A model generated the notes under the pieces. It saw nothing but the letters and a program-made list of their open reading frames with translations. It was not told where the DNA came from and did not search any database. Below are positions 1 to 64,000 of a stretch of DNA of 64,000 bases, one piece after another. This stretch comes from Candidatus Sulfotelmatobacter sp. (lineage in GTDB: Bacteria; Acidobacteriota; Terriglobia; Terriglobales; Acidobacteriaceae): assembly GCA_017883385.1 (NCBI GenBank), contig JADGNQ010000014.1, forward strand, positions 1-64,000, read 5' to 3'. Each line of letters starts with the position of its first letter. Position 1 is the stretch's first letter. A program made the position numbers and the translations under genes.

Positions 1-474
1 GGTAGACTTCCACACTCCGCTTTGTGCGCCTGCGATGTAGACCGTGTTTCCAGTTCGGTCGGCGGGATCGATGGCGACAGCGGTCGCGCGTCCAGCAACC
101 TGGTGATAATCCTGCGTGCCATTGCCTGAGGCGTCGGAGGCGAGGGGAACCGGGCCGAGGGGAGTCCACGAGCCCGAGGACAGTGAGGGCGCTCCGTTGG
201 CGGTGGCGGCCAGGGCCGCGGCGCGAAGTGCACGCATCCGAAGCTTGGCCTGATAGGCGCGGCGGCGAAGTTCTGCGGAGGGCTTCCCACGGACGAGGCG
301 TCCTCGGAAGAACCATTCGTTGCGCTCCTTGACATGGTCTGCGTCTGGATCGGAGATCGCGGTCTCGGGAATGATCTGCCTGGCGCCCTGGGCTTGGACG
401 ATCGAAACAGCGAAGGAATAACTCAGAATGAGTGCGCACACTCGCACTGAGCGAAGGAAACGGCGGCTTGGCAT
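1..474 (-). CDS. Secreted protein, N-terminal part (BNR/beta-propeller type)
   Basis: The minus strand is open from the window edge to an ATG at 474, giving the first 158 residues of a longer protein. An in-frame GTG lies just upstream (GTGAGCGATATC...), so the exact start is uncertain. Residues 1-30 look like a signal peptide (basic start, hydrophobic core, then VQAQ). After a basic linker comes GSWTPLGPVPL and later a GRATAVAIDP...VYIAGAQSGVWKS stretch, which is the usual opening of BNR/sialidase-like or VPS10-like propellers that describe themselves as WxPLGP...GR..A.DP..VY.G...GG.W.S. The function is unknown; a secreted propeller or adhesin is inferred. The rest of the gene lies outside the window. 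Confidence 0.7.
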   Translation of the reverse strand, partial: MPSRRFLRSVRVCALILSYSFAVSIVQAQGARQIIPETAISDPDADHVKERNEWFFRGRLVRGKPSAELRRRAYQAKLRMRALRAAALAATANGAPSLSSGSWTPLGPVPLASDASGNGTQDYHQVAGRATAVAIDPADRTGNTVYIAGAQSGVWKST

Positions 475-687
475 GATGATATCGCTCACCAGTCAGTATC
501 AGAAGCAGGCGGAGGCGAATCAATGCAAAAGCGGTTGGACGGGCTGGCGGCGGACCACTTTGGGAATCGCCGTTCGCCGACTCGAGGGACATCACGGAAT
601 GCGGTGGACCTGTACAATCTGGTTTCCGCGGTTGGTTGCGATGAGAGCGAAGGTAAAGATGGGAAGGGTCTGGGGAAAGGTCAAGGA

Positions 688-1476
688 ATGAGGTCTTCTT
701 CTTGCGTACTCGTAGCAACATGTTTTCTTCTGGCTTCTTCCTTGGGATGGACCCAGGACAAGAAAGGCGCTGCTGAACTGGTCGTGGCTGCAGCAGCAGA
801 TTTGAGCACGGCGCTGCACGCGATCTCCGACGGCTACGAGAAGAAAACCGGCGTGAAAGTGCAGCTATCGTTCGGAGCATCCGGGGCGCTCACGCAGCAG
901 ATTCAGAATGGGGCTCCGTTCGATCTATTCTTTTCTGCGGATATGGACTATCCGCGCCAGCTGATCGCCGGGGGCGCAGCCGACGGGGCGACTTTGTATC
1001 AATATGCAATTGGAAAGCTCGTGCTCTGGGTTCCGGCGGATTCGCCCCTGGATGTTGAGCACGGGGGGTTAAAGGTTCTACTCGATCCATCGGTAAAGAA
1101 GATTGCGATTGCCAATCCGCAGCATGCTCCGTATGGGCGAGCCGCAGTGGCGGCGATGAAGCATTATGGCCTGTACGATCAGGTCTCAGACCGGTTGGTG
1201 CTGGGAGAGAACGTATCGCAAGCGGCGCAATTCGTGGAATCGGGCAACGCGCAAGCTGGATTCGTGGCGCTGGCGCACGCAACCGCGCCGGCCATGAAAG
1301 GAAAAGGAAAGTATTGGGAGGTTCCAGCGGAGGCTTACCCTCCACTGGCGCAGGGAGTGGTCGTCCTTTCGCACTCGCAGCACAAGAAGGAAGCGGCGGA
1401 GTTTCTGGAATACGTCAAGACCAAAGAGGCGGGCGATCTGCTCAGGAAGTACGGATTTACTCTGCCGCAGAACTAG
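688..1476 (+). CDS. modA: Molybdate ABC transporter, periplasmic binding protein ModA
   Basis: 262 residues, the usual ModA length. The ATG at 688 is chosen because it follows an AAGG-type ribosome site and begins directly with a signal peptide (MRSSSC..., cleavage near residue 25); the frame is open further upstream but that part is not protein-like. The mature part starts with the family pattern of AELVVAAAADLSTAL and continues with FGASGALTQQIQNGAPFDLFFSAD, matching the oxyanion-binding loops of ModA. It would capture molybdate (or tungstate) in the periplasm and pass it to ModB. modB and modC follow on the same strand, so one transport operon is likely. No ModE gene or Moco riboswitch was seen. 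Confidence 0.93.
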   Translation: MRSSSCVLVATCFLLASSLGWTQDKKGAAELVVAAAADLSTALHAISDGYEKKTGVKVQLSFGASGALTQQIQNGAPFDLFFSADMDYPRQLIAGGAADGATLYQYAIGKLVLWVPADSPLDVEHGGLKVLLDPSVKKIAIANPQHAPYGRAAVAAMKHYGLYDQVSDRLVLGENVSQAAQFVESGNAQAGFVALAHATAPAMKGKGKYWEVPAEAYPPLAQGVVVLSHSQHKKEAAEFLEYVKTKEAGDLLRKYGFTLPQN

Positions 1477-1480
1477 TACG

Positions 1481-1577
1481 GTAGCGCCGGCATCTTGCCG
1501 GCTGTCGCGAGGGCGTCTCGCCCTCGCATGCGGGGACGAGTCGTCCCCGCGCACTGCCGCCGGGACGGCGGCGCTAC
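1481..1577. repeat. Four-hairpin REP-like element between modA and modB
   Basis: 97 bp made of consecutive perfect or near-perfect short palindromes: GCCGGCATCTTGCCGGC, CGAGGGCGTCTCGCCCTCG, GCGGGGACGAGTCGTCCCCGC and GCCGCCGGGACGGCGGC. The whole is enclosed by a 9-bp inverted repeat, GTAGCGCCG (1481-1489) and CGGCGCTAC (1569-1577). It occupies nearly all of the modA-modB gap. The look is that of REP/REPIN elements; any effect on modB expression is inference. Confidence 0.8.
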
Positions 1578-1605
1578 GGGGTTTACGAAGACGTTACAAA
1601 CTATC

Positions 1606-2292
1606 ATGGCAATTGACTGGCAAGCATTCCGGCTGACGTTGCAACTCGCGGTCACGGTGTCGGCCCTATTGCTGGTACTCGGTCTTCCCATCGCCTACTG
1701 GATCGCATTTTCTGGTTGGCGCTGGAAGTTTCTGGTTGAAGCGGTGGCGGCGCTTCCGATCGTGCTTCCGCCAACGGTGCTGGGGTTCTATGTCCTCATG
1801 GCTCTCGGACCGCATAGCCCGTTCGGACGCTGGTGGATCTCGCTGACCGGACACACGCTGGCGTTCACATTCACTGGCTTGGTGCTCGGGTCCATTCTCT
1901 ATAGCTTGCCGTTTGCGGTGCAACCGTTCGCGGCATCGTTCGCCAGCGTGGATCGCAAGCTGATCGCGGCTTCGGCGACCTTGGGCGCGTCCCCGATGCG
2001 GACTTTCTTTCGCGTGATCGCTCCGCTCTCCATTCCCGGCCTGATCACAGGCGCAGCCTTGACCTTCGCTCACACCATGGGAGAGTTCGGCGTTGTGCTC
2101 ATGGTCGGCGGAAACATTCCCGGGGTCACGCGGACGGTCTCGATTGATATCTTCGACCGGGTGCAGGCGTCCGACTATACGGCCGCAAATCAGACGGCGC
2201 TGCTGCTGCTGGTTTTGTGCTTCGCCGTGTTGACAATCGTGTATGGCCTGAATCGCAAAGCCTGGACGATCAGCCCCACAGGCAAGCTGTAA
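1606..2292 (+). CDS. modB: Molybdate ABC transporter permease ModB
   Basis: 228 residues, the standard ModB size. The ATG at 1606 is chosen because the upstream in-frame stretch is repeat DNA. Five or so hydrophobic helices are visible. The cytoplasmic EAA-type loop that contacts the ATPase is at about residues 123-150 (ATLGASPMRTFFRVIAPLS followed by IPG). It forms the inner-membrane channel of the molybdate importer with ModC, fed by ModA upstream. The repeat in the 5' gap separates it from modA but no clear terminator with a T run is present, so read-through is plausible. Confidence 0.93.
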   Translation: MAIDWQAFRLTLQLAVTVSALLLVLGLPIAYWIAFSGWRWKFLVEAVAALPIVLPPTVLGFYVLMALGPHSPFGRWWISLTGHTLAFTFTGLVLGSILYSLPFAVQPFAASFASVDRKLIAASATLGASPMRTFFRVIAPLSIPGLITGAALTFAHTMGEFGVVLMVGGNIPGVTRTVSIDIFDRVQASDYTAANQTALLLLVLCFAVLTIVYGLNRKAWTISPTGKL

Positions 2293-2298
2293 GTTTTT

Positions 2299-2366
2299 CT
2301 AGTGTCATCCTGAGCGAAGTGGCTGCTGCGCGAAGCGAAGCGGCCACGCAGTCGAAGGATCCCTAG
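2299..2366. repeat. Dispersed repeat of the 'TCCTGAGCGAAG...GAAGGAT' type
   Basis: A 68-bp element in the modB-modC gap, bounded by CTAG at each end, with an imperfect palindrome (GTGGCTGC...GCGGCCAC) in the middle and the hallmark phrase GTCATCCTGAGCGAAGT ... GTCGAAGGATCC. A shorter relative with the same phrase is at 10059-10090. This sequence type is very common between genes in Acidobacteria and other soil bacteria (recollection, not searched). Confidence 0.7.
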
Positions 2367-2457
2367 TCTATGTACGCTGCCGGCCCCCTGTTCAGGAGTC
2401 TCTGCCCCGACCTGAACGTTTTGCCAGTGCCACCGAAGGTCCCTACAATGAACTGCG

Positions 2458-3645
2458 ATGAATCCCCCTCGTTCGATCGAGGCGGTCGAAAGCGCTTCGC
2501 TGACGCCAATTTCGCCTGCCGGAGAACCAAGCCCAGAACGAAGCACTCCACTGCTCGAGGCTCGCTTCCGCAAACAGCAGGGCCTCCAGTTCTCTCTGGA
2601 CGTTGCGTTCCAAGCCACGCCGGGATTCACCATCCTCTTTGGCCCATCCGGAGCGGGCAAGACCACTTTGCTCGATTGCGTCGCGGGCCTAGCCAAGCCG
2701 GACGCAGGACGCATCGCGATCGGCGACAGCGTCTTATTCGATTCGGCGCAGCGCATGGATCTTCCCGTCGCGAAGCGGCGTGTCGGATATGTCTTTCAGA
2801 GCCTTGCCTTATTCCCCCATCTGACGGTGGAGCAGAACGTTCAATACGGCCTGACGCACCTGCCGCAGGCAGAGCGCAGAGCGCGCGCGGCCACGATTCT
2901 TCAGCAGTTCCGCATCGCTTATCTAGCCCACCGCAGTGCCCGTGAGATCTCAGGAGGAGAGAGCCAACGCGCGGCCCTGGCTCGAACTCTGGTGACCGAT
3001 CCTGCCGTCCTGCTCTTGGACGAACCGCTGGCTGCGCTCGACGCGAGCACGAAAGCGAAAATCATCGACGATTTGCGCGAATGGAACCGGACTCACCGCG
3101 TTCCCATCCTCTACGTCACGCATAGCCGGGAGGAGGTCTTCGCCCTGGGCGAGCGCGTGATTGTCCTTGATGCGGGACGCATCGTCGCGCAGGGCACGCC
3201 GCACGAAGTGATCGAAGCACCCAGGCAGGAAACGGTCGCTCAATTGGTAGGCTTCGAGAATATTTTCGACGCCACGGTGGAAGCGGTGCATCCGGAGCGG
3301 GGCACGATGACCTGCCGCCTGGCAGCGTCCGATCAAGGCGACCGAGTCCTGCTGGAAACGCCGCTGGTGCGCGCGGACGCCGGCTCGGCTCTGCGGGTCG
3401 GAATCCGCGCGGGCGACATTCTGCTAGCCACTTCCCTGCCCGTCGGACTGAGCGCCCGCAACGTGATCCCGGGGCGCATCGCATCACTACAGCAGCGCGA
3501 TGTTATTGTTTCCGCGCGGGTGAATTGCGGCGTGGAGATGGAAGTCCACCTCACGCTCGCCGCGCGTGATTCCCTGCAACTGGTGCCGGGCCGCGAAGTT
3601 TGGCTGGTGATTAAGACGCACTCCTGTCATCTCATGCAAGCTTGA
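2458..3645 (+). CDS. modC: Molybdate ABC transporter ATP-binding protein ModC
   Basis: 395 residues. Walker A GPSGAGKTT at about 62-70, the ABC signature SGGESQ near 165, Walker B VLLLDEP near 183-190 and an H-loop histidine (VTHSREE) near 220 are all intact. The C-terminal third (about 300-395) contains a TOBE/Mop-type oxyanion domain typical of ModC, which can sense molybdate. The first 30 or so residues before LLEARFRKQ are low-complexity and may not be translated; no better start with a ribosome site is evident. It powers uptake through ModB. Other importers of sulfate/iron type share the fold, but the modAB context decides. Confidence 0.93.
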   Translation: MNPPRSIEAVESASLTPISPAGEPSPERSTPLLEARFRKQQGLQFSLDVAFQATPGFTILFGPSGAGKTTLLDCVAGLAKPDAGRIAIGDSVLFDSAQRMDLPVAKRRVGYVFQSLALFPHLTVEQNVQYGLTHLPQAERRARAATILQQFRIAYLAHRSAREISGGESQRAALARTLVTDPAVLLLDEPLAALDASTKAKIIDDLREWNRTHRVPILYVTHSREEVFALGERVIVLDAGRIVAQGTPHEVIEAPRQETVAQLVGFENIFDATVEAVHPERGTMTCRLAASDQGDRVLLETPLVRADAGSALRVGIRAGDILLATSLPVGLSARNVIPGRIASLQQRDVIVSARVNCGVEMEVHLTLAARDSLQLVPGREVWLVIKTHSCHLMQA

Positions 3646-3756
3646 CGCTTCGATCGCTGATCGCTATCCCCGATCGCGATCGTTGACACTCTTTTTACAT
3701 CTTTGCAACAACCCTCATCTCAGGTCCTTGATATTGTCGAATTCCGGGAGGCGACT

Positions 3757-5277
3757 ATGACACATACAGAGCGACCGGCAAATCTCACGGCAATTCCGCT
3801 ACTTTTCGCTCTCATCTACCTGTTCCCGGCGTCCTACTCGGTCGCCCAGTCCGGTTGGCCGTCCCACTCCCATGACGCCCAGCACACGGGTGTGTCATCT
3901 GTCGCGTCGCAACCGCTGAGCAAAATTCATTGGCACGTTCGCGTAGACCTGGCGCCCCCGACCGGGGAGATCTTCATCCACTACGGTTCGCCCGTAGTTA
4001 CCGCGGCAAACACGGTGATCGTGCCGGTGAAGACTGGCGCAGACAGTTTCCGGGTACAGGCTCACGACGGCGCGACGGGAAAGCTGCTTTGGCGGCTGAA
4101 CACCGCATATCAGGCACCATCTGCGTTCTTTCTACCAGGTCTCGGCGCGACGCTTTCCCAGAACAACCTTTTCGTTCCGGATAACGCAGGCTTGGTCCTG
4201 GTGCGCACGCAACCGGACCAGGCCACGGGCGCCATCAGCCGGCTATATTTCTACGGGCAAAAGAACTATTCGGCGAGCCCGCAGGTCTACCAGCAGAGCG
4301 TGCAGATCAACACTCCGCTCACCACCGACACTGCAGGGAATCTCTTCTTCGGCTTCCTCGTCACTGGCCCGACACCGATCGGATTGCAGAGTGGGCTGGC
4401 TCGCATCGCCCCTGACGGCGCAGGAACATGGGTTTCGGCGGCAAGCATCAGCAGCGATTCGCTGATCACAGAAGTTTCGATGAGTTGCGCCCCCGCCTTG
4501 TCGAAGGATGGCAGCATCGTCTATGTCGCTGTCAGCAGCGGGGACTTTGGATTCGGCTATCTGCTTGCCCTGAACAGCAGCACACTAGCGGTCGTCAACA
4601 AGGTCCGCCTCACCGACCCCGCATCAGGCCTGGACGCGATCATGTCCGACGAAAGCAGCGCGAGTCCAACCGTGGGGCCCGACGGTGATGTGTATTACGG
4701 CGTTCTGGAAAGTCCTTTCCCCGGTCACAACGACCGCGGCTGGCTGCTGCATTTCAGCGGCGATCTCTCACGACAGAAGATTCCGGGCAGCTTTGGCTGG
4801 GATGACACTCCGTCGATTGTCGACGCGTCGCTGGTGGCCAGCTATCACGGTCAATCCAAGTACCTGCTTATGACGAAATACAACAACTACGCCGCCATCA
4901 ACACCGGAGACGGGCACAACCGCATTGCGATTCTCGATCCCAACACTAGCCAGATCGACCCAGTAATTCCCACTACGAAGGTAATGCGGCAGGTCATCAC
5001 CAGGCTTGGGGTCACGCCTGATCCGGATTTCCCAGACTTTCCGGGAGCCGTGCGCGAATGGTGTATCAACACCGCAGCTGTAGATCCGTTTACAAAATCG
5101 GTAATCGCCAATAGCGAAGACGGCAAGCTCTACCGCTGGAACCTTACGACCAACAAACTCTCTGAAGTGATCAAACTCTCCGGGGGAATCGGGGAGGCCT
5201 ACACGCCGACAGTGATCGGCCCTGACGGAACCGTCTATGCGATTAACGACGCTGTGCTCAGTGCGATTGGGAAATAG
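3757..5277 (+). CDS. Secreted PQQ-like beta-propeller protein
   Basis: 506 residues. The ATG at 3757 is preceded by GGGAGG at good spacing, and residues 1-31 form a signal peptide ending SVAQ; the longer upstream frame is rejected. The mature part has repeated blades of the kind found in PQQ-dependent dehydrogenase-like propellers (HDGATGKLLWRLN, LLALNSST, DGKLYRWNL). No catalytic quinoprotein residues can be assigned, so a substrate is not proposed. It is monocistronic; its stop overlaps the tail of the convergent glycosyltransferase gene by about 20 bp. Confidence 0.8.
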   Translation: MTHTERPANLTAIPLLFALIYLFPASYSVAQSGWPSHSHDAQHTGVSSVASQPLSKIHWHVRVDLAPPTGEIFIHYGSPVVTAANTVIVPVKTGADSFRVQAHDGATGKLLWRLNTAYQAPSAFFLPGLGATLSQNNLFVPDNAGLVLVRTQPDQATGAISRLYFYGQKNYSASPQVYQQSVQINTPLTTDTAGNLFFGFLVTGPTPIGLQSGLARIAPDGAGTWVSAASISSDSLITEVSMSCAPALSKDGSIVYVAVSSGDFGFGYLLALNSSTLAVVNKVRLTDPASGLDAIMSDESSASPTVGPDGDVYYGVLESPFPGHNDRGWLLHFSGDLSRQKIPGSFGWDDTPSIVDASLVASYHGQSKYLLMTKYNNYAAINTGDGHNRIAILDPNTSQIDPVIPTTKVMRQVITRLGVTPDPDFPDFPGAVREWCINTAAVDPFTKSVIANSEDGKLYRWNLTTNKLSEVIKLSGGIGEAYTPTVIGPDGTVYAINDAVLSAIGK

Positions 5278-7033
5278 CCGGGAAATACCAAGTTTGCAAC
5301 CGTTCGTTCGAAGCTGGCAATGTGGCTTCTTCGTTTTCTACGTGCTCGATCTCGAGTACCGCGATCCACTGCCCCTTGCGCTCCTCTAAAAACACAATCC
5401 GCCCGCCGAGAATCCGCGCCGCGGCTGCCGGCGGCAAGTCGTGGTGGTAGCCGAAGAATCGGCGCTTCAACCCATCCCATGCTCTCCACTGATCCAGCAG
5501 CGGGTGCGCCGGCTCATATTTCGTAGAGAACACCAGCGCGACATCGAAGTGTGAGCGGAAGTCGGCAGCCGACAGAACTTCATCCAAAGAAAAATCCTCG
5601 ATGCGCACCACTTGCACCGGACGCGTGATGTAGCCCAGCCAGGGACGGGCGAGTTCATCCGAGGCGGGCCAGGCTGAGAGAGCACGCGCCATGGGATAGC
5701 GGGCCTCGAGGAAACGTTCTCCGTCCTGGTGCAGAACAACGTAATCGCGGTAGGCCAGATTGTCTTCCGGCGAGAAGGAGTAGGGCGGATTCCAGAACCA
5801 TCCCACGATGAACGCACACCCCACCACCGCAATAGCTGCCGGCCAGTAGCGAAGACGCCTGCGCAGCGTGGAAACTGCAACGATGATCACCAGCGGGACG
5901 GCCGTCAGCATGTAGCGCGCCAGCACCGCGCCACCAATCAACGCCATGGCAACCACATACGCGGCCACGACGACCAGAAATATCATCTGCACGGGGATTG
6001 CGATGCGACGGCGCTCTACATCGTCTTCTTTCACCGGCAGCAGAAGCATGGCCAGCAGCATGCCAAGCGTTAACAGCCACAAATGCATGTAGCCGAAGAC
6101 CTGCCACAGGCGCAACCCCAGCGCCAGCAGAAAGCGCAGAGGATTGAGCGTTGCGGCGACGTTGTAGCGGAAGAACTCCGGATTGCCGAAGACGTATCCC
6201 GTGCGGGCGTAGTGATAGGCGTACCACGGGCTCAGCGAGAACACCGGAATCAGAAGGGGAATAATGAGGCGCGCAGGCCGTGCGCCCAATTTTGTGTTTG
6301 GTTCCATCCAGAGAGTTTGCAGTCGGCTGCACAAATCGTCATCCGGAAACCAGCGCCTGAAGGCGCGCTGCTTTCCTACCCCTGTCGGCACGCCTGAAGG
6401 CATGCCCTGATACGAACCTCGATTCTCATCATGAGTCGACGGCGAGTGGCGCCGCGATGCGATCATTCGCAGAACTTCCCATCCTGCCAACCCCGCTGGT
6501 GCGAGAATCGCGGTCTCTTTGGCGAGTGCGGCGAGCGAGAACCAGATTGCCACTGCGACCGGCCGGTCCTCAAGATAAGAGCACAATGCCCAGAAAGTAA
6601 GTCCGGCTGCCGCTAGATCCACCTGGGCCAGAGAACTCTGGGCAAAGAAGACGGGATACAGCGCAGTGCACAGCGTAGACGCAATCGCGACCTCGGTGTT
6701 CGCGACACGCTCGGCCAGGCGGAACACTCCCAGCAGCGAGAATGCAGCGACCACCAGCATGGCCGATCGCGTCACCAGGGGGGCGTAGCCCGCGCACTTC
6801 CACCACAGCGCCACCCACGCCAACACCAGCGGTGGATGCGCGTTCGAGACCGTTGTATGCGGGATCAAGCTTCCGCTGAGCCACAGGTCGCGCGCAGCGG
6901 GAACGTAGTATCCGGCTTCGTCCCAGAAATAGGGAAGCTGCAACAGCGGGACATGCAACAGAAAAATCGCAGCAAAGACAACGACGAACACCAAGGCCGG
7001 ATGCGAACTGGAGGATCGTGTGGGAGAGGACAT
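5258..7033 (-). CDS. GT39-type (ArnT/PMT-like) membrane glycosyltransferase
   Basis: 591 residues with ten or more hydrophobic segments and a soluble C-terminus. The first helix is followed by PYFWDEAGYY with Asp38-Glu39, the acidic pair after helix 1 that marks GT-C enzymes using lipid-linked sugar donors (GT39/ArnT/PMT). The ATG at 7033 is chosen because residues upstream would be translated from a REP-like element. Residues about 205-228 (nucleotides 6351-6416) are encoded by a dispersed repeat also found between the kinase and regulator genes at 25686-25849, so the loop is probably an insertion. The acceptor (protein, lipid or polymer) is unknown. Confidence 0.85.
   Translation of the reverse strand: MSSPTRSSSSHPALVFVVVFAAIFLLHVPLLQLPYFWDEAGYYVPAARDLWLSGSLIPHTTVSNAHPPLVLAWVALWWKCAGYAPLVTRSAMLVVAAFSLLGVFRLAERVANTEVAIASTLCTALYPVFFAQSSLAQVDLAAAGLTFWALCSYLEDRPVAVAIWFSLAALAKETAILAPAGLAGWEVLRMIASRRHSPSTHDENRGSYQGMPSGVPTGVGKQRAFRRWFPDDDLCSRLQTLWMEPNTKLGARPARLIIPLLIPVFSLSPWYAYHYARTGYVFGNPEFFRYNVAATLNPLRFLLALGLRLWQVFGYMHLWLLTLGMLLAMLLLPVKEDDVERRRIAIPVQMIFLVVVAAYVVAMALIGGAVLARYMLTAVPLVIIVAVSTLRRRLRYWPAAIAVVGCAFIVGWFWNPPYSFSPEDNLAYRDYVVLHQDGERFLEARYPMARALSAWPASDELARPWLGYITRPVQVVRIEDFSLDEVLSAADFRSHFDVALVFSTKYEPAHPLLDQWRAWDGLKRRFFGYHHDLPPAAAARILGGRIVFLEERKGQWIAVLEIEHVENEEATLPASNERLQTWYFPAISQSH
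6351..6416 (-). repeat. Two-module dispersed repeat inside the GT39 reading frame
   Basis: Read on the minus strand: module 1, TTCGTATCAGGGCATGCCTT plus CAGGCGTGCCG (6416 to 6386), and module 2, CGCGCCTTCAGGCGCTG (6367 to 6351). The same two modules, at the same 49-50 bp offset, occur on the plus strand at 25783-25849. The copy keeps the glycosyltransferase frame open. Confidence 0.85.
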
Positions 7034-7056
7034 GCTATCGGTGGAGCGTTGCTCTA

Positions 7057-7144
7057 CTCGTAGAGACGTTGCTCGCAACGTCTCTCTCTAACCATCGTCT
7101 GGAATACTGCCGGCGGAGACGTAGCGAAGCTACGTCTCTACGAG
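7057..7144. repeat. REPIN-like element, 88 bp
   Basis: Two hairpins, GAGACGTTGCTCGCAACGTCTC and GAGACGTAGCGAAGCTACGTCTC in parts, lie head to head and the whole is closed by a 13-bp perfect inverted repeat, CTCGTAGAGACGT (7057-7069) and ACGTCTCTACGAG (7132-7144). It fills the gap between the DUF3467 gene and the glycosyltransferase gene. Confidence 0.85.
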
Positions 7145-7156
7145 GGGCGCGCCACT

Positions 7157-7453
7157 CTAGTGCACCGGTCCTTGCGGACCCATCCGCGGGTCGAGTTTGA
7201 TTTCGCCGAACGCGCTCTCGTATCCGCCCACGTTCTGCTGCAGAAGTCCCAGCAGCGCCTTGGCTTGTTGCGGGCTGAGGTAGATGCCCTGGAAGTTCTT
7301 GATCTCTACCTGGGTCTCGGTCTGCTGCTGCAAGGTCCCGAAGACGAGGAAGAAGTCCCAGATGTTCACGCGCATCTGCACACTGTTGGCGTAATTCTCG
7401 CGATAGTCCGGGGCGTTCTCGAGTTTCACGTTGGGTTGCGTTGGAAGGCTCAT
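7157..7453 (-). CDS. DUF3467 domain protein
   Basis: 98 residues from the ATG at 7453 (MSLPTQPNVKLENAP); a longer frame to 7525 is open but its N-terminus is not convincing. The order of conserved phrases (Y.N.V.....WDF.L.FG, then VEIK..QGIYLSPQQAKALLGLLQQNV..YE..FGEIKL) is that of DUF3467 proteins, small cytosolic proteins of unknown function found across bacteria. It lies upstream of the glycosyltransferase gene on the same strand, but an 88-bp REPIN-like element separates them. Confidence 0.85.
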   Translation of the reverse strand: MSLPTQPNVKLENAPDYRENYANSVQMRVNIWDFFLVFGTLQQQTETQVEIKNFQGIYLSPQQAKALLGLLQQNVGGYESAFGEIKLDPRMGPQGPVH

Positions 7454-7744
7454 ATGCTGGCAGTGTAATGAGTTTGTGGCCGGGAAGGAAAGGGCCAGCG
7501 CTGGAGGTTGCGGAGGAGGTGCCACATTGCGAGTGCAATGACGGAAATTGTCACCGGTTTGATGGTTTGCGTCTGCCCAAAAGGTGCGTTACCATGTGCG
7601 GTTTCCAGGCTTTTGTCCACTCTTTCATTGAAAACAATGGACTTGTGCCATTTGATGCGGTTACTTTGGGGAGTACCGAATGGTGCGCAAAGTGCGATAG
7701 AGTTTATGTTCCTCCGTAGTCACGGAGATTAAGTGGGCTAACTT

Positions 7745-8296
7745 ATGACCCAAGACAACGATCAAGCAATGATGGAAGAAATCGTACTTCCCGAGCACCT
7801 ACTGCCCTTGGGGTCAGTACTGGGCCAGGGAGTATCGGCGCTGGACCTGTGCATGGTCCTGGCTAAGATTTTTCGGGTGCAGTATACCGAAGTTGCGTTG
7901 CTGCGCCTGGAGGGCGGGCTGCTGCGTTTTGTGTTTCCGGAATACTTGCGCACCACCGGTGCGATTCCGCTATCCAGCAAAGCGGTCGCTGCTCACACCG
8001 CCCTGAGCAAGAAGGCCGAGATTTTCAATAACTTTGCCCGGGTGAAACACGCCAGCATTTTTGAAACGATTAAACCGGCCGCAACCGATTCTGACGAAGC
8101 GCCGCCGCCGGCACCGATTCAAAAGCTGATGTCGGTTCCCATCATGGATCGGGATTCCGTAGTGGTGGGCGTCATCCAGATCTCGCGCAAGGGACTGGAT
8201 TCGAGATTTGCGCAGGACTTCAGCCGAGAAGATCTGCATGACCTGGAGTTGGCCGCGGGATTGCTCGCAACGGCTCCGGCATTGCTGGCGAACTAG
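7745..8296 (+). CDS. GAF domain protein
   Basis: 183 residues, ATG at 7745. Residues about 30-175 show the GAF pattern: an AKIFRVQYTEVALLRLEGGLLRF strand region, a VAAHTAL.KKAEIFNNFARVKHASIFE core and a closing MSVPIMDRDSVVVGVIQISRKG hairpin. A proline-rich stretch (APPPAP) sits before the last hairpin. No output domain is attached, so it is a stand-alone GAF, perhaps a small-molecule sensor or partner of another regulator. Transcribed alone and followed by a strong terminator hairpin. Confidence 0.8.
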   Translation: MTQDNDQAMMEEIVLPEHLLPLGSVLGQGVSALDLCMVLAKIFRVQYTEVALLRLEGGLLRFVFPEYLRTTGAIPLSSKAVAAHTALSKKAEIFNNFARVKHASIFETIKPAATDSDEAPPPAPIQKLMSVPIMDRDSVVVGVIQISRKGLDSRFAQDFSREDLHDLELAAGLLATAPALLAN

Positions 8297-8327
8297 CGCG
8301 TTCAACCAAATACTTCGAATAAGGCCA

Positions 8328-8356
8328 GACGCCTGCCGGAATCGGCGGGCGTCTTT
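8328..8356 (+). terminator. Rho-independent-type terminator after the GAF gene
   Basis: GACGCCTGCCG (8328-8338), loop GAAT, CGGCGGGCGTC (8343-8353), one G-T pair, followed by TTT. It lies 32 bp after the GAF stop and may serve the convergent gpmI gene as well. Confidence 0.65.
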
Positions 8357-8415
8357 GCGCTCTTCGCGCGCGTGGCGGCCTCCGCAGTTAAGGGCTCTTC
8401 CTGCACAGGATTTGC

Positions 8416-10026
8416 TCAACCCTTCAGCGGAACCCTCAGATCCGCTCCCGTCATTTCTTTCGGTTCGTCGACACTCAGCATCCCCAGCAGGGTGGGCGAA
8501 ATATCGCGCAGGGATCCGTTCGGCTTCAACGTGAACTGCTTCGCACTTTCCGAGACAACGATAAACGGCACCGGGTTCGTGGTGTGCGCCGTATGCGGGC
8601 CGCCCGTTCCAGGATCAATCATGAGCTCAGCATTGCCGTGGTCGGCGGTGATCAGCATCGCTCCACCCTTGGCGCGCACTGCCGACTCGATGCGAGCGAG
8701 ACAAGCATCAACGGTCTCAACCGCCTTAATCGTAGGCTCCAGTTTGCCCGAGTGCCCCACCATGTCCGCATTGGCGAAGTTCACGATGAGCACGTCGAAA
8801 GTTCCTTCTTCCGTGGCTTTCACCACTGCATCGGCAATGCCCGCGGCACTCATCTCCGGCTTAAGGTCGTAGGTTGCCACCTTCTGCGAAGGCACCAGTA
8901 CGCGCTCCTCGCCGGGGAATGGAGTCTCCACGCCGCCGTTGAAGAAATAGGTAACGTGCGCGTACTTCTCCGTTTCGGCCACGCGCAGGTTCCGCATCTT
9001 CATCCCACCCATCACGTTGGCCAGAATGTTCGCCATCGACTCAGCGGGAATCACCACCGGAAGGCTGAAATTCTTGTCGTACTGCGTCATACAGACGTAG
9101 TGGAGGTTCTTTGGCACGCGGTCGCGCGGAATCGTGGCATCCAGATCAGCCGCGCCTGGAAGGTCGCTACCGCCCTTGTCGTTGAGTCCGCTATTGCGAG
9201 TGAGGCTGCGAGTGATCTGGCGAACGCGGTCGGCGCGGAAATTGAAACAGATACAGGCATCGTCGTCGCGAATGGTGGCCAGCGCCTGCCCGCGGCTGTC
9301 CGTGCAAACGAACGGAATCACGAATTCGTCGGTCACTCCCTTGTTGTAGGAATCCTTCATCCCCTGCACCGGATCGGCGCACTTGCCGCCTTCGGCATCG
9401 GCAAAAACCATAGCGTTGTAGGCCTTGGCAATGCGCTCCCAGCGGCGGTCGCGGTCCATGGCGTAGTAGCGGCCGTTGACGGTGGCGATCTTGCCGCAGC
9501 TATACTCGCGCATCTTCTGCTGAAGCTGTTCGAGATATCCGGCGCCATTGGTGGGCAGCGTGTCGCGGCCGTCCATGAAGGCATGCACGAAAACGCGGTC
9601 CACGCCATTCTGCTTTGCCATCTTCAACAGCGCATTGAGGTGCGCCTGCTGCGAGTGCACTCCTCCGTCGGAGAGCAAACCAAACAGATGTAACCGCCGC
9701 TCGCCTGTGCGCGCATGCTTCATCGCGTCGAGGAGCACAGGATGCGAGAACAATTCGCCGTTCTGGATCATCAGATCGATGCGTGTGATGTCCATGTGCA
9801 CGATGCGTCCGGCGCCAATGTTGAGATGTCCAACCTCGCTGTTGCCCATCTGTCCCTCGGGCAGTCCGACGAACGGCCCGCTGGTATGAAGGAGCGTGTT
9901 GGGATACTCGCGCAGCAGTCGGTCGTACGTCGGTTTGCGGGCGAGAGCGATGGCGTTAGCTTTCGTTTCGGCTCGGTATCCCCAGCCGTCGAGAATGATG
10001 AGAATAAGTGGTTTAGGACGAGACAT
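8416..10026 (-). CDS. gpmI: 2,3-bisphosphoglycerate-independent phosphoglycerate mutase
   Basis: 536 residues, slightly longer than the usual 510-515. Converts 3-phosphoglycerate to 2-phosphoglycerate with two Mn ions. Visible: the first metal-binding Asp in ILDGWG (Asp13), the phosphoserine nucleophile in QMGNSEVGH (Ser63), and the C-terminal alkaline-phosphatase-fold ligands in [12 protein letters not shown] and TADHGNAE, followed by the HTxNPVPF motif. Starts at MSRPKPL. The next enzyme of glycolysis, enolase, is two genes upstream on the same strand, so the two steps are co-located. Confidence 0.95.
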
Positions 10027-10058
10027 AAGAATCAGCTCTTAGCTCCTGGAACGTTGTC

Positions 10059-10090
10059 TCCTGAGTGCAGCGAAGGACCTATGCAATTCC
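10059..10090. repeat. Short relative of the 'CTGAGCGAAGCGAAGGAC' repeat
   Basis: TCTCCTGAGTGCAGCGAAGG followed by ACCTATGCA lies between gpmI and the DUF2059 gene and shares its key phrase with the element at 2299-2366. No other feature is seen in this 116-bp gap. Confidence 0.5.
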
Positions 10091-10142
10091 CTCGCGAAAC
10101 GTCACAGGTCCATCACGACGAAAGGAGTGTCTTGACCTGCGG

Positions 10143-10670
10143 TTATTGTTTTTTCGAATCTTTGACCAAGTCGGCGATTTGCTGGTCAAGTTCTTGCGAC
10201 TTGGCCGCGAACGCTTTCCGTCCGATTTCTCCGCCAGCCTGCATCGCCTCAGACATGATGGCAGGCATCTCTTTGAGGATCTTCTGGCCTGCCGGGGACG
10301 CGTAAAAGGCCGTGATGGCCGCCAAGTCTGCCTTGGTCAAGTGCTTCTGGTAAATGGGAACGATCGCGTCGACCATCTCGTCCACCGGCAGAGACTGGAA
10401 AATGCCCTCGAACACCTTGTCGACCTTGGCCAATTGCTCGGGCGTGGCATCTGGGACCTTCTCCTTGAAGCCCTGCTCGGCACCGATCCGCATCTGCTTG
10501 GCCAAGCCGTCCAGTGTCTGAACCATCTGCGCGCGCGCGTGCATCAAGTCCAGAAACTTCACCACTTCGGCCTTGTTGGGAACCTCGGAGTCATTTGTTT
10601 GTTGTGCTGCACTGAATATGGGGACAGCCAAGAAACACAACACCATCAGAAGAACCAACTTCTTCATCAT
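10143..10670 (-). CDS. Exported DUF2059 protein
   Basis: About 175 residues. AAGGAG precedes a TTG-ATG-ATG cluster; the first ATG (10670) is given, the second (10667) has better spacing. A signal peptide runs MKKLVLLMVLCFLAVPIFSAAQ. The mature protein is helical and matches DUF2059 in layout: an N-terminal helix pair, then VDEMVDAIVPIYQKHLT..DL.AITAFYASPAGQKILKEMPA, the most conserved part. The role is unknown; the family is periplasmic. It lies between gpmI and eno, but nothing suggests a glycolytic role. Confidence 0.88.
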   Translation of the reverse strand: MMKKLVLLMVLCFLAVPIFSAAQQTNDSEVPNKAEVVKFLDLMHARAQMVQTLDGLAKQMRIGAEQGFKEKVPDATPEQLAKVDKVFEGIFQSLPVDEMVDAIVPIYQKHLTKADLAAITAFYASPAGQKILKEMPAIMSEAMQAGGEIGRKAFAAKSQELDQQIADLVKDSKKQ

Positions 10671-10699
10671 CAATCTCCTTCTTCGCTCGATAAATGCGA

Positions 10700-12338
<1,639 letters not shown>

Positions 12339-12974
12339 ATGAAGAAGTGGATGCTACTACCTTGCCTACTGCTGCTCGCAGCGATGCTCGCGGCCCAGAC
12401 CAGCTCGCCCGTACCCGCAGGAACTACTCTGATGGTCCGCCTCGATACGACCCTCGCAACCTTCAGCAACAAGGCAGGAGATCCGTTTCAGGGGAAACTC
12501 ACCCAGGCGGTTGTTCTCGACGGCAAGACCATGATTCCCGTGGGCGCGACCGTTGAGGGCCGCGTCACCAAGGTGACAGAGCCGCGGCGCATCTCGGGCA
12601 AACCGACCATCGGACTTCTTCCCGAAGCTGTGGTTCTTCCCACTGGGGAGCGCTACTACCTCGACGCGACGCTCATCGACACCAACATCCATGGCACCGA
12701 CGTAAGCGCAGAAGGCCAGTTCAAAGGTACGGGCCACGACCGCCGCGACACGCTCGAAACCGGTGGCGGCACGGCGGGCGGCATGCTGATTGGCGGCCTG
12801 GCCGGCGGCCCCGTTGGTATGGTAATCGGAGGGGCCATCGGTGCCGGAGCAACCACCGGGTACTGGCTCACCAAGCATCGCTCCGCAACCTTGCCCGCAG
12901 GGACCGAGCTTACCCTCGAATTGAACCGCCCACTGAGCATGACGACCCCGGCAGCGACCGGCGGCGGTAAGTAG
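12339..12974 (+). CDS. Exported glycine-zipper protein of unknown function
   Basis: 211 residues from an ATG with CCGGAGG five bases upstream. Residues 1-21 are a signal peptide (MKKWMLLPCLLLLAAMLAAQ). A beta-rich middle part resembles the pattern PAGTTLMVRLDTTLAT...AGDPFQGKLTQ...VGATVEGRV, seen in many acidobacterial secreted proteins, and is echoed near the C-terminus (LPAGTELTLELNRPLSM). Between them lies a glycine zipper (GGTAGGMLIGGLAGGPVGMV then IGGAIGAG) that could insert in the outer membrane. A stem-loop terminator follows. Function not assigned. Confidence 0.75.
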   Translation: MKKWMLLPCLLLLAAMLAAQTSSPVPAGTTLMVRLDTTLATFSNKAGDPFQGKLTQAVVLDGKTMIPVGATVEGRVTKVTEPRRISGKPTIGLLPEAVVLPTGERYYLDATLIDTNIHGTDVSAEGQFKGTGHDRRDTLETGGGTAGGMLIGGLAGGPVGMVIGGAIGAGATTGYWLTKHRSATLPAGTELTLELNRPLSMTTPAATGGGK

Positions 12975-12998
12975 ATCGCGTTAGCAACGTTTCTTCGA

Positions 12999-13031
12999 CG
13001 CCAGACTTGTGAGAGTCTGGCGTTTCATTTT
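12999..13031 (+). terminator. Rho-independent-type terminator
   Basis: CGCCAGACT (12999-13007), loop TGTGAG, AGTCTGGCG (13014-13022), then TTTCATTTT; 25 bp downstream of the glycine-zipper gene. Confidence 0.8.
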
Positions 13032-13057
13032 GTGCGGTGTCATGAAAGAATCAGTTT

Positions 13058-13285
13058 GTGAGGATCAAGCCAGACATTCCGGACAAGATTCATTCGAAGC
13101 TGCTGAAAAAGGCAGATCGGGAAGGCGTTACCGCTAACGATCTAATAGTCCGCTCCATTCAAGGAATGCTCAAGGACGAAACGAACCCGGCACGAAAGCG
13201 TAAACCCCCGGTGATCGAATCCAAGAGGCCAGGATCCTTGCGCCTCGACAATGCGAAAATCTTCGAGCTCATCGATTTTCCCTAA
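13058..13285 (+). CDS. Small antitoxin-like protein (ribbon-helix-helix type)
   Basis: 75 residues from a GTG. The N-terminal half (RIKPDIPDKIHSKLLKKADREGVTANDLIVRSIQGML) fits an Arc/CopG-like beta-helix-helix fold with an initial strand of alternating residues. The C-terminal half is basic and then ends RPGSLRLDNAKIFELIDFP, like the toxin-neutralising tail of VapB-type antitoxins, which usually precede a PIN-domain toxin. Here no toxin gene follows; the next gene is convergent. It is therefore an orphan antitoxin or a stand-alone repressor. The family call is by pattern only. Confidence 0.6.
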   Translation: MRIKPDIPDKIHSKLLKKADREGVTANDLIVRSIQGMLKDETNPARKRKPPVIESKRPGSLRLDNAKIFELIDFP

Positions 13286-13303
13286 GCAGGACGCGCGCGC
13301 TCC

Positions 13304-15577
13304 TCACGCTCCGAACAGCAATTCCCCCTCGCTGACGACCTGCAGTTCAATCCAACCCTCCAGCGGCAAAGAATCCACCGGGAGCCGGTTCTGCCACAGA
13401 CTGAAGCGCAGGCGGAGTTTGCTGGTGGCGGCAACGGCGGCTGCCCCCGCCTTGCGCTCGGTCATCCGCTCCGCCGACGCGGCGTTCGGCGTAGCCAGCA
13501 GCCAGGCCAGTGGCAGTTTGAATTCAAAGTTGCGTAACAGCGCTACCTTCGTGTTTTCGTCCGCCTGGGTGGTCGATGCCAGCACCCGCTCTTCCGTCCC
13601 GTTCTCGATCTTCCACTCTTTGAGCTTGCGCTCGTTCACTGCGGCCTCAACCCGCAGTACCCGCCGCGGACGCGGCTCCCCTTTGGCCCAAGACTCCACA
13701 TTCACCACCAGCTCAAAATCCGCCTCCGGAACCTTTTCCTTGAAATCCAGCCGGCCATACAAATGGGTGGAATCGATGCCGGCATACACCGAGTCGAGCA
13801 AGAACTGTTTGCCGTGCATAGCGCCCGCCCGATGATCGGCAGTGTAGGCGGCGGCCCCCATCCACTCGAAGTACCTGACCTTGTCACCCGCCACGCGCGG
13901 ATGGATGTAGGCTGTCTGCGGCACAAAAGACGGACGCACCTCCGCCCCGGTGATCGGTTGTGACAAATAGTCTGGCGGAGTCGCGCCCAGCGCCTGATAC
14001 ACATTCGACAAGTGCTTGCGATAGAGTTCGTCAAAATCGCGGTCGTTGGCCGAGTGATGCTCCGGCCCGTACCACCAGTTCCAGTCACTGCCCTCGGCAA
14101 TCAGGATCTCGTCGAAAGCCAGCTTGCGCTGTACTTCGGTCGCCCGCGCCGCATTCTGTGCGTAAAACTCACGCGCCTGATGCAGGTAGTCCCAGGCCCG
14201 ATTGTCCTCCGGCGCTCCAATCCATACATTGAAGTTCGCATTGATCCACGACCCCGGCACCAGCGACGTCATCTTGTTGAAATCTTTGTGGCGCTTGATC
14301 GCCTCCGAGATCGTCACTGCCTCCACGCCCGGCTCACTCTGCAACCCGTCATAAAACCGGCGCAGAAACTCGCGTCCCGACTTCGGGTAATACTCCCAGG
14401 CATTCTCGCCGTCGAGAATAATCGACACGACGGCATCGCGGCCCTTGGCCAGGACCGGCTTGGCTGCCTCCTTGATATTGCCGATCAAATGCCGCGCCGC
14501 GTCCGCCGGGGGCATGCCGGAATACACAAACCCGATCAGATCGGAAATTGTGTGATCGCGAAACACAAGGTGCATCGCCGCCGATCCGTTCTCATAGCGG
14601 TGGATGTTATAGAGTTTCTCCCCCAGAGGCGCTGGCAAGCGTCCAGTGCCGTCGCGCGCGAAGAACGCACCTGAACTCCGCCCCAGTACACCTTCGTCAG
14701 TCGCCATCCACTGAATGCCGAGACTGTGCGCAATGGCCAGCACTTCCTCGGACACACTGCCTTCCGACGGCCACACTCCTTTGGGACGTATGCCAAAAAC
14801 CTTCTCATGAAGGTCGAGACCGCGCGCTAGCTGTTCGCGCGCGTCCTCCGGATGGCGAAACCGGTTCTGCGGCAGCGGCAAACCGGGTGACGAAACCGCT
14901 CCTGCACTCGTATCGCAAACCAGCGGCAGGATCGGGTGATAGAACGGCGTGGCCGAAATCTCAATCGATCCCTTCTTCGCCGCTTCGGCATGCGCCGGCA
15001 GCACCCGGCCGATCAGATCTTTTTCCCGCTCGATGACCATCTTCTGATCGTCGAGCGAATAGTGCCGTCCCTTGGCCACCAACTCGGCGACTTCCTTCTC
15101 TTCCAGAAAGAACTCATCGAACCAGGCTATCTGCGACAAAACCTGTAGATCGGTAAAATCCTGCGGCTGAAAGTATCGTTCCGCGCGCTCGGGATGGTCG
15201 CCATGCTCGCGAAATCGCTCCCACAACTCCCGGTAGCGTGGATAGCGCCCAATCAGGTTCTGCGGGTTCGCCTGAAATAGGTATTGCAAGGCGAAGCGGC
15301 GCTCCTCCAGTGAGAGATCTTTAGCTGGCTTCGCAGCCACGTTCAGGAATGGATCCTGCGCCGTACCCGCGGCATAGTCCTGAATCTGAACCATGAGCGA
15401 CGGCACGAGGTTGAAGTTCTGGTGGACGTTCGGAAACTCGTCCAACACCTTGACCATGCCGTAGTAGTCCTTGAGCGCGTGCAGCCGCGTCCAGGGCAGA
15501 CGATATTGGCCCGTAACCAGATCCTTGTAGAACGGCTGGTGCTGGTGCCACAGCAGAATGACGCGCAGAGCTGGCAT
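13304..15577 (-). CDS. Glycoside hydrolase family 57 alpha-glucan enzyme
   Basis: 757 residues, ATG at 15577. GH57 conserved regions are visible: HQHQP at 11-15 (region 1), GVWPSEGSVSEE near 268-278 where the Glu fits the catalytic nucleophile (region 3), and ILDGENAWEYYP near 384-395 with the acid/base Asp (region 4). A C-terminal beta-rich domain follows (about 520-757). Members act on alpha-1,4 or alpha-1,6 glucans (amylase, amylopullulanase). No signal peptide is seen, so it likely acts on intracellular glycogen. The branching-enzyme gene is divergent 152 bp away, which supports a glycogen role. Confidence 0.88.
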   Translation of the reverse strand: MPALRVILLWHQHQPFYKDLVTGQYRLPWTRLHALKDYYGMVKVLDEFPNVHQNFNLVPSLMVQIQDYAAGTAQDPFLNVAAKPAKDLSLEERRFALQYLFQANPQNLIGRYPRYRELWERFREHGDHPERAERYFQPQDFTDLQVLSQIAWFDEFFLEEKEVAELVAKGRHYSLDDQKMVIEREKDLIGRVLPAHAEAAKKGSIEISATPFYHPILPLVCDTSAGAVSSPGLPLPQNRFRHPEDAREQLARGLDLHEKVFGIRPKGVWPSEGSVSEEVLAIAHSLGIQWMATDEGVLGRSSGAFFARDGTGRLPAPLGEKLYNIHRYENGSAAMHLVFRDHTISDLIGFVYSGMPPADAARHLIGNIKEAAKPVLAKGRDAVVSIILDGENAWEYYPKSGREFLRRFYDGLQSEPGVEAVTISEAIKRHKDFNKMTSLVPGSWINANFNVWIGAPEDNRAWDYLHQAREFYAQNAARATEVQRKLAFDEILIAEGSDWNWWYGPEHHSANDRDFDELYRKHLSNVYQALGATPPDYLSQPITGAEVRPSFVPQTAYIHPRVAGDKVRYFEWMGAAAYTADHRAGAMHGKQFLLDSVYAGIDSTHLYGRLDFKEKVPEADFELVVNVESWAKGEPRPRRVLRVEAAVNERKLKEWKIENGTEERVLASTTQADENTKVALLRNFEFKLPLAWLLATPNAASAERMTERKAGAAAVAATSKLRLRFSLWQNRLPVDSLPLEGWIELQVVSEGELLFGA

Positions 15578-15729
15578 GGCTGGAATGGTCAGTCTAGCAT
15601 GGGAAATTAGCTGCGCCTTGCACGAATGGCTGTGGCCAGGCTATCTGCTTGTGATCCGCCCCGGCAAACTAATACCCCGCCGCTCCTTTCTTCCGGTAAA
15701 CTAAGACGCACGCACATTCCGCCCACTTC

Positions 15730-17646
15730 ATGAGCCCTGAACCGACGCTCGTCACCCCGCAGCTTCTCTCCGACCAGGATCTTTACCTCTTTAACGAGGG
15801 CAGCAACTACCGCATGTACGACAAGATGGGGGCCCACCTCGTCACCCACAACGGGGTGTCCGGCGCCGTCTTCAGCGTGTGGGCGCCGAATGCGCGCACC
15901 GTCTCGGTCGTGGGCAGCTTCAACGAGTGGGATTCCAAGGCACATCGTCTCAGCCCCCGTGGTTCCTCGGGCATCTGGGAGGGTTTCATCCCTGGCGTGA
16001 CGCGCGGGGCGCTCTACAAGTTCCACATTGAATCGCAGCGCCACGGATTCCGCGTCGATAAAGCCGACCCGCTCGGTCTGCTACATGAGAAGCCTCCGCG
16101 CACAGCCTCGGTGGTGTGGGACCTCGACTACCAGTGGAGCGACAGTGATTGGATGGAGAAGCGCGGCGCGCGCAATTCGCTGCGCGCACCCCAGGCGATT
16201 TACGAGGTGCATCTAGGTTCGTGGATGCGAGTCCCCGAAGAGCACAACCGCCCGCTCACTTACCGCGAGACCGCACCGCGACTCGCCGAGTACGTTGGCC
16301 GCATGGGCTTCACTCACGTCGAGTTCTTGCCCGTGATGGAGCATCCCTTCTACGGTTCGTGGGGATACCAGACCACCGGATACTTTGCTCCCACGTCGCG
16401 CTACGGTACGCCGCAGGACTTCATGTACCTGGTCGACTACCTGCACCAGCACGGCATTGGCGTGATTCTCGACTGGGTGCCCTCGCACTTCCCTTCCGAC
16501 GCGCACGGTCTCGCATATTTCGACGGGACACACCTCTACGAGCACGCTGACTCGCGGCAGGGATTCCATCCCGACTGGAAGACGCACATCTTCAATTACG
16601 GCCGCCCCGAAGTGCGCAGCTTTCTGATGTCGAGCGCACTGTTCTGGCTCGACAAATACCATATCGACGGCCTGCGCGTGGATGCCGTCGCCTCGATGCT
16701 GTATCTCGACTACTCGCGCAAGGAAGGCGAGTGGATCGCCAACAAGTTCGGCGGGCGTGAAAACCTCGACGCCATCGAATTCCTACGCCGTTTCAATCAG
16801 GAAACGTATAAAGAGCATCCGGAGATTCAGACTACGGCCGAGGAGTCCACTTCCTGGCCCATGGTCTCAAAGCCGGTCTATGTTGGCGGCCTTGGCTTCG
16901 GCATGAAGTGGGACATGGGCTGGATGCACGATACGCTCAAGTACTTCCAGAACGATCCCATCCATCGCAAGTATCACCACAACGATCTCACTTTTCGGAG
17001 TCTCTATTCGTTCCACGAGAATTTCGTGCTGCCGCTCTCGCATGATGAAGTCGTCCACGGCAAAGGATCGTTGATCGGCAAGATGCCGGGCGACGAGTGG
17101 CAGCGCTTCGCCAACCTGCGTCTGCTCTTCGCCTACATGTACGCCCAGCCCGGCAAGAAACTGATGTTCATGGGCTGCGAATTCGGCCAGGTCCGCGAGT
17201 GGGCGCACGACAGCAGTCTGGAGTGGCACGTAGTGCAGTATCAGGTTCACCGCGGTGTGCAGGCCTGGATGGAGCAACTGAACCGCTTCTACCGAAACGA
17301 GCCTGCTATGCATGTGTTCGACAACAACACGGCCGGAATCGAGTGGGTCGATTGCAACGACAACGCCACCAGCACCATTTCCCTGCTGCGCAAGAGCGAG
17401 TCCGCGCAAGACACAGTGCTCGTCGTGTGTAACTTCACGCCCGTGCCCCGCATCGAATACCGCGTTGGCGTCCCTCACGGAGGATACTGGCGCGAAATGC
17501 TCAACAGCGACGCCCGCGAATATGCCGGCAGCGGCATGGGCAACATGGGCGGCGTCCAGGCCGAAGAAATCCCCACCCACGGCCGCCCGTTCTCGCTAAA
17601 GGTGACCCTGCCTCCGCTAGCCGCGTTGTTCTTCAAAGCACAATAG
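15730..17646 (+). CDS. glgB: 1,4-alpha-glucan branching enzyme
   Basis: 638 residues, i.e. the short form lacking the N1 domain of the 728-residue E. coli enzyme. An N-terminal CBM48 domain (FSVWAPNARTVSVVGSFNEW) precedes the GH13 barrel. Catalytic residues are visible: Asp in GLRVDAVASM (about 317), Glu in TAEEST (about 371) and the transition-state Asp in LSHDEVVHGK (about 439). It introduces alpha-1,6 branches in glycogen. Divergent from the GH57 gene, with which it probably shares a regulatory region. Confidence 0.95.
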   Translation: MSPEPTLVTPQLLSDQDLYLFNEGSNYRMYDKMGAHLVTHNGVSGAVFSVWAPNARTVSVVGSFNEWDSKAHRLSPRGSSGIWEGFIPGVTRGALYKFHIESQRHGFRVDKADPLGLLHEKPPRTASVVWDLDYQWSDSDWMEKRGARNSLRAPQAIYEVHLGSWMRVPEEHNRPLTYRETAPRLAEYVGRMGFTHVEFLPVMEHPFYGSWGYQTTGYFAPTSRYGTPQDFMYLVDYLHQHGIGVILDWVPSHFPSDAHGLAYFDGTHLYEHADSRQGFHPDWKTHIFNYGRPEVRSFLMSSALFWLDKYHIDGLRVDAVASMLYLDYSRKEGEWIANKFGGRENLDAIEFLRRFNQETYKEHPEIQTTAEESTSWPMVSKPVYVGGLGFGMKWDMGWMHDTLKYFQNDPIHRKYHHNDLTFRSLYSFHENFVLPLSHDEVVHGKGSLIGKMPGDEWQRFANLRLLFAYMYAQPGKKLMFMGCEFGQVREWAHDSSLEWHVVQYQVHRGVQAWMEQLNRFYRNEPAMHVFDNNTAGIEWVDCNDNATSTISLLRKSESAQDTVLVVCNFTPVPRIEYRVGVPHGGYWREMLNSDAREYAGSGMGNMGGVQAEEIPTHGRPFSLKVTLPPLAALFFKAQ

Positions 17647-17661
17647 ATGCTTATAGATGCC

Positions 17662-17689
17662 CATGTGGCGACAGCCGCCCCGGTTGTCC
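17662..17689. repeat. Degenerate copy of the CATGTGGGGACAGCCGCC repeat
   Basis: CATGTGGCGACAGCCGCC, then CCGGTTGTCC, just after glgB. It belongs to the family seen at 19751-19897 and 30818-30864, and it explains the non-protein-like 5' part of the open frame that runs into the phosphoesterase. Confidence 0.6.
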
Positions 17690-17857
17690 CACCAGAGCCG
17701 GCCTGAGCAAGTGCGAGTCGATGGAACGAAGCCCCGTCGGCGCTACACGGGCCCTAGCCCAGAATCGAAGCTCAACCTCAGTTTTGCGAACAACCAGGCG
17801 ATCCCTCACGCCATCAAAGATCGGTTCATTCTCCCGCGTACCACTGGAGATCAATCT

Positions 17858-19624
17858 TTGACTTACCATCGTATTGTTCTCAAAGTCGCGATGAGCGCGA
17901 CTCTTCTTTCCGCCAGCGGGCTGGCGGCCCAGTCGGAGCCTGCGAACTCGCCGGTTGCCGCCACGCCAGCAACCAGTTACAACGCGACTGTGCAATTGGC
18001 AGGCGCAGCCAGTGGCACGGTCACCAGCAGCCCGGCGGGCATCAGTTGTGCACCCACGTGTAGCGCTCCTTTCAGTTCCGGGACCAGCGTTAGCTTTACC
18101 GCCGCCCCGGCCAAGGGAGCCTTCTTCGCAGGGTGGTCCGGCGCCTGCACAGGGATCGGAACCTGCACCCTGACCATGAACGCGAGTACCTTGGTTACCG
18201 CAACCTTCAATGTCAATCAGACGGTGAACGTTCTGAATCACATTATCTTCATGGCGCAGGAAAACCGCAGCATGGATCACTACTTTGGCGCGTTGCGGGC
18301 GTATTGGAAAGCCAATCGTTTTGCGGATCGCTCCTTCGACGGCCTTCCACAATTCAATCCCACCACAGGCCTTGCTCCTCTCTACGGACCGCCGCCAACG
18401 AATCCCGGCTGTGATCCCGCTTTTCCGCCGCCCAACGACTGCACGATCGACAGCGCAAGTCCGCAAATCACTTCGTACCATTTGAATACGCAGTGCATTG
18501 AAAACCCGAGTCCCTCCTGGAACGAAAGCCATGTGGACTGGAATCTCGTCAATCCCTATTCCACGACGGCCACTCTGGATGGCTATGTCTGGACCAACGC
18601 CCACGACGCTCGTGCCATCGTGCCTCCTTACTACGACACCAATGGCGTTCGCGCTATTGGTTACTACAACGGTGCTGACCTGAATTATTACTACTTTATG
18701 GCTTCAGACTTCGGCACGTCAGACCGATGGTTTTCGCCCGTCATGACGCGCACAGGCCCGAATCGTGAATATCTCATCGCCGCCACGTCACAGGGAGATG
18801 TGTACCCTCTCGGCACCGATGGTCGCGACCAATCGGCACTTACGGCCACAACAATTTTTCAGGAGTTAGAGAACGCGGGAGTCAGTTGGAAGATTTATGT
18901 CAACAACGACAATACCGGCGACTGCTCAACGAACCCTACGCCGCAGTGTCTGCTGAACTTGAGTTACGTTAAGAATTTTGTGTGGGGCCAGAATATCCCG
19001 GCCACCGACCCGCAAAAACTGGCCACGATGTCGCAGTATTTTACCGACGTCCAGAACGGCACCCTGCCCCAGGTCGCTCTCATCGAACCCGCATCCGACC
19101 AGGGTCTCGACGAGCACGGCTCCGATACCGATCCATACCCCATCAACATTCAGCTGGGCGCGAACTATGTTTCGTCGCTCATCGACGCCTTGATGACCAG
19201 CGTTTCCTGGAAGGACTCCGCCTTCATTTTGACCTACGACGAATTCGGAGGTCTTTACGACCACGTCGCGCCGCAGCCGGCCGTGAGCCCGGACGGCATT
19301 AATCCCAAGGATCTGATGACCGGCGATATCTGCAAGCGGGTCAACGCCCCCAATTGCCATTTCACTTACACCGGGTACCGGCTGCCCCTCATCGTTGTAT
19401 CCCCCTATGCGAGGAAACACTATGTATCGCACACCGTAATGGACTTGACGGCGATCCTGAAGCTGATCGAGACGCGCTTCGGCCTGCCCGCCCTGACCAA
19501 GCGGGATGCTGCGCAGAAGAGCATGACCGAGTTCTTCAACTTCAACTTTCCCCCATGGATGACGCCGCCGACCCCTCCGGCGCAAAACACAACCGGCGCC
19601 TGTTACTTGAATCAATTGCCGTAA
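17858..19624 (+). CDS. Secreted phosphoesterase (phospholipase C / acid phosphatase family)
   Basis: 588 residues if the TTG at 17858 is used; it has GGAGA seven bases upstream and starts directly into a signal peptide (TYHRIVLKVAMSATLLSASG then LAAQ). The open frame continues upstream to 17657, but that part overlaps repeat DNA. Residues about 45-125 form a divergent InlB-B-like repeat (GTVTSSPAGISC...FFAGWSGACTG). The rest is the PF04185-type catalytic domain: IFMAQENRSMDHYFG with the metal-binding Glu-Asn, MTRTGPNREYLIAATS, DEHGSD, and the ILTYDEFGGLYDHVAPP-like block. It likely hydrolyses phosphate esters or phospholipids outside the cell. Confidence 0.85.
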   Translation: MTYHRIVLKVAMSATLLSASGLAAQSEPANSPVAATPATSYNATVQLAGAASGTVTSSPAGISCAPTCSAPFSSGTSVSFTAAPAKGAFFAGWSGACTGIGTCTLTMNASTLVTATFNVNQTVNVLNHIIFMAQENRSMDHYFGALRAYWKANRFADRSFDGLPQFNPTTGLAPLYGPPPTNPGCDPAFPPPNDCTIDSASPQITSYHLNTQCIENPSPSWNESHVDWNLVNPYSTTATLDGYVWTNAHDARAIVPPYYDTNGVRAIGYYNGADLNYYYFMASDFGTSDRWFSPVMTRTGPNREYLIAATSQGDVYPLGTDGRDQSALTATTIFQELENAGVSWKIYVNNDNTGDCSTNPTPQCLLNLSYVKNFVWGQNIPATDPQKLATMSQYFTDVQNGTLPQVALIEPASDQGLDEHGSDTDPYPINIQLGANYVSSLIDALMTSVSWKDSAFILTYDEFGGLYDHVAPQPAVSPDGINPKDLMTGDICKRVNAPNCHFTYTGYRLPLIVVSPYARKHYVSHTVMDLTAILKLIETRFGLPALTKRDAAQKSMTEFFNFNFPPWMTPPTPPAQNTTGACYLNQLP

Positions 19625-19750
19625 GGGAATGGTAATCCGGCAGCGCGTTGACCCGTCGCTCGTGCGACGTTGCCCAAAAGCCTGATACTCGTCCCAAAAT
19701 TCAGGCCAAGCCATGCGCGGTCCTCCGCACACAAAATGTTTGTGTGGTTG

Positions 19751-19897
19751 TGTGGGGACAGCCGCCTTCGGCTGTCCGGCGGGCGAAGCCCGCTATCTTG
19801 ACCATTGGGAAAGCCCGTTAGTACCTCAGTTTGCCGGTCCTGATCGACGGGCGGTCGAGCTTCGCTCGACGGACAGCCGAGGGCGGCTGTCCCCACA
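19751..19897. repeat. REPIN-like pair of inverted repeats, 147 bp
   Basis: TGTGGGGACAGCCGCC (19751-19766) and its exact complement GGCGGCTGTCCCCACA (19882-19897) enclose further hairpins: GACAGCCGCCTTCGGCTGTC, GCGGGCGAAGCCCGC and GTCGAGCTTCGCTCGAC. It sits in the 365-bp gap between the phosphoesterase and LptFG genes, in which no other feature was seen. Confidence 0.85.
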
Positions 19898-19989
19898 TGG
19901 GTATTCCGCGAACTAAGACGCCACTAGAACGGCGTACCTTTCTCTCCTCGCCCCCGCCTCATGCTATCCTCGCCTGAAGCGCGTTTCTC

Positions 19990-22308
19990 ATGCGGATTCT
20001 GACCCGCTACATCCTTCGTGAAGTGACCGCGCACGCCTTGATCGGGGCGGCGATCTTCACCTTCGTCCTGTTCACCCGCGACCTGGGACGCATTCTCGAA
20101 CTGGTGGTCCGCGCCAGCGCTCCTCTGCCGAGCGTTGCCGAAATTTTTTTCTACACCGTCCCGCTCGCGCTCACCTACACGCTGCCTATGAGCGTGCTGG
20201 TCGGAATTCTGATCGGCCTCAGTCGCCTCGCCGCCGACAGCGAAATCACCGCCATGCGCGCCAGCGGGATGGGCGTCTGGAGCTTCCTGCGCGTGCTCTC
20301 GATTTTTGTCATTGCCGCGTGGCTCATGGCCTTGGCCAATGGGTTGTACATCGCCCCGCGTTCCCTGGCTGCCCTCGGCCACCTGGAAGACCGGCTCAAG
20401 GGCTCCCAGGTGTCATTCGAGATCCAGCCTCGAGTTTTCTATGAGGGATTCCCCAAAGTCGTCCTTTACGTGCAAGACGTAAAGAGCGCTCAGGGTGCGG
20501 CCGTGTGGAAGGGCGTGTTCATGGCCGATCTGAGCGACGCCTCCAATCCGCGCATCACCCTCGCTAAGGAAGGCATCGTCGTCAGTGAGGGGACGGACCG
20601 CCTGCACGTGCACCTGATCGACGGTTCGGCCCATGAAACCAATCCCAAAGATGTTGGCGACTACCACATTTCAACGTTTCAGCAGACCGACATTCCTATC
20701 GACCTACCATCCACGGAGAACAAGCCCGACGAGTCGCTTCCCGCGGGTCTCATGAATACCTGGGCTCTGCTGGAGAAGGCCACGCGCGTCGATCCCATCT
20801 CCGCCCGGTGGTATCTCATCGAGTTCCACCGTCGCTTTGCCTTGCCCACGGCGTGTCTGGTGCTCGCGCTGGTAGGAATCCCTTTGGGCCTCTCGTCCAA
20901 GAAGAGCGGCAAGTCCGGCGGATTCGTGCTGACGATCCTGCTGGTTTTTGTGTATTACGTGATTTCCCTGGTGGGAGTTTCGCTGGCGCGGCAAGGCAAG
21001 GTGTCCCCGTGGTTCGGAGCGTGGCTCGCCGATCTCGTCTTTCTGGCCTTGGGCCTGTTTCTGCTCTTGCGAGCCGAGAAACGTCCCTTTGAACTGGCCA
21101 CGTTCCGCTTTCTCTCGAAGCTAAGCCGCGCTTCGCAACAAGCGGCAGCCGCCCGCAGCCGCCGGGAAAATGCCTTCGAGCGCGCCTCCACGCGGCGCCG
21201 GGTCTTCAGCGCCAGCTTCCCCACCCTGCTCGATGACTACGTCCTGCGCGATTTCTTTGTCTATCTGGGGATGATCCTCTCCACCTTCCTCGTGCTGGTC
21301 ATCGTGTTCACCCTGTTCGAATTGCTGGGCGATATTTTGCGCAACCAGGTTCCGGCCACCGTGGTCGCGGAGTACTTGCTCAACGTCGCGCCCTATCTGC
21401 TGTACAACGTGGCTCCGCTGGTCATGCTGCTCAGCGTACTGGTTACCTTTGGCCTGATGCAGCGGTCCAACGAAATTACCGCGATCAAGGCCACCGGAAT
21501 CAGCATCTACCGTATCGTCACACCGGTGATCGTGGCGGCCGCCATAATGGCCGCAGCCCTGTTTCTCGCCGACCAGTTCTACCTGCCGCACACCAACAAG
21601 CGCCAGGAAGCGCTGCACAACCAGATCAAGGGCAAGCCTCCGCAAACCTACCTGCGCCCCGATCGCAAATGGATTTTCGGCCAGAACAATGACATCTACT
21701 ACTACCAGTTCTTCGATACCGACCGCGACCAGTTCGGCAATGTCACCGTCTTTCAACTCGATCGCGCCAGCTTCGCCATTACCCGCCGCATTCATGCCGA
21801 ACGGGCTCGTTGGAACGACAATCTGAACCGCTGGGTCTACGAGCAGGGCTGGGATCGCTCCCTCAACGTGTCGGCGATCGCTAACTATCGCCCGTTCGAA
21901 GTAGCAACGTTCCCCGAACTCCCGGAGACGCCGTCCTATTTCAAAAAGGAAGTAAAGCAGTACACCGAAATGAATTACGAAGAGCTGCGCCGCTATATCC
22001 GCGACTTACAACAAAGCGGGTTCGACGTGGTCCGCCTGCGCGTGCAACTCCACAAGAAGCTGTCTTATCCCCTCATCACGCTGATTATGGCCGTGCTGGC
22101 CGTTCCCTTCTCGTTGTCGACGGGCAAACGAGGAGCAATCACCGGAGTAGCCGTCGCTGTCGGTATCGCCGTCTTCTACACCGTGGTGTCGCGCTGGTTC
22201 GAGGCCATGGGAGACCTGAGCCAACTCCCGCCCGCCGTAGCAGCCTGGTCGCCGGACCTGATCTTCATGCTGGTGGGTGGATACTTGATCTTGAAAGTGC
22301 CGACCTAG
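19990..22308 (+). CDS. LptF-LptG fusion, LPS export permease
   Basis: 772 residues, twice the length of LptF or LptG (about 360 each). Residues 1-375 are one YjgP/YjgQ unit (MRILTRYILREVTAHALIGA, RLAADSEITAMRASG, C-terminal helices ending VFLALGLFLLLRA). A basic linker of about 40 residues follows, then a second unit from about 413 (LDDYVLRDFFVYLG, GLMQRSNEITAIKATG, final helices YTVVSRWFEAMG). Both coupling-helix motifs (EITAM.ASG and EITAIKATG) are intact, so both halves can contact the LptB ATPase. It would replace the LptFG heterodimer of the LPS transporter. Fusion in one ORF is seen directly; the function is from the family. Confidence 0.93.
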   Translation: MRILTRYILREVTAHALIGAAIFTFVLFTRDLGRILELVVRASAPLPSVAEIFFYTVPLALTYTLPMSVLVGILIGLSRLAADSEITAMRASGMGVWSFLRVLSIFVIAAWLMALANGLYIAPRSLAALGHLEDRLKGSQVSFEIQPRVFYEGFPKVVLYVQDVKSAQGAAVWKGVFMADLSDASNPRITLAKEGIVVSEGTDRLHVHLIDGSAHETNPKDVGDYHISTFQQTDIPIDLPSTENKPDESLPAGLMNTWALLEKATRVDPISARWYLIEFHRRFALPTACLVLALVGIPLGLSSKKSGKSGGFVLTILLVFVYYVISLVGVSLARQGKVSPWFGAWLADLVFLALGLFLLLRAEKRPFELATFRFLSKLSRASQQAAAARSRRENAFERASTRRRVFSASFPTLLDDYVLRDFFVYLGMILSTFLVLVIVFTLFELLGDILRNQVPATVVAEYLLNVAPYLLYNVAPLVMLLSVLVTFGLMQRSNEITAIKATGISIYRIVTPVIVAAAIMAAALFLADQFYLPHTNKRQEALHNQIKGKPPQTYLRPDRKWIFGQNNDIYYYQFFDTDRDQFGNVTVFQLDRASFAITRRIHAERARWNDNLNRWVYEQGWDRSLNVSAIANYRPFEVATFPELPETPSYFKKEVKQYTEMNYEELRRYIRDLQQSGFDVVRLRVQLHKKLSYPLITLIMAVLAVPFSLSTGKRGAITGVAVAVGIAVFYTVVSRWFEAMGDLSQLPPAVAAWSPDLIFMLVGGYLILKVPT

Positions 22309-22712
22309 AAAAGGGCAGTGGTTAGTGACTAGAAACGCCCAGAACGTCTAAAGGCGTACCACGGGGATTGCCGTGTAATGAATCCGGGAAGGGCCGACTT
22401 CGAGAAGCTACAGAAAAAGAACGCAAACGCGTGTACAACCAACGCAAACGCGTGCACAACCGTGGAAGAGCTGCGTTTCGAGCGCCGCGTAAAGCGACCA
22501 AATATCGACAGGGCTTTAGAGTGTGCGTGAGCACCAGATTTCTAGATGAGCGATGGTGTGAAACTGCCGAAATCCAGCCGCGAAGCGGCGACATGTGAAA
22601 GCCCGGCACGGAAGTGCCGGGTCAGAGTGGAAAAAGCACGCGAGTCCCGTAGGGACGACACCGGTTCTCACCCACACTCTTTACCCCCTGAAGTTCGCTC
22701 GCTCACTCCGCG
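22309..22712. repeat. 404-bp intergenic cluster of short palindromes and a 21-bp tandem repeat
   Basis: No credible gene. Contents: a 21-bp tandem duplication, AACGCAAACGCGTGTACAAC+C (22420-22440) and the same unit with one change (22441-22461); hairpins GCCGCGAAGCGGC (22577-22589) and CCCGGCAC-GGAA-GTGCCGGG (about 22602-22621); and the phrase GTCCCGTAGGGACGAC. These are typical of acidobacterial intergenic repeat mosaics (recollection). Confidence 0.7.
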
Positions 22713-23987
22713 CTACTTCACCGCCACGCCCCACGGATAGTTGTCCGTTGTGATCGCTGGCTGGGGCGAAAGTGAACCTGTGGCAGGTGTGATCGAATAC
22801 TGCGACAACGTCGCCCCAGTAAAGTTAGTCACGAAAAGCCAGCTGTCATCGGAGCGAATCGCAATGGACGTGGGTTTCGCTCCCGTCGCCACAACCGCCG
22901 GATTCCCTGGCGTCAGACTGCCCGAAACCGGGCTGATTCGAAAGACCGATAGCATGCTTGAGTCAGTGTCCACCACGTAGAGAGTATTGCCGAACGGATC
23001 CACGACCAATGGTCCCGGCCCGTTTGCGCCTCCGGAAATGCTGAACGGTGAGCCGGACACCGGAACCAGTGTGCCGTCCGCGGCAGGGCAGCTAGGTAGC
23101 AACACAGCACTGCAAATGGTGTAGGCGTTTACATTGTTCGACAGGTTATTGGCCACGTAGACGAAACGGTTGCACGGATCCACGGCAACACCGGAGGGTA
23201 CCGATTGGGCCGGAATAGACTTTACCTCGGTCTGCCCCGGCGGATTCTCCAAAGCACCGGATGATAGATCCACCCCAAATTCCCAAACTACATTGTTTAC
23301 CGAATCGGCGACATAAAGGAACTCTGATGTCGGTGGGTTATTGCCCGCGCCCGAACACACTGCGTTTTGCACTCCATTGAGGCCCAGGCTGGGGAAAACC
23401 GTAGGGGTTGCAGCCAGAGCCGCGAAATTTGGCGCCTGGAGCCCCGGTGGAAGATTGAACGTGAACGTTCCAGGCACCGCAGTCAAGGAGGCGCCGCTGC
23501 CAATCGCATAGACACAGACCCCGTATAGCGGGCTGCCCGGACAAGGTTCCGAATTCGGAGCTTGAGGGATCGAATTCAGGCCTTCCGCCACAAACAGAAA
23601 CTTGCCCGCAGCATCCATGAACAGGGCAACCGGAGTCACGTCCGCAACCGGCGACCCGACCGCCGTCAGGGTCCCATTGGAATTCACCTTGTACGCCGCG
23701 ATGGAACTGCCAACGATCACGTAGGCATATGCTCCGGCCGGGTCCAGCACCATAGCCGAAGGCGAGCCCGGAGTCGTGGGTGGGTTGCTGATTCCAGAGA
23801 TGTGGCCGCTGCCCAAATTGAAGCTAAAGGTCTGGATCACCGCCGAACCCTGACTGCCCACCAGCACCAGCCCGTCCGACGAGGCAGAGTACTTGGTCCC
23901 GCAAGCCACCAGCAAACCGATTGAAACCAGCACTACCACCCCGAGCAGCCACGCGAATCGTTTCGACATTCTCTGCTTGATCTCCAT
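22713..23987 (-). CDS. YVTN-type beta-propeller lipoprotein
   Basis: About 424 residues from the ATG at 23987; an alternative start is the ATG at 23969 (MSKRFAWLL). A lipoprotein signal is visible (WLLGVVVLVSIGLLVACG, Cys as acylation site). The rest consists of seven or so repeats with YVTN/lactonase-like blades (FLYVADSVNNVVWEFGVD, FVYVANNLSNNVNAYTI, WLFVTNFTGATLSQYSI). It resembles 6-phosphogluconolactonase-like propellers, but catalytic assignment is not justified. Probably on the periplasmic face of a membrane. Monocistronic, with repeat DNA downstream. Confidence 0.82.
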   Translation of the reverse strand: MEIKQRMSKRFAWLLGVVVLVSIGLLVACGTKYSASSDGLVLVGSQGSAVIQTFSFNLGSGHISGISNPPTTPGSPSAMVLDPAGAYAYVIVGSSIAAYKVNSNGTLTAVGSPVADVTPVALFMDAAGKFLFVAEGLNSIPQAPNSEPCPGSPLYGVCVYAIGSGASLTAVPGTFTFNLPPGLQAPNFAALAATPTVFPSLGLNGVQNAVCSGAGNNPPTSEFLYVADSVNNVVWEFGVDLSSGALENPPGQTEVKSIPAQSVPSGVAVDPCNRFVYVANNLSNNVNAYTICSAVLLPSCPAADGTLVPVSGSPFSISGGANGPGPLVVDPFGNTLYVVDTDSSMLSVFRISPVSGSLTPGNPAVVATGAKPTSIAIRSDDSWLFVTNFTGATLSQYSITPATGSLSPQPAITTDNYPWGVAVK

Positions 23988-24253
23988 ATTTTCGTGAGGT
24001 TTACGCGTGCACACACCCCCGGCCGCCCCGGGCCGGGTCCTCGCCAAGTGGAAAACGCGGGAAATTCTCAACCCATTTATGTATCAGGAAAGCGCGGGAA
24101 GAGCAAACTCCCACAAAGACTTATTGGAACCCTGGGAACGCCACGGAGTTGCCCGGTTTCCCAGCAGATCACAGTATACGAGAGCTTCGCTGGAGATGCC
24201 GAACATCAAAGAAGAAAGGGCCGAGGTCTGACGTCTTAGGTCTGAAGTCCGCC

Positions 24254-25666
24254 CTACGCTTCCTGCTCCGAGGGCACCGCCTCCGGCTGTTTCTTGATGC
24301 GTTGACCTCCCAAGATCAGCGGAAGCCGAATCTCCACGCGCAGGCCGCCCTCGGCGCGATTGAACGCAGCCACTCGCCCCCCATGGAAGCGGACAGCTCT
24401 CTCGGTAATGGCGAGGCCCAGGCCGACCCCTCCGGTAAGGCGTCCCCGGGCGTCATCCAGACGGTAGAACGGCTCGAAGAGCTTTCCCAGAGAATCTGGA
24501 GGAACACCCGGCCCGAAATCGCTGACCGTGAGCACGGCCTCCGGACCGCTGGCCCCTTCCTCACTCATCAGTACGATCTCGACCGACGTTCCTTCCTGGG
24601 TGTAGCGGATGGCATTGCGCACTACGTTCTCCACCGCACTGTGCAGCAGCGAATCGTTGCCCCGCACCCCCCAGTCGCCGTCGGGGATCACCGTGTGTAC
24701 GTGGCAGTGCCGCTCCTGCGCTTCAAACTCCGCATCCTCGGCGACGTTGGCCACCAACTCGCCCAGCGGCACCGGTGTCTGAGGCACGCGCTGTTCCCCG
24801 TCCTCCAGTCGCGCCAAGGTCAGAATCCTGCCGATCAGTTCGTTCAGGCGACTGGCCTCCAGTTCGATGCGATCCAGCATGTCGACGCTCTCCACGCCCG
24901 CCCGCTGCCGCGCCAGTCCCAATGCCACGTTCAAACGAGCCAGGGGTGAGCGAAGTTCATGCGAAATGTCATTCAGCAGACGCGACTGCGCCTTCACCAG
25001 CGTCTCCAGTCGCTCCGCCATCGCATCAAAATCGCGCATTAGGCTAGCGACCTCGTCCCGCCTCTTGGAGGCCGGAGCACCGGTGCGGGCCGTCAGATCG
25101 CCCGCCGCCAGCTTCTGAGTCGCGGCGCGCAACCGCACGATCGGCTTGGTCAAGAACCACGACAGGAAATAGCAGACCAACCCGGAGGAAAAAATGCCAA
25201 TGATCAGGCCCGGTATCGGCAGCCCGCGCGGACCAAAAAACACCCGCGGACCAGGTGGCAATCCCAACACGACGGTGTAGCGATGCTTGCCGTCTGCAGA
25301 AGCTCGCGAGTCGCGCTGCACCGGGGGCGCAGGGATGATGAATCCGTCGTGCGGGACGCGCGGTCCGCCTGCCGCCACACGGATCGCCCAGTCCGGTGCG
25401 GCACGATGCGAAACCTCCACTCCCTGCTCGTCAAACAGATAGGCGCGCACATGCTGCGTCGCTTCCAGGTTTTCCAAGTACTGCCGCAGTTGAGCTTCGC
25501 TGCCCTCTTCGTAAGCAGTCACCGCGTCGTTCAGGACCGTGGTGCGGAGACCTTCCCAGGTGGAGGAGCGCGGCCGGAACGCCACGGTGACCACGATGGC
25601 GAGCACCACGAACAGCGCCTGCGCCATCCAGAACGACAGAAAAATTCGGAGAAACAGGCTCTTCAT
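24254..25666 (-). CDS. CpxA/EnvZ-type sensor histidine kinase
   Basis: 470 residues. Membrane helix at about 8-30, periplasmic sensor of about 130 residues, second helix near 165-190, HAMP domain (KPIVRLRAATQKLAAGDLTAR), H-box NDISHELRSPLARL (His about 234), N-box NVVRNAIRYT, G1 DFGPGVP, and G2 GGVGLGLAI. Together with the regulator just upstream (25919-26623) and the Spy/CpxP-like gene divergent from that, it forms a Cpx-like envelope-stress module. In CpxA the periplasmic part is held inactive by CpxP; whether that holds here is inference. The two signalling genes are separated by about 250 bp of repeats. Confidence 0.93.
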   Translation of the reverse strand: MKSLFLRIFLSFWMAQALFVVLAIVVTVAFRPRSSTWEGLRTTVLNDAVTAYEEGSEAQLRQYLENLEATQHVRAYLFDEQGVEVSHRAAPDWAIRVAAGGPRVPHDGFIIPAPPVQRDSRASADGKHRYTVVLGLPPGPRVFFGPRGLPIPGLIIGIFSSGLVCYFLSWFLTKPIVRLRAATQKLAAGDLTARTGAPASKRRDEVASLMRDFDAMAERLETLVKAQSRLLNDISHELRSPLARLNVALGLARQRAGVESVDMLDRIELEASRLNELIGRILTLARLEDGEQRVPQTPVPLGELVANVAEDAEFEAQERHCHVHTVIPDGDWGVRGNDSLLHSAVENVVRNAIRYTQEGTSVEIVLMSEEGASGPEAVLTVSDFGPGVPPDSLGKLFEPFYRLDDARGRLTGGVGLGLAITERAVRFHGGRVAAFNRAEGGLRVEIRLPLILGGQRIKKQPEAVPSEQEA

Positions 25667-25685
25667 GCTGGACTCTTCAATCTCT

Positions 25686-25849
25686 GAAAAAACTCAAGAT
25701 TCGTATCAGGGCATCGCTTCAGCGACGCCGCACGTGCCCCAGGATATAGAATCCGCTTCACAGGTTGCGAAAAAACGCCCGATTCGTATCAGGCTATGCC
25801 TTCAGGCATAGCGTAAATGCTGGCGAATCAATCACGCCTTCAGGCGCTG
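25686..25849 (+). repeat. Dispersed repeats between kinase and regulator genes
   Basis: Two direct copies (25686-25730 and 25769-25813, period 83 bp) start GAAAAAAC, then five or so variable bases and GATTCGTATCAGG, followed by a palindromic core: GCATCGCTTCAGCGACGCCG in the first, CTATGCCTTCAGGCATAGCG in the second. A second module, CACGCCTTCAGGCGCTG, is at 25833-25849. The second copy plus module 2 matches the element inside the GT39 gene. Confidence 0.85.
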
Positions 25850-25918
25850 CCCACGCGGCATGCGACTTCTTCCGCAACCTCTTCAGCCGCTGCGGATGGA
25901 CTCCATCGCGCAAACACT

Positions 25919-26623
25919 CTAGACCTTAGCCTTCTCTCTCGGACGGGCAAAGATGTAGCCTACACCACGCACCGTCTTAATATGTTCGTCGCTGTCCGTG
26001 TCGCCTAATTTCTTGCGCACCTTGCTGACGTGCATATCAATGCTGCGGTCAAAGGGAGAGAATTTGCGGCTGAGCACGGCGTTCACCAGTCGCTCCCGCG
26101 GCACCACGCGGCCAGCCTCGCGCAAGAGAACCTCGAGCAAATTAAACTCGACAGAAGTCAGATCCACCGGCTTGCCATCGAGACGAACCGTGCGGGTCGC
26201 GGGATCGAGTTCCACTTCGCCGACTCGGACAATATCGGGCGCGGCAGGCAGCGCGCCATCCGCATGGGTGCGCCGCAGGACAGCCCGGATACGCGCCACC
26301 AGTTCCCGCGGATTAAACGGTTTGGGGAGATAGTCGTCGGCGCCGATCTCCAGGCCCACAATGCGGTCTACATCTTCTCCTCGTGCCGTCAGCAACAGGA
26401 CCGGCAGCCGCGAGGTAGCACGGATTCTGCGCAATACCTCAAATCCGTTGATGCCCGGCAACATTACATCGAGAACCGCGAGCAAGTACTCGCCAGTCGT
26501 AGCCTTTTTAAGGCCGCTCTCGCCATCGTGCACGCATTCGATGGTGAAACCCTCGGCCTGAAGATATTCTCCGACCAGGTGGCAGAGTTCCACGTCATCG
26601 TCAATCACTAAAATTCGTTCCAT
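25919..26623 (-). CDS. CpxR/OmpR-family response regulator
   Basis: 234 residues from the ATG at 26623 (MERILVIDDD); upstream in-frame ATGs at about 26632-26635 are possible. Receiver domain with acidic pocket (DDD at 8-10), phospho-acceptor Asp52 in VLDVMLPG, and the conserved Lys in LPKPF near 102. C-terminal winged helix (about 135-228) of the OmpR/PhoB class: RTVRLDGKPVDLTSVEFNLL, then the recognition helix in SIDMHVSKVRKKLGD, and RGVGYIF. It should bind the TTGAC/TTTAC half-sites at 26662-26676 and 26719-26754 next door and control both its own operon and the Spy/CpxP-like gene (inference). Confidence 0.94.
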   Translation of the reverse strand: MERILVIDDDVELCHLVGEYLQAEGFTIECVHDGESGLKKATTGEYLLAVLDVMLPGINGFEVLRRIRATSRLPVLLLTARGEDVDRIVGLEIGADDYLPKPFNPRELVARIRAVLRRTHADGALPAAPDIVRVGEVELDPATRTVRLDGKPVDLTSVEFNLLEVLLREAGRVVPRERLVNAVLSRKFSPFDRSIDMHVSKVRKKLGDTDSDEHIKTVRGVGYIFARPREKAKV

Positions 26624-26661
26624 CGCTGACATCATTGTGCACCCATGCAAAACGATTCGTA

Positions 26662-26676
26662 GTAAAGAATTGTCAA
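26662..26676 (-). promoter_or_regulatory. Putative CpxR-like box facing the regulator gene
   Basis: Read on the minus strand: TTGAC-N5-TTTAC (plus strand GTAAAGAATTGTCAA). It lies 39-53 bp upstream of the regulator's ATG, a position suited to autoregulation. It closely parallels the E. coli CpxR box GTAAA-N5-GTAAA. Confidence 0.6.
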
Positions 26677-26718
26677 ACCAGATACGGCAGGAACCGTGGT
26701 TGCCGGAATCGGATGCGT

Positions 26719-26754
26719 TTGACAAAACTTTACTCCGGTTGACCGACTCTTTAC
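26719..26754 (+). promoter_or_regulatory. Putative four-half-site operator for the Spy/CpxP-like gene
   Basis: Half-sites TTGAC (26719), TTTAC (26729), TTGAC (26739), TTTAC (26750) in direct orientation with 10, 10 and 11 bp steps, the helical period used by OmpR-family dimers. A possible -10, TATCAG, is at 26781-26786 with no good -35, consistent with an activator-dependent promoter. Confidence 0.6.
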
Positions 26755-26836
26755 CGCCTTTTCTCGTCCGTTCGTGTTCCTATCAGTGTAAGCAAAGTTC
26801 TCGGACCTCCGGGAAGAACCCTATTAGGAGTAATCG

Positions 26837-27346
26837 ATGAAATCGATTCGTTTTCGCGTCCTGATTGCTGCCTTGGCCGTGTTGCTCGGCACAGCCATCG
26901 CCAAGTCACAGACAGCTGCTGCTGATGCGCCTCCGCCTCCACCTATGCATGGCCACGGTCATGAATTCGGTATGGGCGGGCACATGATGGAGTTTTTCGC
27001 TGACTATCTGAACCTAAGCGACGCCCAGCAGACGCAGATGAAAGCCATCATGCAGAAAGAGCATGCGTCCCTGAAACCCTTGATGCAGCAAATGCGCCAG
27101 TCCGACCAGCAGCTTCACCAGTACGAGGAAGGCGCGTTCGACGAAGCCAAGGTTCGGACCATCGCCGCGCAGCAGGCCCAGACTCACGTGGAACTCACGG
27201 TCGCGCAGACGCGCATTCACAACGAACTGTTCCAGGTGCTGACGCCTGACCAACAGGCCAAGATGAAGGAGTTTGAGGCCAACCGTGAAGCCCGCATGCA
27301 GAAGCATATGCAGCAGGCGCCGCCCGCTCCTCCAGAGGAACAATAG
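26837..27346 (+). CDS. Spy/CpxP-family periplasmic protein (LTxxQ)
   Basis: 169 residues; AGGAG six bases before the ATG. Signal peptide MKSIRFRVLIAALAVLLGTA then IAKSQ. A His/Gly/Met-rich stretch (HGHGHEFGMGGHMM) follows, then two LTxxQ-like motifs, LSDAQQ near 60 and LTPDQQAKMKEF near 135, in an all-helical chain, as in CpxP, Spy and their relatives. In E. coli these proteins damp the Cpx response or act as periplasmic chaperones. The His-rich N-terminus may bind metal. Divergent from the CpxR-like regulator, exactly the cpxP-cpxRA arrangement of enterobacteria. Confidence 0.9.
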   Translation: MKSIRFRVLIAALAVLLGTAIAKSQTAAADAPPPPPMHGHGHEFGMGGHMMEFFADYLNLSDAQQTQMKAIMQKEHASLKPLMQQMRQSDQQLHQYEEGAFDEAKVRTIAAQQAQTHVELTVAQTRIHNELFQVLTPDQQAKMKEFEANREARMQKHMQQAPPAPPEEQ

Positions 27347-27359
27347 TCTTGAGGGGGTA

Positions 27360-27426
27360 GAACTCTCCTGAGGAGAGTTCGTTGTCCACGGCGCGAGGCT
27401 GAACTGATCTGTTCCCACCTCGCGCC
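27360..27426. other. Two hairpins after the Spy/CpxP-like gene
   Basis: GAACTCTCC-TGA-GGAGAGTTC (27360-27380, 9-bp stem) and GGCGCGAGG...CCTCGCGCC (27390-27398 with 27418-27426, 9-bp stem, 19-nt loop). Neither has a T run. They could act as transcript-end or attenuation structures before the next small gene. Confidence 0.5.
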
Positions 27427-27451
27427 GCGCTCAGAGAGGAAATCCACGCTG

Positions 27452-27634
27452 ATGAATGATTCGTATCTGTTCGACGCCGGATGGCTATTCTTCGCGGCAT
27501 GGAGCGTCGTCGTCGCCGCCGTCAGCGTGGAGGCCTTCCGGAGGGATTTCTTTCCCCGCGCGAGGCTTGAACTGGCGCAGCAGGAACAAGCCCGAGAATC
27601 GGCAACCCACCCCGCCGAACCTGATCTTAGCTAG
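27452..27634 (+). CDS. Small single-helix membrane protein
   Basis: 60 residues from an ATG; an AGAGG lies about 12 bases upstream, further than ideal. One hydrophobic helix (LFFAAWSVVVAAVSVEAF) follows a short N-terminus, then a basic/acidic tail. It is 105 bp after the Spy/CpxP-like gene on the same strand, so it could be part of the same stress regulon. No family recognised; a chance reading frame is not excluded. Confidence 0.4.
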   Translation: MNDSYLFDAGWLFFAAWSVVVAAVSVEAFRRDFFPRARLELAQQEQARESATHPAEPDLS

Positions 27635-28128
27635 CGGTGAGAAGGCAGCCGCAGGATCGCCTGCTGGCCTCCGTGTCCTCTGTGCCCTCCGTGGTTTAGC
27701 CGTTCTTCGTGACTAAGGATCTGGTATTTCCACAGCACACGCGCAGCTCGTGTGACATCCAACCTTGACCTCAACTGGAAGAGAGCAGATCATTGCCAAG
27801 GCGATAGCGGTATACTCCGAGCCTCCGAAGAAGGCCCTAAGCTATTTGTTATCAATATTTTGACCTGTAACCCATTGCGGCTCAAGATTTTGCAGACCAT
27901 TTTTGCAGACCCCGCGCCAGTCAAGCCTTTCAAGGGGTAGGGGGGAGGGGGGGGTACCAGCCCCAAGCCCAGTTTCCCCGAAAGGGACCTGCCTTGAATC
28001 TTGGCACCTGAGGCCGACTCGATGCCTTTTTTTCGGAAGATTTCCACAGCTTGAAGCAGAGATCAGACCGTGGCCGCGGAATCCGAAAGCTGCACCCAGC
28101 CTGCTAGAATTTCATCTACTGAATCTGC
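27635..28128. other. 494-bp intergenic region with repeats and a G-rich tract
   Basis: No credible gene. Contains a 'CTCCGTGTCCTCTGTGCCCT' type repeat (27666-27697), a direct repeat TTTTGCAGACC (27888-27898 and 27901-27911), and a run of guanines, GGGG-TA-GGGGGG-A-GGGGGGGG (27934-27954), that could fold as a G-quadruplex. The region leads into the ABC exporter gene. Confidence 0.6.
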
Positions 28129-29958
28129 ATGCTGCCCAAGAGTCTGGTCCCGCTGCTGCCGTACCTGAAACGCTACCGTTGGGGCTACGTCGCAGGCACT
28201 CTTTGCGTTTTCCTGACCAACGGCATCTGGATCCTCTTCCCGCTGGTGCTCGGCAAGGCCGCCGACGACCTGCATGAAGGCGTAACCCGCCATAAGCTGC
28301 TGCTCTATGCAGGACTGTTGCTCGCCATCGCCGTGAGCAAAGGGATTTTCCAGTTCCTCACCCGCTGGATCGTGATCGGAGTCTCGCGCGACATCGAGTT
28401 CGATCTGCGCAACGATCTTTTTGCGCGCCTGGAAGGCCTTTCCTACTCGTACTACCAGCGCCACCGCACCGGCGACATCATGGCGCGCGCCACTAACGAC
28501 CTGAACGCGGTCCGCATGCTGCTAGGCCCTGCCATCATGTACTCGGCCAATACCATCGTCTACACCGCTGGCGCGCTGGCCTTCATGATCTCCATCAGTC
28601 CCTGGTTAACGCTCTACACGTTCCTGCCGCTGCCTGCGGTGAGCATTGTGATCCAGTACTTCGGTCGGCAAATTCATGATCGCTTCGAAAGAATCCAGGC
28701 CATGTTCTCCGACATTTCCGCGCGGGCCCAGGAGAATTTTTCGGGCGCACGCCTGATTCGGGCCTACGTACAGGAAGAAGCGGAGATTCGGGCGTTCGAA
28801 ACCGAAAACAAAGAGTACATTCGCCGCAGCCTGAGACTGGTGCGGCTCATGGGCATGCTCTGGCCCACGTTGGAACTCATGCTGGGCGTTGCCGTGGTGC
28901 TCGTGCTGTGGCTCGGCGGGCGCGAGGTCATTCACGGGCTGACGCATGTCACTCTCGTTTCGAATCTAGGTATCTCAATTCCCGGAGTCTCGACTCCCGG
29001 GATCATGACCACTCTGTCGCTCTCCGGTTCCATGAGCGTCGGGCAATTCGTCTCCTTCAGCACCTACATGATGCAGCTCACTTGGCCGATCATCGCTCTG
29101 GGTTGGGTCATCAACATCTTTCAGCGCGGCACCGCGTCGTTGATCCGCATCAACGAAATCATGCAGGAGCAGCCGGAGATCAAAGATGCTCCGGGCGCGC
29201 AAGACCGGGAGATCGAAGGCGAGATCGAGTTCCGCAGGCTCAACTTCAGCTACGAAGGAAAGCCGGTTTTGCACGACGTAAACCTGCGCGTGCCTGCGGG
29301 CAGCAGCCTGGCGATTGTCGGTCCAACGGGCTCGGGCAAAACGACACTGGTCAGCCTGATTCCGCGCATCTACGACGCCGAGTCAGGAACTGTACTGATC
29401 GATGGCCAACCGATTCGCGAATTCTCGGTGGCATCCTTACGTCGAAACATCGGATTCGTGCCCCAGGAAACGTTTTTGTTTAGTGACCGTATCCGAGAGA
29501 ACATTGCCCTGGGAGTAAACTCGGCCACTGATCAGCAGATTCACGATGCCGCCGACGCGGCGAACATTGCGGTGGACATCGAGAGCTTTCCCGAAGGCTA
29601 CGACACCATGGTGGGAGAGCGCGGCATCACGCTCTCCGGCGGGCAGAAGCAGCGCGCCGCGATTGCTCGTGCGCTGATTCGCAATCCGAAGATTCTGATT
29701 CTGGACGACGCGCTCTCCAGCGTTGACACCCACACCGAAGACAAGATTCTCAACCATCTGCGCGACGTCATGCAGGGCCGCACGACCATCTTCATTTCTC
29801 ACCGCGTCTCGACCGTGCGCAATGCCGACCGCATCGCCGTTCTCCACGGTGGACGCATCGTCGAACTGGGCACCCACGACGAACTGCTGGCCTTGAACGG
29901 CTACTACAACGACCTGTATAACAAGCAACTGCTGGAAGAAGAGCTGGCCGAAGTCTGA
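28129..29958 (+). CDS. ABC exporter, fused membrane and ATPase domains (MsbA/multidrug type)
   Basis: 609 residues. N-terminal six-helix ABC-exporter membrane domain (about 1-320, with the RTGDIMARATNDLNAVRMLLG signature loop), then the ATPase: Walker A GPTGSGKTT about 398-406, Q-loop FVPQETFLF, signature LSGGQKQR about 501, Walker B ILILDDALSSVD about 522, H-loop ISHRVST. A half-transporter that works as a dimer. Substrate could be lipid or drug; nothing in the context decides. An extra 25 residues near 275-300 (VSNLGISIPGVSTPGI) make the periplasmic loop between helices 5 and 6 longer than usual. Confidence 0.93.
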   Translation: MLPKSLVPLLPYLKRYRWGYVAGTLCVFLTNGIWILFPLVLGKAADDLHEGVTRHKLLLYAGLLLAIAVSKGIFQFLTRWIVIGVSRDIEFDLRNDLFARLEGLSYSYYQRHRTGDIMARATNDLNAVRMLLGPAIMYSANTIVYTAGALAFMISISPWLTLYTFLPLPAVSIVIQYFGRQIHDRFERIQAMFSDISARAQENFSGARLIRAYVQEEAEIRAFETENKEYIRRSLRLVRLMGMLWPTLELMLGVAVVLVLWLGGREVIHGLTHVTLVSNLGISIPGVSTPGIMTTLSLSGSMSVGQFVSFSTYMMQLTWPIIALGWVINIFQRGTASLIRINEIMQEQPEIKDAPGAQDREIEGEIEFRRLNFSYEGKPVLHDVNLRVPAGSSLAIVGPTGSGKTTLVSLIPRIYDAESGTVLIDGQPIREFSVASLRRNIGFVPQETFLFSDRIRENIALGVNSATDQQIHDAADAANIAVDIESFPEGYDTMVGERGITLSGGQKQRAAIARALIRNPKILILDDALSSVDTHTEDKILNHLRDVMQGRTTIFISHRVSTVRNADRIAVLHGGRIVELGTHDELLALNGYYNDLYNKQLLEEELAEV

Positions 29959-30084
29959 GCGTGAATCGTCGTTGAGTTGTTTCTGTGGAATTCGAATCAG
30001 TCGGGACCGTTGACATTTTTGTGACATCGCGGGGCGTCGCACCGTTTACACTTGCCGAAACTGGGGCGAATCATTCAACTCACC

Positions 30085-30792
30085 ATGCAGCGGGTCAACA
30101 CGCAGGAAATCCTCGACTCCGACGCCTGCCCGCCGTTTGAGGCCGAAACTTCGCTGCGGGACCTGAGCCGCATCAACCGCTGGTTCGGCGGAGTTGCGAC
30201 GACGCGCAAGTTGATCGAGCGTGTCGCGTCTGCGACGGGCCAAAAGCAATTCTCCGTGCTCGAGGTAGCCGCGGGATTTGGCGAGGTACCTAAGACCGCA
30301 GGCCGGCAGTTGGCGCGCAAAGGAATTGTGATCGACGTAACCCACCTCGATCGCGTCCGCTCGCATCTGTTACCTGGAAATCATTCCGTCGTGGCGGATG
30401 CGCTCGCACTTCCCTTCCCGAATGGCGCTTTCGATCTAGTCAGTTGCAGCCTGTTCGCGCATCACTTGGAACCAGCGGAACTCGGCCACTTTGCCAATGA
30501 AGCATTACGCGTGAGTCGTTACGCGGTGCTGATCAATGATCTGGTCCGGCATCCGCTGCATCTGGCACTGGTGTATGCCGGCTTTCCCCTGATGCGGAGT
30601 TACGTGTCACGTGTCGACGGACTGGCATCCGTGCGCAGGGCCTATGTTCCTGAGGAAGTACGTCGGATTCTTTCGTCGGGCGTGAGGCCTGTCGACAAAA
30701 TTGAGATTTCCCGGCACTATCTGTTTCGCATGGGCGTGATAATTTGGAAAACCGCCAACTGCCCGAAGGCCAACGGCGCGCAGGCTGCATAA
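30085..30792 (+). CDS. Class I SAM-dependent methyltransferase
   Basis: 235 residues from the ATG at 30085; a TTG at 30052 is an alternative. Motif I VLEVAAGFGEVPKTAG has an Ala-Ala-Gly variant of the SAM-binding loop; motif II IVIDVTHLD; post-motif VVADALALPFPNGAFDLVSCSLFAHHL is typical of UbiE/COQ5-like or Methyltransf_11/25 domains. Substrate unknown. It is transcribed alone, its 3' end close to a dispersed repeat and to the tail of the convergent methyltransferase. Confidence 0.82.
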   Translation: MQRVNTQEILDSDACPPFEAETSLRDLSRINRWFGGVATTRKLIERVASATGQKQFSVLEVAAGFGEVPKTAGRQLARKGIVIDVTHLDRVRSHLLPGNHSVVADALALPFPNGAFDLVSCSLFAHHLEPAELGHFANEALRVSRYAVLINDLVRHPLHLALVYAGFPLMRSYVSRVDGLASVRRAYVPEEVRRILSSGVRPVDKIEISRHYLFRMGVIIWKTANCPKANGAQAA

Positions 30793-30817
30793 GGAACTGG
30801 AAGCGAAGAAGAAGACT

Positions 30818-30864
30818 GTCGAGCCTTGCTCGACCGGACAGCCGAAGGCGGCTGTCCCCACATG
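30818..30864. repeat. CATGTGGGGACAGCCGCC-family repeat
   Basis: GTCGAGCCTTGCTCGACCGG then ACAGCCGAAGGCGGCTGTCC and CCACATG. It matches the right half of the REPIN at 19751-19897 nearly base for base and lies between the two convergent methyltransferase genes. Confidence 0.8.
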
Positions 30865-30887
30865 AGTGCCGCCGATCCAACCTACAA

Positions 30888-31607
30888 TCAGCGCACTACG
30901 AGCACTTCTCTTACATTGTCGCGGGCGAGGAAGAATTTGATGGAGGCGAAGTCGCGGAAGAGAGTCTCGATGTGGCGGTTGTTGAACACGCGCTGCAGGC
31001 GGAAGCCTTCGGTGATCGCGGTGTGGACGGCTCCGGTCGGCCCGCGGCGCGCTTCCCGCTTCAGCACGATGCGCTGCATCTCAAGCGTATCTTTGCCGAT
31101 GATGTGGAAGCGGTAACAAGGAGAATCCGGTCCCGCGTCCTTCGTGTGGAAGAAAGCCAGCAGCATGCCTCCCGGTTTCAGGACGGACCATAGGCGTCCC
31201 ATAACCGGACGGACCAGGCTTTCATCCAAATAGTCGGGCAGATTCCAGCACAGCACAACATCGAAATGAGCCGCCGGATAAACCAAGTTGTCGGCCAGGA
31301 ACTGCCGGCTGTCGAGGACCACATTTCCCTGCTCGTCCTTGGTGACCAGGCTCGGCTCGGTCGAGGCTACGAGTAGATCTTCGCTGTAAATCTTGTGGCT
31401 GCCTTCAGTGAAGAAGCGGATGTTGGCCGGAGAAGTCGAGCCCAGATCGAGCACGCACAGCGGCGTGTCGCTGTCCCAGAGCCGGGAGAGTTCGCCGAGG
31501 CCGCTGGAACGACGAGTGAGTCTTTGAGCGGCTTGTGGTGTAGCCGCCTCCGCCCCGCCCGATGAGCCGCGAAAGAGCTTCATGAAATTCTGCGTGACTG
31601 ATGCCAT
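30888..31607 (-). CDS. Putative SAM-dependent methyltransferase
   Basis: 239 residues. Rossmann-like order: CVLDLGSTSPANIRFFTEGS (motif I variant with Ser-Thr in place of the second Gly), AHFDVVLCWNLPDYL (motif III region), and VLKPGGMLLAFFHT. The altered glycine loop makes SAM binding less certain than in the previous gene. It is 32 bp downstream of the bactofilin gene and probably cotranscribed with it, so it may act at the envelope or cytoskeleton; that link is inference. Confidence 0.7.
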   Translation of the reverse strand: MASVTQNFMKLFRGSSGGAEAATPQAAQRLTRRSSGLGELSRLWDSDTPLCVLDLGSTSPANIRFFTEGSHKIYSEDLLVASTEPSLVTKDEQGNVVLDSRQFLADNLVYPAAHFDVVLCWNLPDYLDESLVRPVMGRLWSVLKPGGMLLAFFHTKDAGPDSPCYRFHIIGKDTLEMQRIVLKREARRGPTGAVHTAITEGFRLQRVFNNRHIETLFRDFASIKFFLARDNVREVLVVR

Positions 31608-31639
31608 TCACTCTAACCTGCGGAAAAGAAAAGCAGGAG

Positions 31640-31999
31640 TTACTTTCCTGCCGCCTTGTCCGCCTTACCCTGAATATCGACCTTGCCCTTGAGGTAGGCA
31701 CCTTCCTCAATGGAAATCCGCTGCGTGGTGATGTCGCCGGTGACGACGGCCGACTTGCGCAATTCGACACGGTCGCTGGCCTGCACGTTGCCCTCGAGTT
31801 TGCCCTGCACCACAATTCCCTTGGCCTCAACGGTGGCCTTCACCGAACCGTTGGGACCGACGGTCAAGCTGTTGTTTTTGAGGGCGATACTGCCCTCGAC
31901 CTGACCGTCCACATAGAGGTCTTCGCTGCCCGACAATTCGCCTTTGATCACTACGGACTTGCCAATCTGCGCCAAATCTGCCGACAACGGAGCACTCAT
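31640..31999 (-). CDS. Bactofilin (polymer-forming cytoskeletal protein)
   Basis: 119 residues from the ATG at 31999, which has AAGGAG seven bases upstream; the longer open frame is rejected. The core (about 10-105) is a run of short hydrophobic/glycine beta-helix turns (IGKSVVIKGELSGSEDLYVD, GQVEGSIAL, KATVEAKGIVVQGKLEGNVQ, VTGDITTQRISIEEGAYLKG), the DUF583/CcmA signature. Bactofilins polymerise without nucleotide at the inner membrane and place cell-wall or polymer enzymes. The short charged ends are typical. Confidence 0.93.
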   Translation of the reverse strand: MSAPLSADLAQIGKSVVIKGELSGSEDLYVDGQVEGSIALKNNSLTVGPNGSVKATVEAKGIVVQGKLEGNVQASDRVELRKSAVVTGDITTQRISIEEGAYLKGKVDIQGKADKAAGK

Positions 32000-32140
32000 G
32001 GATGTTCTCCTTAAGGAAGCGGGATGCTGCACCACCAAGATAACTGGGAAGGCAGGTACCGGACGGCCGCGTCGCTTGTCTCGACTATACCCAACTACGC
32101 GAGCAGGCGGCAAGCGACGGCGCCTTGGGGACCCCTGAAA

Positions 32141-32180
32141 GGCCTTTACCACAAAGGACACGAAGGTACACGAAGGAAAG
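32141..32180. repeat. 'ACCACAAAGGACACGAAGG' type repeat
   Basis: TTTACCACAAAGGACACGAA then GGTACACGAAGGAAAG. A relative of the element at 35591-35676; such phrases are among the commonest intergenic repeats in environmental bacterial genomes (recollection). It sits just before the LolA-like gene. Confidence 0.5.
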
Positions 32181-32232
32181 ACGCGGGAAACCACACCGGA
32201 GCGTTTGGGCTGATTGCTACACTAGCGACAGC

Positions 32233-33165
32233 ATGCATTGCGTGAAGCAAATGCGGGTGGGAGCGTGTCTGTTGGGAGTATGGGCGATTATGGCAACGTC
32301 CACAACGCTCGCGGCCGAGGTCTCCCCAACGCCCGAGATGCCGCCCGGCGAGCTGGTCCGATCCGCGGTGGCGAACGAAGTCGCGGCCGCCAACAACACT
32401 ACGGTCAAGCACATGTTCCGCGCGCGCCGGCAGACCCCAAAGGGATCCCAAACCAAACTCTACGTGGAAACCAACGATGCCATCGCAGCGATGCTCATCG
32501 CCGTGAACGATCAGCCTCTGACTCCGCAACAGCAGCAGGGAGAAACGGACCATCTGGCGTGGCTGACGGGGAATCCCGAGCAGTTACGCAAGAAACAGGC
32601 GCGGGAAAAGGAAGATGCTGAGCGGACTCTGCGCATGGTGAAGGCGTTGCCCGACGCTTTCCGCTACGAGTATGCCGGCGACCAGAACGGCGAAACGGGC
32701 CTCGGCAAAGTGGGTGTTCAACTAGTGCGGCTGAAGTTTACACCCAATCCCTCGTACTCCCCGCCGTCGCGGGTGGAGCAGGTGCTGGCGGGCATGCAAG
32801 GATATCTGCTGATCGACAAGGAAGCCGGGCGCCTGGCCAGGATCGACGGCACTCTGTTCAAAGACATCTCTTTTGGGTGGGGGATCATTGGCCACCTCGA
32901 TAAGGGAGGACACTTCCGCGTGCAACAGGCCGCCATAGACGACGGCACTTGGGATATTTCCGAGATGAGCTTGAGCATCACGGGGAAAATCCTGCTGTTC
33001 AAAAGCCTCAGCATGGTGTCGGACGAAGTGTTCAGCGACTTCCGGCGAGTGCCCGACAATCTGCCGTTTGCCCAGGGCGTGGAGCTATTGAAGACCGAGC
33101 AGGAGAAACGGGCGCAGAACGAGCACGCGGCTCAACCTTCCGAGACGAAGAAGACTCCGCAGTAA
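32233..33165 (+). CDS. Exported protein with LolA-like features
   Basis: 310 residues from the ATG at 32233 (or 32251, MRVGACLLG). Signal peptide to about residue 28 (TTLAAE). The C-terminal 150 residues read like the unclosed beta-barrel of LolA/LppX-like proteins: GYLLIDKEAGRLARIDGTLF, DISFGWGIIGHLDKGGHF, WDISEMSLSITGKILLF. The middle is charged and helical. A role in handling lipids or lipoproteins in the periplasm is possible but not shown. The next gene follows 46 bp later on the same strand. Confidence 0.7.
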   Translation: MHCVKQMRVGACLLGVWAIMATSTTLAAEVSPTPEMPPGELVRSAVANEVAAANNTTVKHMFRARRQTPKGSQTKLYVETNDAIAAMLIAVNDQPLTPQQQQGETDHLAWLTGNPEQLRKKQAREKEDAERTLRMVKALPDAFRYEYAGDQNGETGLGKVGVQLVRLKFTPNPSYSPPSRVEQVLAGMQGYLLIDKEAGRLARIDGTLFKDISFGWGIIGHLDKGGHFRVQQAAIDDGTWDISEMSLSITGKILLFKSLSMVSDEVFSDFRRVPDNLPFAQGVELLKTEQEKRAQNEHAAQPSETKKTPQ

Positions 33166-33211
33166 CTGGCTGTCGCGAATGCCGTCGCCGGCCGTGGCAT
33201 ATGATATCCCG

Positions 33212-34438
33212 ATGCCACCGGATTCTGTCTCCGTGACGCTGGCCGTGGGATTGGCTCCATACCAGAGAACGCTGGCATCCAGTTTGCTGCGAGCCGGGAT
33301 GCTACGGCGGGTGTTCGACTTCAGTCCGTGGCGTGATATTCACATTCAGGAACCCGACGGAAACGGATCTCTGAAACGGATCAAGCGCTTCCCCGTCTAC
33401 AAGTTCTCCACCCGCGCGGCGTGGGGGATCTGGCGACGATTACCCGGCTGGGTGCGTCCCCGGCCTCCGGCCGGACTCACTGTGAGTCTCGCGGATCGAT
33501 TGATGGCGAGGTGGATGATTCCCAGCACGATCTTCCACGGTTGTACCGCCAGCTGCCTAGTCTGCCTGCGCACCGCCAAGCAGCAGGGTGCGGTCACGCT
33601 GGTGGAGAGCGCCTCGCGTCATCCTCGGCAATGGAAGGAGATCGAGATCGAGGAGTGCCGTCGCTTTGGCGTAGATAGCCGTGACGGCACTGGAAACTCG
33701 ACTGAGTTGCTGCTTCGCCGCAGAGACCGGGAATTCGAAACGTGCGACAGGATTGTGGTGCCGTCTGAAGCGGCTCGTCAGAGTTTTGTGGAGATGGGGT
33801 ACGGGGATAAGACCGAGGTCGTGCTGACGGGTGTGGACACAGATTTCTTCGTTCCGAACCACGAGGGTCCGAACGGCGACAAGGAGCAGCCGCCAGTCTT
33901 TCGCGTTTGTTATGTCGGTCGAGTGGAATTAGCCAAAGGTCTGGGGTATCTGCTCCAAGCGTGGAAGCGCCTCGCCCTGCCTCGCGCTGAACTTGTGCTG
34001 GTGGGAGAAGTCAAACCGCAGATGCAATCGGTGTTAAAGACATACGCCGACGCAAGCGTACGGTTGAGGGGATTTCTGCTGCCGCAAGAGATGCCAAAGT
34101 GCTACCGCGAATCGAGCCTGTTCGTGCTTCCTTCTCCGAATGAGGGCATGGCGCAGGTGCTGCTGGAGGCGATGGCCTGTGGCCTGCCGGTGGTAGCCAC
34201 CGATATGACGGGAGCGAATGACTGTGTGGAGAATGGGAAGGAAGGACTCATCGTGCCCGCGCGAGATGTGGATGCGCTTGCGGACGCGATTCTGTGGTGC
34301 TACCAGCATCGGGATGACTTACGAGTGATGGGCCGGGCCGCGCGGGCACGAATCGAGAATCAGTTCACCCTGGACCATTACAACCAGAGACAGATTGCGT
34401 TGTATCGTTCCCTAGCCGGAATGAACACTGCCACGTAG
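33212..34438 (+). CDS. Glycosyltransferase family 4 (GT-B)
   Basis: 408 residues from the ATG at 33212; an ATG at 33179 is in frame. The C-terminal domain has the retaining-GT4 signature: FRVCYVGRVELAKGLGYLLQ, then SPNEGMAQVLLEAMACGLPV with the E-x7-E acidic pair. The N-terminal domain is less typical: it lacks the glycine-rich loop common near the start, and contains a Cys-rich HGCTASCLVCL stretch. Likely transfers a nucleotide-sugar residue in envelope or exopolysaccharide assembly. It may be cotranscribed with the upstream exported protein. Confidence 0.87.
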   Translation: MPPDSVSVTLAVGLAPYQRTLASSLLRAGMLRRVFDFSPWRDIHIQEPDGNGSLKRIKRFPVYKFSTRAAWGIWRRLPGWVRPRPPAGLTVSLADRLMARWMIPSTIFHGCTASCLVCLRTAKQQGAVTLVESASRHPRQWKEIEIEECRRFGVDSRDGTGNSTELLLRRRDREFETCDRIVVPSEAARQSFVEMGYGDKTEVVLTGVDTDFFVPNHEGPNGDKEQPPVFRVCYVGRVELAKGLGYLLQAWKRLALPRAELVLVGEVKPQMQSVLKTYADASVRLRGFLLPQEMPKCYRESSLFVLPSPNEGMAQVLLEAMACGLPVVATDMTGANDCVENGKEGLIVPARDVDALADAILWCYQHRDDLRVMGRAARARIENQFTLDHYNQRQIALYRSLAGMNTAT

Positions 34439-34461
34439 CGAAGACCGTCGCCTATCGCATC

Positions 34462-35571
34462 TCACGCCCGCAGCGTCTCCTTTCTTACCGTCAGTTTTTC
34501 AATCAAATCGGCTTTGACACGGTATCCCGTGCCGGGCTGGTCGCTGACTGCGATCATTCCCTGGGCCGAGACCTCAACCTCAGGATCGATGATGTCTTCT
34601 TTCCAATAGCGCTTGGAGGCAGAGACGTCGCCGGGCAGGCTGAAATTCTGCAGCGTGGAAAGCGCGATGTTGTGGGCGCGTCCGATGCCGGTTTCGAGCA
34701 TGCCGCCGCACCACACGGGAATGCTGTGAGCCTGACAGAGGTCGTGGATTTTCAGGGCTTCGGAGAATCCGCCGACGCGGCCCACTTTGACGTTGACGAT
34801 GCGGCAGGCTGCGGTTTCGGCGGCGAAGGCGGCGCTGCGGGCGCTGACGATTGACTCGTCGAGGCAAATGGAAGTGCGCAGTTCCTTTTGCAGCCGCGCG
34901 TGGTAGTAGATGTCGTCGTCCCAGAGTGGTTGCTCGATCATCAGCAGATTGAACTGGTCGAACTTGCGCAGGTGCTCGACCTGATCGAGCGTGTAGGCGG
35001 AATTCGCGTCGCAACTTAGAGTGATGTCGGCCCAGCGCGAGCGGACGCGTTCGAGCACGTTGACGTCCCAGCCGGGTTTGACCTTGATCTTGATGCGGCG
35101 GTAGCCAGCGGCGAGTTCGATCTGAATCTTCTCCAGCAGTTGCTCCACCGAATCCTGAATGCCAATGGAAACGCCGCAGGGAATCTCGCGGCGCGTGCCA
35201 CCCAGCAATTTCCAGAGCGGCTGTTGCTTCTGCGTAGCTTCAGCGTCCCAAAGAGCGTTTTCAAGCGCAGCCTTGGCCATGCGGTGGGCGCGCACTTTGG
35301 CGAACAGGTGCGCACATTCGCGGGCAGATTCGATGCGCTTCCCGAGGAGAGCCGGGATCAGATACTGCGTCAGCGTCGGCCAGGCGCTGTCGATCCATTC
35401 GCTGCTGTAGAAGGGATCTTCCCCGACGACGCTCTCGCCCCATCCGTCGATGCCTTCACTGTGGACGGTGACCAGCAGGATGCGGCGGCTGTAGAGGCGC
35501 CCGAAGCTCGTCTCGAAGAAATGGAGGAGGGGCATCTGGATTTCACGGAGCGTGATGGCTTCAATCTTCAT
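34462..35571 (-). CDS. menC: o-Succinylbenzoate synthase / N-succinylamino acid racemase family
   Basis: 369 residues, enolase superfamily. Catalytic and metal residues are visible: KxK in IKIKVKPGWD, metal acids in LSCDANSAYT, LMIEQPL and CLDESIV, and the second base Lys in IVNVKVGRVGG. This subgroup (MenC type 2) includes enzymes doing OSBS chemistry for menaquinone, N-succinylamino acid racemisation, or both. The neighbour upstream is a GNAT acetyltransferase of the COG3375 kind, an arrangement seen with NSAR enzymes in the D-to-L amino acid pathway described in Geobacillus. No other men gene is in the window, so NSAR is a real alternative. Confidence 0.85.
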   Translation of the reverse strand: MKIEAITLREIQMPLLHFFETSFGRLYSRRILLVTVHSEGIDGWGESVVGEDPFYSSEWIDSAWPTLTQYLIPALLGKRIESARECAHLFAKVRAHRMAKAALENALWDAEATQKQQPLWKLLGGTRREIPCGVSIGIQDSVEQLLEKIQIELAAGYRRIKIKVKPGWDVNVLERVRSRWADITLSCDANSAYTLDQVEHLRKFDQFNLLMIEQPLWDDDIYYHARLQKELRTSICLDESIVSARSAAFAAETAACRIVNVKVGRVGGFSEALKIHDLCQAHSIPVWCGGMLETGIGRAHNIALSTLQNFSLPGDVSASKRYWKEDIIDPEVEVSAQGMIAVSDQPGTGYRVKADLIEKLTVRKETLRA

Positions 35572-35590
35572 GGGTTTGGAACAACTTCAT

Positions 35591-35676
35591 TTCACCACAG
35601 AGGACACAGAGAACACAGAGAACACAGAGAACACAAATCGATTGATTTTCTCCGTGACTCTGTGCCTCCGTGGCGC
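35591..35676. repeat. 'CACAGAGGACACAGAGAACA' repeat with 9-bp tandem units
   Basis: TTCACCACAGAGGACACAGA followed by three tandem ACAGAGAAC units and closing with CCGTGACTCTGTGCCTCCGT+GGCG. It fills the 106-bp gap between the racemase-type gene and the acetyltransferase gene and abuts the acetyltransferase stop codon. Confidence 0.75.
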
Positions 35677-35677
35677 T

Positions 35678-36451
35678 TCAGAGTCCAGTCGCATACGACC
35701 ACTTCTCATCCCACCGGCCCAGCAAGAATTTCCCATTGCCGGCCGGATCGCGCTCATAACCCAGCACGGCGAGCCCTTGGGAAAACGAGCGGAGAAACTG
35801 TTCGCGATTGCCCTCCTGCACTTGCTGAGCCCGGGCGCGGGTTTCGGGCGCGGCCTTCCATTCATAGATCTGGGCAGGGACCGCTATGCTGGACTGGCTT
35901 ACGATGGCCGAATTCTTTCCGGTCGCCAGCAGCGTTTCGACGCGCTTGGACTTCAGCCACCACTCGGCGATCAGGCGGTCGCTGGGCAGCCCTCCCTGCA
36001 GCGGTGACGATGTAATGCCGTATTGGTTGATGTTATAGCGACGAGCGATAGCACCCAGCTTTTCGAGATTAAGGTAGGCGTTCTTGATTTCGAGGGGATC
36101 GAACGTCCACTCGATCAGGTCGATGCCACGGACGAGCGCGTCTTCGCGCTGCAGAAGTTTCAGGCGGCGGCCGAGGCCTCCGTTGCGCTGGTCTTTTCTT
36201 ACGGCGAGCATGTGGGAGTGCAGGTAGACGTGGCCAGAGCGCGTGCCGGGCACCGAGAGCGCGAAGCCAACCATGTCGTTTCCGGAGAAGGCACCCATGA
36301 CCTGGCCTCCGACCTTGTCGGCGACCACGAACATGCGCAGCGGCACCAGTTCAGCGTCGGTGAAGTTCCAGACTTCTTTCTGCAGCGCGACGCAAGCGCG
36401 AAATTCTTCGATGGCGTGACAACTCCGCAGAACGATGGAGTCGGCGGTCAC
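35678..36451 (-). CDS. GNAT acetyl/acyltransferase, COG3375-like
   Basis: 257 residues. The GTG at 36451 is chosen: it overlaps the mazG stop (GTGA) and has GGAG eight bases upstream, so translation is coupled to mazG. The acyl-CoA loop is seen in HMLAVRKDQRNGGLGRRL (R-x-x-G-x-G/A type), preceded by a strand pair with VPGTRSGHVYLHS. COG3375 proteins often sit next to MenC/NSAR-type enzymes; in the Geobacillus system the GNAT member N-succinylates D-amino acids for the racemase. That job here is inference. Confidence 0.85.
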   Translation of the reverse strand: MTADSIVLRSCHAIEEFRACVALQKEVWNFTDAELVPLRMFVVADKVGGQVMGAFSGNDMVGFALSVPGTRSGHVYLHSHMLAVRKDQRNGGLGRRLKLLQREDALVRGIDLIEWTFDPLEIKNAYLNLEKLGAIARRYNINQYGITSSPLQGGLPSDRLIAEWWLKSKRVETLLATGKNSAIVSQSSIAVPAQIYEWKAAPETRARAQQVQEGNREQFLRSFSQGLAVLGYERDPAGNGKFLLGRWDEKWSYATGL

Positions 36452-37383
36452 GCGGGCTTCTCCGCGGTCTGCTTGCGTTCCGCATCTCTCTCCTGAGCTT
36501 TCGCCTGCTGCCAGAGGGATTCGAGTTCGTCCATGGGAGCCTGATCGGCGGAGCGGCCGGTCTCGTGGAGGCGATCTTCCATCCACTGAAAGCGGCGCTT
36601 GAACTTGCGGTTGGTTTTGCGGAGAGCGGATTCGGGATCGAGCGACAGGTAGCGCGCGATGTTGACCAGCACGAAGAACAGGTCGCCGACTTCGTCCTCG
36701 AGACGGGACTGCAGGTCCTCGGGGACGGCGGTTCGTCCCGATCCAGCCATGCCGCGGCCCTGGGGGCGCGGCCCGGGTGCGGGAAACTCCTTCAATTGCT
36801 CGCGTAGCTCTCCGGTTTCTTCGTGCAGTTTGTCGAACAGGCCCTCGACGTTGGGCCAGTCAAAGCCGGCCTGTGCAGCGCGAGAACTCAGCTTGTAGGC
36901 TTCGAGCAGCGAGGGCATGGCAGAAGAAACGCCCGCGAGGATGGAGCGTTTTTCGACATTTGCGGGAGCGGTATCTCCTTCCCCTCCCTCGGCTTGCCGC
37001 TTCTTTCTCTCTTCCATTTTGATGGCTTCCCAGTTGCGCTTGACCTCGGCAGAAGTGTCGGCCTTTACATCGCCGAACACATGCGGGTGCCGGTTGATCA
37101 GTTTGGTCGAGAGGCGGTCGAGAACGTCATCAATCGAAAACGAGGACTGCTCCTTCGCCATTTCCGCATAGAAGAGCACCTGCAACAGCAGGTCGCCGAG
37201 TTCGCCCGCGAGTTCGGGCCAGTCGCGATTGTCGATGGCCTCGAGGACTTCGTAGGTTTCTTCCAGCGTGTAGGGCTTGATGGAATCGAAAGTCTGTTCG
37301 CGGTCCCAGGGACAGCCACCGGGCGCACGCAGGCGCTCCATAATGCTGACCGCGCGTTCGAAGCGTTCTCCCGTGGTGGACAT
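36448..37383 (-). CDS. mazG: Nucleoside triphosphate pyrophosphohydrolase MazG
   Basis: 311 residues from the ATG at 37383, versus 263 in E. coli. Two MazG domains: the N-terminal has GGCPWDREQTFDSIKPYTLE+E and EELxxELGD-type metal ligands (PELAGELGDLLLQVLFYAEM); the C-terminal has EETGELREQLKE and LEDEVGDLFFVLVNIARYL. It hydrolyses (d)NTPs to NMP and pyrophosphate. A Gly/Pro/Arg-rich insert of about 20 residues (GPRPQGRGMAGSGRTAVPED) separates the two ligand helices of the second domain, coded by a palindromic GC-rich stretch. Upstream partner of the acetyltransferase gene. Confidence 0.93.
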   Translation of the reverse strand: MSTTGERFERAVSIMERLRAPGGCPWDREQTFDSIKPYTLEETYEVLEAIDNRDWPELAGELGDLLLQVLFYAEMAKEQSSFSIDDVLDRLSTKLINRHPHVFGDVKADTSAEVKRNWEAIKMEERKKRQAEGGEGDTAPANVEKRSILAGVSSAMPSLLEAYKLSSRAAQAGFDWPNVEGLFDKLHEETGELREQLKEFPAPGPRPQGRGMAGSGRTAVPEDLQSRLEDEVGDLFFVLVNIARYLSLDPESALRKTNRKFKRRFQWMEDRLHETGRSADQAPMDELESLWQQAKAQERDAERKQTAEKPA

Positions 37384-37723
37384 TCGGCAACCAATGTAAA
37401 TGACGGTGGATAGAACATTCAATCGGCCGCGTCACCCTGAGCTTGAGATATGATCGGCGAGACCGCAGCATCGTCTCGGGCATATCATCAGAGGCGGAGC
37501 CGCGAGCGTAGGACCCTGTTCGTGGATTGGTTACTTTGGGAATCATCCACTCTGTGCGCTGGTTGGAATCCGGCCACTGTCCAAATGGGCCTACGGTCAC
37601 CTTCATCTTTGTACCTGCCGAGTTCAGAATGAACCCAGGCAAAGGTGTCAGAAGGGCTTCGGGCGAGTCTGCGGACGAGCACACACACCCGAAACCACAT
37701 ACTCGAATATCTAGCTTAAATAC
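37384..37723. other. 340-bp divergent intergenic region (mazG / glpD)
   Basis: Spacer between divergent genes. One imperfect dyad, ATGATCGGCGAGAC...GTCTCGGGCATATCAT (about 37450-37492), could be a hairpin or operator. No recognisable RNA, repeat family or convincing promoter pair. Confidence 0.4.
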
Positions 37724-39364
37724 ATGGCTTTAGCGATAAAACCTCGAGCATCGTTGGAAGGGCAGCACTTCCACGTGGTGGTGATTGGCGGCGGAATTAA
37801 CGGCGTCGCCGTAGCGCGCGAGTGTGCGCGCGGGGGAAAGCGCACACTGTTGGTGGAGCAGAACGATTTTGCCTCGGGCGTCACCAGTCGCTCCACCCGG
37901 ATCATTCACGGCGGCCTGCGCTATCTGGAACACGGCGAGCTGGATCTGGTGCGTGAGTCGGTGCGGGAGCGGGAGCGACTTTTGCGGGAGCGATCGCATC
38001 TGGTGCATCCCGTACATTTTCTTTTTCTGCTGAATGAGAGCAGCCAGCGCAGCGCCATGAAAGTGCGCGCCGGGCTTTGGCTCTACCAGCGCATCGCGGG
38101 CAAGAAATCCAGCGACCTGAGCGAGATGGAACTGAAGCGCGTGGAGCGTGCGCTGGACGCGGGCCATCAATGGTCGATTCTCAACTACGAGGACGCGCAA
38201 TGCGAGTTTCCCGAGCGCCTGGTGGCCGAGTGGGTAATGGAGGCAGCCGAGGCGGGAGCGGTGGTGCGCAATCATTGCGAAGTGCTGGCCGTGGACGTAG
38301 CGCATGGCCGGGCTCGGGGCGTGCTGCTGCGCGATCGGATCACGGGAAAAGATGAGCGCGTCGACGCGGGATGGATTCTGAACTGTACCGGACCGTGGGC
38401 CGATCGTATTTGCCAGCGTTCTTCGGTGCGCACCAGCAAGCCGATGCTCGGTGGTATTCGCGGATCGCACATCGTGCTGCCGCGGTTCTCGGGTGCTCCG
38501 AGTAACGGACTATACACCGAGGCGGCGGATGGGCGTCCGGTCTTTGTTCTGCCCTGGAATGAGCAGGTGTTGGTGGGCACAACCGAGGTTCCTGACACGG
38601 GCGACCCTGGACGGACTGCTCCTTCCCAGGAAGAAATTGAGTACTTGCTCCGCACGGTGACGCAATTATTTCCGAAGGCAAAACTGTCCGTACATGACAT
38701 CAAGTATGCATTTGCTGGGGTGCGTCCGCTGCCGAACTCTCCGGGGAATAAGCCGTCGGCGGTAACACGACGCCATCTTCTTCACGACCACACGGACGAT
38801 GGTGCCACGCGGTTGATTTCCGTCATTGGCGGCAAGCTGACCACAGCGGCTTCGCTGGGGCGGGAGTGTGCACGCAAGATTGGCATCGCGGTCGCGGAAC
38901 CGACAACGGTCGCGATGGGGCCAGGAAGCTCGCTCGATCCCATGCTGGATCAGGAAGTCATCGAGATTGCCCGAGCCGGGTCGGTGAGCGAAGAAACCGC
39001 CCGCGGCATGATGGAGTGGCACGGCGAACGCGCTATGGACATCGCCCGTATGGCGCTGGTGAGCGCCGAACTGCGGGCACCCGTCTGTCCGCATACGTCA
39101 CACATTGTGGCCGAAGTGGTGGAAGCCTACCGCAGAGAGTTTGCCGTGAGCCTGGGCGACGTATTGCTACGCCGGGTCCCGGTGGCGCTGGGCGCATGCT
39201 GGTCAGAATCCTGCAGCCGGGAGGCGGCGCTGCGCATTGGCGCCGTGCTGGGCTGGGATGACCAGGCCCTGGGCGCGAATCTGGAATCGTTTGAGACGGA
39301 GCGCACTGCGTTCCTGCATCGTCCGTCGCGCGGGGCATCCGCGCTGGAAGCGGCAGCCGATTAA
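37724..39364 (+). CDS. glpD: FAD-dependent glycerol-3-phosphate dehydrogenase
   Basis: 546 residues, normal for GlpD. FAD-binding VVVIGGGINGVAVARE at 18-33 then LLVEQNDFASGVTSRSTRII and HGGLRYLE, the two GlpD signatures. GWILNCTGPWADRI and FAGVRPLP are also family-typical, and a C-terminal helical domain is present. It oxidises sn-glycerol 3-phosphate to DHAP and passes electrons to quinone at the inner membrane. No glpK or glpF neighbour, but a GlpQ-like phosphodiesterase gene lies 5 kb downstream (44151-44819), which would supply glycerol-3-phosphate. Confidence 0.93.
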   Translation: MALAIKPRASLEGQHFHVVVIGGGINGVAVARECARGGKRTLLVEQNDFASGVTSRSTRIIHGGLRYLEHGELDLVRESVRERERLLRERSHLVHPVHFLFLLNESSQRSAMKVRAGLWLYQRIAGKKSSDLSEMELKRVERALDAGHQWSILNYEDAQCEFPERLVAEWVMEAAEAGAVVRNHCEVLAVDVAHGRARGVLLRDRITGKDERVDAGWILNCTGPWADRICQRSSVRTSKPMLGGIRGSHIVLPRFSGAPSNGLYTEAADGRPVFVLPWNEQVLVGTTEVPDTGDPGRTAPSQEEIEYLLRTVTQLFPKAKLSVHDIKYAFAGVRPLPNSPGNKPSAVTRRHLLHDHTDDGATRLISVIGGKLTTAASLGRECARKIGIAVAEPTTVAMGPGSSLDPMLDQEVIEIARAGSVSEETARGMMEWHGERAMDIARMALVSAELRAPVCPHTSHIVAEVVEAYRREFAVSLGDVLLRRVPVALGACWSESCSREAALRIGAVLGWDDQALGANLESFETERTAFLHRPSRGASALEAAAD

Positions 39365-39501
39365 TTTGTAATCCATTCCCCCTAACAACCACTGGTTACC
39401 AGAGATTGGCCACGACCTGTCGTCATCTGGGAATGGGGCGCGAACGAAATTACACTGGCGCGGGTGTATTGGGATTCTCGTTGTAACAGGGGCGTTGTTC
39501 G

Positions 39502-41001
39502 ATGTTTCCCATTCGACATGAGAATATGACGACCCGGCGCTGGCCCGTGGTCACGCTCGCATTGATCGCCATCAATGTGGTGGTCTTCCTGTTTACGATG
39601 TCGGCGATGGACGACGAGGCGCCGCAACTGGGCGAGGTGAAGGCTCACATCCTGATTCTGGCGGCACTGCATCCCGAGTTGAAGATGCAGACGGAGTCGC
39701 AACATCTGGTCGACGGATTCAAGCAGAGCCGTCCCGAACAATGGAAGCAGGCGCAGAATCCCTACCGCGACATCATGGACGCCTACGACGCCAAGATCAA
39801 AATGACCGAGGATGCGTCGAAGCTTCAAGGTGAGATGGACTCGCTCAATGCCCAGCTTGTGAAGCTGTCGAAGTCGTCCATCATCGAGCAGTATGCCTTC
39901 GTGCCCGCGAATCCCACGGCTATCAGCTATTTGACCGCCAACTTTCTGCACGGCGGGTGGATGCACATCATCGGGAACATGTGGTTCCTGTGGCTGGCAG
40001 GATTTGTGCTGGAAGACGTGTGGGGACGCTGGTTGTACTCGGTGTTCTATCTGATTGCGGGAGCGGCCGCGCTGCAGTTCTATGCCTGGTCGAATCCGGG
40101 GAGCATCACGCCGACGATCGGTGCGTCGGGCGCTGTGGCGGCGCTGATGGGAGCGTTCCTTGTGCGCTTCCCGAAGATGAAGATTGAGATGGCATGGCTG
40201 TTCGTGTTCAAGGTGTATCGCTTCAAGGCGGCGGCGTACTGGCTGTTGCCCATGTGGCTCCTGATGGAGATCTTCTACGGGTCGTTGTTGGGTTCGTCGA
40301 GCGGCGTGGCGCACTGGGCGCACGTCGGAGGCTTTCTGTTTGGCGCGCTGGCGGCGTTGGCGATCCAGCGTTCCGGAATCGAGCAGAAGACGAACAAAGC
40401 AATCGAAGAGAAAGTTAGCTGGAGCACCGATGCCGAGATCGAGAAGGCCAACGACATGATGGAACACGGCCAACTCACGCAAGGCGTTGCGCTGCTGACC
40501 AACTACGTGGCGGTCAAGCCGAATTCGCTGGACGCGTGGAACCTGCTACGGCAGATCTACTTCCGGCAGTCGAACACCAAGGCCTACCTGGAGACGACCA
40601 TCAAGACGTGCGGGCTGCGTCTGAAGGCGCACGAGGTCGAAGCGGCGTTCCAGGACTATGCAGAATTTGTGGATTCCGGCGGCGGCAAGATGCCGGCGGC
40701 AACCTGGCTCGAGCTCTGCAAGGGCGCGGAAGAGAAGCTGGATTTCGAACGCGCGTTGACTGAATATCGGCAACTCGCCCAAGCCTATCCGGCGGAGCGG
40801 CAAGCGTTGACGGCGCAACTCAGCGCGGCGCGACTCTGCCTGAAACGCCTGGGCCGTCCCCAGGATGCGCTGGCCCTGTACCAGGCAGCAGCGACGTCCC
40901 CAATTCCGCATCTCGACTGGGAACAGCATATCCAGTCTGGCATCAATGAGGCGAAGGCGGCGATGTCCTCCGGGAACGCGGCCGCGGCCGGGGCGCAATA
41001 G
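39502..41001 (+). CDS. Rhomboid intramembrane protease with long loop 1 and TPR-like tail
   Basis: 499 residues. Rhomboid core: HGGWMHIIGNMWFLW (loop/helix 2, His and Asn of the oxyanion site), GASGAVAALMG with the nucleophile Ser near 209, and HWAHVGGFLFG with the catalytic His near 271-274. Between helix 1 (about 15-32) and the HGGW motif lies an extra soluble segment of about 100 residues with helical, charged sequence. After the last helix (about 290) comes a 200-residue soluble tail of TPR-like helix pairs. Cleaves membrane proteins in the bilayer; substrate unknown. Confidence 0.9.
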   Translation: MFPIRHENMTTRRWPVVTLALIAINVVVFLFTMSAMDDEAPQLGEVKAHILILAALHPELKMQTESQHLVDGFKQSRPEQWKQAQNPYRDIMDAYDAKIKMTEDASKLQGEMDSLNAQLVKLSKSSIIEQYAFVPANPTAISYLTANFLHGGWMHIIGNMWFLWLAGFVLEDVWGRWLYSVFYLIAGAAALQFYAWSNPGSITPTIGASGAVAALMGAFLVRFPKMKIEMAWLFVFKVYRFKAAAYWLLPMWLLMEIFYGSLLGSSSGVAHWAHVGGFLFGALAALAIQRSGIEQKTNKAIEEKVSWSTDAEIEKANDMMEHGQLTQGVALLTNYVAVKPNSLDAWNLLRQIYFRQSNTKAYLETTIKTCGLRLKAHEVEAAFQDYAEFVDSGGGKMPAATWLELCKGAEEKLDFERALTEYRQLAQAYPAERQALTAQLSAARLCLKRLGRPQDALALYQAAATSPIPHLDWEQHIQSGINEAKAAMSSGNAAAAGAQ

Positions 41002-41148
41002 AAGAACGACGCTGAGCCCACCTCAGTAAGCATCCTCCAGGATAGTTGGAGAGTAGTCTCGAAATTCTCGCCCGAAGCCCTGCCGAGACACCACCAACTC
41101 TAAGGCTTTCATTGACTTACCTGCCTCGCCTACGTAAGATTCGCGCCA

Positions 41149-44148
41149 GTGATCGGCCAAACCATCTCGCACTACCGCATCGTTGAGAAGCTGGGCGGAG
41201 GCGGTATGGGTGTGGTGTACAAGGCTGAGGACATTACTCTTCGCCGATTCGTCGCGCTGAAGTTCCTGCCCGATGCAGTCGCCAAGGATCCCCAAGCGCT
41301 GGCCCGCTTCCAGCGCGAGGCTCAGGCCAGCTCTGCGCTGAATCATCCCAACATCTGCACCATCCATGAGATCGGCCAGCAAAACGGGCAGCCCTTCATC
41401 GTCATGGAGTTTCTGGACGGGCTGACGCTGAAGAACCGCATCGGCGGCCGGCCGATGGAAACCGAGTTGATCCTGTCGCTAGGAATTGAGATCGCAGACG
41501 CGCTCGATGCCGCCCACGCGGAAGGGATCGTTCATCGCGACATCAAGCCCGCCAATATCTTCGTTACCAAACGCGGACACGCCAAGATTCTCGACTTCGG
41601 GATCGCGAAGATGTCGCCCGGAAGCGGAGTGAGCGGCACAGCCGGAACCACGGCCCAGGAAACCGCGATGAGTGAGGATTACCTGACCAGCCCCGGTTCC
41701 ACGCTCGGCACTGTGGCTTACATGTCGCCGGAACAGGTGCGTGCGAAAGAACTGGATGGGCGAAGTGATCTGTTCTCCTTCGGGGCGGTGCTCTACGAGA
41801 TGGCGACGGGCACGCTTCCGTTTCGGGGTGAGAGTACCGGGGTGATCTTCGACGGGATCATGAACCGTGCTGCGTTGCCTGCTTTGCGACTGAACCCTGA
41901 CATCCCGCCCGATCTGGAACGGATCATCAGTCGAGCCATGGAGAAGGACCGGGAGCTCCGTTATCAGCACGCGTCTGACATGGGGTCCGAGCTGAAGCGT
42001 CTAAAACGTGATTCAGACACGGGGCGAGTAGCAGCTGCGAGTTCGGGCACCGTGGCCGCGGCGCAGGAAGTAATGCCTTCATCCGTGTCCGTTGCGGCTC
42101 CTGCTTCGGGTTCCGTGCCCGCTTTTGCCGTGTCGTCTTCATCGCCTGCGGGAAACGCGACCGGGGTTCCTGCGGCGCGCGGGAAACTGTGGAAGATTCT
42201 TGTTCCGGCCGCTGTGACCGTTGCCGTGGTTGCAATCGCGGGAGCGCTCTACTTCCGCTCCCGCCTGACCACGAACCGCCTCACCGAAAAAGACACGATC
42301 GTCATCACTGACTTTTCCAACAGCACCGGCGATGCAATCTTCGACGACACGCTGAAGACGGCGCTCAACCTTTCCCTGCGACAATCGCCGTTTTTGAACG
42401 TACTCTCCGACAGCGAAGTTGCGAAGACCTTGCAACAGATGACCCTTCCAGCGAACACGAAACTCACTCCGGCGGTGGCCCGCGAGCTTTGTCAGCGGGC
42501 CAGCAGTAAGGCCTACATTGCCGGATCGGTTGGCAGTCTGGGCAGCGAGTATGTGCTGGGGTTGAAGGCGGTGAACTGCCAGAACGGAGACACGCTGGCG
42601 CAGGAGCAGATGACAGCGGAGTCCAAGGAGAAAGTGCTGGACGCACTGGGCACGGCGGCGTCCCGGCTGCGCGGCGAACTAGGCGAATCGCTGGCTACGG
42701 TGCAGAAGTTCGATGTGCCGCTCGAAGAAGCCACGACGGCTTCCCTCGAAGCGTTGAAGGCGTTCAGCCTTGGCGAAAAGGCCTCGAACGAGAAAGGTAC
42801 CGCCGCAGCCCTGCCTTACCATCAACGAGCCATCGAGCTTGATCCGAATTTTGCCCTGGGCTACAGAATCGTGGGCGGCGACTATAACGCTCTCAGCCAG
42901 CTGGGACGGGCCATTCAGTACTACACCAGGGCGTTCGAACTGCGGGAACATGCCAGCGAACGCGAAAAGTTGTCAATCACCGCCGCCTACTATCGCAATG
43001 TAACTGGAGAATTGGATAAAGCAGCCAAGACCTATCAGGAACAGATCGAAAGCTACCCGCGGGAACCCGCAGGCTACAATAATCTGGGACTCATATCCGC
43101 CCAACAGGGAAACTATGAGACGGGTGCGGAGATGACCCGGCAGGCGGTGCGACTGGGGCCGGATGTGCCGGTTTTCTTGGAGAATCTCACCACCTATACC
43201 AGCGCTTTGCAGCACTTCGACGAAACTCGGCAGATTGTTCGCGACGCGCAGGCCCGAAAAATGGATCCCCCGGAATTCCACGCAACGCTCTACACACTCG
43301 CCTTTCTCCGAGCAGACTCGGCGGCGATGGCGAAAGAACAACAGTGGCTTGGGGCCAAGCCCGATTATGAGAACTGGGGGCTCTCGCTCGCGTCCGATAC
43401 TGAGGCCTACGCAGGTCATGTGAGCCAGGCACGGAAGTTAAACCAGCAGGCAGTGGACTCCGCCGTGCGTGCCGATGACAAAGAAGGCGGTGCCGTCGAT
43501 CTGGCGAACTTCGCGCTGCAACAGGCTGTCTACGGCAATGCCGCGGAAGCCCGGCAGTCAGCGGCAGAGGCTTTGAAACTCGCGGCAACAAGTCCGGGAG
43601 TCGTGGTCGGCACGGCGCTTGCTTATGCCGCGACCGGTGATACGGCGCGTTCCGAATCGCTAGCTCAGGACCTAATGAAACGCTACCCTCTCGGTACCCA
43701 CATGCAATCCCTCTGGCTGCCGGCGATCCGGGCGCAATGGGCGCTCAACAAGAAGAATCCGTCGGGCGCGCTCAACGCTCTGCAGTCTGCTTCAGCCCTC
43801 GAGTTAGGGTTGATTCCGTTCTCCAACAACACGTCGTGCCTCTATCCGGTGTATGTGCGCGGAGAAGCATATTTGGCGGCCGGGCAAGGCAGCGCCGCCG
43901 CCGCCGAATTTCAGAAAATACTCGACCACAGCGGAATCGTCGGGAACTGCTGGACCGGAGCGTTGGCACGTCTGGGTGCAGCTCGCGCCAACGCTTTGCA
44001 ATCAAGAACAGCGCAGGGCGCAGACGCAGATGCGGCCCGCGTCCGCGCTCTCGCTGCCTACAAAGATTTCCTTACCCTCTGGAAAGACGCCGACCCCGAC
44101 GTCCCCATCCTCAGAGCGGCCAAGGTGGAGTACACGCGGCTGCAATAG
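41149..44148 (+). CDS. Membrane Ser/Thr protein kinase with periplasmic TPR domain
   Basis: 999 residues from a GTG (ATCGGC...; [16 protein letters not shown]). Kinase domain 1-280: glycine loop [11 protein letters not shown], Lys in ALKF near 39, catalytic [10 protein letters not shown] near 129, DFG near 150, activation loop, APE-like MSPEQV. A Ser/Ala/Pro-rich linker and one transmembrane helix (about 347-368, [20 protein letters not shown]) follow. The outer part has a TolB-N-like strand region ([20 protein letters not shown]) and then TPR repeats to the end. This PknB-like architecture, with a TPR sensor, is common in Acidobacteria. Targets unknown. Confidence 0.93.
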
Positions 44149-44150
44149 CG

Positions 44151-44819
44151 CTACGCGCCCAGCGTGCGGCAGAGAAGGCTGGTTTCGTCGGAGATGATAC
44201 CGTCGACGCCCCACTCGGCAAACCGTTGCATGTCGGCAGCATCATTGACCGTCCAGACGATGACTTTCTTTCCGGCACCCTTCACCTTGCGAATCAACTC
44301 TGGCTCGGCCAGTTCATGGTGGGCAAGCACATATGCGGCGGGAAGATCGGTCCACATGCGGAGTTGAGTCTTCGTCTCGCAAATCAAGCCGAGCGAAATC
44401 GAGGTGTCCTGGGCATGTAGATCTTTCAGGGCTCCGGGCAGAAACGACGAGACGACGAAGCCGCGGCGCGGCTTATGTCGAAGAAATAGATCGACGATGG
44501 TTCTCTCCAGACCCCGGACTTTGACTTCAATGTCGAGAAACGCGCTGGCCTGGTAGCGCTTCAAAACATCCCGCAAACGCGGCAAGGTAGGCAATTCCCG
44601 CGCCGTCGTTCGCTCAATCTTCATCCTTCCAGAACCTGGATCATGACAGATGACGGCTTCACCGTCGGCCGTGAGCCGCACGTCGAATTCGAAACCATCG
44701 CAACCGTCGGCCAGTGCATGGTCAAACGACGCGACGGTGTTTTCAGGGATCGACTTAAAGGCGCGAGCGCCGCGGTGGCCGAGAAGAAGGGGGCGAGTGG
44801 TCATTGGCGAGGAAGGCAT
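44151..44819 (-). CDS. Glycerophosphodiester phosphodiesterase
   Basis: 222 residues; ATG at 44819 or at 44804 (MTTRPLLLG). Motifs of the GDPD TIM barrel: HRGAR...PENTVASF, DGFEFDVRLTADGEAVICHD, FLDIEVK, and VIVWTVNDAADMQRFAEWGV+DGIISD. Cytoplasmic (no signal). Splits glycerophosphodiesters to glycerol-3-phosphate and an alcohol, feeding GlpD. It lies 11 bp after a small zinc-ribbon-like gene on the same strand. UgpQ is the closest E. coli type by length. Confidence 0.92.
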   Translation of the reverse strand: MPSSPMTTRPLLLGHRGARAFKSIPENTVASFDHALADGCDGFEFDVRLTADGEAVICHDPGSGRMKIERTTARELPTLPRLRDVLKRYQASAFLDIEVKVRGLERTIVDLFLRHKPRRGFVVSSFLPGALKDLHAQDTSISLGLICETKTQLRMWTDLPAAYVLAHHELAEPELIRKVKGAGKKVIVWTVNDAADMQRFAEWGVDGIISDETSLLCRTLGA

Positions 44820-44830
44820 GCGCGGAGGAA

Positions 44831-45139
44831 TCAGTCGAGATCGAAATCGCGAATCGGCTTGCCGGTGTCGGGAGTTTCTTTTGCCTTCTTGACGGCCTCC
44901 TGGAACTTCTTCTCCAGAAGGGAGGAAGCGTTTCTCTGCGCTTCGACCGACTGCTGGAAGATCGATTCGCGGCGGCTGTCCTGTTCTCGCATGGCTTTCG
45001 CCGCGGCTTCCATGTCATTGAAGGTTTTCGGCTTCACCGCCGCCGTGTGGGCGATAACCGCGCGAGCCTCAGTGTCGATCTTGAGCATCGCACTGCAGCA
45101 GGGACAGGTTACTTCGAAATTGGGGGGCTTCTTCGCCAT
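44831..45139 (-). CDS. Small zinc-ribbon-like protein of unknown function
   Basis: 102 residues. The N-terminus has FEVTCPCCSAMLKIDTEAR, a single CxxC-type knuckle of treble-clef/zinc-ribbon look, without a second cysteine pair, so metal binding would need a dimer or is lost. The remainder is a charged helix likely to form a coiled coil (MEAAAKAMREQDSRRESIFQ onward). Immediately precedes and is probably cotranscribed with the GDPD gene. No family name is offered. Confidence 0.7.
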   Translation of the reverse strand: MAKKPPNFEVTCPCCSAMLKIDTEARAVIAHTAAVKPKTFNDMEAAAKAMREQDSRRESIFQQSVEAQRNASSLLEKKFQEAVKKAKETPDTGKPIRDFDLD

Positions 45140-45211
45140 TTGAGCGAATCATACCGCAAAAGGTGGCCCATGACGACGGGTTGGGGGTCCCGGGGCAAGA
45201 ATCGCCACGGT

Positions 45212-45250
45212 GTACGTATGGCTTTGTACGTATAATGTTCCTGCAGGAAC
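45212..45250. promoter_or_regulatory. Direct repeat plus perfect palindrome in intergenic DNA
   Basis: GTACGTAT occurs at 45212-45219 and 45226-45233 (14-bp step), TATAAT at 45231-45236 and the perfect 14-bp palindrome GTTCCTGCAGGAAC at 45237-45250. This could be an operator over a promoter, but which gene it serves is unclear: both flanking genes are on the minus strand. Confidence 0.35.
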
Positions 45251-45278
45251 ACTGTGGAAAACTTTACGCGGCCCTTCG

Positions 45279-45629
45279 TCAGTGCCTGATCTTGATGGGG
45301 AAGATATGGAACAAGTGGAGCATTTCCCATCCCAACAGAAAGATAGACAACATGACCACCATGACGGCCATCAGTTCGCCGAAAGTCAGGCCGCGACGGC
45401 CCGGTTCGAAGCGTCTGGCAGCAAGGCTGAGGATGTTCAAGGTCGCGAAGCCGAAAACGACCGCCCAAAGAATGTTGTAAACATCCTGCCGCGACCCGCG
45501 ATAAAGCAGGGTAACCGCCACACCAAAGAATACGGCAGCATAAGCTCGTGCGACCGGATAGACGGCCAATGCAGCCCGGGTGGTCCGGGTGAAGCCCGAG
45601 ATCAGCGTCATTGCAGCGGGTAGCACCAT
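45279..45629 (-). CDS. Small membrane protein, three helices
   Basis: 116 residues with three hydrophobic segments (AVYPVARAYAAVFFGVAVTL, VYNILWAVVFGFATLNILSL and ELMAVMVVMLSIFLLGWEML) and a His-containing C-terminal tail. The start could be the first or a later in-frame ATG (MTLISGF). No family recognised. It stands alone, upstream of the zinc-ribbon-like gene on the same strand but 140 bp away. Confidence 0.6.
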   Translation of the reverse strand: MVLPAAMTLISGFTRTTRAALAVYPVARAYAAVFFGVAVTLLYRGSRQDVYNILWAVVFGFATLNILSLAARRFEPGRRGLTFGELMAVMVVMLSIFLLGWEMLHLFHIFPIKIRH

Positions 45630-45782
45630 TGGCTGGAACGGGACCCGGAAGCCGACGGCAGAGCTTTGGGCCGAAAACTGGATATTACATCTTTATCCGG
45701 CGTTGGTCACGACTCAGGAAGACGCGGGCAACCTTCTGGTCAAGAGCGGGCCGGATTCCTCCGCCTTAGTTAATATGGATTC

Positions 45783-46448
45783 ATGGCAAAATGCCGCTAC
45801 ATTTTCTTCGACGTAGGCAATACCCTGCTCTTTCCCAATCGCGCGCGGATGCTAGCACCGGTGCCGGCGGACCGCCATCCGACGCTCGAGCGCTGGCAGG
45901 CGCTGGAGCGACGCACCAAGCAGGAGTTTGATCAGGGCATGATAGACGGCAAGGTCGATCATAGCTTTTGGTGGACTTTCCACACATATCTGCTGCGAGA
46001 GATCAAGGCCCTCGACGACGGCGTGCGCGACGCTCTGGTCGAGAACACTCAGAATTCAGCAAACTGGGACCAGATTCTTCCTGGGACTCGCGATGCACTG
46101 GAGCGGATCAGGCAAGACTATGCGATTGGGGTGATTTCCAACGCCGATGGCAAGATTGACGCCGTCTTACGCCGCTGCGGGATTGCCGATTGCTTTGAGA
46201 GCATCACGGATTCGGGGATTGTCGGACAAGAGAAACCGCATCCCGCAATCTTTGCAGCGGCGCTGCGCGAGATGAAGGCCGAGGCGGCGGAGAGCCTTTA
46301 CGTGGGCGACATGTACTCGGTTGACTATGTCGGCGCACGCAGCGCCGGCATGGAAGCAATTCTGTTCGACGTGGCCGGAGCGTACCGCGAGCAGGAGTTC
46401 GCGCGGGTGGAATCGCTGGCGGGCCTGCAGAACTGGCTCAGGCGTTAG
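45783..46448 (+). CDS. HAD-superfamily hydrolase
   Basis: 221 residues. HAD motif I YIFFDVGNT keeps the nucleophile Asp but has Gly where many members have the second Asp, as in some HDHD-type enzymes. A helical cap (about 20-95) follows; motif II VISNAD, motif III Lys in VGQEKPHPAIF, motif IV YVGDMYSVDYVGA. Likely a phosphatase or dehalogenase-type enzyme; the odd motif I makes the general acid uncertain. The next gene follows 47 bp later. Confidence 0.88.
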   Translation: MAKCRYIFFDVGNTLLFPNRARMLAPVPADRHPTLERWQALERRTKQEFDQGMIDGKVDHSFWWTFHTYLLREIKALDDGVRDALVENTQNSANWDQILPGTRDALERIRQDYAIGVISNADGKIDAVLRRCGIADCFESITDSGIVGQEKPHPAIFAAALREMKAEAAESLYVGDMYSVDYVGARSAGMEAILFDVAGAYREQEFARVESLAGLQNWLRR

Positions 46449-46495
46449 CTGATTTCGAGTCTGCTGATCTAGACTGACGAGGTGTGGCACAAATC

Positions 46496-47137
46496 ATGTT
46501 CGATTCCACCCGATTCCTCCTCTTCCTGACGGCGGCCGTACTGCTGGCGATCGCTCCCGGCCCTGGGATGCTGTACGTTCTCGCACGAAGTCTGGCGGGC
46601 GGAAAGCGCGAAGGCGTGCTGTCGGCGTTCGGCACGTTTCTTGGAGGCATGGTGCACGTGTTCGCGGCGGCGCTGGGGGTATCGATCATTCTGGCTAAGT
46701 CGGCGGTTGCATTCGCCACAGTGAAATACGTAGGAGCGGCTTACCTCTGCTTTCTGGGCGTGCGGATGATTCTTGACGCACGAAAAGACAAGTCGCACAC
46801 GGAGGATGCGACTCCGGAGCACATCAGGCCGGCACGAAATCCGTTGTGGCAGGGCGTAGCGACGGAGGTTCTCAATCCCAAGACTGCCCTGTTCTTTCTC
46901 TCGTTCATTCCGCAGTTTGTAAATCGCGGTGCGGGGCACGTGTTTCTGCAGTTCGTAGCTCTGGGAACGATCTCGGTGGTGATGAACACGAGTGCGGACT
47001 TGATTGTGATCGCAATGGCGGGACCGCTGGGTGAGCGCATTCGTTCCTCGTCGACTTTTCGCCGTCGGCAGAGAACGGTGACGGGCGCGATCATGATTGG
47101 GCTGGGGACTTATCTGGCGACTAGCGAAAGCAAGTAG
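46496..47137 (+). CDS. LysE/RhtB-family amino-acid exporter
   Basis: 213 residues from the ATG at 46496; a GTG at 46484 is in frame. About six hydrophobic helices with the family hallmark APGPGMLYVLARSLAGGKRE near the N-terminus, and NPKTALFFLSFIPQFV in the middle. It exports amino acids or homoserine-lactone-like compounds; substrate not predictable. Same strand as the HAD gene; the next gene starts 40 bp downstream. Confidence 0.9.
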   Translation: MFDSTRFLLFLTAAVLLAIAPGPGMLYVLARSLAGGKREGVLSAFGTFLGGMVHVFAAALGVSIILAKSAVAFATVKYVGAAYLCFLGVRMILDARKDKSHTEDATPEHIRPARNPLWQGVATEVLNPKTALFFLSFIPQFVNRGAGHVFLQFVALGTISVVMNTSADLIVIAMAGPLGERIRSSSTFRRRQRTVTGAIMIGLGTYLATSESK

Positions 47138-47177
47138 GCAATGGCTGCGTCGGCGACGCCGCTATGAGGATGCAAGC

Positions 47178-47726
47178 ATGATTCAGGTGAGATGTTCTGG
47201 AACACTTCTCCGATGGCTGGCCGGGGTTGCTCTCGCTGCCTCGGCGCTCGCGCAGTGGCCTCAAGCGATGCCGAAGATTGAAGGGGAAGCCCTTTCCGGC
47301 CGCAAAGTGGAATTGCCCGCAGCCTGCCGAGGCAAGGTGGCCGTCCTAATCTTTGGATTTACAAAAGCTTCGAAAAAATCGACGGGGGCGTGGGCCGACA
47401 AGATCATCGCAGACTTTGGCGCGCAGCCGGGATTCGAACTCTATCAACTGCCAGTGCTGGAAGATGTTCCGCGATTCGTTCGCGGCATGGTGATCGCAGG
47501 GATGAAGAAGGGCATACGAGCTGATATGCGCGATCACTTTGTACCCGTTCTGCAAGGCGAGGCGGAACTGAAGAAATTGGTCAGCTATAAGGAGGCGGAC
47601 GACGCTTATCTGGTGACGCTGGACTCCGCTGGACAGATTGTTCAGCAACGACACGGCACCGTTAGTGACCCGGCGTACGCTCAACTGCGGACAGAGATTC
47701 AGTCGCTCCTGGATCGGCCGAAATAA
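47178..47726 (+). CDS. Exported Atp10/thioredoxin-fold-like protein
   Basis: 182 residues from the ATG at 47178 (GAGGA upstream). Signal peptide TLLRWLAGVALAASALAQ. The mature part reads KVAVLIFGFTKASKKSTGAW at the place of a thioredoxin active-site loop but has no CxxC, then FELYQLPVLEDVPRFVRGMV and DAYLVTLDSAGQIVQQRHG, similar to the ATP10 family, which assists ATP synthase assembly in mitochondria. In bacteria the role is unknown. The call rests on pattern resemblance. Confidence 0.6.
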   Translation: MIQVRCSGTLLRWLAGVALAASALAQWPQAMPKIEGEALSGRKVELPAACRGKVAVLIFGFTKASKKSTGAWADKIIADFGAQPGFELYQLPVLEDVPRFVRGMVIAGMKKGIRADMRDHFVPVLQGEAELKKLVSYKEADDAYLVTLDSAGQIVQQRHGTVSDPAYAQLRTEIQSLLDRPK

Positions 47727-47737
47727 GGACGGAGATT

Positions 47738-49384
47738 CTACAGCTCAATGATCTGGTGGTCGTGGCAGTCAGGCTGGATGGCGTCGTAAAGCTGGTGAAG
47801 GAGTTCGCCGCCATAGCGGGCCAGGAAGTAGAGGCCGCCAATGCCGCGCTCCTGCAGGCCCTTGTTTGGATAGAGGGTCTGACTGAGAGTGCTCGCGTGG
47901 CGGCCAACCAGTTCGCCCTTTTGTGCTTCCGCTCGCGCAGCTTGCGTATGAAGTTTTTCCAACTGATGCTGCATCTTCGACGCGGCGGTTTGCGCCGCAT
48001 CTACTAACGTGCGATCGAGCTTCTCGAGCTTTTCGCGGATCCCGCCAAGGCTCGTCGTCAGCGACTCATTTAAGGCATCGAATGCAGACTGCAAGTCCTC
48101 GGGAAGGCTGCGCGCGGCTAGTTGCTGGCGCAACGCTTCAGGCCCACTGAACACGTCGAGTACGTCAATCCCATGACGCTCGAGCAGACGCTGCATTTTC
48201 GGTTCGACGATGGTGGCGGAAAAGCGGGGCACGATGGGCGTCACCCGGCCGAGCAGGGTCTCATAGACCGCTCCTGCCTGGGAAAAATACGCGGCCTCGG
48301 CAGCGCCCCCGGTGTAGGCGAGTGTGGGAAGAAGATAGTCCTGCACAACCGGCCGCAGGAGCACATTGGGACTGAATTGTTCCGGAGCCGAGCCGATCCG
48401 GCTGACTAATTCGGCTCGCGAAATCTTCTCTGCCGCAGAATCGTTACCTATCACGAATTCTGCGGCGCCGCCGCTGCCCTGCATGTGAACTGGCGTACGG
48501 GCGCCTTGCTGCATGGCAAACAGCAACACCGACGAAGATGTGACCTTCACCTGCTGGTGATAGCCTGCCGCATCGAGAGCCTCGCCCCGCGCCAAGAGCG
48601 CGCCGTCAAGTACGTCCGCCCGCTCAATGGCAGCGCGATAGATCGGCTCGGCGACGCGGTGGAGTTCGGCGTCTGAGGCATCGAGCAGAATCACGCCCCA
48701 TTCTGAAAACACGCGGGCATAAAGCCGAGCGAAAGCCGAGCCCATAGTTTCGCCGGGACGGTAGGACTCGCGGAGAAACTGCACCGCCTCAGAATCTCCG
48801 AGCAGACTCACCGCTTGTTCGACCACAGGCAATATCTCGTCCCCAAGACGAACCGCACTAACGGGGGCTCCGGGGATGTCATGACTCGGTGTTGCGAGCA
48901 CCTGCAGCGCGCCCTCTAGTCCAGGAATAGAAACGTGGTTGACTTCGGCCAGATCGTGGTCGGAGGTGGCCAGCCAGAAAACAGGAACGGCCTCGACTCC
49001 GGCGGCAGTGGCTCGTTCGGCCAAGTTGACGGCGGTCAGAGCCTTGTAGATTGCGAACATCGGGCCGCCGAAAAGCGCGACCTGTTGTCCGGTGACGACC
49101 GTGGCCGCCCCCTTGCGCAGGCGTTCGAGATTGGCCAGCGTTTTCGGGGAGGCGTCCCACGATCGGTTCTGTCGCTCAAGGATCGCGGTAACACGCTCGC
49201 GGCGGGAGGAATCGTAAGAAATTTTTGCGGCTTCTTCTTTCAACCACTCCCCGAAATGGGGTGGCCTCGGATAGAACGGCTGGATCCTAGGAGAGTACGC
49301 CAGGAAGTCGGTGAACAGATGGGTCGTGTGCGGAATCTGGGAGAACGGAAGACAGTGCGCCTTCACTGACAACGCTCCTGACAT
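47738..49384 (-). CDS. bshC: Bacillithiol biosynthesis cysteine-adding enzyme BshC
   Basis: 548 residues, normal length. Family phrases: FLAYSPRIQPFY, ATVVTGQQVALFGGPMFAIY, PVFWLATSDHDLAEVNHV, and a long coiled-coil pair near the C-terminus (about 420-490) before LYPNKGLQERGIGGLYFLAR. BshC is thought to add cysteine to glucosaminyl-malate, the last step to bacillithiol. bshA and bshB are not in the window; a GT4 gene at 33212 is not close enough in sequence pattern to be called bshA. Confidence 0.93.
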   Translation of the reverse strand: MSGALSVKAHCLPFSQIPHTTHLFTDFLAYSPRIQPFYPRPPHFGEWLKEEAAKISYDSSRRERVTAILERQNRSWDASPKTLANLERLRKGAATVVTGQQVALFGGPMFAIYKALTAVNLAERATAAGVEAVPVFWLATSDHDLAEVNHVSIPGLEGALQVLATPSHDIPGAPVSAVRLGDEILPVVEQAVSLLGDSEAVQFLRESYRPGETMGSAFARLYARVFSEWGVILLDASDAELHRVAEPIYRAAIERADVLDGALLARGEALDAAGYHQQVKVTSSSVLLFAMQQGARTPVHMQGSGGAAEFVIGNDSAAEKISRAELVSRIGSAPEQFSPNVLLRPVVQDYLLPTLAYTGGAAEAAYFSQAGAVYETLLGRVTPIVPRFSATIVEPKMQRLLERHGIDVLDVFSGPEALRQQLAARSLPEDLQSAFDALNESLTTSLGGIREKLEKLDRTLVDAAQTAASKMQHQLEKLHTQAARAEAQKGELVGRHASTLSQTLYPNKGLQERGIGGLYFLARYGGELLHQLYDAIQPDCHDHQIIEL

Positions 49385-49569
49385 CGTTGGATTACCCGTC
49401 GCATGGCCACTGGTTGGACGTATGAGATCATCTCAGTTCAACACCGCGAATCATTGTCGAACACAGCCCCGGCGGAACAGAAGGGGCACAAACCGCGTCG
49501 TACTAGAGATGCCTGAAAAGGCCGCAAGATGCAAGATAATGATGAGCATGTGCGTCGAGAAAGGAAAGC

Positions 49570-50208
49570 ATGAGTCTGGCCGAGTCTCCGATGAACATTG
49601 TTCTTCCCGTGACGCTGGAAGGCTCGGTCGTCCGCCTCGAACCGATTCGCCCCGAGCACGCGGACCTCTTCTGGGAGGTCGCGAAGAACGATCTGGAAGG
49701 CATCTTCCGCTGGATTCCCTACTCCATGAAAACGCCTGAGGACTTCCAGCGGTTGATCAACAAGGCGTTTGACGAGCAGCAGCGCGGCGAGTCGGTGGTG
49801 TTTGCGACGGTGGAACGGAGTTCCGGCCGCGCCATCGGCAGCACCCGGTTCATGAATATCGACCGGGTCAACCGAAGGGTCGAGATCGGGTCCACATGGA
49901 TTGCGCCCGCGTGGCAGCGCACCGCAGTCAACACCGAAGCCAAATACCTGATGCTGCGGCACGCGTTTGAAGCTTGGGGCTGCGTTCGCGTCGAACTGAA
50001 AACTGACGCGCTGAACGAAAAATCCCGTAATGCAATTCTGCGTATCGGGGCGAAGGAAGAGGGCACACTGCGCCGGCATGTGATCACGTGGACCGGCAGA
50101 ATCCGCGACAGCGTGTACTTCAGCATTCTGGATCACGAGTGGCCCGAAGTGAAGACGAAGCTGGAAGCTAAACTCGACCAGGCTGCCGCTCTGCCCTCGA
50201 ACGGCTAG
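49570..50208 (+). CDS. GNAT acetyltransferase, RimJ/RimL-like
   Basis: 212 residues, ATG at 49570 with AAAGGAAAG upstream. Order of strands is as in Acetyltransf_3: LEGSVVRLEPIRPEHADLFW, RAIGSTRFMNID..NRRVEIGSTW, then the CoA loop region WQRTAVNTEAKYLMLRHAFE and RVELKTDALNEKSRNAILRI. Such enzymes acetylate ribosomal-protein N-termini or small amines. The gene stands alone, ahead of ssrA. Confidence 0.88.
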   Translation: MSLAESPMNIVLPVTLEGSVVRLEPIRPEHADLFWEVAKNDLEGIFRWIPYSMKTPEDFQRLINKAFDEQQRGESVVFATVERSSGRAIGSTRFMNIDRVNRRVEIGSTWIAPAWQRTAVNTEAKYLMLRHAFEAWGCVRVELKTDALNEKSRNAILRIGAKEEGTLRRHVITWTGRIRDSVYFSILDHEWPEVKTKLEAKLDQAAALPSNG

Positions 50209-50297
50209 GAGCCAAATCGTAGGCTTCGAGGCGCTCGAGGCGTTTACGCATCCAGCCACTACGCTTCCGCATCTAATCTTTCGTAAGTAGATCAGGT

Positions 50298-50326
50298 TTG
50301 ACTTCCGATGTCTGCGCACCTAGATT
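50298..50326 (+). promoter_or_regulatory. Putative sigma-70-type promoter of ssrA
   Basis: -35 TTGACT (50298-50303), 17-bp spacer, -10 TAGATT (50321-50326). Transcription would begin about 30 nt before the mature 5' end of tmRNA at 50362, which fits RNase P processing. Confidence 0.6.
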
Positions 50327-50361
50327 GGAAGTAGCTCTTTGAGTATGGCCATCCCACCAGT

Positions 50362-50730
50362 GGGGGCGTCACGGCTTCGACGGAGATGCTTGCGGCCAAG
50401 AGGCATGCCGGGGTGCACACACCCGTAATCGTGGGCAAAATGATAATTGCCAATCAACAGATGGCATACGCAGCTTAATTAATTAAGTTGCCGTCCTCCG
50501 CGGCTTCGCCCGTGGGTTGCGGTCAGGACGTCACACAGCGGGCTGCTCTTCTCTTCTACGTCTGGGGAGAGAGGCTAAGACCTCAGGCTAGCGGCACCCG
50601 TTTCTTGTCCGTTCTGAGCGGAGGCCGCGAACGTCCTCGGGTAATGCCGAGGGCATGAACGCGAATAAGCATGTAGTCTCTTGACCAGTAACATTTTCGG
50701 ACGCGGGTTCGACTCCCGCCGCCTCCACCA
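50362..50730 (+). ncRNA. ssrA: tmRNA, one-piece
   Basis: 369 nt. The 5' end GGGGGCG (50362-50368) pairs with CGCCTCC (50720-50726 region) to form the 7-bp acceptor stem, followed by ACCA. The 5' segment GGCTTCGACGG and the 3' T-arm GCGGGTTCGACTCCCGC are diagnostic. The tag frame (50434-50478) reads GKMIIANQQMAYAA then TAA, with the AYAA ending expected for ClpXP-type degradation; the resume codon is GGC or the GTG before it. With SmpB it rescues stalled ribosomes. Its 3' 24 nt recur at 59144-59167. Confidence 0.95.
50707..50730 (+). other. Candidate attachment site, left copy (3' end of ssrA)
   Basis: GTTCGACTCCCGCCGCCTCC+ACCA, from T-loop to CCA end. It matches 59144-59167 at 23 of 24 positions. 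The 3' ends of ssrA genes are classic targets for tyrosine integrases. Confidence 0.6.
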
Positions 50731-50922
50731 GCATCTCTTTGTTTTTCAATTGTGTACAAGGAATACATAATCAGCTACTTTACACCTCGCGCAAGAGCCT
50801 ATTAAGCACTCCGGCTTTCTGATGTCGCAGCTGCGAATTCAAATCGCCGGCTATTCGCCCACCATAAGGCCGGTCAATTCCCAGTGTCCAATAACTTTTC
50901 GACAGGATGCTATTCCGTGCGG

Positions 50923-51162
50923 TTATAGCGGACTGTCAGCGCCCAGCGTGGCCGAGATCTGTGGCAGCGCATCCACCGGAATGGCAGGCGTCGAAGAGCG
51001 AGACACTGCTTGCGAAATCGCTGACTTCGAGCCCAAGCTGGTAGTTGTATACCCTCTGCGGCTCAAGTTTGCGGGCGGATTCGTTTGGCAGAAAGAAGGC
51101 AAACTGAAAAGCGCCAAAACTAAACCCAGCGGTAGCGTCAGGCTTTTCACAGGATGAGTCAT
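50923..51162 (-). CDS. Small exported protein, possibly a truncated remnant
   Basis: 79 residues from an ATG at 51162 (an earlier ATG at 51192 is in frame). Clear signal peptide: THPVKSLTLPLGLVLALFSL then PSFCQ. Only about 50 mature residues follow, ending DALPQISATLGADSPL at a TAA. The abrupt end and absence of a domain suggest the N-terminus of a once larger secreted protein, cut within the ssrA-flanked segment. 50731-50922 and 51163-51297 show nothing else. Confidence 0.45.
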   Translation of the reverse strand: MTHPVKSLTLPLGLVLALFSLPSFCQTNPPANLSRRGYTTTSLGSKSAISQAVSRSSTPAIPVDALPQISATLGADSPL

Positions 51163-51297
51163 AACGATGGCATTCTTCAGACGACCGATCACGAATCCCC
51201 CTTCGATAGCGGCGCGGAAATGCGGTGGTGCGCCGGATTGCTTTCATCTCGCGCAGCTTGATGCAAACAGGATTGCGCTCCTGCAACCAGCAGCCGG

Positions 51298-54279
51298 CTA
51301 TTGGACGTTTAGCGTAAGCGCCGTCGTGGCCTGAACGGAGCCCGCAGCGCTGGTGACAGTGACTGTGAAAGTTCCGGTCGGTGTTCCGCCGGTGGGAGTT
51401 TTCGTGTCGCTGCCGCAAGCCGCCAGAAACAGCAAGAGCAGAGTCATCACGCCGATTGACGCCCCGTGTTTCCATCGGACGTCTGCCGGCCATCGCCGCT
51501 TCCGTGTGGAGACGCACACTACCAGTGTGGGAAAGAGCAACCCCACGGCAAACAGCAGACTCGGCGTGGGGAGACGTGTCGGTGCATTCGTGGCGAAAAC
51601 GCGCGCGGCGGTTGTGATCGTCAGAGTCACGCTTGTGGGAGTGCTGGTCGCGTTTACAGAGGCAGGGTTAAACGTGCAGGCCGTGTCCGCGGGCAGGTTG
51701 CCACAGCTAAACGTGACTGCCGTAGGCAATGTCTCCTGGGCGCTCACTTCCAGCGTGTAGGTAGCCGAGCCGCCGCGTGTGACCGTTACCGTGGCATTCG
51801 GCACGTTCAAAATAATCTGTGGCTGCACGGAGGTCACGTCCACGATGGTAAACGGGTACGACGCGATCGCTCCGACATTGATTTGCTGCCGCGCCACCAT
51901 CGTCGAATCCTGTCCATCGCCGGCATACGCGTAGAGAATGTGATCTCCAATGCTCAGCGAAGGCACTTGCCCGGTGAACGCTCCCGCCGACGAAGCAGCC
52001 TGCGTCCAGGCGCCATGCCAGGTGTCAACTTGGAAGAAAGCGTCGAGTGGTGGAGGAGCAGACGGCAAGAAGGCGCTGTTAAGCGTGAACGAAAACGCAG
52101 GATTGCTGACTGCCGACGTCCGCCCTGTAAACGATGTCGGAGCAATTGTAGTCGTCAACGGAATCGCCTTGTTTTGACGTTCGGCGATCACCGTAACATC
52201 CGCGCTGCCGGAATTCGCGACGTAGATCTTGTTCAGCGTCGGATCCGCTGCCATCGCCTCCGGCGCCGAGCCGACCGCGACCTTCGATGTCGTATTCGTA
52301 TCGCCGTCGATCACCGTGGCGTTGTTCTCGCCGTCCACGACATAAATCTTGTTCGACGAAGGATTCACGGCAATCGCCGTTGGGCCCAATCCCGTTGGCA
52401 CGCTCGCCACGGCATTCGTCGCGCCGTCAATCACCGAAACCGTATTTTCAATGGAATTCGCGACATAGATTTTGTTCGTCACCGGATTCACCGCAATCGC
52501 CACGGGCCCCCGGCCGACTTCGACGACCGTTGTCTGATTCGTAGCTCCGTCGATCACTCGGACTGCGTCATTGTTATCGGCAACGTAGACCTGATTCGTG
52601 CCTGGATTGACGGCAATTGCGGTGGAGGGCACATCAACGGAGACATTCTGCGTGGAATTGTTAGAGCCGTCGATCACCGTCACATCGGTAAGGTCTTCAC
52701 TCACCACGTAAATCTTGTTGTTCGCTGGGTTCACCGCGACGGCAATCGGCTGGTTTGCCACGGTGACCGTGGCAGTGCTGTTGGTGGCGCCGTCGATCAC
52801 GGAAACATTGGCGCTCCCCTTGTTCACCACATAAATCTGGTTGGTCGCGGAATTCACTCCTACTGCCACCGGTGTAGTCCCAGCCGCCACAACGGACGTG
52901 CCATGCGTCGCGCCGTCAATCACCGTTACGTTGTTGCTGTCCTTATTCGCCACATAGATCTGGTTGGTCGCGGAATCAACCGCCACTGCCACTGGCGTCG
53001 TTCCAACCGGAATATTCAGCGTCGCTCCCGTCGTGCCATCAATTTCGGTTACCGTCCCATCCCCGGAATTGGCCACGTACGCTTTGCCGGTGACCGGGTT
53101 TGTCGCCGCCGCCAACGGTGAAACTCCCGCCGCAATGCGCGTGGGCTTGTTGAAAGCTCCGTCGATCACGAACAAATTCGAAGCGCCTTGCGTGACGTAT
53201 GCCTTATTCGTAATAGGATCGACCGCCACTTCTCGCGTCCCTCCTGTGATCGGAAGGAACGTCACGCCTTGCGTATCTCCGTCAACGACATTAAATCCGT
53301 TCGAAGCCGTCATATAGATCTGGTTCGTGCTCAGATTGATTGCCAGTGATTGGCCGATACTGTCGGGGTCGGTGTGTATGATCGAGGATTGATTTGTGGC
53401 TCCGTCGAGAACCACCAGGTTGCCCCCATCGCACAGCACGTAGATCTTGTTGGTGACTGGATTGGCCACGATTCGGCGCGCACTCGAAGGCAAATCAACT
53501 TGCGCGATCACGTTGTCGCTATCTCCATTGATCACCTGGATCGTGTACGTATCGTCCCCGTTCAAAAAATAAATGCGATTCGTCGCCACGTTCACCGCCG
53601 CGCGAAAATTGCATTGATGCCCCTGAATCGTGAACGTCACCGGCGTTTCCGAGCCCGCCGAGTACACACTGTAATGACTGTCTTCTCCAGGATCAGTGCC
53701 ATCGCAATGCGGAATGTAGAGCTTGTGCGTCACGGGATTAACCACCAGCTCCGCAGCACCGGCGGGAAGAGGGAAGTCTTTCAACAGATTCGTTACTCCG
53801 TCGACTACGTGGAGCGTAGCCGACGACCTCACGAAGGTGCCATCCGCGGTATAAACCACGTTCAGCGAAGGATCCACCGCAAGCGAGCTAGGATTCGTGA
53901 TCGGAACGTTGGTCATGGTGTTCGTCTTTCCGTCTACGACCAGCAGATCCGGCCCGGTAAAGTAAAACTTGTTGGTTAGCGCATTGATTGTCGCGCCCGA
54001 TCCATAGCTGCCTGGGGTGGTGAGGGTCGTCACAGCATTCGTCTGGCCATCCACAATCACCAGCGCGTTATTCACGGGCAAGTAGATCTTGTTTGCCGCA
54101 GCATCGACCAAGGGCGTCGGGAAAGTTTCCAGATCTTGCGGCCCATACTTGATCGTAGTTGTGAGCGATTGCGCCATCGCGCCGCCCGTGAAGCATAGGT
54201 AGGCGACCGCCACCAGAACAATCATTCGGCTCAAGGTTGCACAAGATAGAAACTTCAAATCTTTTAGGCGACGGTTCAC
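51298..54279 (-). CDS. Large secreted YVTN beta-propeller protein
   Basis: 993 residues from the GTG at 54279, which has AGGAG six bases upstream; the longer frame to 54330 is rejected. Signal peptide near MIVLVAVAYLCFTGGAMAQ. Then about 16 blades of 40-42 residues of the form NKIYVANSGSADVTVIDGAT+N...VGTTPVAVAVNP, arranged as two propellers, an Ig-like/Big domain (about 760-900), a transmembrane helix, and a second hydrophobic stretch ending LLLFLAACGSDTKTPTGGTP. The blades are tandem at DNA level, about 120-126 bp each. Probably surface-attached, with a role in binding; no enzyme activity is assigned. Confidence 0.85.
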   Translation of the reverse strand: MNRRLKDLKFLSCATLSRMIVLVAVAYLCFTGGAMAQSLTTTIKYGPQDLETFPTPLVDAAANKIYLPVNNALVIVDGQTNAVTTLTTPGSYGSGATINALTNKFYFTGPDLLVVDGKTNTMTNVPITNPSSLAVDPSLNVVYTADGTFVRSSATLHVVDGVTNLLKDFPLPAGAAELVVNPVTHKLYIPHCDGTDPGEDSHYSVYSAGSETPVTFTIQGHQCNFRAAVNVATNRIYFLNGDDTYTIQVINGDSDNVIAQVDLPSSARRIVANPVTNKIYVLCDGGNLVVLDGATNQSSIIHTDPDSIGQSLAINLSTNQIYMTASNGFNVVDGDTQGVTFLPITGGTREVAVDPITNKAYVTQGASNLFVIDGAFNKPTRIAAGVSPLAAATNPVTGKAYVANSGDGTVTEIDGTTGATLNIPVGTTPVAVAVDSATNQIYVANKDSNNVTVIDGATHGTSVVAAGTTPVAVGVNSATNQIYVVNKGSANVSVIDGATNSTATVTVANQPIAVAVNPANNKIYVVSEDLTDVTVIDGSNNSTQNVSVDVPSTAIAVNPGTNQVYVADNNDAVRVIDGATNQTTVVEVGRGPVAIAVNPVTNKIYVANSIENTVSVIDGATNAVASVPTGLGPTAIAVNPSSNKIYVVDGENNATVIDGDTNTTSKVAVGSAPEAMAADPTLNKIYVANSGSADVTVIAERQNKAIPLTTTIAPTSFTGRTSAVSNPAFSFTLNSAFLPSAPPPLDAFFQVDTWHGAWTQAASSAGAFTGQVPSLSIGDHILYAYAGDGQDSTMVARQQINVGAIASYPFTIVDVTSVQPQIILNVPNATVTVTRGGSATYTLEVSAQETLPTAVTFSCGNLPADTACTFNPASVNATSTPTSVTLTITTAARVFATNAPTRLPTPSLLFAVGLLFPTLVVCVSTRKRRWPADVRWKHGASIGVMTLLLLFLAACGSDTKTPTGGTPTGTFTVTVTSAAGSVQATTALTLNVQ
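52300..53120. repeat. Tandem 120-126-bp repeats coding propeller blades
   Basis: The phrase ACATAGATCTGGTTGGTCGC or close variants recurs every 120-126 bp within the YVTN gene, e.g. near 52341, 52464, 52584, 52705, 52829 and 52955. Similarity at DNA level between adjacent blades suggests recent duplication or gene conversion. Confidence 0.7.
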
Positions 54280-54364
54280 GGGAATCTCCTGGGACTCGAG
54301 TTGCGGTTTGGTTTTGAAACGGCGCGGCATTCAGCCGCGCCGTAAACGTTGTTTGGATCGCGCA

Positions 54365-56740
54365 CTACTGCGCGGGGACCTCCGCGACGGTGCGGACATT
54401 TTTGTCCTTCACCGGGTACGCGTCGGGATGCAGATAGCTTCCGCGCTCCGCACCTGGCTTTTCTTCTTCGACGGGGATGCGATGTACGTTCGCGTACGGG
54501 TCCTGGCGGATACCGGTGATCTGCCATGAGACTTCCACGGATGGCCTATTTGTCTTGATGACGAAGCGGTTGTGGGCGATCTTCCGGGCGACGATGGCCT
54601 GTGCGAACTGGCCGATCACCGTGAGCTGGTAGCGGAAGTCGCGGTTCAGGGCTTCGAAATAGTCCGGAAGCGTCACGACGGCCTGGCCTTTCTTGTCGGT
54701 GACGATGTTGCCGTTGTAGACGTTCATCATGTCGGGCGACTCGACGAACGAGTGGTAGAGGTATTTGTTTAGCGGGTCGAGGGGGTGGTCGATTTTGAAG
54801 GAGCCTCCGCCCTTGCTCAAGTTACCGGTGACTTTGACGTTGCCGCGGGCGTCGATCGACATGCGCGCAAGACTGGAGTCGCCGAAGAAGATCTTTTGTC
54901 CGGGATTGACGCGCAGACCCCCGTCGCCGGCAGCTGTACCGGGGACGAATCCGCTGGCTTTGCCTACAATAAATACTTCGGTATTGCCGGTACCGTTGTA
55001 GGTTTTGATGGCGTTCTGGTCGGCCGTTCCCGTGCTGCCGAATTGCGCGATGGGATCGTGCGTTCCGGCGGTACCAGCGACCACGTCAAGCAGAGCGGCA
55101 GGGGTCTGGGTGCCTACACCAAGTTTGACTGCTGGGCTGGCGATGCCGCCGAGAGTCACCTGTGTGGGATTAACCTTCAAAACGTCAACTGGGGGATTAG
55201 ATCCGCTGATCACCGACATCAGGGGACCATTCGAAGTGTCGTTTTGAATCACTGCCACAGGTTGGACTTCCGACAGGTTTTCAAAACTTGCTGCGCTGCC
55301 ATCTGTCGCTACGCCCAATATGGCGGTACCGGTTGTGGCGGATCCTTCCACTCCTATTCCACCTAGACTAGTATTGGCCGTACCCAAGACCCCGATCCCA
55401 CCCCCTGTCTGAATGCCCATAACGCCAGAGCTGAGGCTTCCGGCCGCGGTTCCTTCCACACCTGCTCCGACAGCTATACCCGGGGTGTTGTTCGCCCCAA
55501 ATAGTCCAATACCGCTAACCGCAATCTGCGCGGACACATTCGGGTCGGAGGAAGTGAAATTTGCCGTGATGCCCTTGAGGATTCCGGTGAAGGTCTGATT
55601 TCCCGTGAATAAGTTGTCGCCGGTTAACTGTGGGACTTTGGTGGTGTCGAGATTCAGAGTGACGTTGCCGGAGGAGCCTCCACCTGTCAGGTCTGTGCCG
55701 GCAGTGACACCGGTGATGGCGCCGGTTCCAGGGAAGGTCTGGCCCGGTGCAAAGTGAATCAGGCCGTTACTCGCAATGTTGAACCCGGTTTCGGCTGGCG
55801 CAGCCGAGCCTTGGCCAAATAAAAGATTCATCGAGCCGCCGGTGGTGGCTGTGTTATTGCCGGTGGGCTCGGCCTGCCAGCGGAAGGTTTCGTTGACCGC
55901 GGTCGAGGTGCCGCTGTTGAAGGCTGACGCGATCATGCTCGCCGGTTGCGAGTTCTTGCCGGCAGTGGCGGTGGCGACTCCGGTGGCGGGGAGCGAGAGA
56001 ATGCCGCGGACGGTTTCTCCCCCTTTTACGTCGAGAGTTGTGGCGGGAGTGGTGGTGTTAACGCCAATCTTGGCGGTTGTGCCGGAGCCGGTTTGGAATA
56101 GGACGGAGTTACCGAGAGTCCCGGCGCCATCGAGCCAAAGCGGGACGAAGTTGGCGGTGCCGGTGCCGCTGACTGGAGGTGGAGCGGCGGGCGTGGTGGC
56201 GCTCGGAGTTGCGGGAGCGGATGCCGTCGACGAAGGCGCGACGCTCGGCGCTGCTAGGACGAAAGCTGAGGGCGGCAGGCCGCCGATGGTTTCCGCGTCT
56301 GCTGCCTTCAACGCATAAGGCACCGCCACCAGCGAGACGCGCGCTTGTTCACTCTCTCCTTCCGGCTGCACGGCAAGCCATCGGGCCTCGCCGGAGGCAA
56401 AAATGTCAGAGGGCAGGTCAGTGGTTGAGCCGAGCATGACCGCGTAGTGCCCCGTTCGGTCAGGACGGACGTTCTGAGTTTCCAGCCACAGGGGCGCGCC
56501 ACCCGTCTGCTCTTTATATAGAAGGAAGGTGACGCCTATCGTGGCGGCGGACGGTTTTCCAGCGGATTGAGTAAGGACGCCGTTGAAGTTCACTACCCGA
56601 GGCACCGCGCTGGCTACCACTGCTGTGGATTGAGCTTGGGACTGGACCTTCGCCATGGTTAAAGCGGCACATCCGAACGCCAAACCCATCAAGACTCGAA
56701 CCTTGATACCAGAGAAGTTGCCAGACCGATTGGTGAACAT
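54365..56740 (-). CDS. Large secreted protein of unknown function
   Basis: 791 residues from the ATG at 56740 with GGAGG upstream. Signal peptide to about residue 42 (AKVQSQAQ). Residues 50-160 form a beta-rich domain with VNFNGVLTQSAGKPSAATIG, VTFLLYKEQTGGAPLWLETQ and ending VPYALKAADAETIGGLPPSA, then a Pro/Ala/Thr linker, a long low-complexity Gly/Thr/Val repeat region similar to phage tail-fibre stems, and a C-terminal domain (LNKYLYHSFVESPDMMNVYN). The YALKAADAETIGG phrase is common in acidobacterial and other secreted proteins. Divergent from the TPR regulator gene, which could control it. Confidence 0.8.
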   Translation of the reverse strand: MFTNRSGNFSGIKVRVLMGLAFGCAALTMAKVQSQAQSTAVVASAVPRVVNFNGVLTQSAGKPSAATIGVTFLLYKEQTGGAPLWLETQNVRPDRTGHYAVMLGSTTDLPSDIFASGEARWLAVQPEGESEQARVSLVAVPYALKAADAETIGGLPPSAFVLAAPSVAPSSTASAPATPSATTPAAPPPVSGTGTANFVPLWLDGAGTLGNSVLFQTGSGTTAKIGVNTTTPATTLDVKGGETVRGILSLPATGVATATAGKNSQPASMIASAFNSGTSTAVNETFRWQAEPTGNNTATTGGSMNLLFGQGSAAPAETGFNIASNGLIHFAPGQTFPGTGAITGVTAGTDLTGGGSSGNVTLNLDTTKVPQLTGDNLFTGNQTFTGILKGITANFTSSDPNVSAQIAVSGIGLFGANNTPGIAVGAGVEGTAAGSLSSGVMGIQTGGGIGVLGTANTSLGGIGVEGSATTGTAILGVATDGSAASFENLSEVQPVAVIQNDTSNGPLMSVISGSNPPVDVLKVNPTQVTLGGIASPAVKLGVGTQTPAALLDVVAGTAGTHDPIAQFGSTGTADQNAIKTYNGTGNTEVFIVGKASGFVPGTAAGDGGLRVNPGQKIFFGDSSLARMSIDARGNVKVTGNLSKGGGSFKIDHPLDPLNKYLYHSFVESPDMMNVYNGNIVTDKKGQAVVTLPDYFEALNRDFRYQLTVIGQFAQAIVARKIAHNRFVIKTNRPSVEVSWQITGIRQDPYANVHRIPVEEEKPGAERGSYLHPDAYPVKDKNVRTVAEVPAQ

Positions 56741-57033
56741 AACCGCCTCCATCAGTTTTCTTGGGGCAAGTAAGGGAGTTGCAAGATTTTGCGTGGGTAG
56801 CAACGCCAGTCCCCCCGACTAGCGTCGGTACCTAAGAGCGTCACAATGGCCATGGGGCTGATTGGCGCTCGTCGTCTTCATATATGGGGGGATGTCGCTA
56901 AAAGGATCAATTGAGCGCGGCTGAGTTTCTGGTAAGTTGCTGGTGAGGGCGGAAACGCCAACATTGGTGCGGGTTTGACGCTGGTTTGGGCTATACTCTT
57001 GGCTCTGCTGGTTTGACCTCTTAGACCGCCACT

Positions 57034-58905
57034 TTGGCTATTTCTTCAAATTCGGATGCCGTCGCTCGCTTTGAGAGCTTTGAGCTGAATCTGCGGAGCG
57101 GAGAGCTGCGCCAGAACGGCGCGCCGGTGAAACTCCAGCCGCAGCCGGCGAAGGTGCTGGTCTTGCTGGTCAGCCGCGCAGGGCAGGTGATGACCCGCGA
57201 CGAACTGACCGCGCAGGTCTGGGGCTCGGAGACGTTTGTCGACTTCGAGCACGGTCTGAACTTTGCGATTCGGCAGATCCGCTCGGCGTTGGGGGACGAC
57301 GCCGATCAACCCAGCTTTGTCGAAACCCTGCCCAAACGCGGATACCGCTTTATTGCTCCTTTAATAGACGCCGCGCCGGTGACCAGCATCTGCGTTCCCG
57401 CCCCCGGGCGATCCGCGAAGATTCCCATCGCGATCGGCAGCGCGGCGCTCTTGCTGATCGGGGTGGCAGTCTATTCGCGGCTCGTGCGACCCAAACCACA
57501 ACTTGCGCAGCGTCCGATTGTGCTGGCTGTACTTCCCTTTGACGACCTGAGCAGCGCCCCTCAAGCTTTCCTCGTTGACGGCCTGACCGAAGAGATGGTG
57601 GCGCGGGTGACGGAGATCAGTCCCGAACATCTGAAAGTGATCGCGCGAACCTCGGCCATGCAGTATGAGCGCACGAAGAAGAGCGCGCGCCAGATCGGAG
57701 AGGACCTAGGAGCCGACTACGTGCTGGAAAACAGCATCCGCCATGAAGGCGGGCGCGTGCGGATTACGTCCCAGCTGGTGCGGACCGCGGATCAAACCCA
57801 CCTCTGGGCGGAGAACTATGACCGCGACATGCGCCAATTGCTGCCTTTGGAAAGCGAAGTGACTTCCGACATCGCGGAGCAGATCCAAAGACAATTGCTG
57901 CCCACGGTCACGGTCAATCGTCCAGCAAATGGCCGCCCAGTGGATCCGGAGGCGCATGGGCTGTACCTGAAAGGACGCTACGCCTTCAACCAGCGCTCGC
58001 GCGAAAGCCTGCAACAGAGCGTCGTTTATTTCCAACAGGCTGTGGCGAAACAACCTGACTATGCGGTTGCTTACGCAGGTCTGGCCGATGCCTACAACCT
58101 GACCGCCTATTACGGTTTTGATCCCACTCTGGAGAGCTGGAGCCAAGCCAAGATTGCAAGCAGCAAAGCCTTGCAACTGGATAGCTCCCTTGGGGCGGCA
58201 CACGCTGCCCTGGCCTACACCGAGTTTCTTTCGCAGGAGGACTGGCCCACCGCCGAAAAGGAGTTCCGGCGCGCACTGGAATTAGATGACAACTATGTTC
58301 CCGCTCATCACTGGTATGCATTCTATTTGGCAGCCACCGGTCGCATGGACGAGTCCTTGAATCAGATGCGCTACGCGGAGAAGCTAGACCCACTGTCGGC
58401 GGCAGTGCACGCCGGGTTAGCGTATATGTACTACTTCGCCCGCGACTATGAACAAGCGATCCAGCAGGCCAAGGTCGCGCTGCAGTTGAACTCGAACTCT
58501 ATCGCGGCGCACGCCGTCATCGGCTGGACATACATCGAGCAGAAAAAATACCCAGACGCCATTCAGGAACTGCAAACTGCCGAAAAACTCTCCGGCGGCA
58601 GCACGCCGTATCTGTGCGCGCTAGCTCGGGCATACGCTCTGTCCGGGAATTTACGGGAAGCGAAAACGATGCTAGGACAACTGGAAACCATGCAGAGAAG
58701 CCTTCGCGGAGCTGGTACTGGAATTGCCGCCACGTACGCCGCTTTGGGTAATTCCGAAGAGGCCTTGAAATGGCTTGAGCACACTGCGCCAGGAGACTTT
58801 CAGGCCAACTGGTTGCGAGTGGATCCGGCCTTCGATCCAGTGCGTCAGAACCCTCGTTTTGCGGCCATGGTCAGCAGAATTGGCACGAAGAAGGACCGTG
58901 ACTGA
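57034..58905 (+). CDS. CadC-like membrane regulator: winged helix plus TPR
   Basis: 623 residues from a TTG (MAISSNSDAVARFESFELNL). N-terminal OmpR/PhoB-type winged helix (10-110: LRSGELRQNGAPVKLQPQPA, recognition-helix GLNFAIRQIRSALGDD, ETLPKRGYRFI). One transmembrane helix (about 128-150), a TolB-N-like strand domain (VLAVLPFDDLSS...DGLTEEMVARV), then six or more TPRs. No receiver domain, so the periplasmic TPR part is likely to sense a signal directly, as in CadC/ToxR. It is divergent from the 791-residue secreted protein gene, an obvious candidate target. Confidence 0.9.
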   Translation: MAISSNSDAVARFESFELNLRSGELRQNGAPVKLQPQPAKVLVLLVSRAGQVMTRDELTAQVWGSETFVDFEHGLNFAIRQIRSALGDDADQPSFVETLPKRGYRFIAPLIDAAPVTSICVPAPGRSAKIPIAIGSAALLLIGVAVYSRLVRPKPQLAQRPIVLAVLPFDDLSSAPQAFLVDGLTEEMVARVTEISPEHLKVIARTSAMQYERTKKSARQIGEDLGADYVLENSIRHEGGRVRITSQLVRTADQTHLWAENYDRDMRQLLPLESEVTSDIAEQIQRQLLPTVTVNRPANGRPVDPEAHGLYLKGRYAFNQRSRESLQQSVVYFQQAVAKQPDYAVAYAGLADAYNLTAYYGFDPTLESWSQAKIASSKALQLDSSLGAAHAALAYTEFLSQEDWPTAEKEFRRALELDDNYVPAHHWYAFYLAATGRMDESLNQMRYAEKLDPLSAAVHAGLAYMYYFARDYEQAIQQAKVALQLNSNSIAAHAVIGWTYIEQKKYPDAIQELQTAEKLSGGSTPYLCALARAYALSGNLREAKTMLGQLETMQRSLRGAGTGIAATYAALGNSEEALKWLEHTAPGDFQANWLRVDPAFDPVRQNPRFAAMVSRIGTKKDRD

Positions 58906-59475
58906 CGAAAGATACTCGCGATTCTCAGTGAGTGACGCGCCCCTCAGAGGTTGACCAGCACCTGCGACTAGTGGATGTGTCAGAATCTATGCGATACTTT
59001 GGCCGCTGTGTGGTATCTGTTGGACTTCAGAACGAAAGGCCTTTCCGTACAATAAACGTACAATGGATCGGACAATGAGGCCTTTTTAGACGTTGTGGCA
59101 GTTCCTAAAATCAATAACTTACGTGCTGTCAACACGCTAGATAGTTCGAATCCCGCCGCCTCCACCACTATCTCGCCTATTATCAATCACTTACGGACGC
59201 ATTTTAATTTCGCACGATAGTATTCCGCACAGGCGGGTTCTCCGCCGACCTCTCCGGGTTTCTTCTCGTATGGCTTGTTAGCGTCTGCTAGTGGCATTGG
59301 GGGACTCTGTTGCCGCTTTCGGCGGTACACGAATCTGCAGCTTTCCTAATCTTCTTTCCCACTGTTTCAGGCCACCGTCCCCAAGGCGCGGGCAAGACCA
59401 AACTGGAACACTGGTTCTTCGTGGTCATTGCGGGTTCGGTGGGCGGGTCAGTGAAGCTTCGCATCGATCACCCAC
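58906..59475. other. 570-bp intergenic region including the right-hand ssrA remnant
   Basis: No credible gene. The stretch just before the remnant (CTAAAATCAATAACTTACGT) and the remnant itself are described separately; no integrase fragment could be recognised. The part after 59210 shows nothing. Confidence 0.5.
59144..59167 (+). other. Candidate attachment site, right copy (ssrA 3' remnant)
   Basis: GTTCGAATCCCGCCGCCTCC+ACCA, 23 of 24 bases equal to the ssrA 3' end at 50707-50730; ATCTC follows two bases later in both places. Bases to the left do not pair with CCCGC, so no T-arm or tRNA can form here. Confidence 0.6.
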
Positions 59476-62169
59476 CTATTTGGAAAGTTCTGCTTTACCG
59501 TTGATGTTGAATTTGCCGACAAGCGCAGACGCAGTTTCCTGGGGCTGGGCACCACCCAAAGAAACGGTGTATGCGCCAGGGACAATCACCCGATTGCCGT
59601 TGGCATCCACTTGACCCAAGGAGCGCGGATCGATGGTAAGGCTGACGTGAGCCGACTCGCCCGCAGCCACGTGCACGCGCTGGAAGCCAGCCAGTAAGCG
59701 GAGTGGAGTCTCGTAAGCCTTGGGCTGCGTGAGATAAAGTTCGACGACCTCGTCACCCGCAACCGTGCCCGTGTTTCTCACATCGCCTTCTACGGTGACC
59801 GGATCCCCGGCTTTCACCTCGGACGACGCAATTCTTAAATTGCTGTAGGTAAATCTCGTGTAGCTGAGCCCGAAGCCAAATCCGTACAGCGGCTTGTCGG
59901 AAAAATAGCGATAAGTACGGCCCTTCATGGAGTACTGCTCAAATGCCGGAACCTGACTGAGCGACGAATAGAACGTCAGCGGAAGGCGTCCCGAAGGGTT
60001 GCTGTCACCGGCCAGAGTCTGGGCGATGGCGGTGCCGCCTTCTTCGCCCGGATACCAGGCTTCGAGAATGGCATTGGCGTGCTGCTGCGCCCAGTTGACG
60101 GCCAACGCGCTGCCGTTTTCGAGGACGACAATCAACGGCTTGCCAGTGGCGCCGAGCGCCTTCAGCAGATCTTCTTGCGCAGCCGGCAAATCGATGGCGG
60201 TACGATCGCCGCCGCTGAAACCGGCCAGCTTAACAGGCATCTCCTCACCTTCGAGGGAAGGAGAAAGTCCAACCATCGCGATGGTCACATCCGACTGCTT
60301 CGCCGCTGCAACGGCCTCGTCGCGCAGAACAGCCGCTGGCGCCTGCCAAGTGAGATCAATGCCGGCGCTCCCGGTATGGTGGAAGTACTCCAGACGGATG
60401 GGATGCGGCTGTGTATCACTGAAATGCACGGCAGATTCGATAACCGCGCCGCGCTCAGCGGTCTTTGTGCTGTCGCTCTCGACCAATACTTTCTCATCCA
60501 GGTAGAGCCGGAATCCTTCAGCATTTTCGCAGGCGTAACAGTAATTCACCCGGACACCAATCTTGTAATCTCCAGCGGCTGGCGGAACAAAGGTGCCGCT
60601 CCAGCGCACGGAGTAGTTATTGCGCTGCAGTCCATCCACAGGAACAACCTTGTCCCAGTTGAAATTCACATTCCGGTCCGTACGCGTGAGCACAGGCTGT
60701 CCGCTCAAATCTTTGGAGCTGAAGTACTCGCCGGTGAGGCCATTACCGGAACCGCTGGTGGGATGGAGCGCCGTGTGCTCAATCGGAATAGCGAAATGTT
60801 CAACCATGGTTGAGCCTTGCGCATAGCTGATGTGCGCCGAGGAGAACCGCTTTTCGATTCCATCCAGCGGATAGACGGGTGCGGGTGGCGGACCGTTGTA
60901 GTTTCCTTGCAGAGACTGTACCAGCTCTGCGGTTGGACCGACGACCGCGATGCGAGCGATCCCGGGTTTCAGCGGCAGCGTCTGGTCTTGATTCTTCAGC
61001 AGCACGATCGACTCCCGCGCCGCTCGCAGCGAAAGCTGCCGATGCTCGGGCGAGTTGACCTCGCTCATGGGAATACTGCCGTACGCATAGCTGGACGGCG
61101 GATCAAACATGCCGAGTTGGAATCGCGCACGGAACAGGCGATGCAAAGCTTGGTCGACATCGCCTTCGGTGATCAAATTCTGATGCACCGCATCGACGAG
61201 GGCAAGATACGCCTGCCCTTCTCTGAACCCGCACTCGAGATCGGTTCCTGCCTTCAGTGCAGTCGCGGCGGCGTGGGCCATATCGGGTGCGTAGTGATGG
61301 CCGGTGTTCACATCCGCAATGGCAGCACAATCGCTAACCACATAGCCGTCGAACTTCCAGGCATCGCGCAAGTGATCGCGTAGCAGCATGGTATTGGCGC
61401 AGGCAGGCGCGCCATCAACTGCGTTGTAGGCACACATCACAGATTGCGCATGCGCTTCCGTCATTGTGGCTCGGAAGGCAGGCAGGTAGGTATCCTCAAG
61501 GTCATGCGGCGAGACAGCAACATTAAATCCATGGCGCAGAGGCTCGGGCCCGCTGTGCACCGCATAGTGTTTGGGAGTCGAGACTACCCTGAAATATTTA
61601 GGGTCTTCCCCCTGCATGCCGGTGACAAACGCCACGCCCATTCGGCCCGTTAGAAAAGGATCTTCTCCGTAGGTCTCCTGGCCGCGCCCCCAGCGCGGAT
61701 CGCGAAAAATGTTAATGTTGGGCGCCCAAAAGGTAAGACCGAAGAACATTTCATGCTGGTCATCCCGGATGGCCTGGTTGTACTTGGCACGTGCCTCGGT
61801 GGAGATTGTCGCGCCCATGGTGTGAACAAGGTCGGTGTCCCAAGTGGCGGCCATTCCGATCACCTGCGGAAAATTTGTCGCGTAGCCAGCAAATGCAACG
61901 CCGTGCAGACCTTCGTTCCACCAGTCGTACTTGGGAACACCCAGCCGCGGGATCGCAGCCGCATGGTCGCGCATTTGCGAAACCTTCTCTTCTAACGTCA
62001 TGCGACCGATGAGATCGTCCAGGCGCTGCTCCAAGGGCAGCGCCGAGTTCATATACGGAAAAGCCTGCGCGGCGGGTTGCTGCTGCGCGTGGGCGGCAAA
62101 GGGCAGGAACACGAAGGCGGCAAGAAGGACGAAATAGCTGCAGAGTGCACGAGCGCGGAAGTATGCCAT
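59476..62169 (-). CDS. Glycoside hydrolase family 3 beta-xylosidase/glucosidase with PA14 insert
   Basis: 897 residues from the ATG at 62169 (an in-frame TTG is 12 bases upstream). Signal peptide ending AAHAQ. GH3 N-domain: YDWWNEGLHGV, TFWAPNINIFRDPRWGRGQE, STPKHYAVHSG and the nucleophile Asp in GYVVSDCAAI near 280. The C-domain is interrupted by a PA14 domain (about 440-590, TGEYFSSKDLSGQPVLTRTD, YACENAEGFRLYLDE), then YPGEEGGTAIAQ and a fibronectin-III-like end. Probably releases xylose or glucose from plant-polymer fragments in the periplasm. The GH10 xylanase lies immediately upstream on the same strand. Confidence 0.92.
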   Translation of the reverse strand: MAYFRARALCSYFVLLAAFVFLPFAAHAQQQPAAQAFPYMNSALPLEQRLDDLIGRMTLEEKVSQMRDHAAAIPRLGVPKYDWWNEGLHGVAFAGYATNFPQVIGMAATWDTDLVHTMGATISTEARAKYNQAIRDDQHEMFFGLTFWAPNINIFRDPRWGRGQETYGEDPFLTGRMGVAFVTGMQGEDPKYFRVVSTPKHYAVHSGPEPLRHGFNVAVSPHDLEDTYLPAFRATMTEAHAQSVMCAYNAVDGAPACANTMLLRDHLRDAWKFDGYVVSDCAAIADVNTGHHYAPDMAHAAATALKAGTDLECGFREGQAYLALVDAVHQNLITEGDVDQALHRLFRARFQLGMFDPPSSYAYGSIPMSEVNSPEHRQLSLRAARESIVLLKNQDQTLPLKPGIARIAVVGPTAELVQSLQGNYNGPPPAPVYPLDGIEKRFSSAHISYAQGSTMVEHFAIPIEHTALHPTSGSGNGLTGEYFSSKDLSGQPVLTRTDRNVNFNWDKVVPVDGLQRNNYSVRWSGTFVPPAAGDYKIGVRVNYCYACENAEGFRLYLDEKVLVESDSTKTAERGAVIESAVHFSDTQPHPIRLEYFHHTGSAGIDLTWQAPAAVLRDEAVAAAKQSDVTIAMVGLSPSLEGEEMPVKLAGFSGGDRTAIDLPAAQEDLLKALGATGKPLIVVLENGSALAVNWAQQHANAILEAWYPGEEGGTAIAQTLAGDSNPSGRLPLTFYSSLSQVPAFEQYSMKGRTYRYFSDKPLYGFGFGLSYTRFTYSNLRIASSEVKAGDPVTVEGDVRNTGTVAGDEVVELYLTQPKAYETPLRLLAGFQRVHVAAGESAHVSLTIDPRSLGQVDANGNRVIVPGAYTVSLGGAQPQETASALVGKFNINGKAELSK

Positions 62170-62321
62170 ATAGACCGTCAACTCCTGCTAATGAGTTTTA
62201 ATTTTGAAGAGAATGCGCCATTATATTCAGCACAGAGGTTAAATTGCATATCCTGATGCATCCCCCAATCGAACTCGCGGTTCGGTTCGAGACCTGATCT
62301 GGGGCAAACCAATCGCATGCC

Positions 62322-63446
62322 TTACGACGCGCTCTTTGGCGCCGCTTGGATCACCGCGCCGAACGCTGGCTTCGGTTGAGCATCGCGGTTGAACAGTAAC
62401 GGGTAGTCGGTTCGGCCCCTCACCGGCCAATTGTTCTTCCACGACTCCTTGTCGGTAACGCCCCAGAACGTCACCCGGCTTACGAGTCCGCAATGCTTTG
62501 CAAAGGTGACGAACAGGTCCGCGTAACGCTTCGACAATTGCTGCTGAACGGCATCGGGCAAGCCACTTGCATAGGGATTGAGCTTGGGATCGGATGCCAT
62601 GTTCAGCGAGACATCTGCGGTCGGACCTCCAGCGGGCCAGGGCAGCACATCCACATCGAGTTCCGTGATCATGACCTTCACACCTAACTTGCCGAACTCA
62701 ACGATCGTGCTGTCGACCTGATTCGTCGTCGGCGAATCGAGGCTGAAGTGTCCTTGTGTACCGACTCCGATAATAGCGATGCCCTTGGCTTTTAACCTCT
62801 TGACGAGTTCAAGAGCACCCTTGCGTTTGGCCTCGTTTTCGAGCGAGTAGTCGTTGTAATAGAGTTCGGCTTGAGGATCGGCCTCGTGGGCATAGCGAAA
62901 CGCTATCTCGATGTAATCGTCGCCAATGATTTTCTTCCAGGCAGACGGGCGCAGAGTTCCATCATCGTTCAAAGCCTCATTCACGACGTCCCATCCGGAG
63001 ATGCGGCCCTTGTATCTTCCGACGACTTTACTGATGTGGTCGCGCATTCGCGCCAGCAAAACATCGCGGGTAACGGGAGCGCCTTTTTCGTCTTCGAACA
63101 CCCACTTCGGCACTTGCGAATGCCACACCAGATTGTGGCCGATGATGAACATGTGGTTCTGCTGGCCAAATTCCACATACTTGTCTGCCAAAGAAAAATC
63201 GTAGGTGTCGAGCCGAGGATGAACGATCTCCCACTTCAAAACATTCTCGGGACTAATGGTATTGAACTGGGCTTTGATAAGCGCGTCTTCCGCTGGGTCC
63301 CGCCCCGAAAACTGTGACGGATTCAGCGCTGCTCCGACCAGGAAACAACCCTTGTAGGCCTCTTTTAGAGTAGGTTGCTGCTGCGCGTTTGCTTCTGTCT
63401 GAAAGCCGAATGCCAGCACGATGATCGCGAAAACGGTTGCGCGCAT
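62322..63446 (-). CDS. GH10 endo-1,4-beta-xylanase
   Basis: 374 residues. Signal peptide MRATVFAIIVLAFGFQTEAN then AQ. GH10 barrel motifs: NTISPENVLKWE, GHNLVWHSQVP, acid/base Glu in WDVVNEAL near 159, nucleophile Glu in MITELDVD near 262, and VTFWGVTDKESW. Hydrolyses xylan backbones; export suggests it acts in the periplasm or outside. It lies between a GPH-type sugar symporter and the GH3 gene, 152 bp from the latter, as in a xylan-use cluster. Confidence 0.95.
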   Translation of the reverse strand: MRATVFAIIVLAFGFQTEANAQQQPTLKEAYKGCFLVGAALNPSQFSGRDPAEDALIKAQFNTISPENVLKWEIVHPRLDTYDFSLADKYVEFGQQNHMFIIGHNLVWHSQVPKWVFEDEKGAPVTRDVLLARMRDHISKVVGRYKGRISGWDVVNEALNDDGTLRPSAWKKIIGDDYIEIAFRYAHEADPQAELYYNDYSLENEAKRKGALELVKRLKAKGIAIIGVGTQGHFSLDSPTTNQVDSTIVEFGKLGVKVMITELDVDVLPWPAGGPTADVSLNMASDPKLNPYASGLPDAVQQQLSKRYADLFVTFAKHCGLVSRVTFWGVTDKESWKNNWPVRGRTDYPLLFNRDAQPKPAFGAVIQAAPKSAS

Positions 63447-63465
63447 TGAGTCTCCTCGCTGTTAG

Positions 63466-64000
63466 TTACTTCTGTGCCGTTGGCCCGGCCGGCGCCTTTT
63501 TGCGCCGCTCGGCAAGCTCGTTGGCTATCGACTGGTTCTTCTCTCGTGTCAGCGGATAAAAGAACAGGCACGCCGCGGCGGCCAGGAAAAACAGGCCTGC
63601 GTAAATGCTCGCGGTCAGCAGGATGCCTGTCTGCGTGTGCACCGATTGGACGTCGGCTTTGGATACCAGTCCATAGGCCGACAGCAGCCATCCGGCGATG
63701 GCGCCACCCAAGGCCAGTCCCGCCCATAACGCGAAGACAATGCCGCCAGTCACGGCACCGGTGGCGCGCCGAGCGTTCTTCCATTCGCCGTAATCTGCGA
63801 CATCGCCCATCATCGCCCACAGGATCGGGCCCGACAGCCCAAACGAAAACTGGCGAAGCACTTCTGTCGCGATGATGACATAGGTGGCGTGCGGCGAGAT
63901 CACATACAGCGCCATGCTGAAAATACCGGCCAGAATCATGCTGGCAATAAACAGCTCACGTTTGCCAACCCGGACCGAAACCACAGTCGACAAAGACACG
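63466..64000 (-). CDS. GPH-family sugar symporter, C-terminal part
   Basis: The last 178 residues of a membrane transporter whose beginning is beyond the window. Four hydrophobic helices with the MelB/XynP/UidB-type phrase GPILWAMMGDVADYGEWKNA and RRATGAVTGGI, the best-conserved block of the glycoside-pentoside-hexuronide cation symporters. The tail is short and basic. Just upstream of, and likely cotranscribed with, the xylanase gene (19-bp gap), so xylo-oligosaccharides are the likely cargo. Confidence 0.9.
   Translation of the reverse strand, partial: VSLSTVVSVRVGKRELFIASMILAGIFSMALYVISPHATYVIIATEVLRQFSFGLSGPILWAMMGDVADYGEWKNARRATGAVTGGIVFALWAGLALGGAIAGWLLSAYGLVSKADVQSVHTQTGILLTASIYAGLFFLAAAACLFFYPLTREKNQSIANELAERRKKAPAGPTAQK

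Follow-up and report, generated by a model that had tools for sequence, protein, structure and literature searches.

The window analyzed here (the whole 64,000-nucleotide stretch of a contig from Candidatus Sulfotelmatobacter sp., a soil bacterium only distantly related to Escherichia coli) carries a two-component gene pair, a gene for a Spy/CpxP-like periplasmic protein that diverges from it, and a series of short direct repeats in between. The features are as follows; near relatives are genomes of the genus Candidatus Sulfotelmatobacter and some sister genera, with a regulator identity of at least 75%.

24254–25666, minus strand: CpxA-like sensor histidine kinase, 470 aa, with HAMP, HisKA, and HATPase_c domains (best NCBIfam model CpxA)
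25919–26623, minus strand: CpxR-clade response regulator, 234 aa, with receiver and winged helix
26633–26643, minus strand: conserved GGTGCACAATG block, −10-like judging by its conservation, lying between the regulator gene and the site that faces it
26662–26676, minus strand: regulator-facing putative dimer site TTGACAATTCTTTAC (TTGAC-N5-TTTAC), an exact pair in 34 out of 43 near relatives
26719–26723, plus strand: half-site 1, TTGAC (sequence and near-relative alignment, as for the next three)
26729–26733, plus strand: half-site 2, TTTAC
26739–26743, plus strand: half-site 3, TTGAC
26750–26754, plus strand: half-site 4, TTTAC
26774–26790, plus strand: conserved GTGTTCCTATCAGTGTA block, a putative −10 region by conservation
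26837–27346, plus strand: 169-aa periplasmic protein of the LTXXQ family, Spy/CpxP-like

We chose 26623 as the regulator start; alternative ATG codons lie at 26632 and 26635. The kinase and regulator genes, both on the minus strand, are separated by 252 bp (25667–25918); in 20 out of 44 near loci they overlap by 4 bp instead. This gap is repeat-like, with ATTCGTATCAG present twice (25699 and 25782) and followed by short palindromic words. Together with its near-copies, the repeated sequence has five matches in the window, three of them near-copies outside the gap, compared with 0.63 expected. An Rfam search over 24000–28200 gave no match.

The original prediction, made from this DNA alone, had compared the kinase–regulator/divergent Spy order to cpxA-cpxR/cpxP, and a gene-order comparison with Escherichia coli K-12 (NC_000913.3) confirmed the same divergent kinase–regulator/chaperone layout. 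It had also described four plus-strand half-sites at steps of 10, 10, and 11 bp and an opposite-strand TTGAC-N5-TTTAC near the regulator gene; the former are exact at the positions given, and the latter is present on the minus strand at 26676–26662. The pattern TTKAC-N5-TTKAC occurs three times in the 64 kb, always at this locus, whereas 0.23 occurrences are expected and none of 100 shuffles reached three. The four-half-site array is not a product of chance. Scanning genomes with the motif, as had been proposed alongside the prediction, gave a divided answer. The two-site pattern was not enriched in the whole own genome (27 matches vs. 32 in a reversed control), so a lone pair means little, and we make no claim for the other single pairs in that genome. 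Three-site arrays were enriched, with a summed 127 matches in 43 out of 45 genus genomes versus five for the reversed control.

To follow the array beyond this genome, loci were collected by searching with the kinase, which gave matches at E 1e-50 in 72 out of 396 genomes of the phylum and at E 1e-70 in 54 out of 101 relatives, and further stretches were added. The prediction had staked its case on conservation of the half-sites and their 10–11 bp phasing in relatives that keep the gene order, and both proved conserved: at least three in-phase half-sites were found in 39 out of 42 near upstream regions and four in 28 out of 42 (counts that omit L065 and L088), against zero in shuffles. No Spy was found beside the regulator in the three near loci lacking the array (L030, L064, and L066). 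The array was alignable in 38 out of 43 near upstream regions, with L030, L064, L065, L066, and L083 excluded for low scores and L088 having no upstream DNA, and its consensus is tTGACAAAACTTTACTC.G.TTGAC.GaCTTTTTAC. The segment ACAAAACTTTAC (26722–26733) is invariant in all 38 aligned loci; over the preceding 25 bases, the commonest base accounts for only 29%–61%. Across the same loci the end of the array lies 74–115 bp from Spy and its start 74–265 bp from the regulator. The distance is thus kept to Spy and not to the regulator, suggesting that the array belongs to the Spy promoter. The GTGTTCCTATCAGTGTA block downstream would probably serve an activator-dependent promoter as its −10 region. 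On the other side, the conserved GGTGCACAATG block follows the exact regulator-facing pair in many of the 34 loci that have it.

Farther from the window the array thins out. Among 71 far loci (regulator <75% identical), 33 had an in-phase pair or more, 11 had at least three sites, and seven had at least four, and 38 had no array in the orientation of the Spy array; shuffled far loci had a pair in 0.17 cases on average, with a maximum of two. Half-site spacings in this set were 10–11, 20–22, and 30–32 bp, with any other distance from 5 to 40 bp seen at most once. Where far loci had a Spy-type neighbor, an array was missing from 13 out of 35; where they had none, it was present in 11 out of 35 (Fisher 0.016). 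These tables omit loci without Spy that have <500 bp upstream, and L058 was scored as lacking Spy though the beginning of a Spy gene is visible up to the point where its stretch ends. A strict tie between array and Spy was therefore rejected, given the 11 far loci that carry the array without Spy (for example, those of G121 and G073). In these two genomes (loci L032 and L033) a four-site array by the regulator faces what looks by eye like an efflux-adaptor-like protein, and the operator seems to have stayed put while its target changed.

A second search, with another regulator as query, found the array in 31 out of 32 fetched loci, which were the best matches to that one regulator and included eight genomes already in the earlier sets. 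Within the family of the window, nine out of 25 kinase-bearing genomes had a three-site array, compared with zero out of 19 that lack the kinase (Fisher 0.006). A three-site scan of the phylum matched 52 out of 396 genomes; since many genomes also matched the reversed control, we claim no matches outside the loci examined.

The regulator had been predicted to be CpxR-like and its operator to be a recognizable Cpx operator outside Proteobacteria, and both proposals gained support. With E. coli CpxR as the query, this regulator was the best match in its own genome (205.6 bits; next 138.2), and E. coli CpxA likewise picked out the kinase (184.6 bits; next 106.7). In a tree of 41 rows, E. coli CpxR grouped with 32 acidobacterial regulators, a sample of those collected (93/91, with several long branches), leaving outside the E. 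coli proteins OmpR, RstA, PhoB, BaeR, CreB, and ArcA and two own-genome paralogues. The recognition helix SPFDRSIDMHVSKVRKKL shares 12 out of 18 residues with TPFDRAIDMHISNLRRKL of CpxR, a closer likeness than it has to OmpR. When the E. coli cpxP promoter was scored with a matrix built from 152 Acidobacteriota half-sites, TTTAC-N5-TTTAC stood out (0 out of 200 shuffles). For a structure model of the kinase (mean pLDDT 68), the 15 best PDB matches were all CpxA cores. The sensor part had no Pfam match; residues 1–450 are covered by the CpxA model from Legionella, and only 154–451 by the one from E. coli.

NCBIfam cut-offs were not reached by the regulator (CpxR, 224.8 vs. 341, almost equaled by OmpR at 223.6, cut-off 331) or by the kinase (CpxA, 345.5 vs. 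800 in a match over the whole length, and 261.8 vs. 486), and we therefore speak of a circuit that works like Cpx with a regulator of the CpxR clade, and not of CpxR in the database sense. On the sequence evidence, the regulator is a member of that clade, and the circuit would work like Cpx, with a longer operator. The Spy/CpxP-like protein matched LTXXQ at 50.2 bits (cut-off 24.3), and its best NCBIfam models were Spy (72.6, cut-off 174) and CpxP (48.7, cut-off 160), both below cut-off. The two best fold matches of its structure model (pLDDT 77) were both CpxP, at modest E-values: 3qzc (E 0.003; TM by target 0.81) and 3itf (E 0.014; TM by target 0.79).

The likeness to known Cpx systems extends to the operator. 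E. coli CpxR has nearly the same recognition helix and uses head-to-tail half-sites 10 bp apart, as here, and the TTTAC-N5-TTTAC pair at E. coli cpxP has the same orientation as the acidobacterial array. Compared with the CpxR-type GTAAA-N5-GTAAA, the acidobacterial operator agrees, with TTTAC/TTGAC half-sites at 10–11 bp. There are also differences. At E. coli cpxP two half-sites are clear, whereas the acidobacterial locus has four, alternating TTGAC and TTTAC. The in-phase CTGAC and TTTGC that follow the E. coli pair add about 0 and 0.7 bits to the matrix score, and we dropped them as a sign of a shared four-site operator because they add almost nothing. The acidobacterial protein is nearer Spy than CpxP, and the region upstream of E. 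coli spy has no array, its matrix score being like that of its shuffles. In OmpR and PhoB operators, too, direct repeats recur at intervals of about one helical turn and are bound head to tail, but their half-site sequences are different.

Cpx systems occur throughout the alpha-, beta-, and gamma-Proteobacteria, and HT-SELEX gave GTCAA-type motifs for Pseudomonas aeruginosa CpxR (both from the available part of PMC12802237). As far as the available parts of PMC12802237 and PMC5063474 go, a CpxR box precedes muxA, of the MdtA/MuxA family that is also linked to arrays in Acidobacteriota, some promoters (muxA and yceJ) have two overlapping CpxR sites, and the P. aeruginosa CpxP is also closer to Spy than E. 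coli CpxP. In those parts, cpxP is flanked by cpxS and cpxR on opposite sides, unlike the acidobacterial locus, and a four-site array is not described for P. aeruginosa Cpx. In the open-access literature we found no description of a Cpx circuit in Acidobacteriota (CpxR/CpxAR; envelope stress, two-component, periplasmic chaperone), which, being limited to open access, is weak evidence; the main text of PMC8041468 does not name CpxR.

Further arrays pointed to candidate regulon members. In at least 24 out of 45 genus genomes, leuD and a gene for an MdtA-type RND adaptor are separated by a region with an array; this count covers array-bearing loci only, and the 24 loci were checked against one adaptor and one LeuD. 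The two adaptors scored gave 391.8 and 409.6 bits, both above the NCBIfam MdtA/MuxA cut-off of 391. These arrays point away from mdtA, opposite to the Spy array, and mostly lie 100–250 bp before its apparent start. In Pseudomonas, the CpxR box before muxA is conserved and CpxR reportedly acts regardless of site orientation (PMC5063474, available part). The own-genome mdtA match is interrupted by a contig end, and the own genome has only three supported array places: the regulator, Spy, and a second Spy-like gene. At the last of these (L241; G000:C2:101000-104500), TTTAC-N5-TTTAC adjoins the gene, whose product matches LTXXQ at 24.5 bits (cut-off 24.3). Three genomes (L212, L224, and L226) have an array beside the second Spy-like gene, itself a weak match, and in L224 a gene for an outer-membrane beta-barrel protein lies on the other side. 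Genome G210 has a regulator without an adjacent Spy, and its relocated Spy carries a four-site array of its own (L228). Neither the mdtA arrays nor the helix–operator covariation described below was part of the original prediction.

Arrays present in one or a few genus genomes (L239, L222, L215, and L232) precede other proteins with signal-peptide-like starts, the one at L239 being DUF2846-like, slightly below the Pfam cut-off; these are possible extra regulon members. In genome G406, the array before Spy (L171) adjoins a reading frame that starts like the regulator and then diverges, and a complete regulator lies on a separate contig (L065). The diverging frame is either an assembly error or a broken second copy.

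We found that the half-sites differ between regulators with different recognition helices. Where IDMH is followed three residues later by K, most regulators have arrays that mix TTGAC and TTTAC; where it is followed by N, most have TTTAC pairs; and IDVH regulators have TTTAC only wherever an array was found (10 loci). Four genomes have an IDTHVW helix (M to T and S to W), and their arrays are TTGAC except for one last TTTAC; one of the four, G658, came to light once the TTGAC prediction had already been made. There were exceptions, with TTGAC in the N-type L036 and L038 and only TTTAC in several K-type loci (for example, L035, L075, L305, and L311). The third base of the half-site thus appears to vary together with the recognition helix, and since the IDTHVW set may be a single clade, the covariation is suggestive and not proof.

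Taken together, we consider it likely that the locus encodes a Cpx-type two-component circuit in an acidobacterium, with a regulator that acts on direct repeats, activates the divergent Spy/CpxP-like gene, regulates its own gene, and in relatives also targets mdtA and a second Spy-like gene. OmpR-family regulators bind as phosphorylated dimers, head to tail, and direct repeats one turn apart are common among them. In the proposed mechanism, the CpxA-related membrane kinase would phosphorylate the CpxR-clade regulator, which would bind as head-to-tail dimers to direct repeats spaced by one helical turn (TTGAC/TTTAC, or GTCAA/GTAAA as read on the opposite strand). The four in-phase half-sites would form two adjacent dimer sites on one face of the helix and activate the Spy/CpxP-like gene, and the single dimer site before the regulator gene would provide autoregulation. 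In relatives, the further arrays would place MdtA-type efflux and the second Spy-like gene under the same control. The circuit would presumably respond to an envelope-stress signal, with feedback by Spy/CpxP.

Such repeats being common in this family, the array might instead be the operator of another OmpR/PhoB-family regulator that lies beside this pair by coincidence; E. coli CpxR finds at least 12 further matches in the own genome with E-values of 1e-20 or better, and the OmpR and CpxR models score alike on the regulator. We regard this as very improbable, for the same half-sites stand in the regulator's own promoter (34 out of 43), none of the 19 family genomes without the kinase has a three-site array, the third base changes along with this regulator's helix, and that helix is nearer CpxR than OmpR. 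We give hardly any credence to the idea that the TTGAC boxes represent −35 promoter elements that overlap, and not regulator sites. The sigma-70 −35 consensus is TTGACA, and the array does begin with TTGACAAAAC. The third base, however, is not fixed as G (89 T, 62 G, and 1 A in 152 half-sites), TTTAC being as frequent, and the repeats hold their 10/10/11 phase. The TAT of the GTGTTCCTATCAGTGTA block, the sole conserved TAT block, starts 31 bp past the start of half-site 4 here and 30 bp past it in most loci, too distant for half-sites 1–3 to serve as its −35 box. For these reasons we rejected TTGAC as a −35 box.

The remaining alternative concerns not the wiring but the signal: the circuit may be built as described but use a ZraP/CnrX-like protein to sense metals, and not the misfolding of envelope proteins. 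The Spy/CpxP-like protein has a histidine-rich stretch and a Metal_resist match of 38.6 bits (cut-off 29.2), and its fold matches also include CnrX and ZraP. We think metal sensing unlikely, given that Spy and CpxP are the best sequence models, CpxP provides the best folds, the kinase core is nearest CpxA, and the further candidate target is an MdtA-type drug efflux system.

The locus would extend a well-studied envelope-stress circuit to Acidobacteriota, a phylum for which we found no description in the open-access literature. We tentatively put forward a broader reading, to which we would give somewhat less than an even chance: a Cpx regulon core (regulator, Spy/CpxP, and MdtA-type efflux) and its half-site may be common to Acidobacteriota and Proteobacteria, with a phased operator of four half-sites having become fixed in this family of Acidobacteriota and the operator code having been rewritten along with the helix within the phylum (IDVH with TTTAC, IDMH with TTTAC or mixed arrays, and IDTHVW with TTGAC arrays). 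With its four repeats kept in relatives, the operator makes the targets of this switch predictable and would let regulon members be predicted from sequence alone. The natural series of helices and operators may also offer a direct route to how the winged helices of OmpR-family regulators choose their bases.
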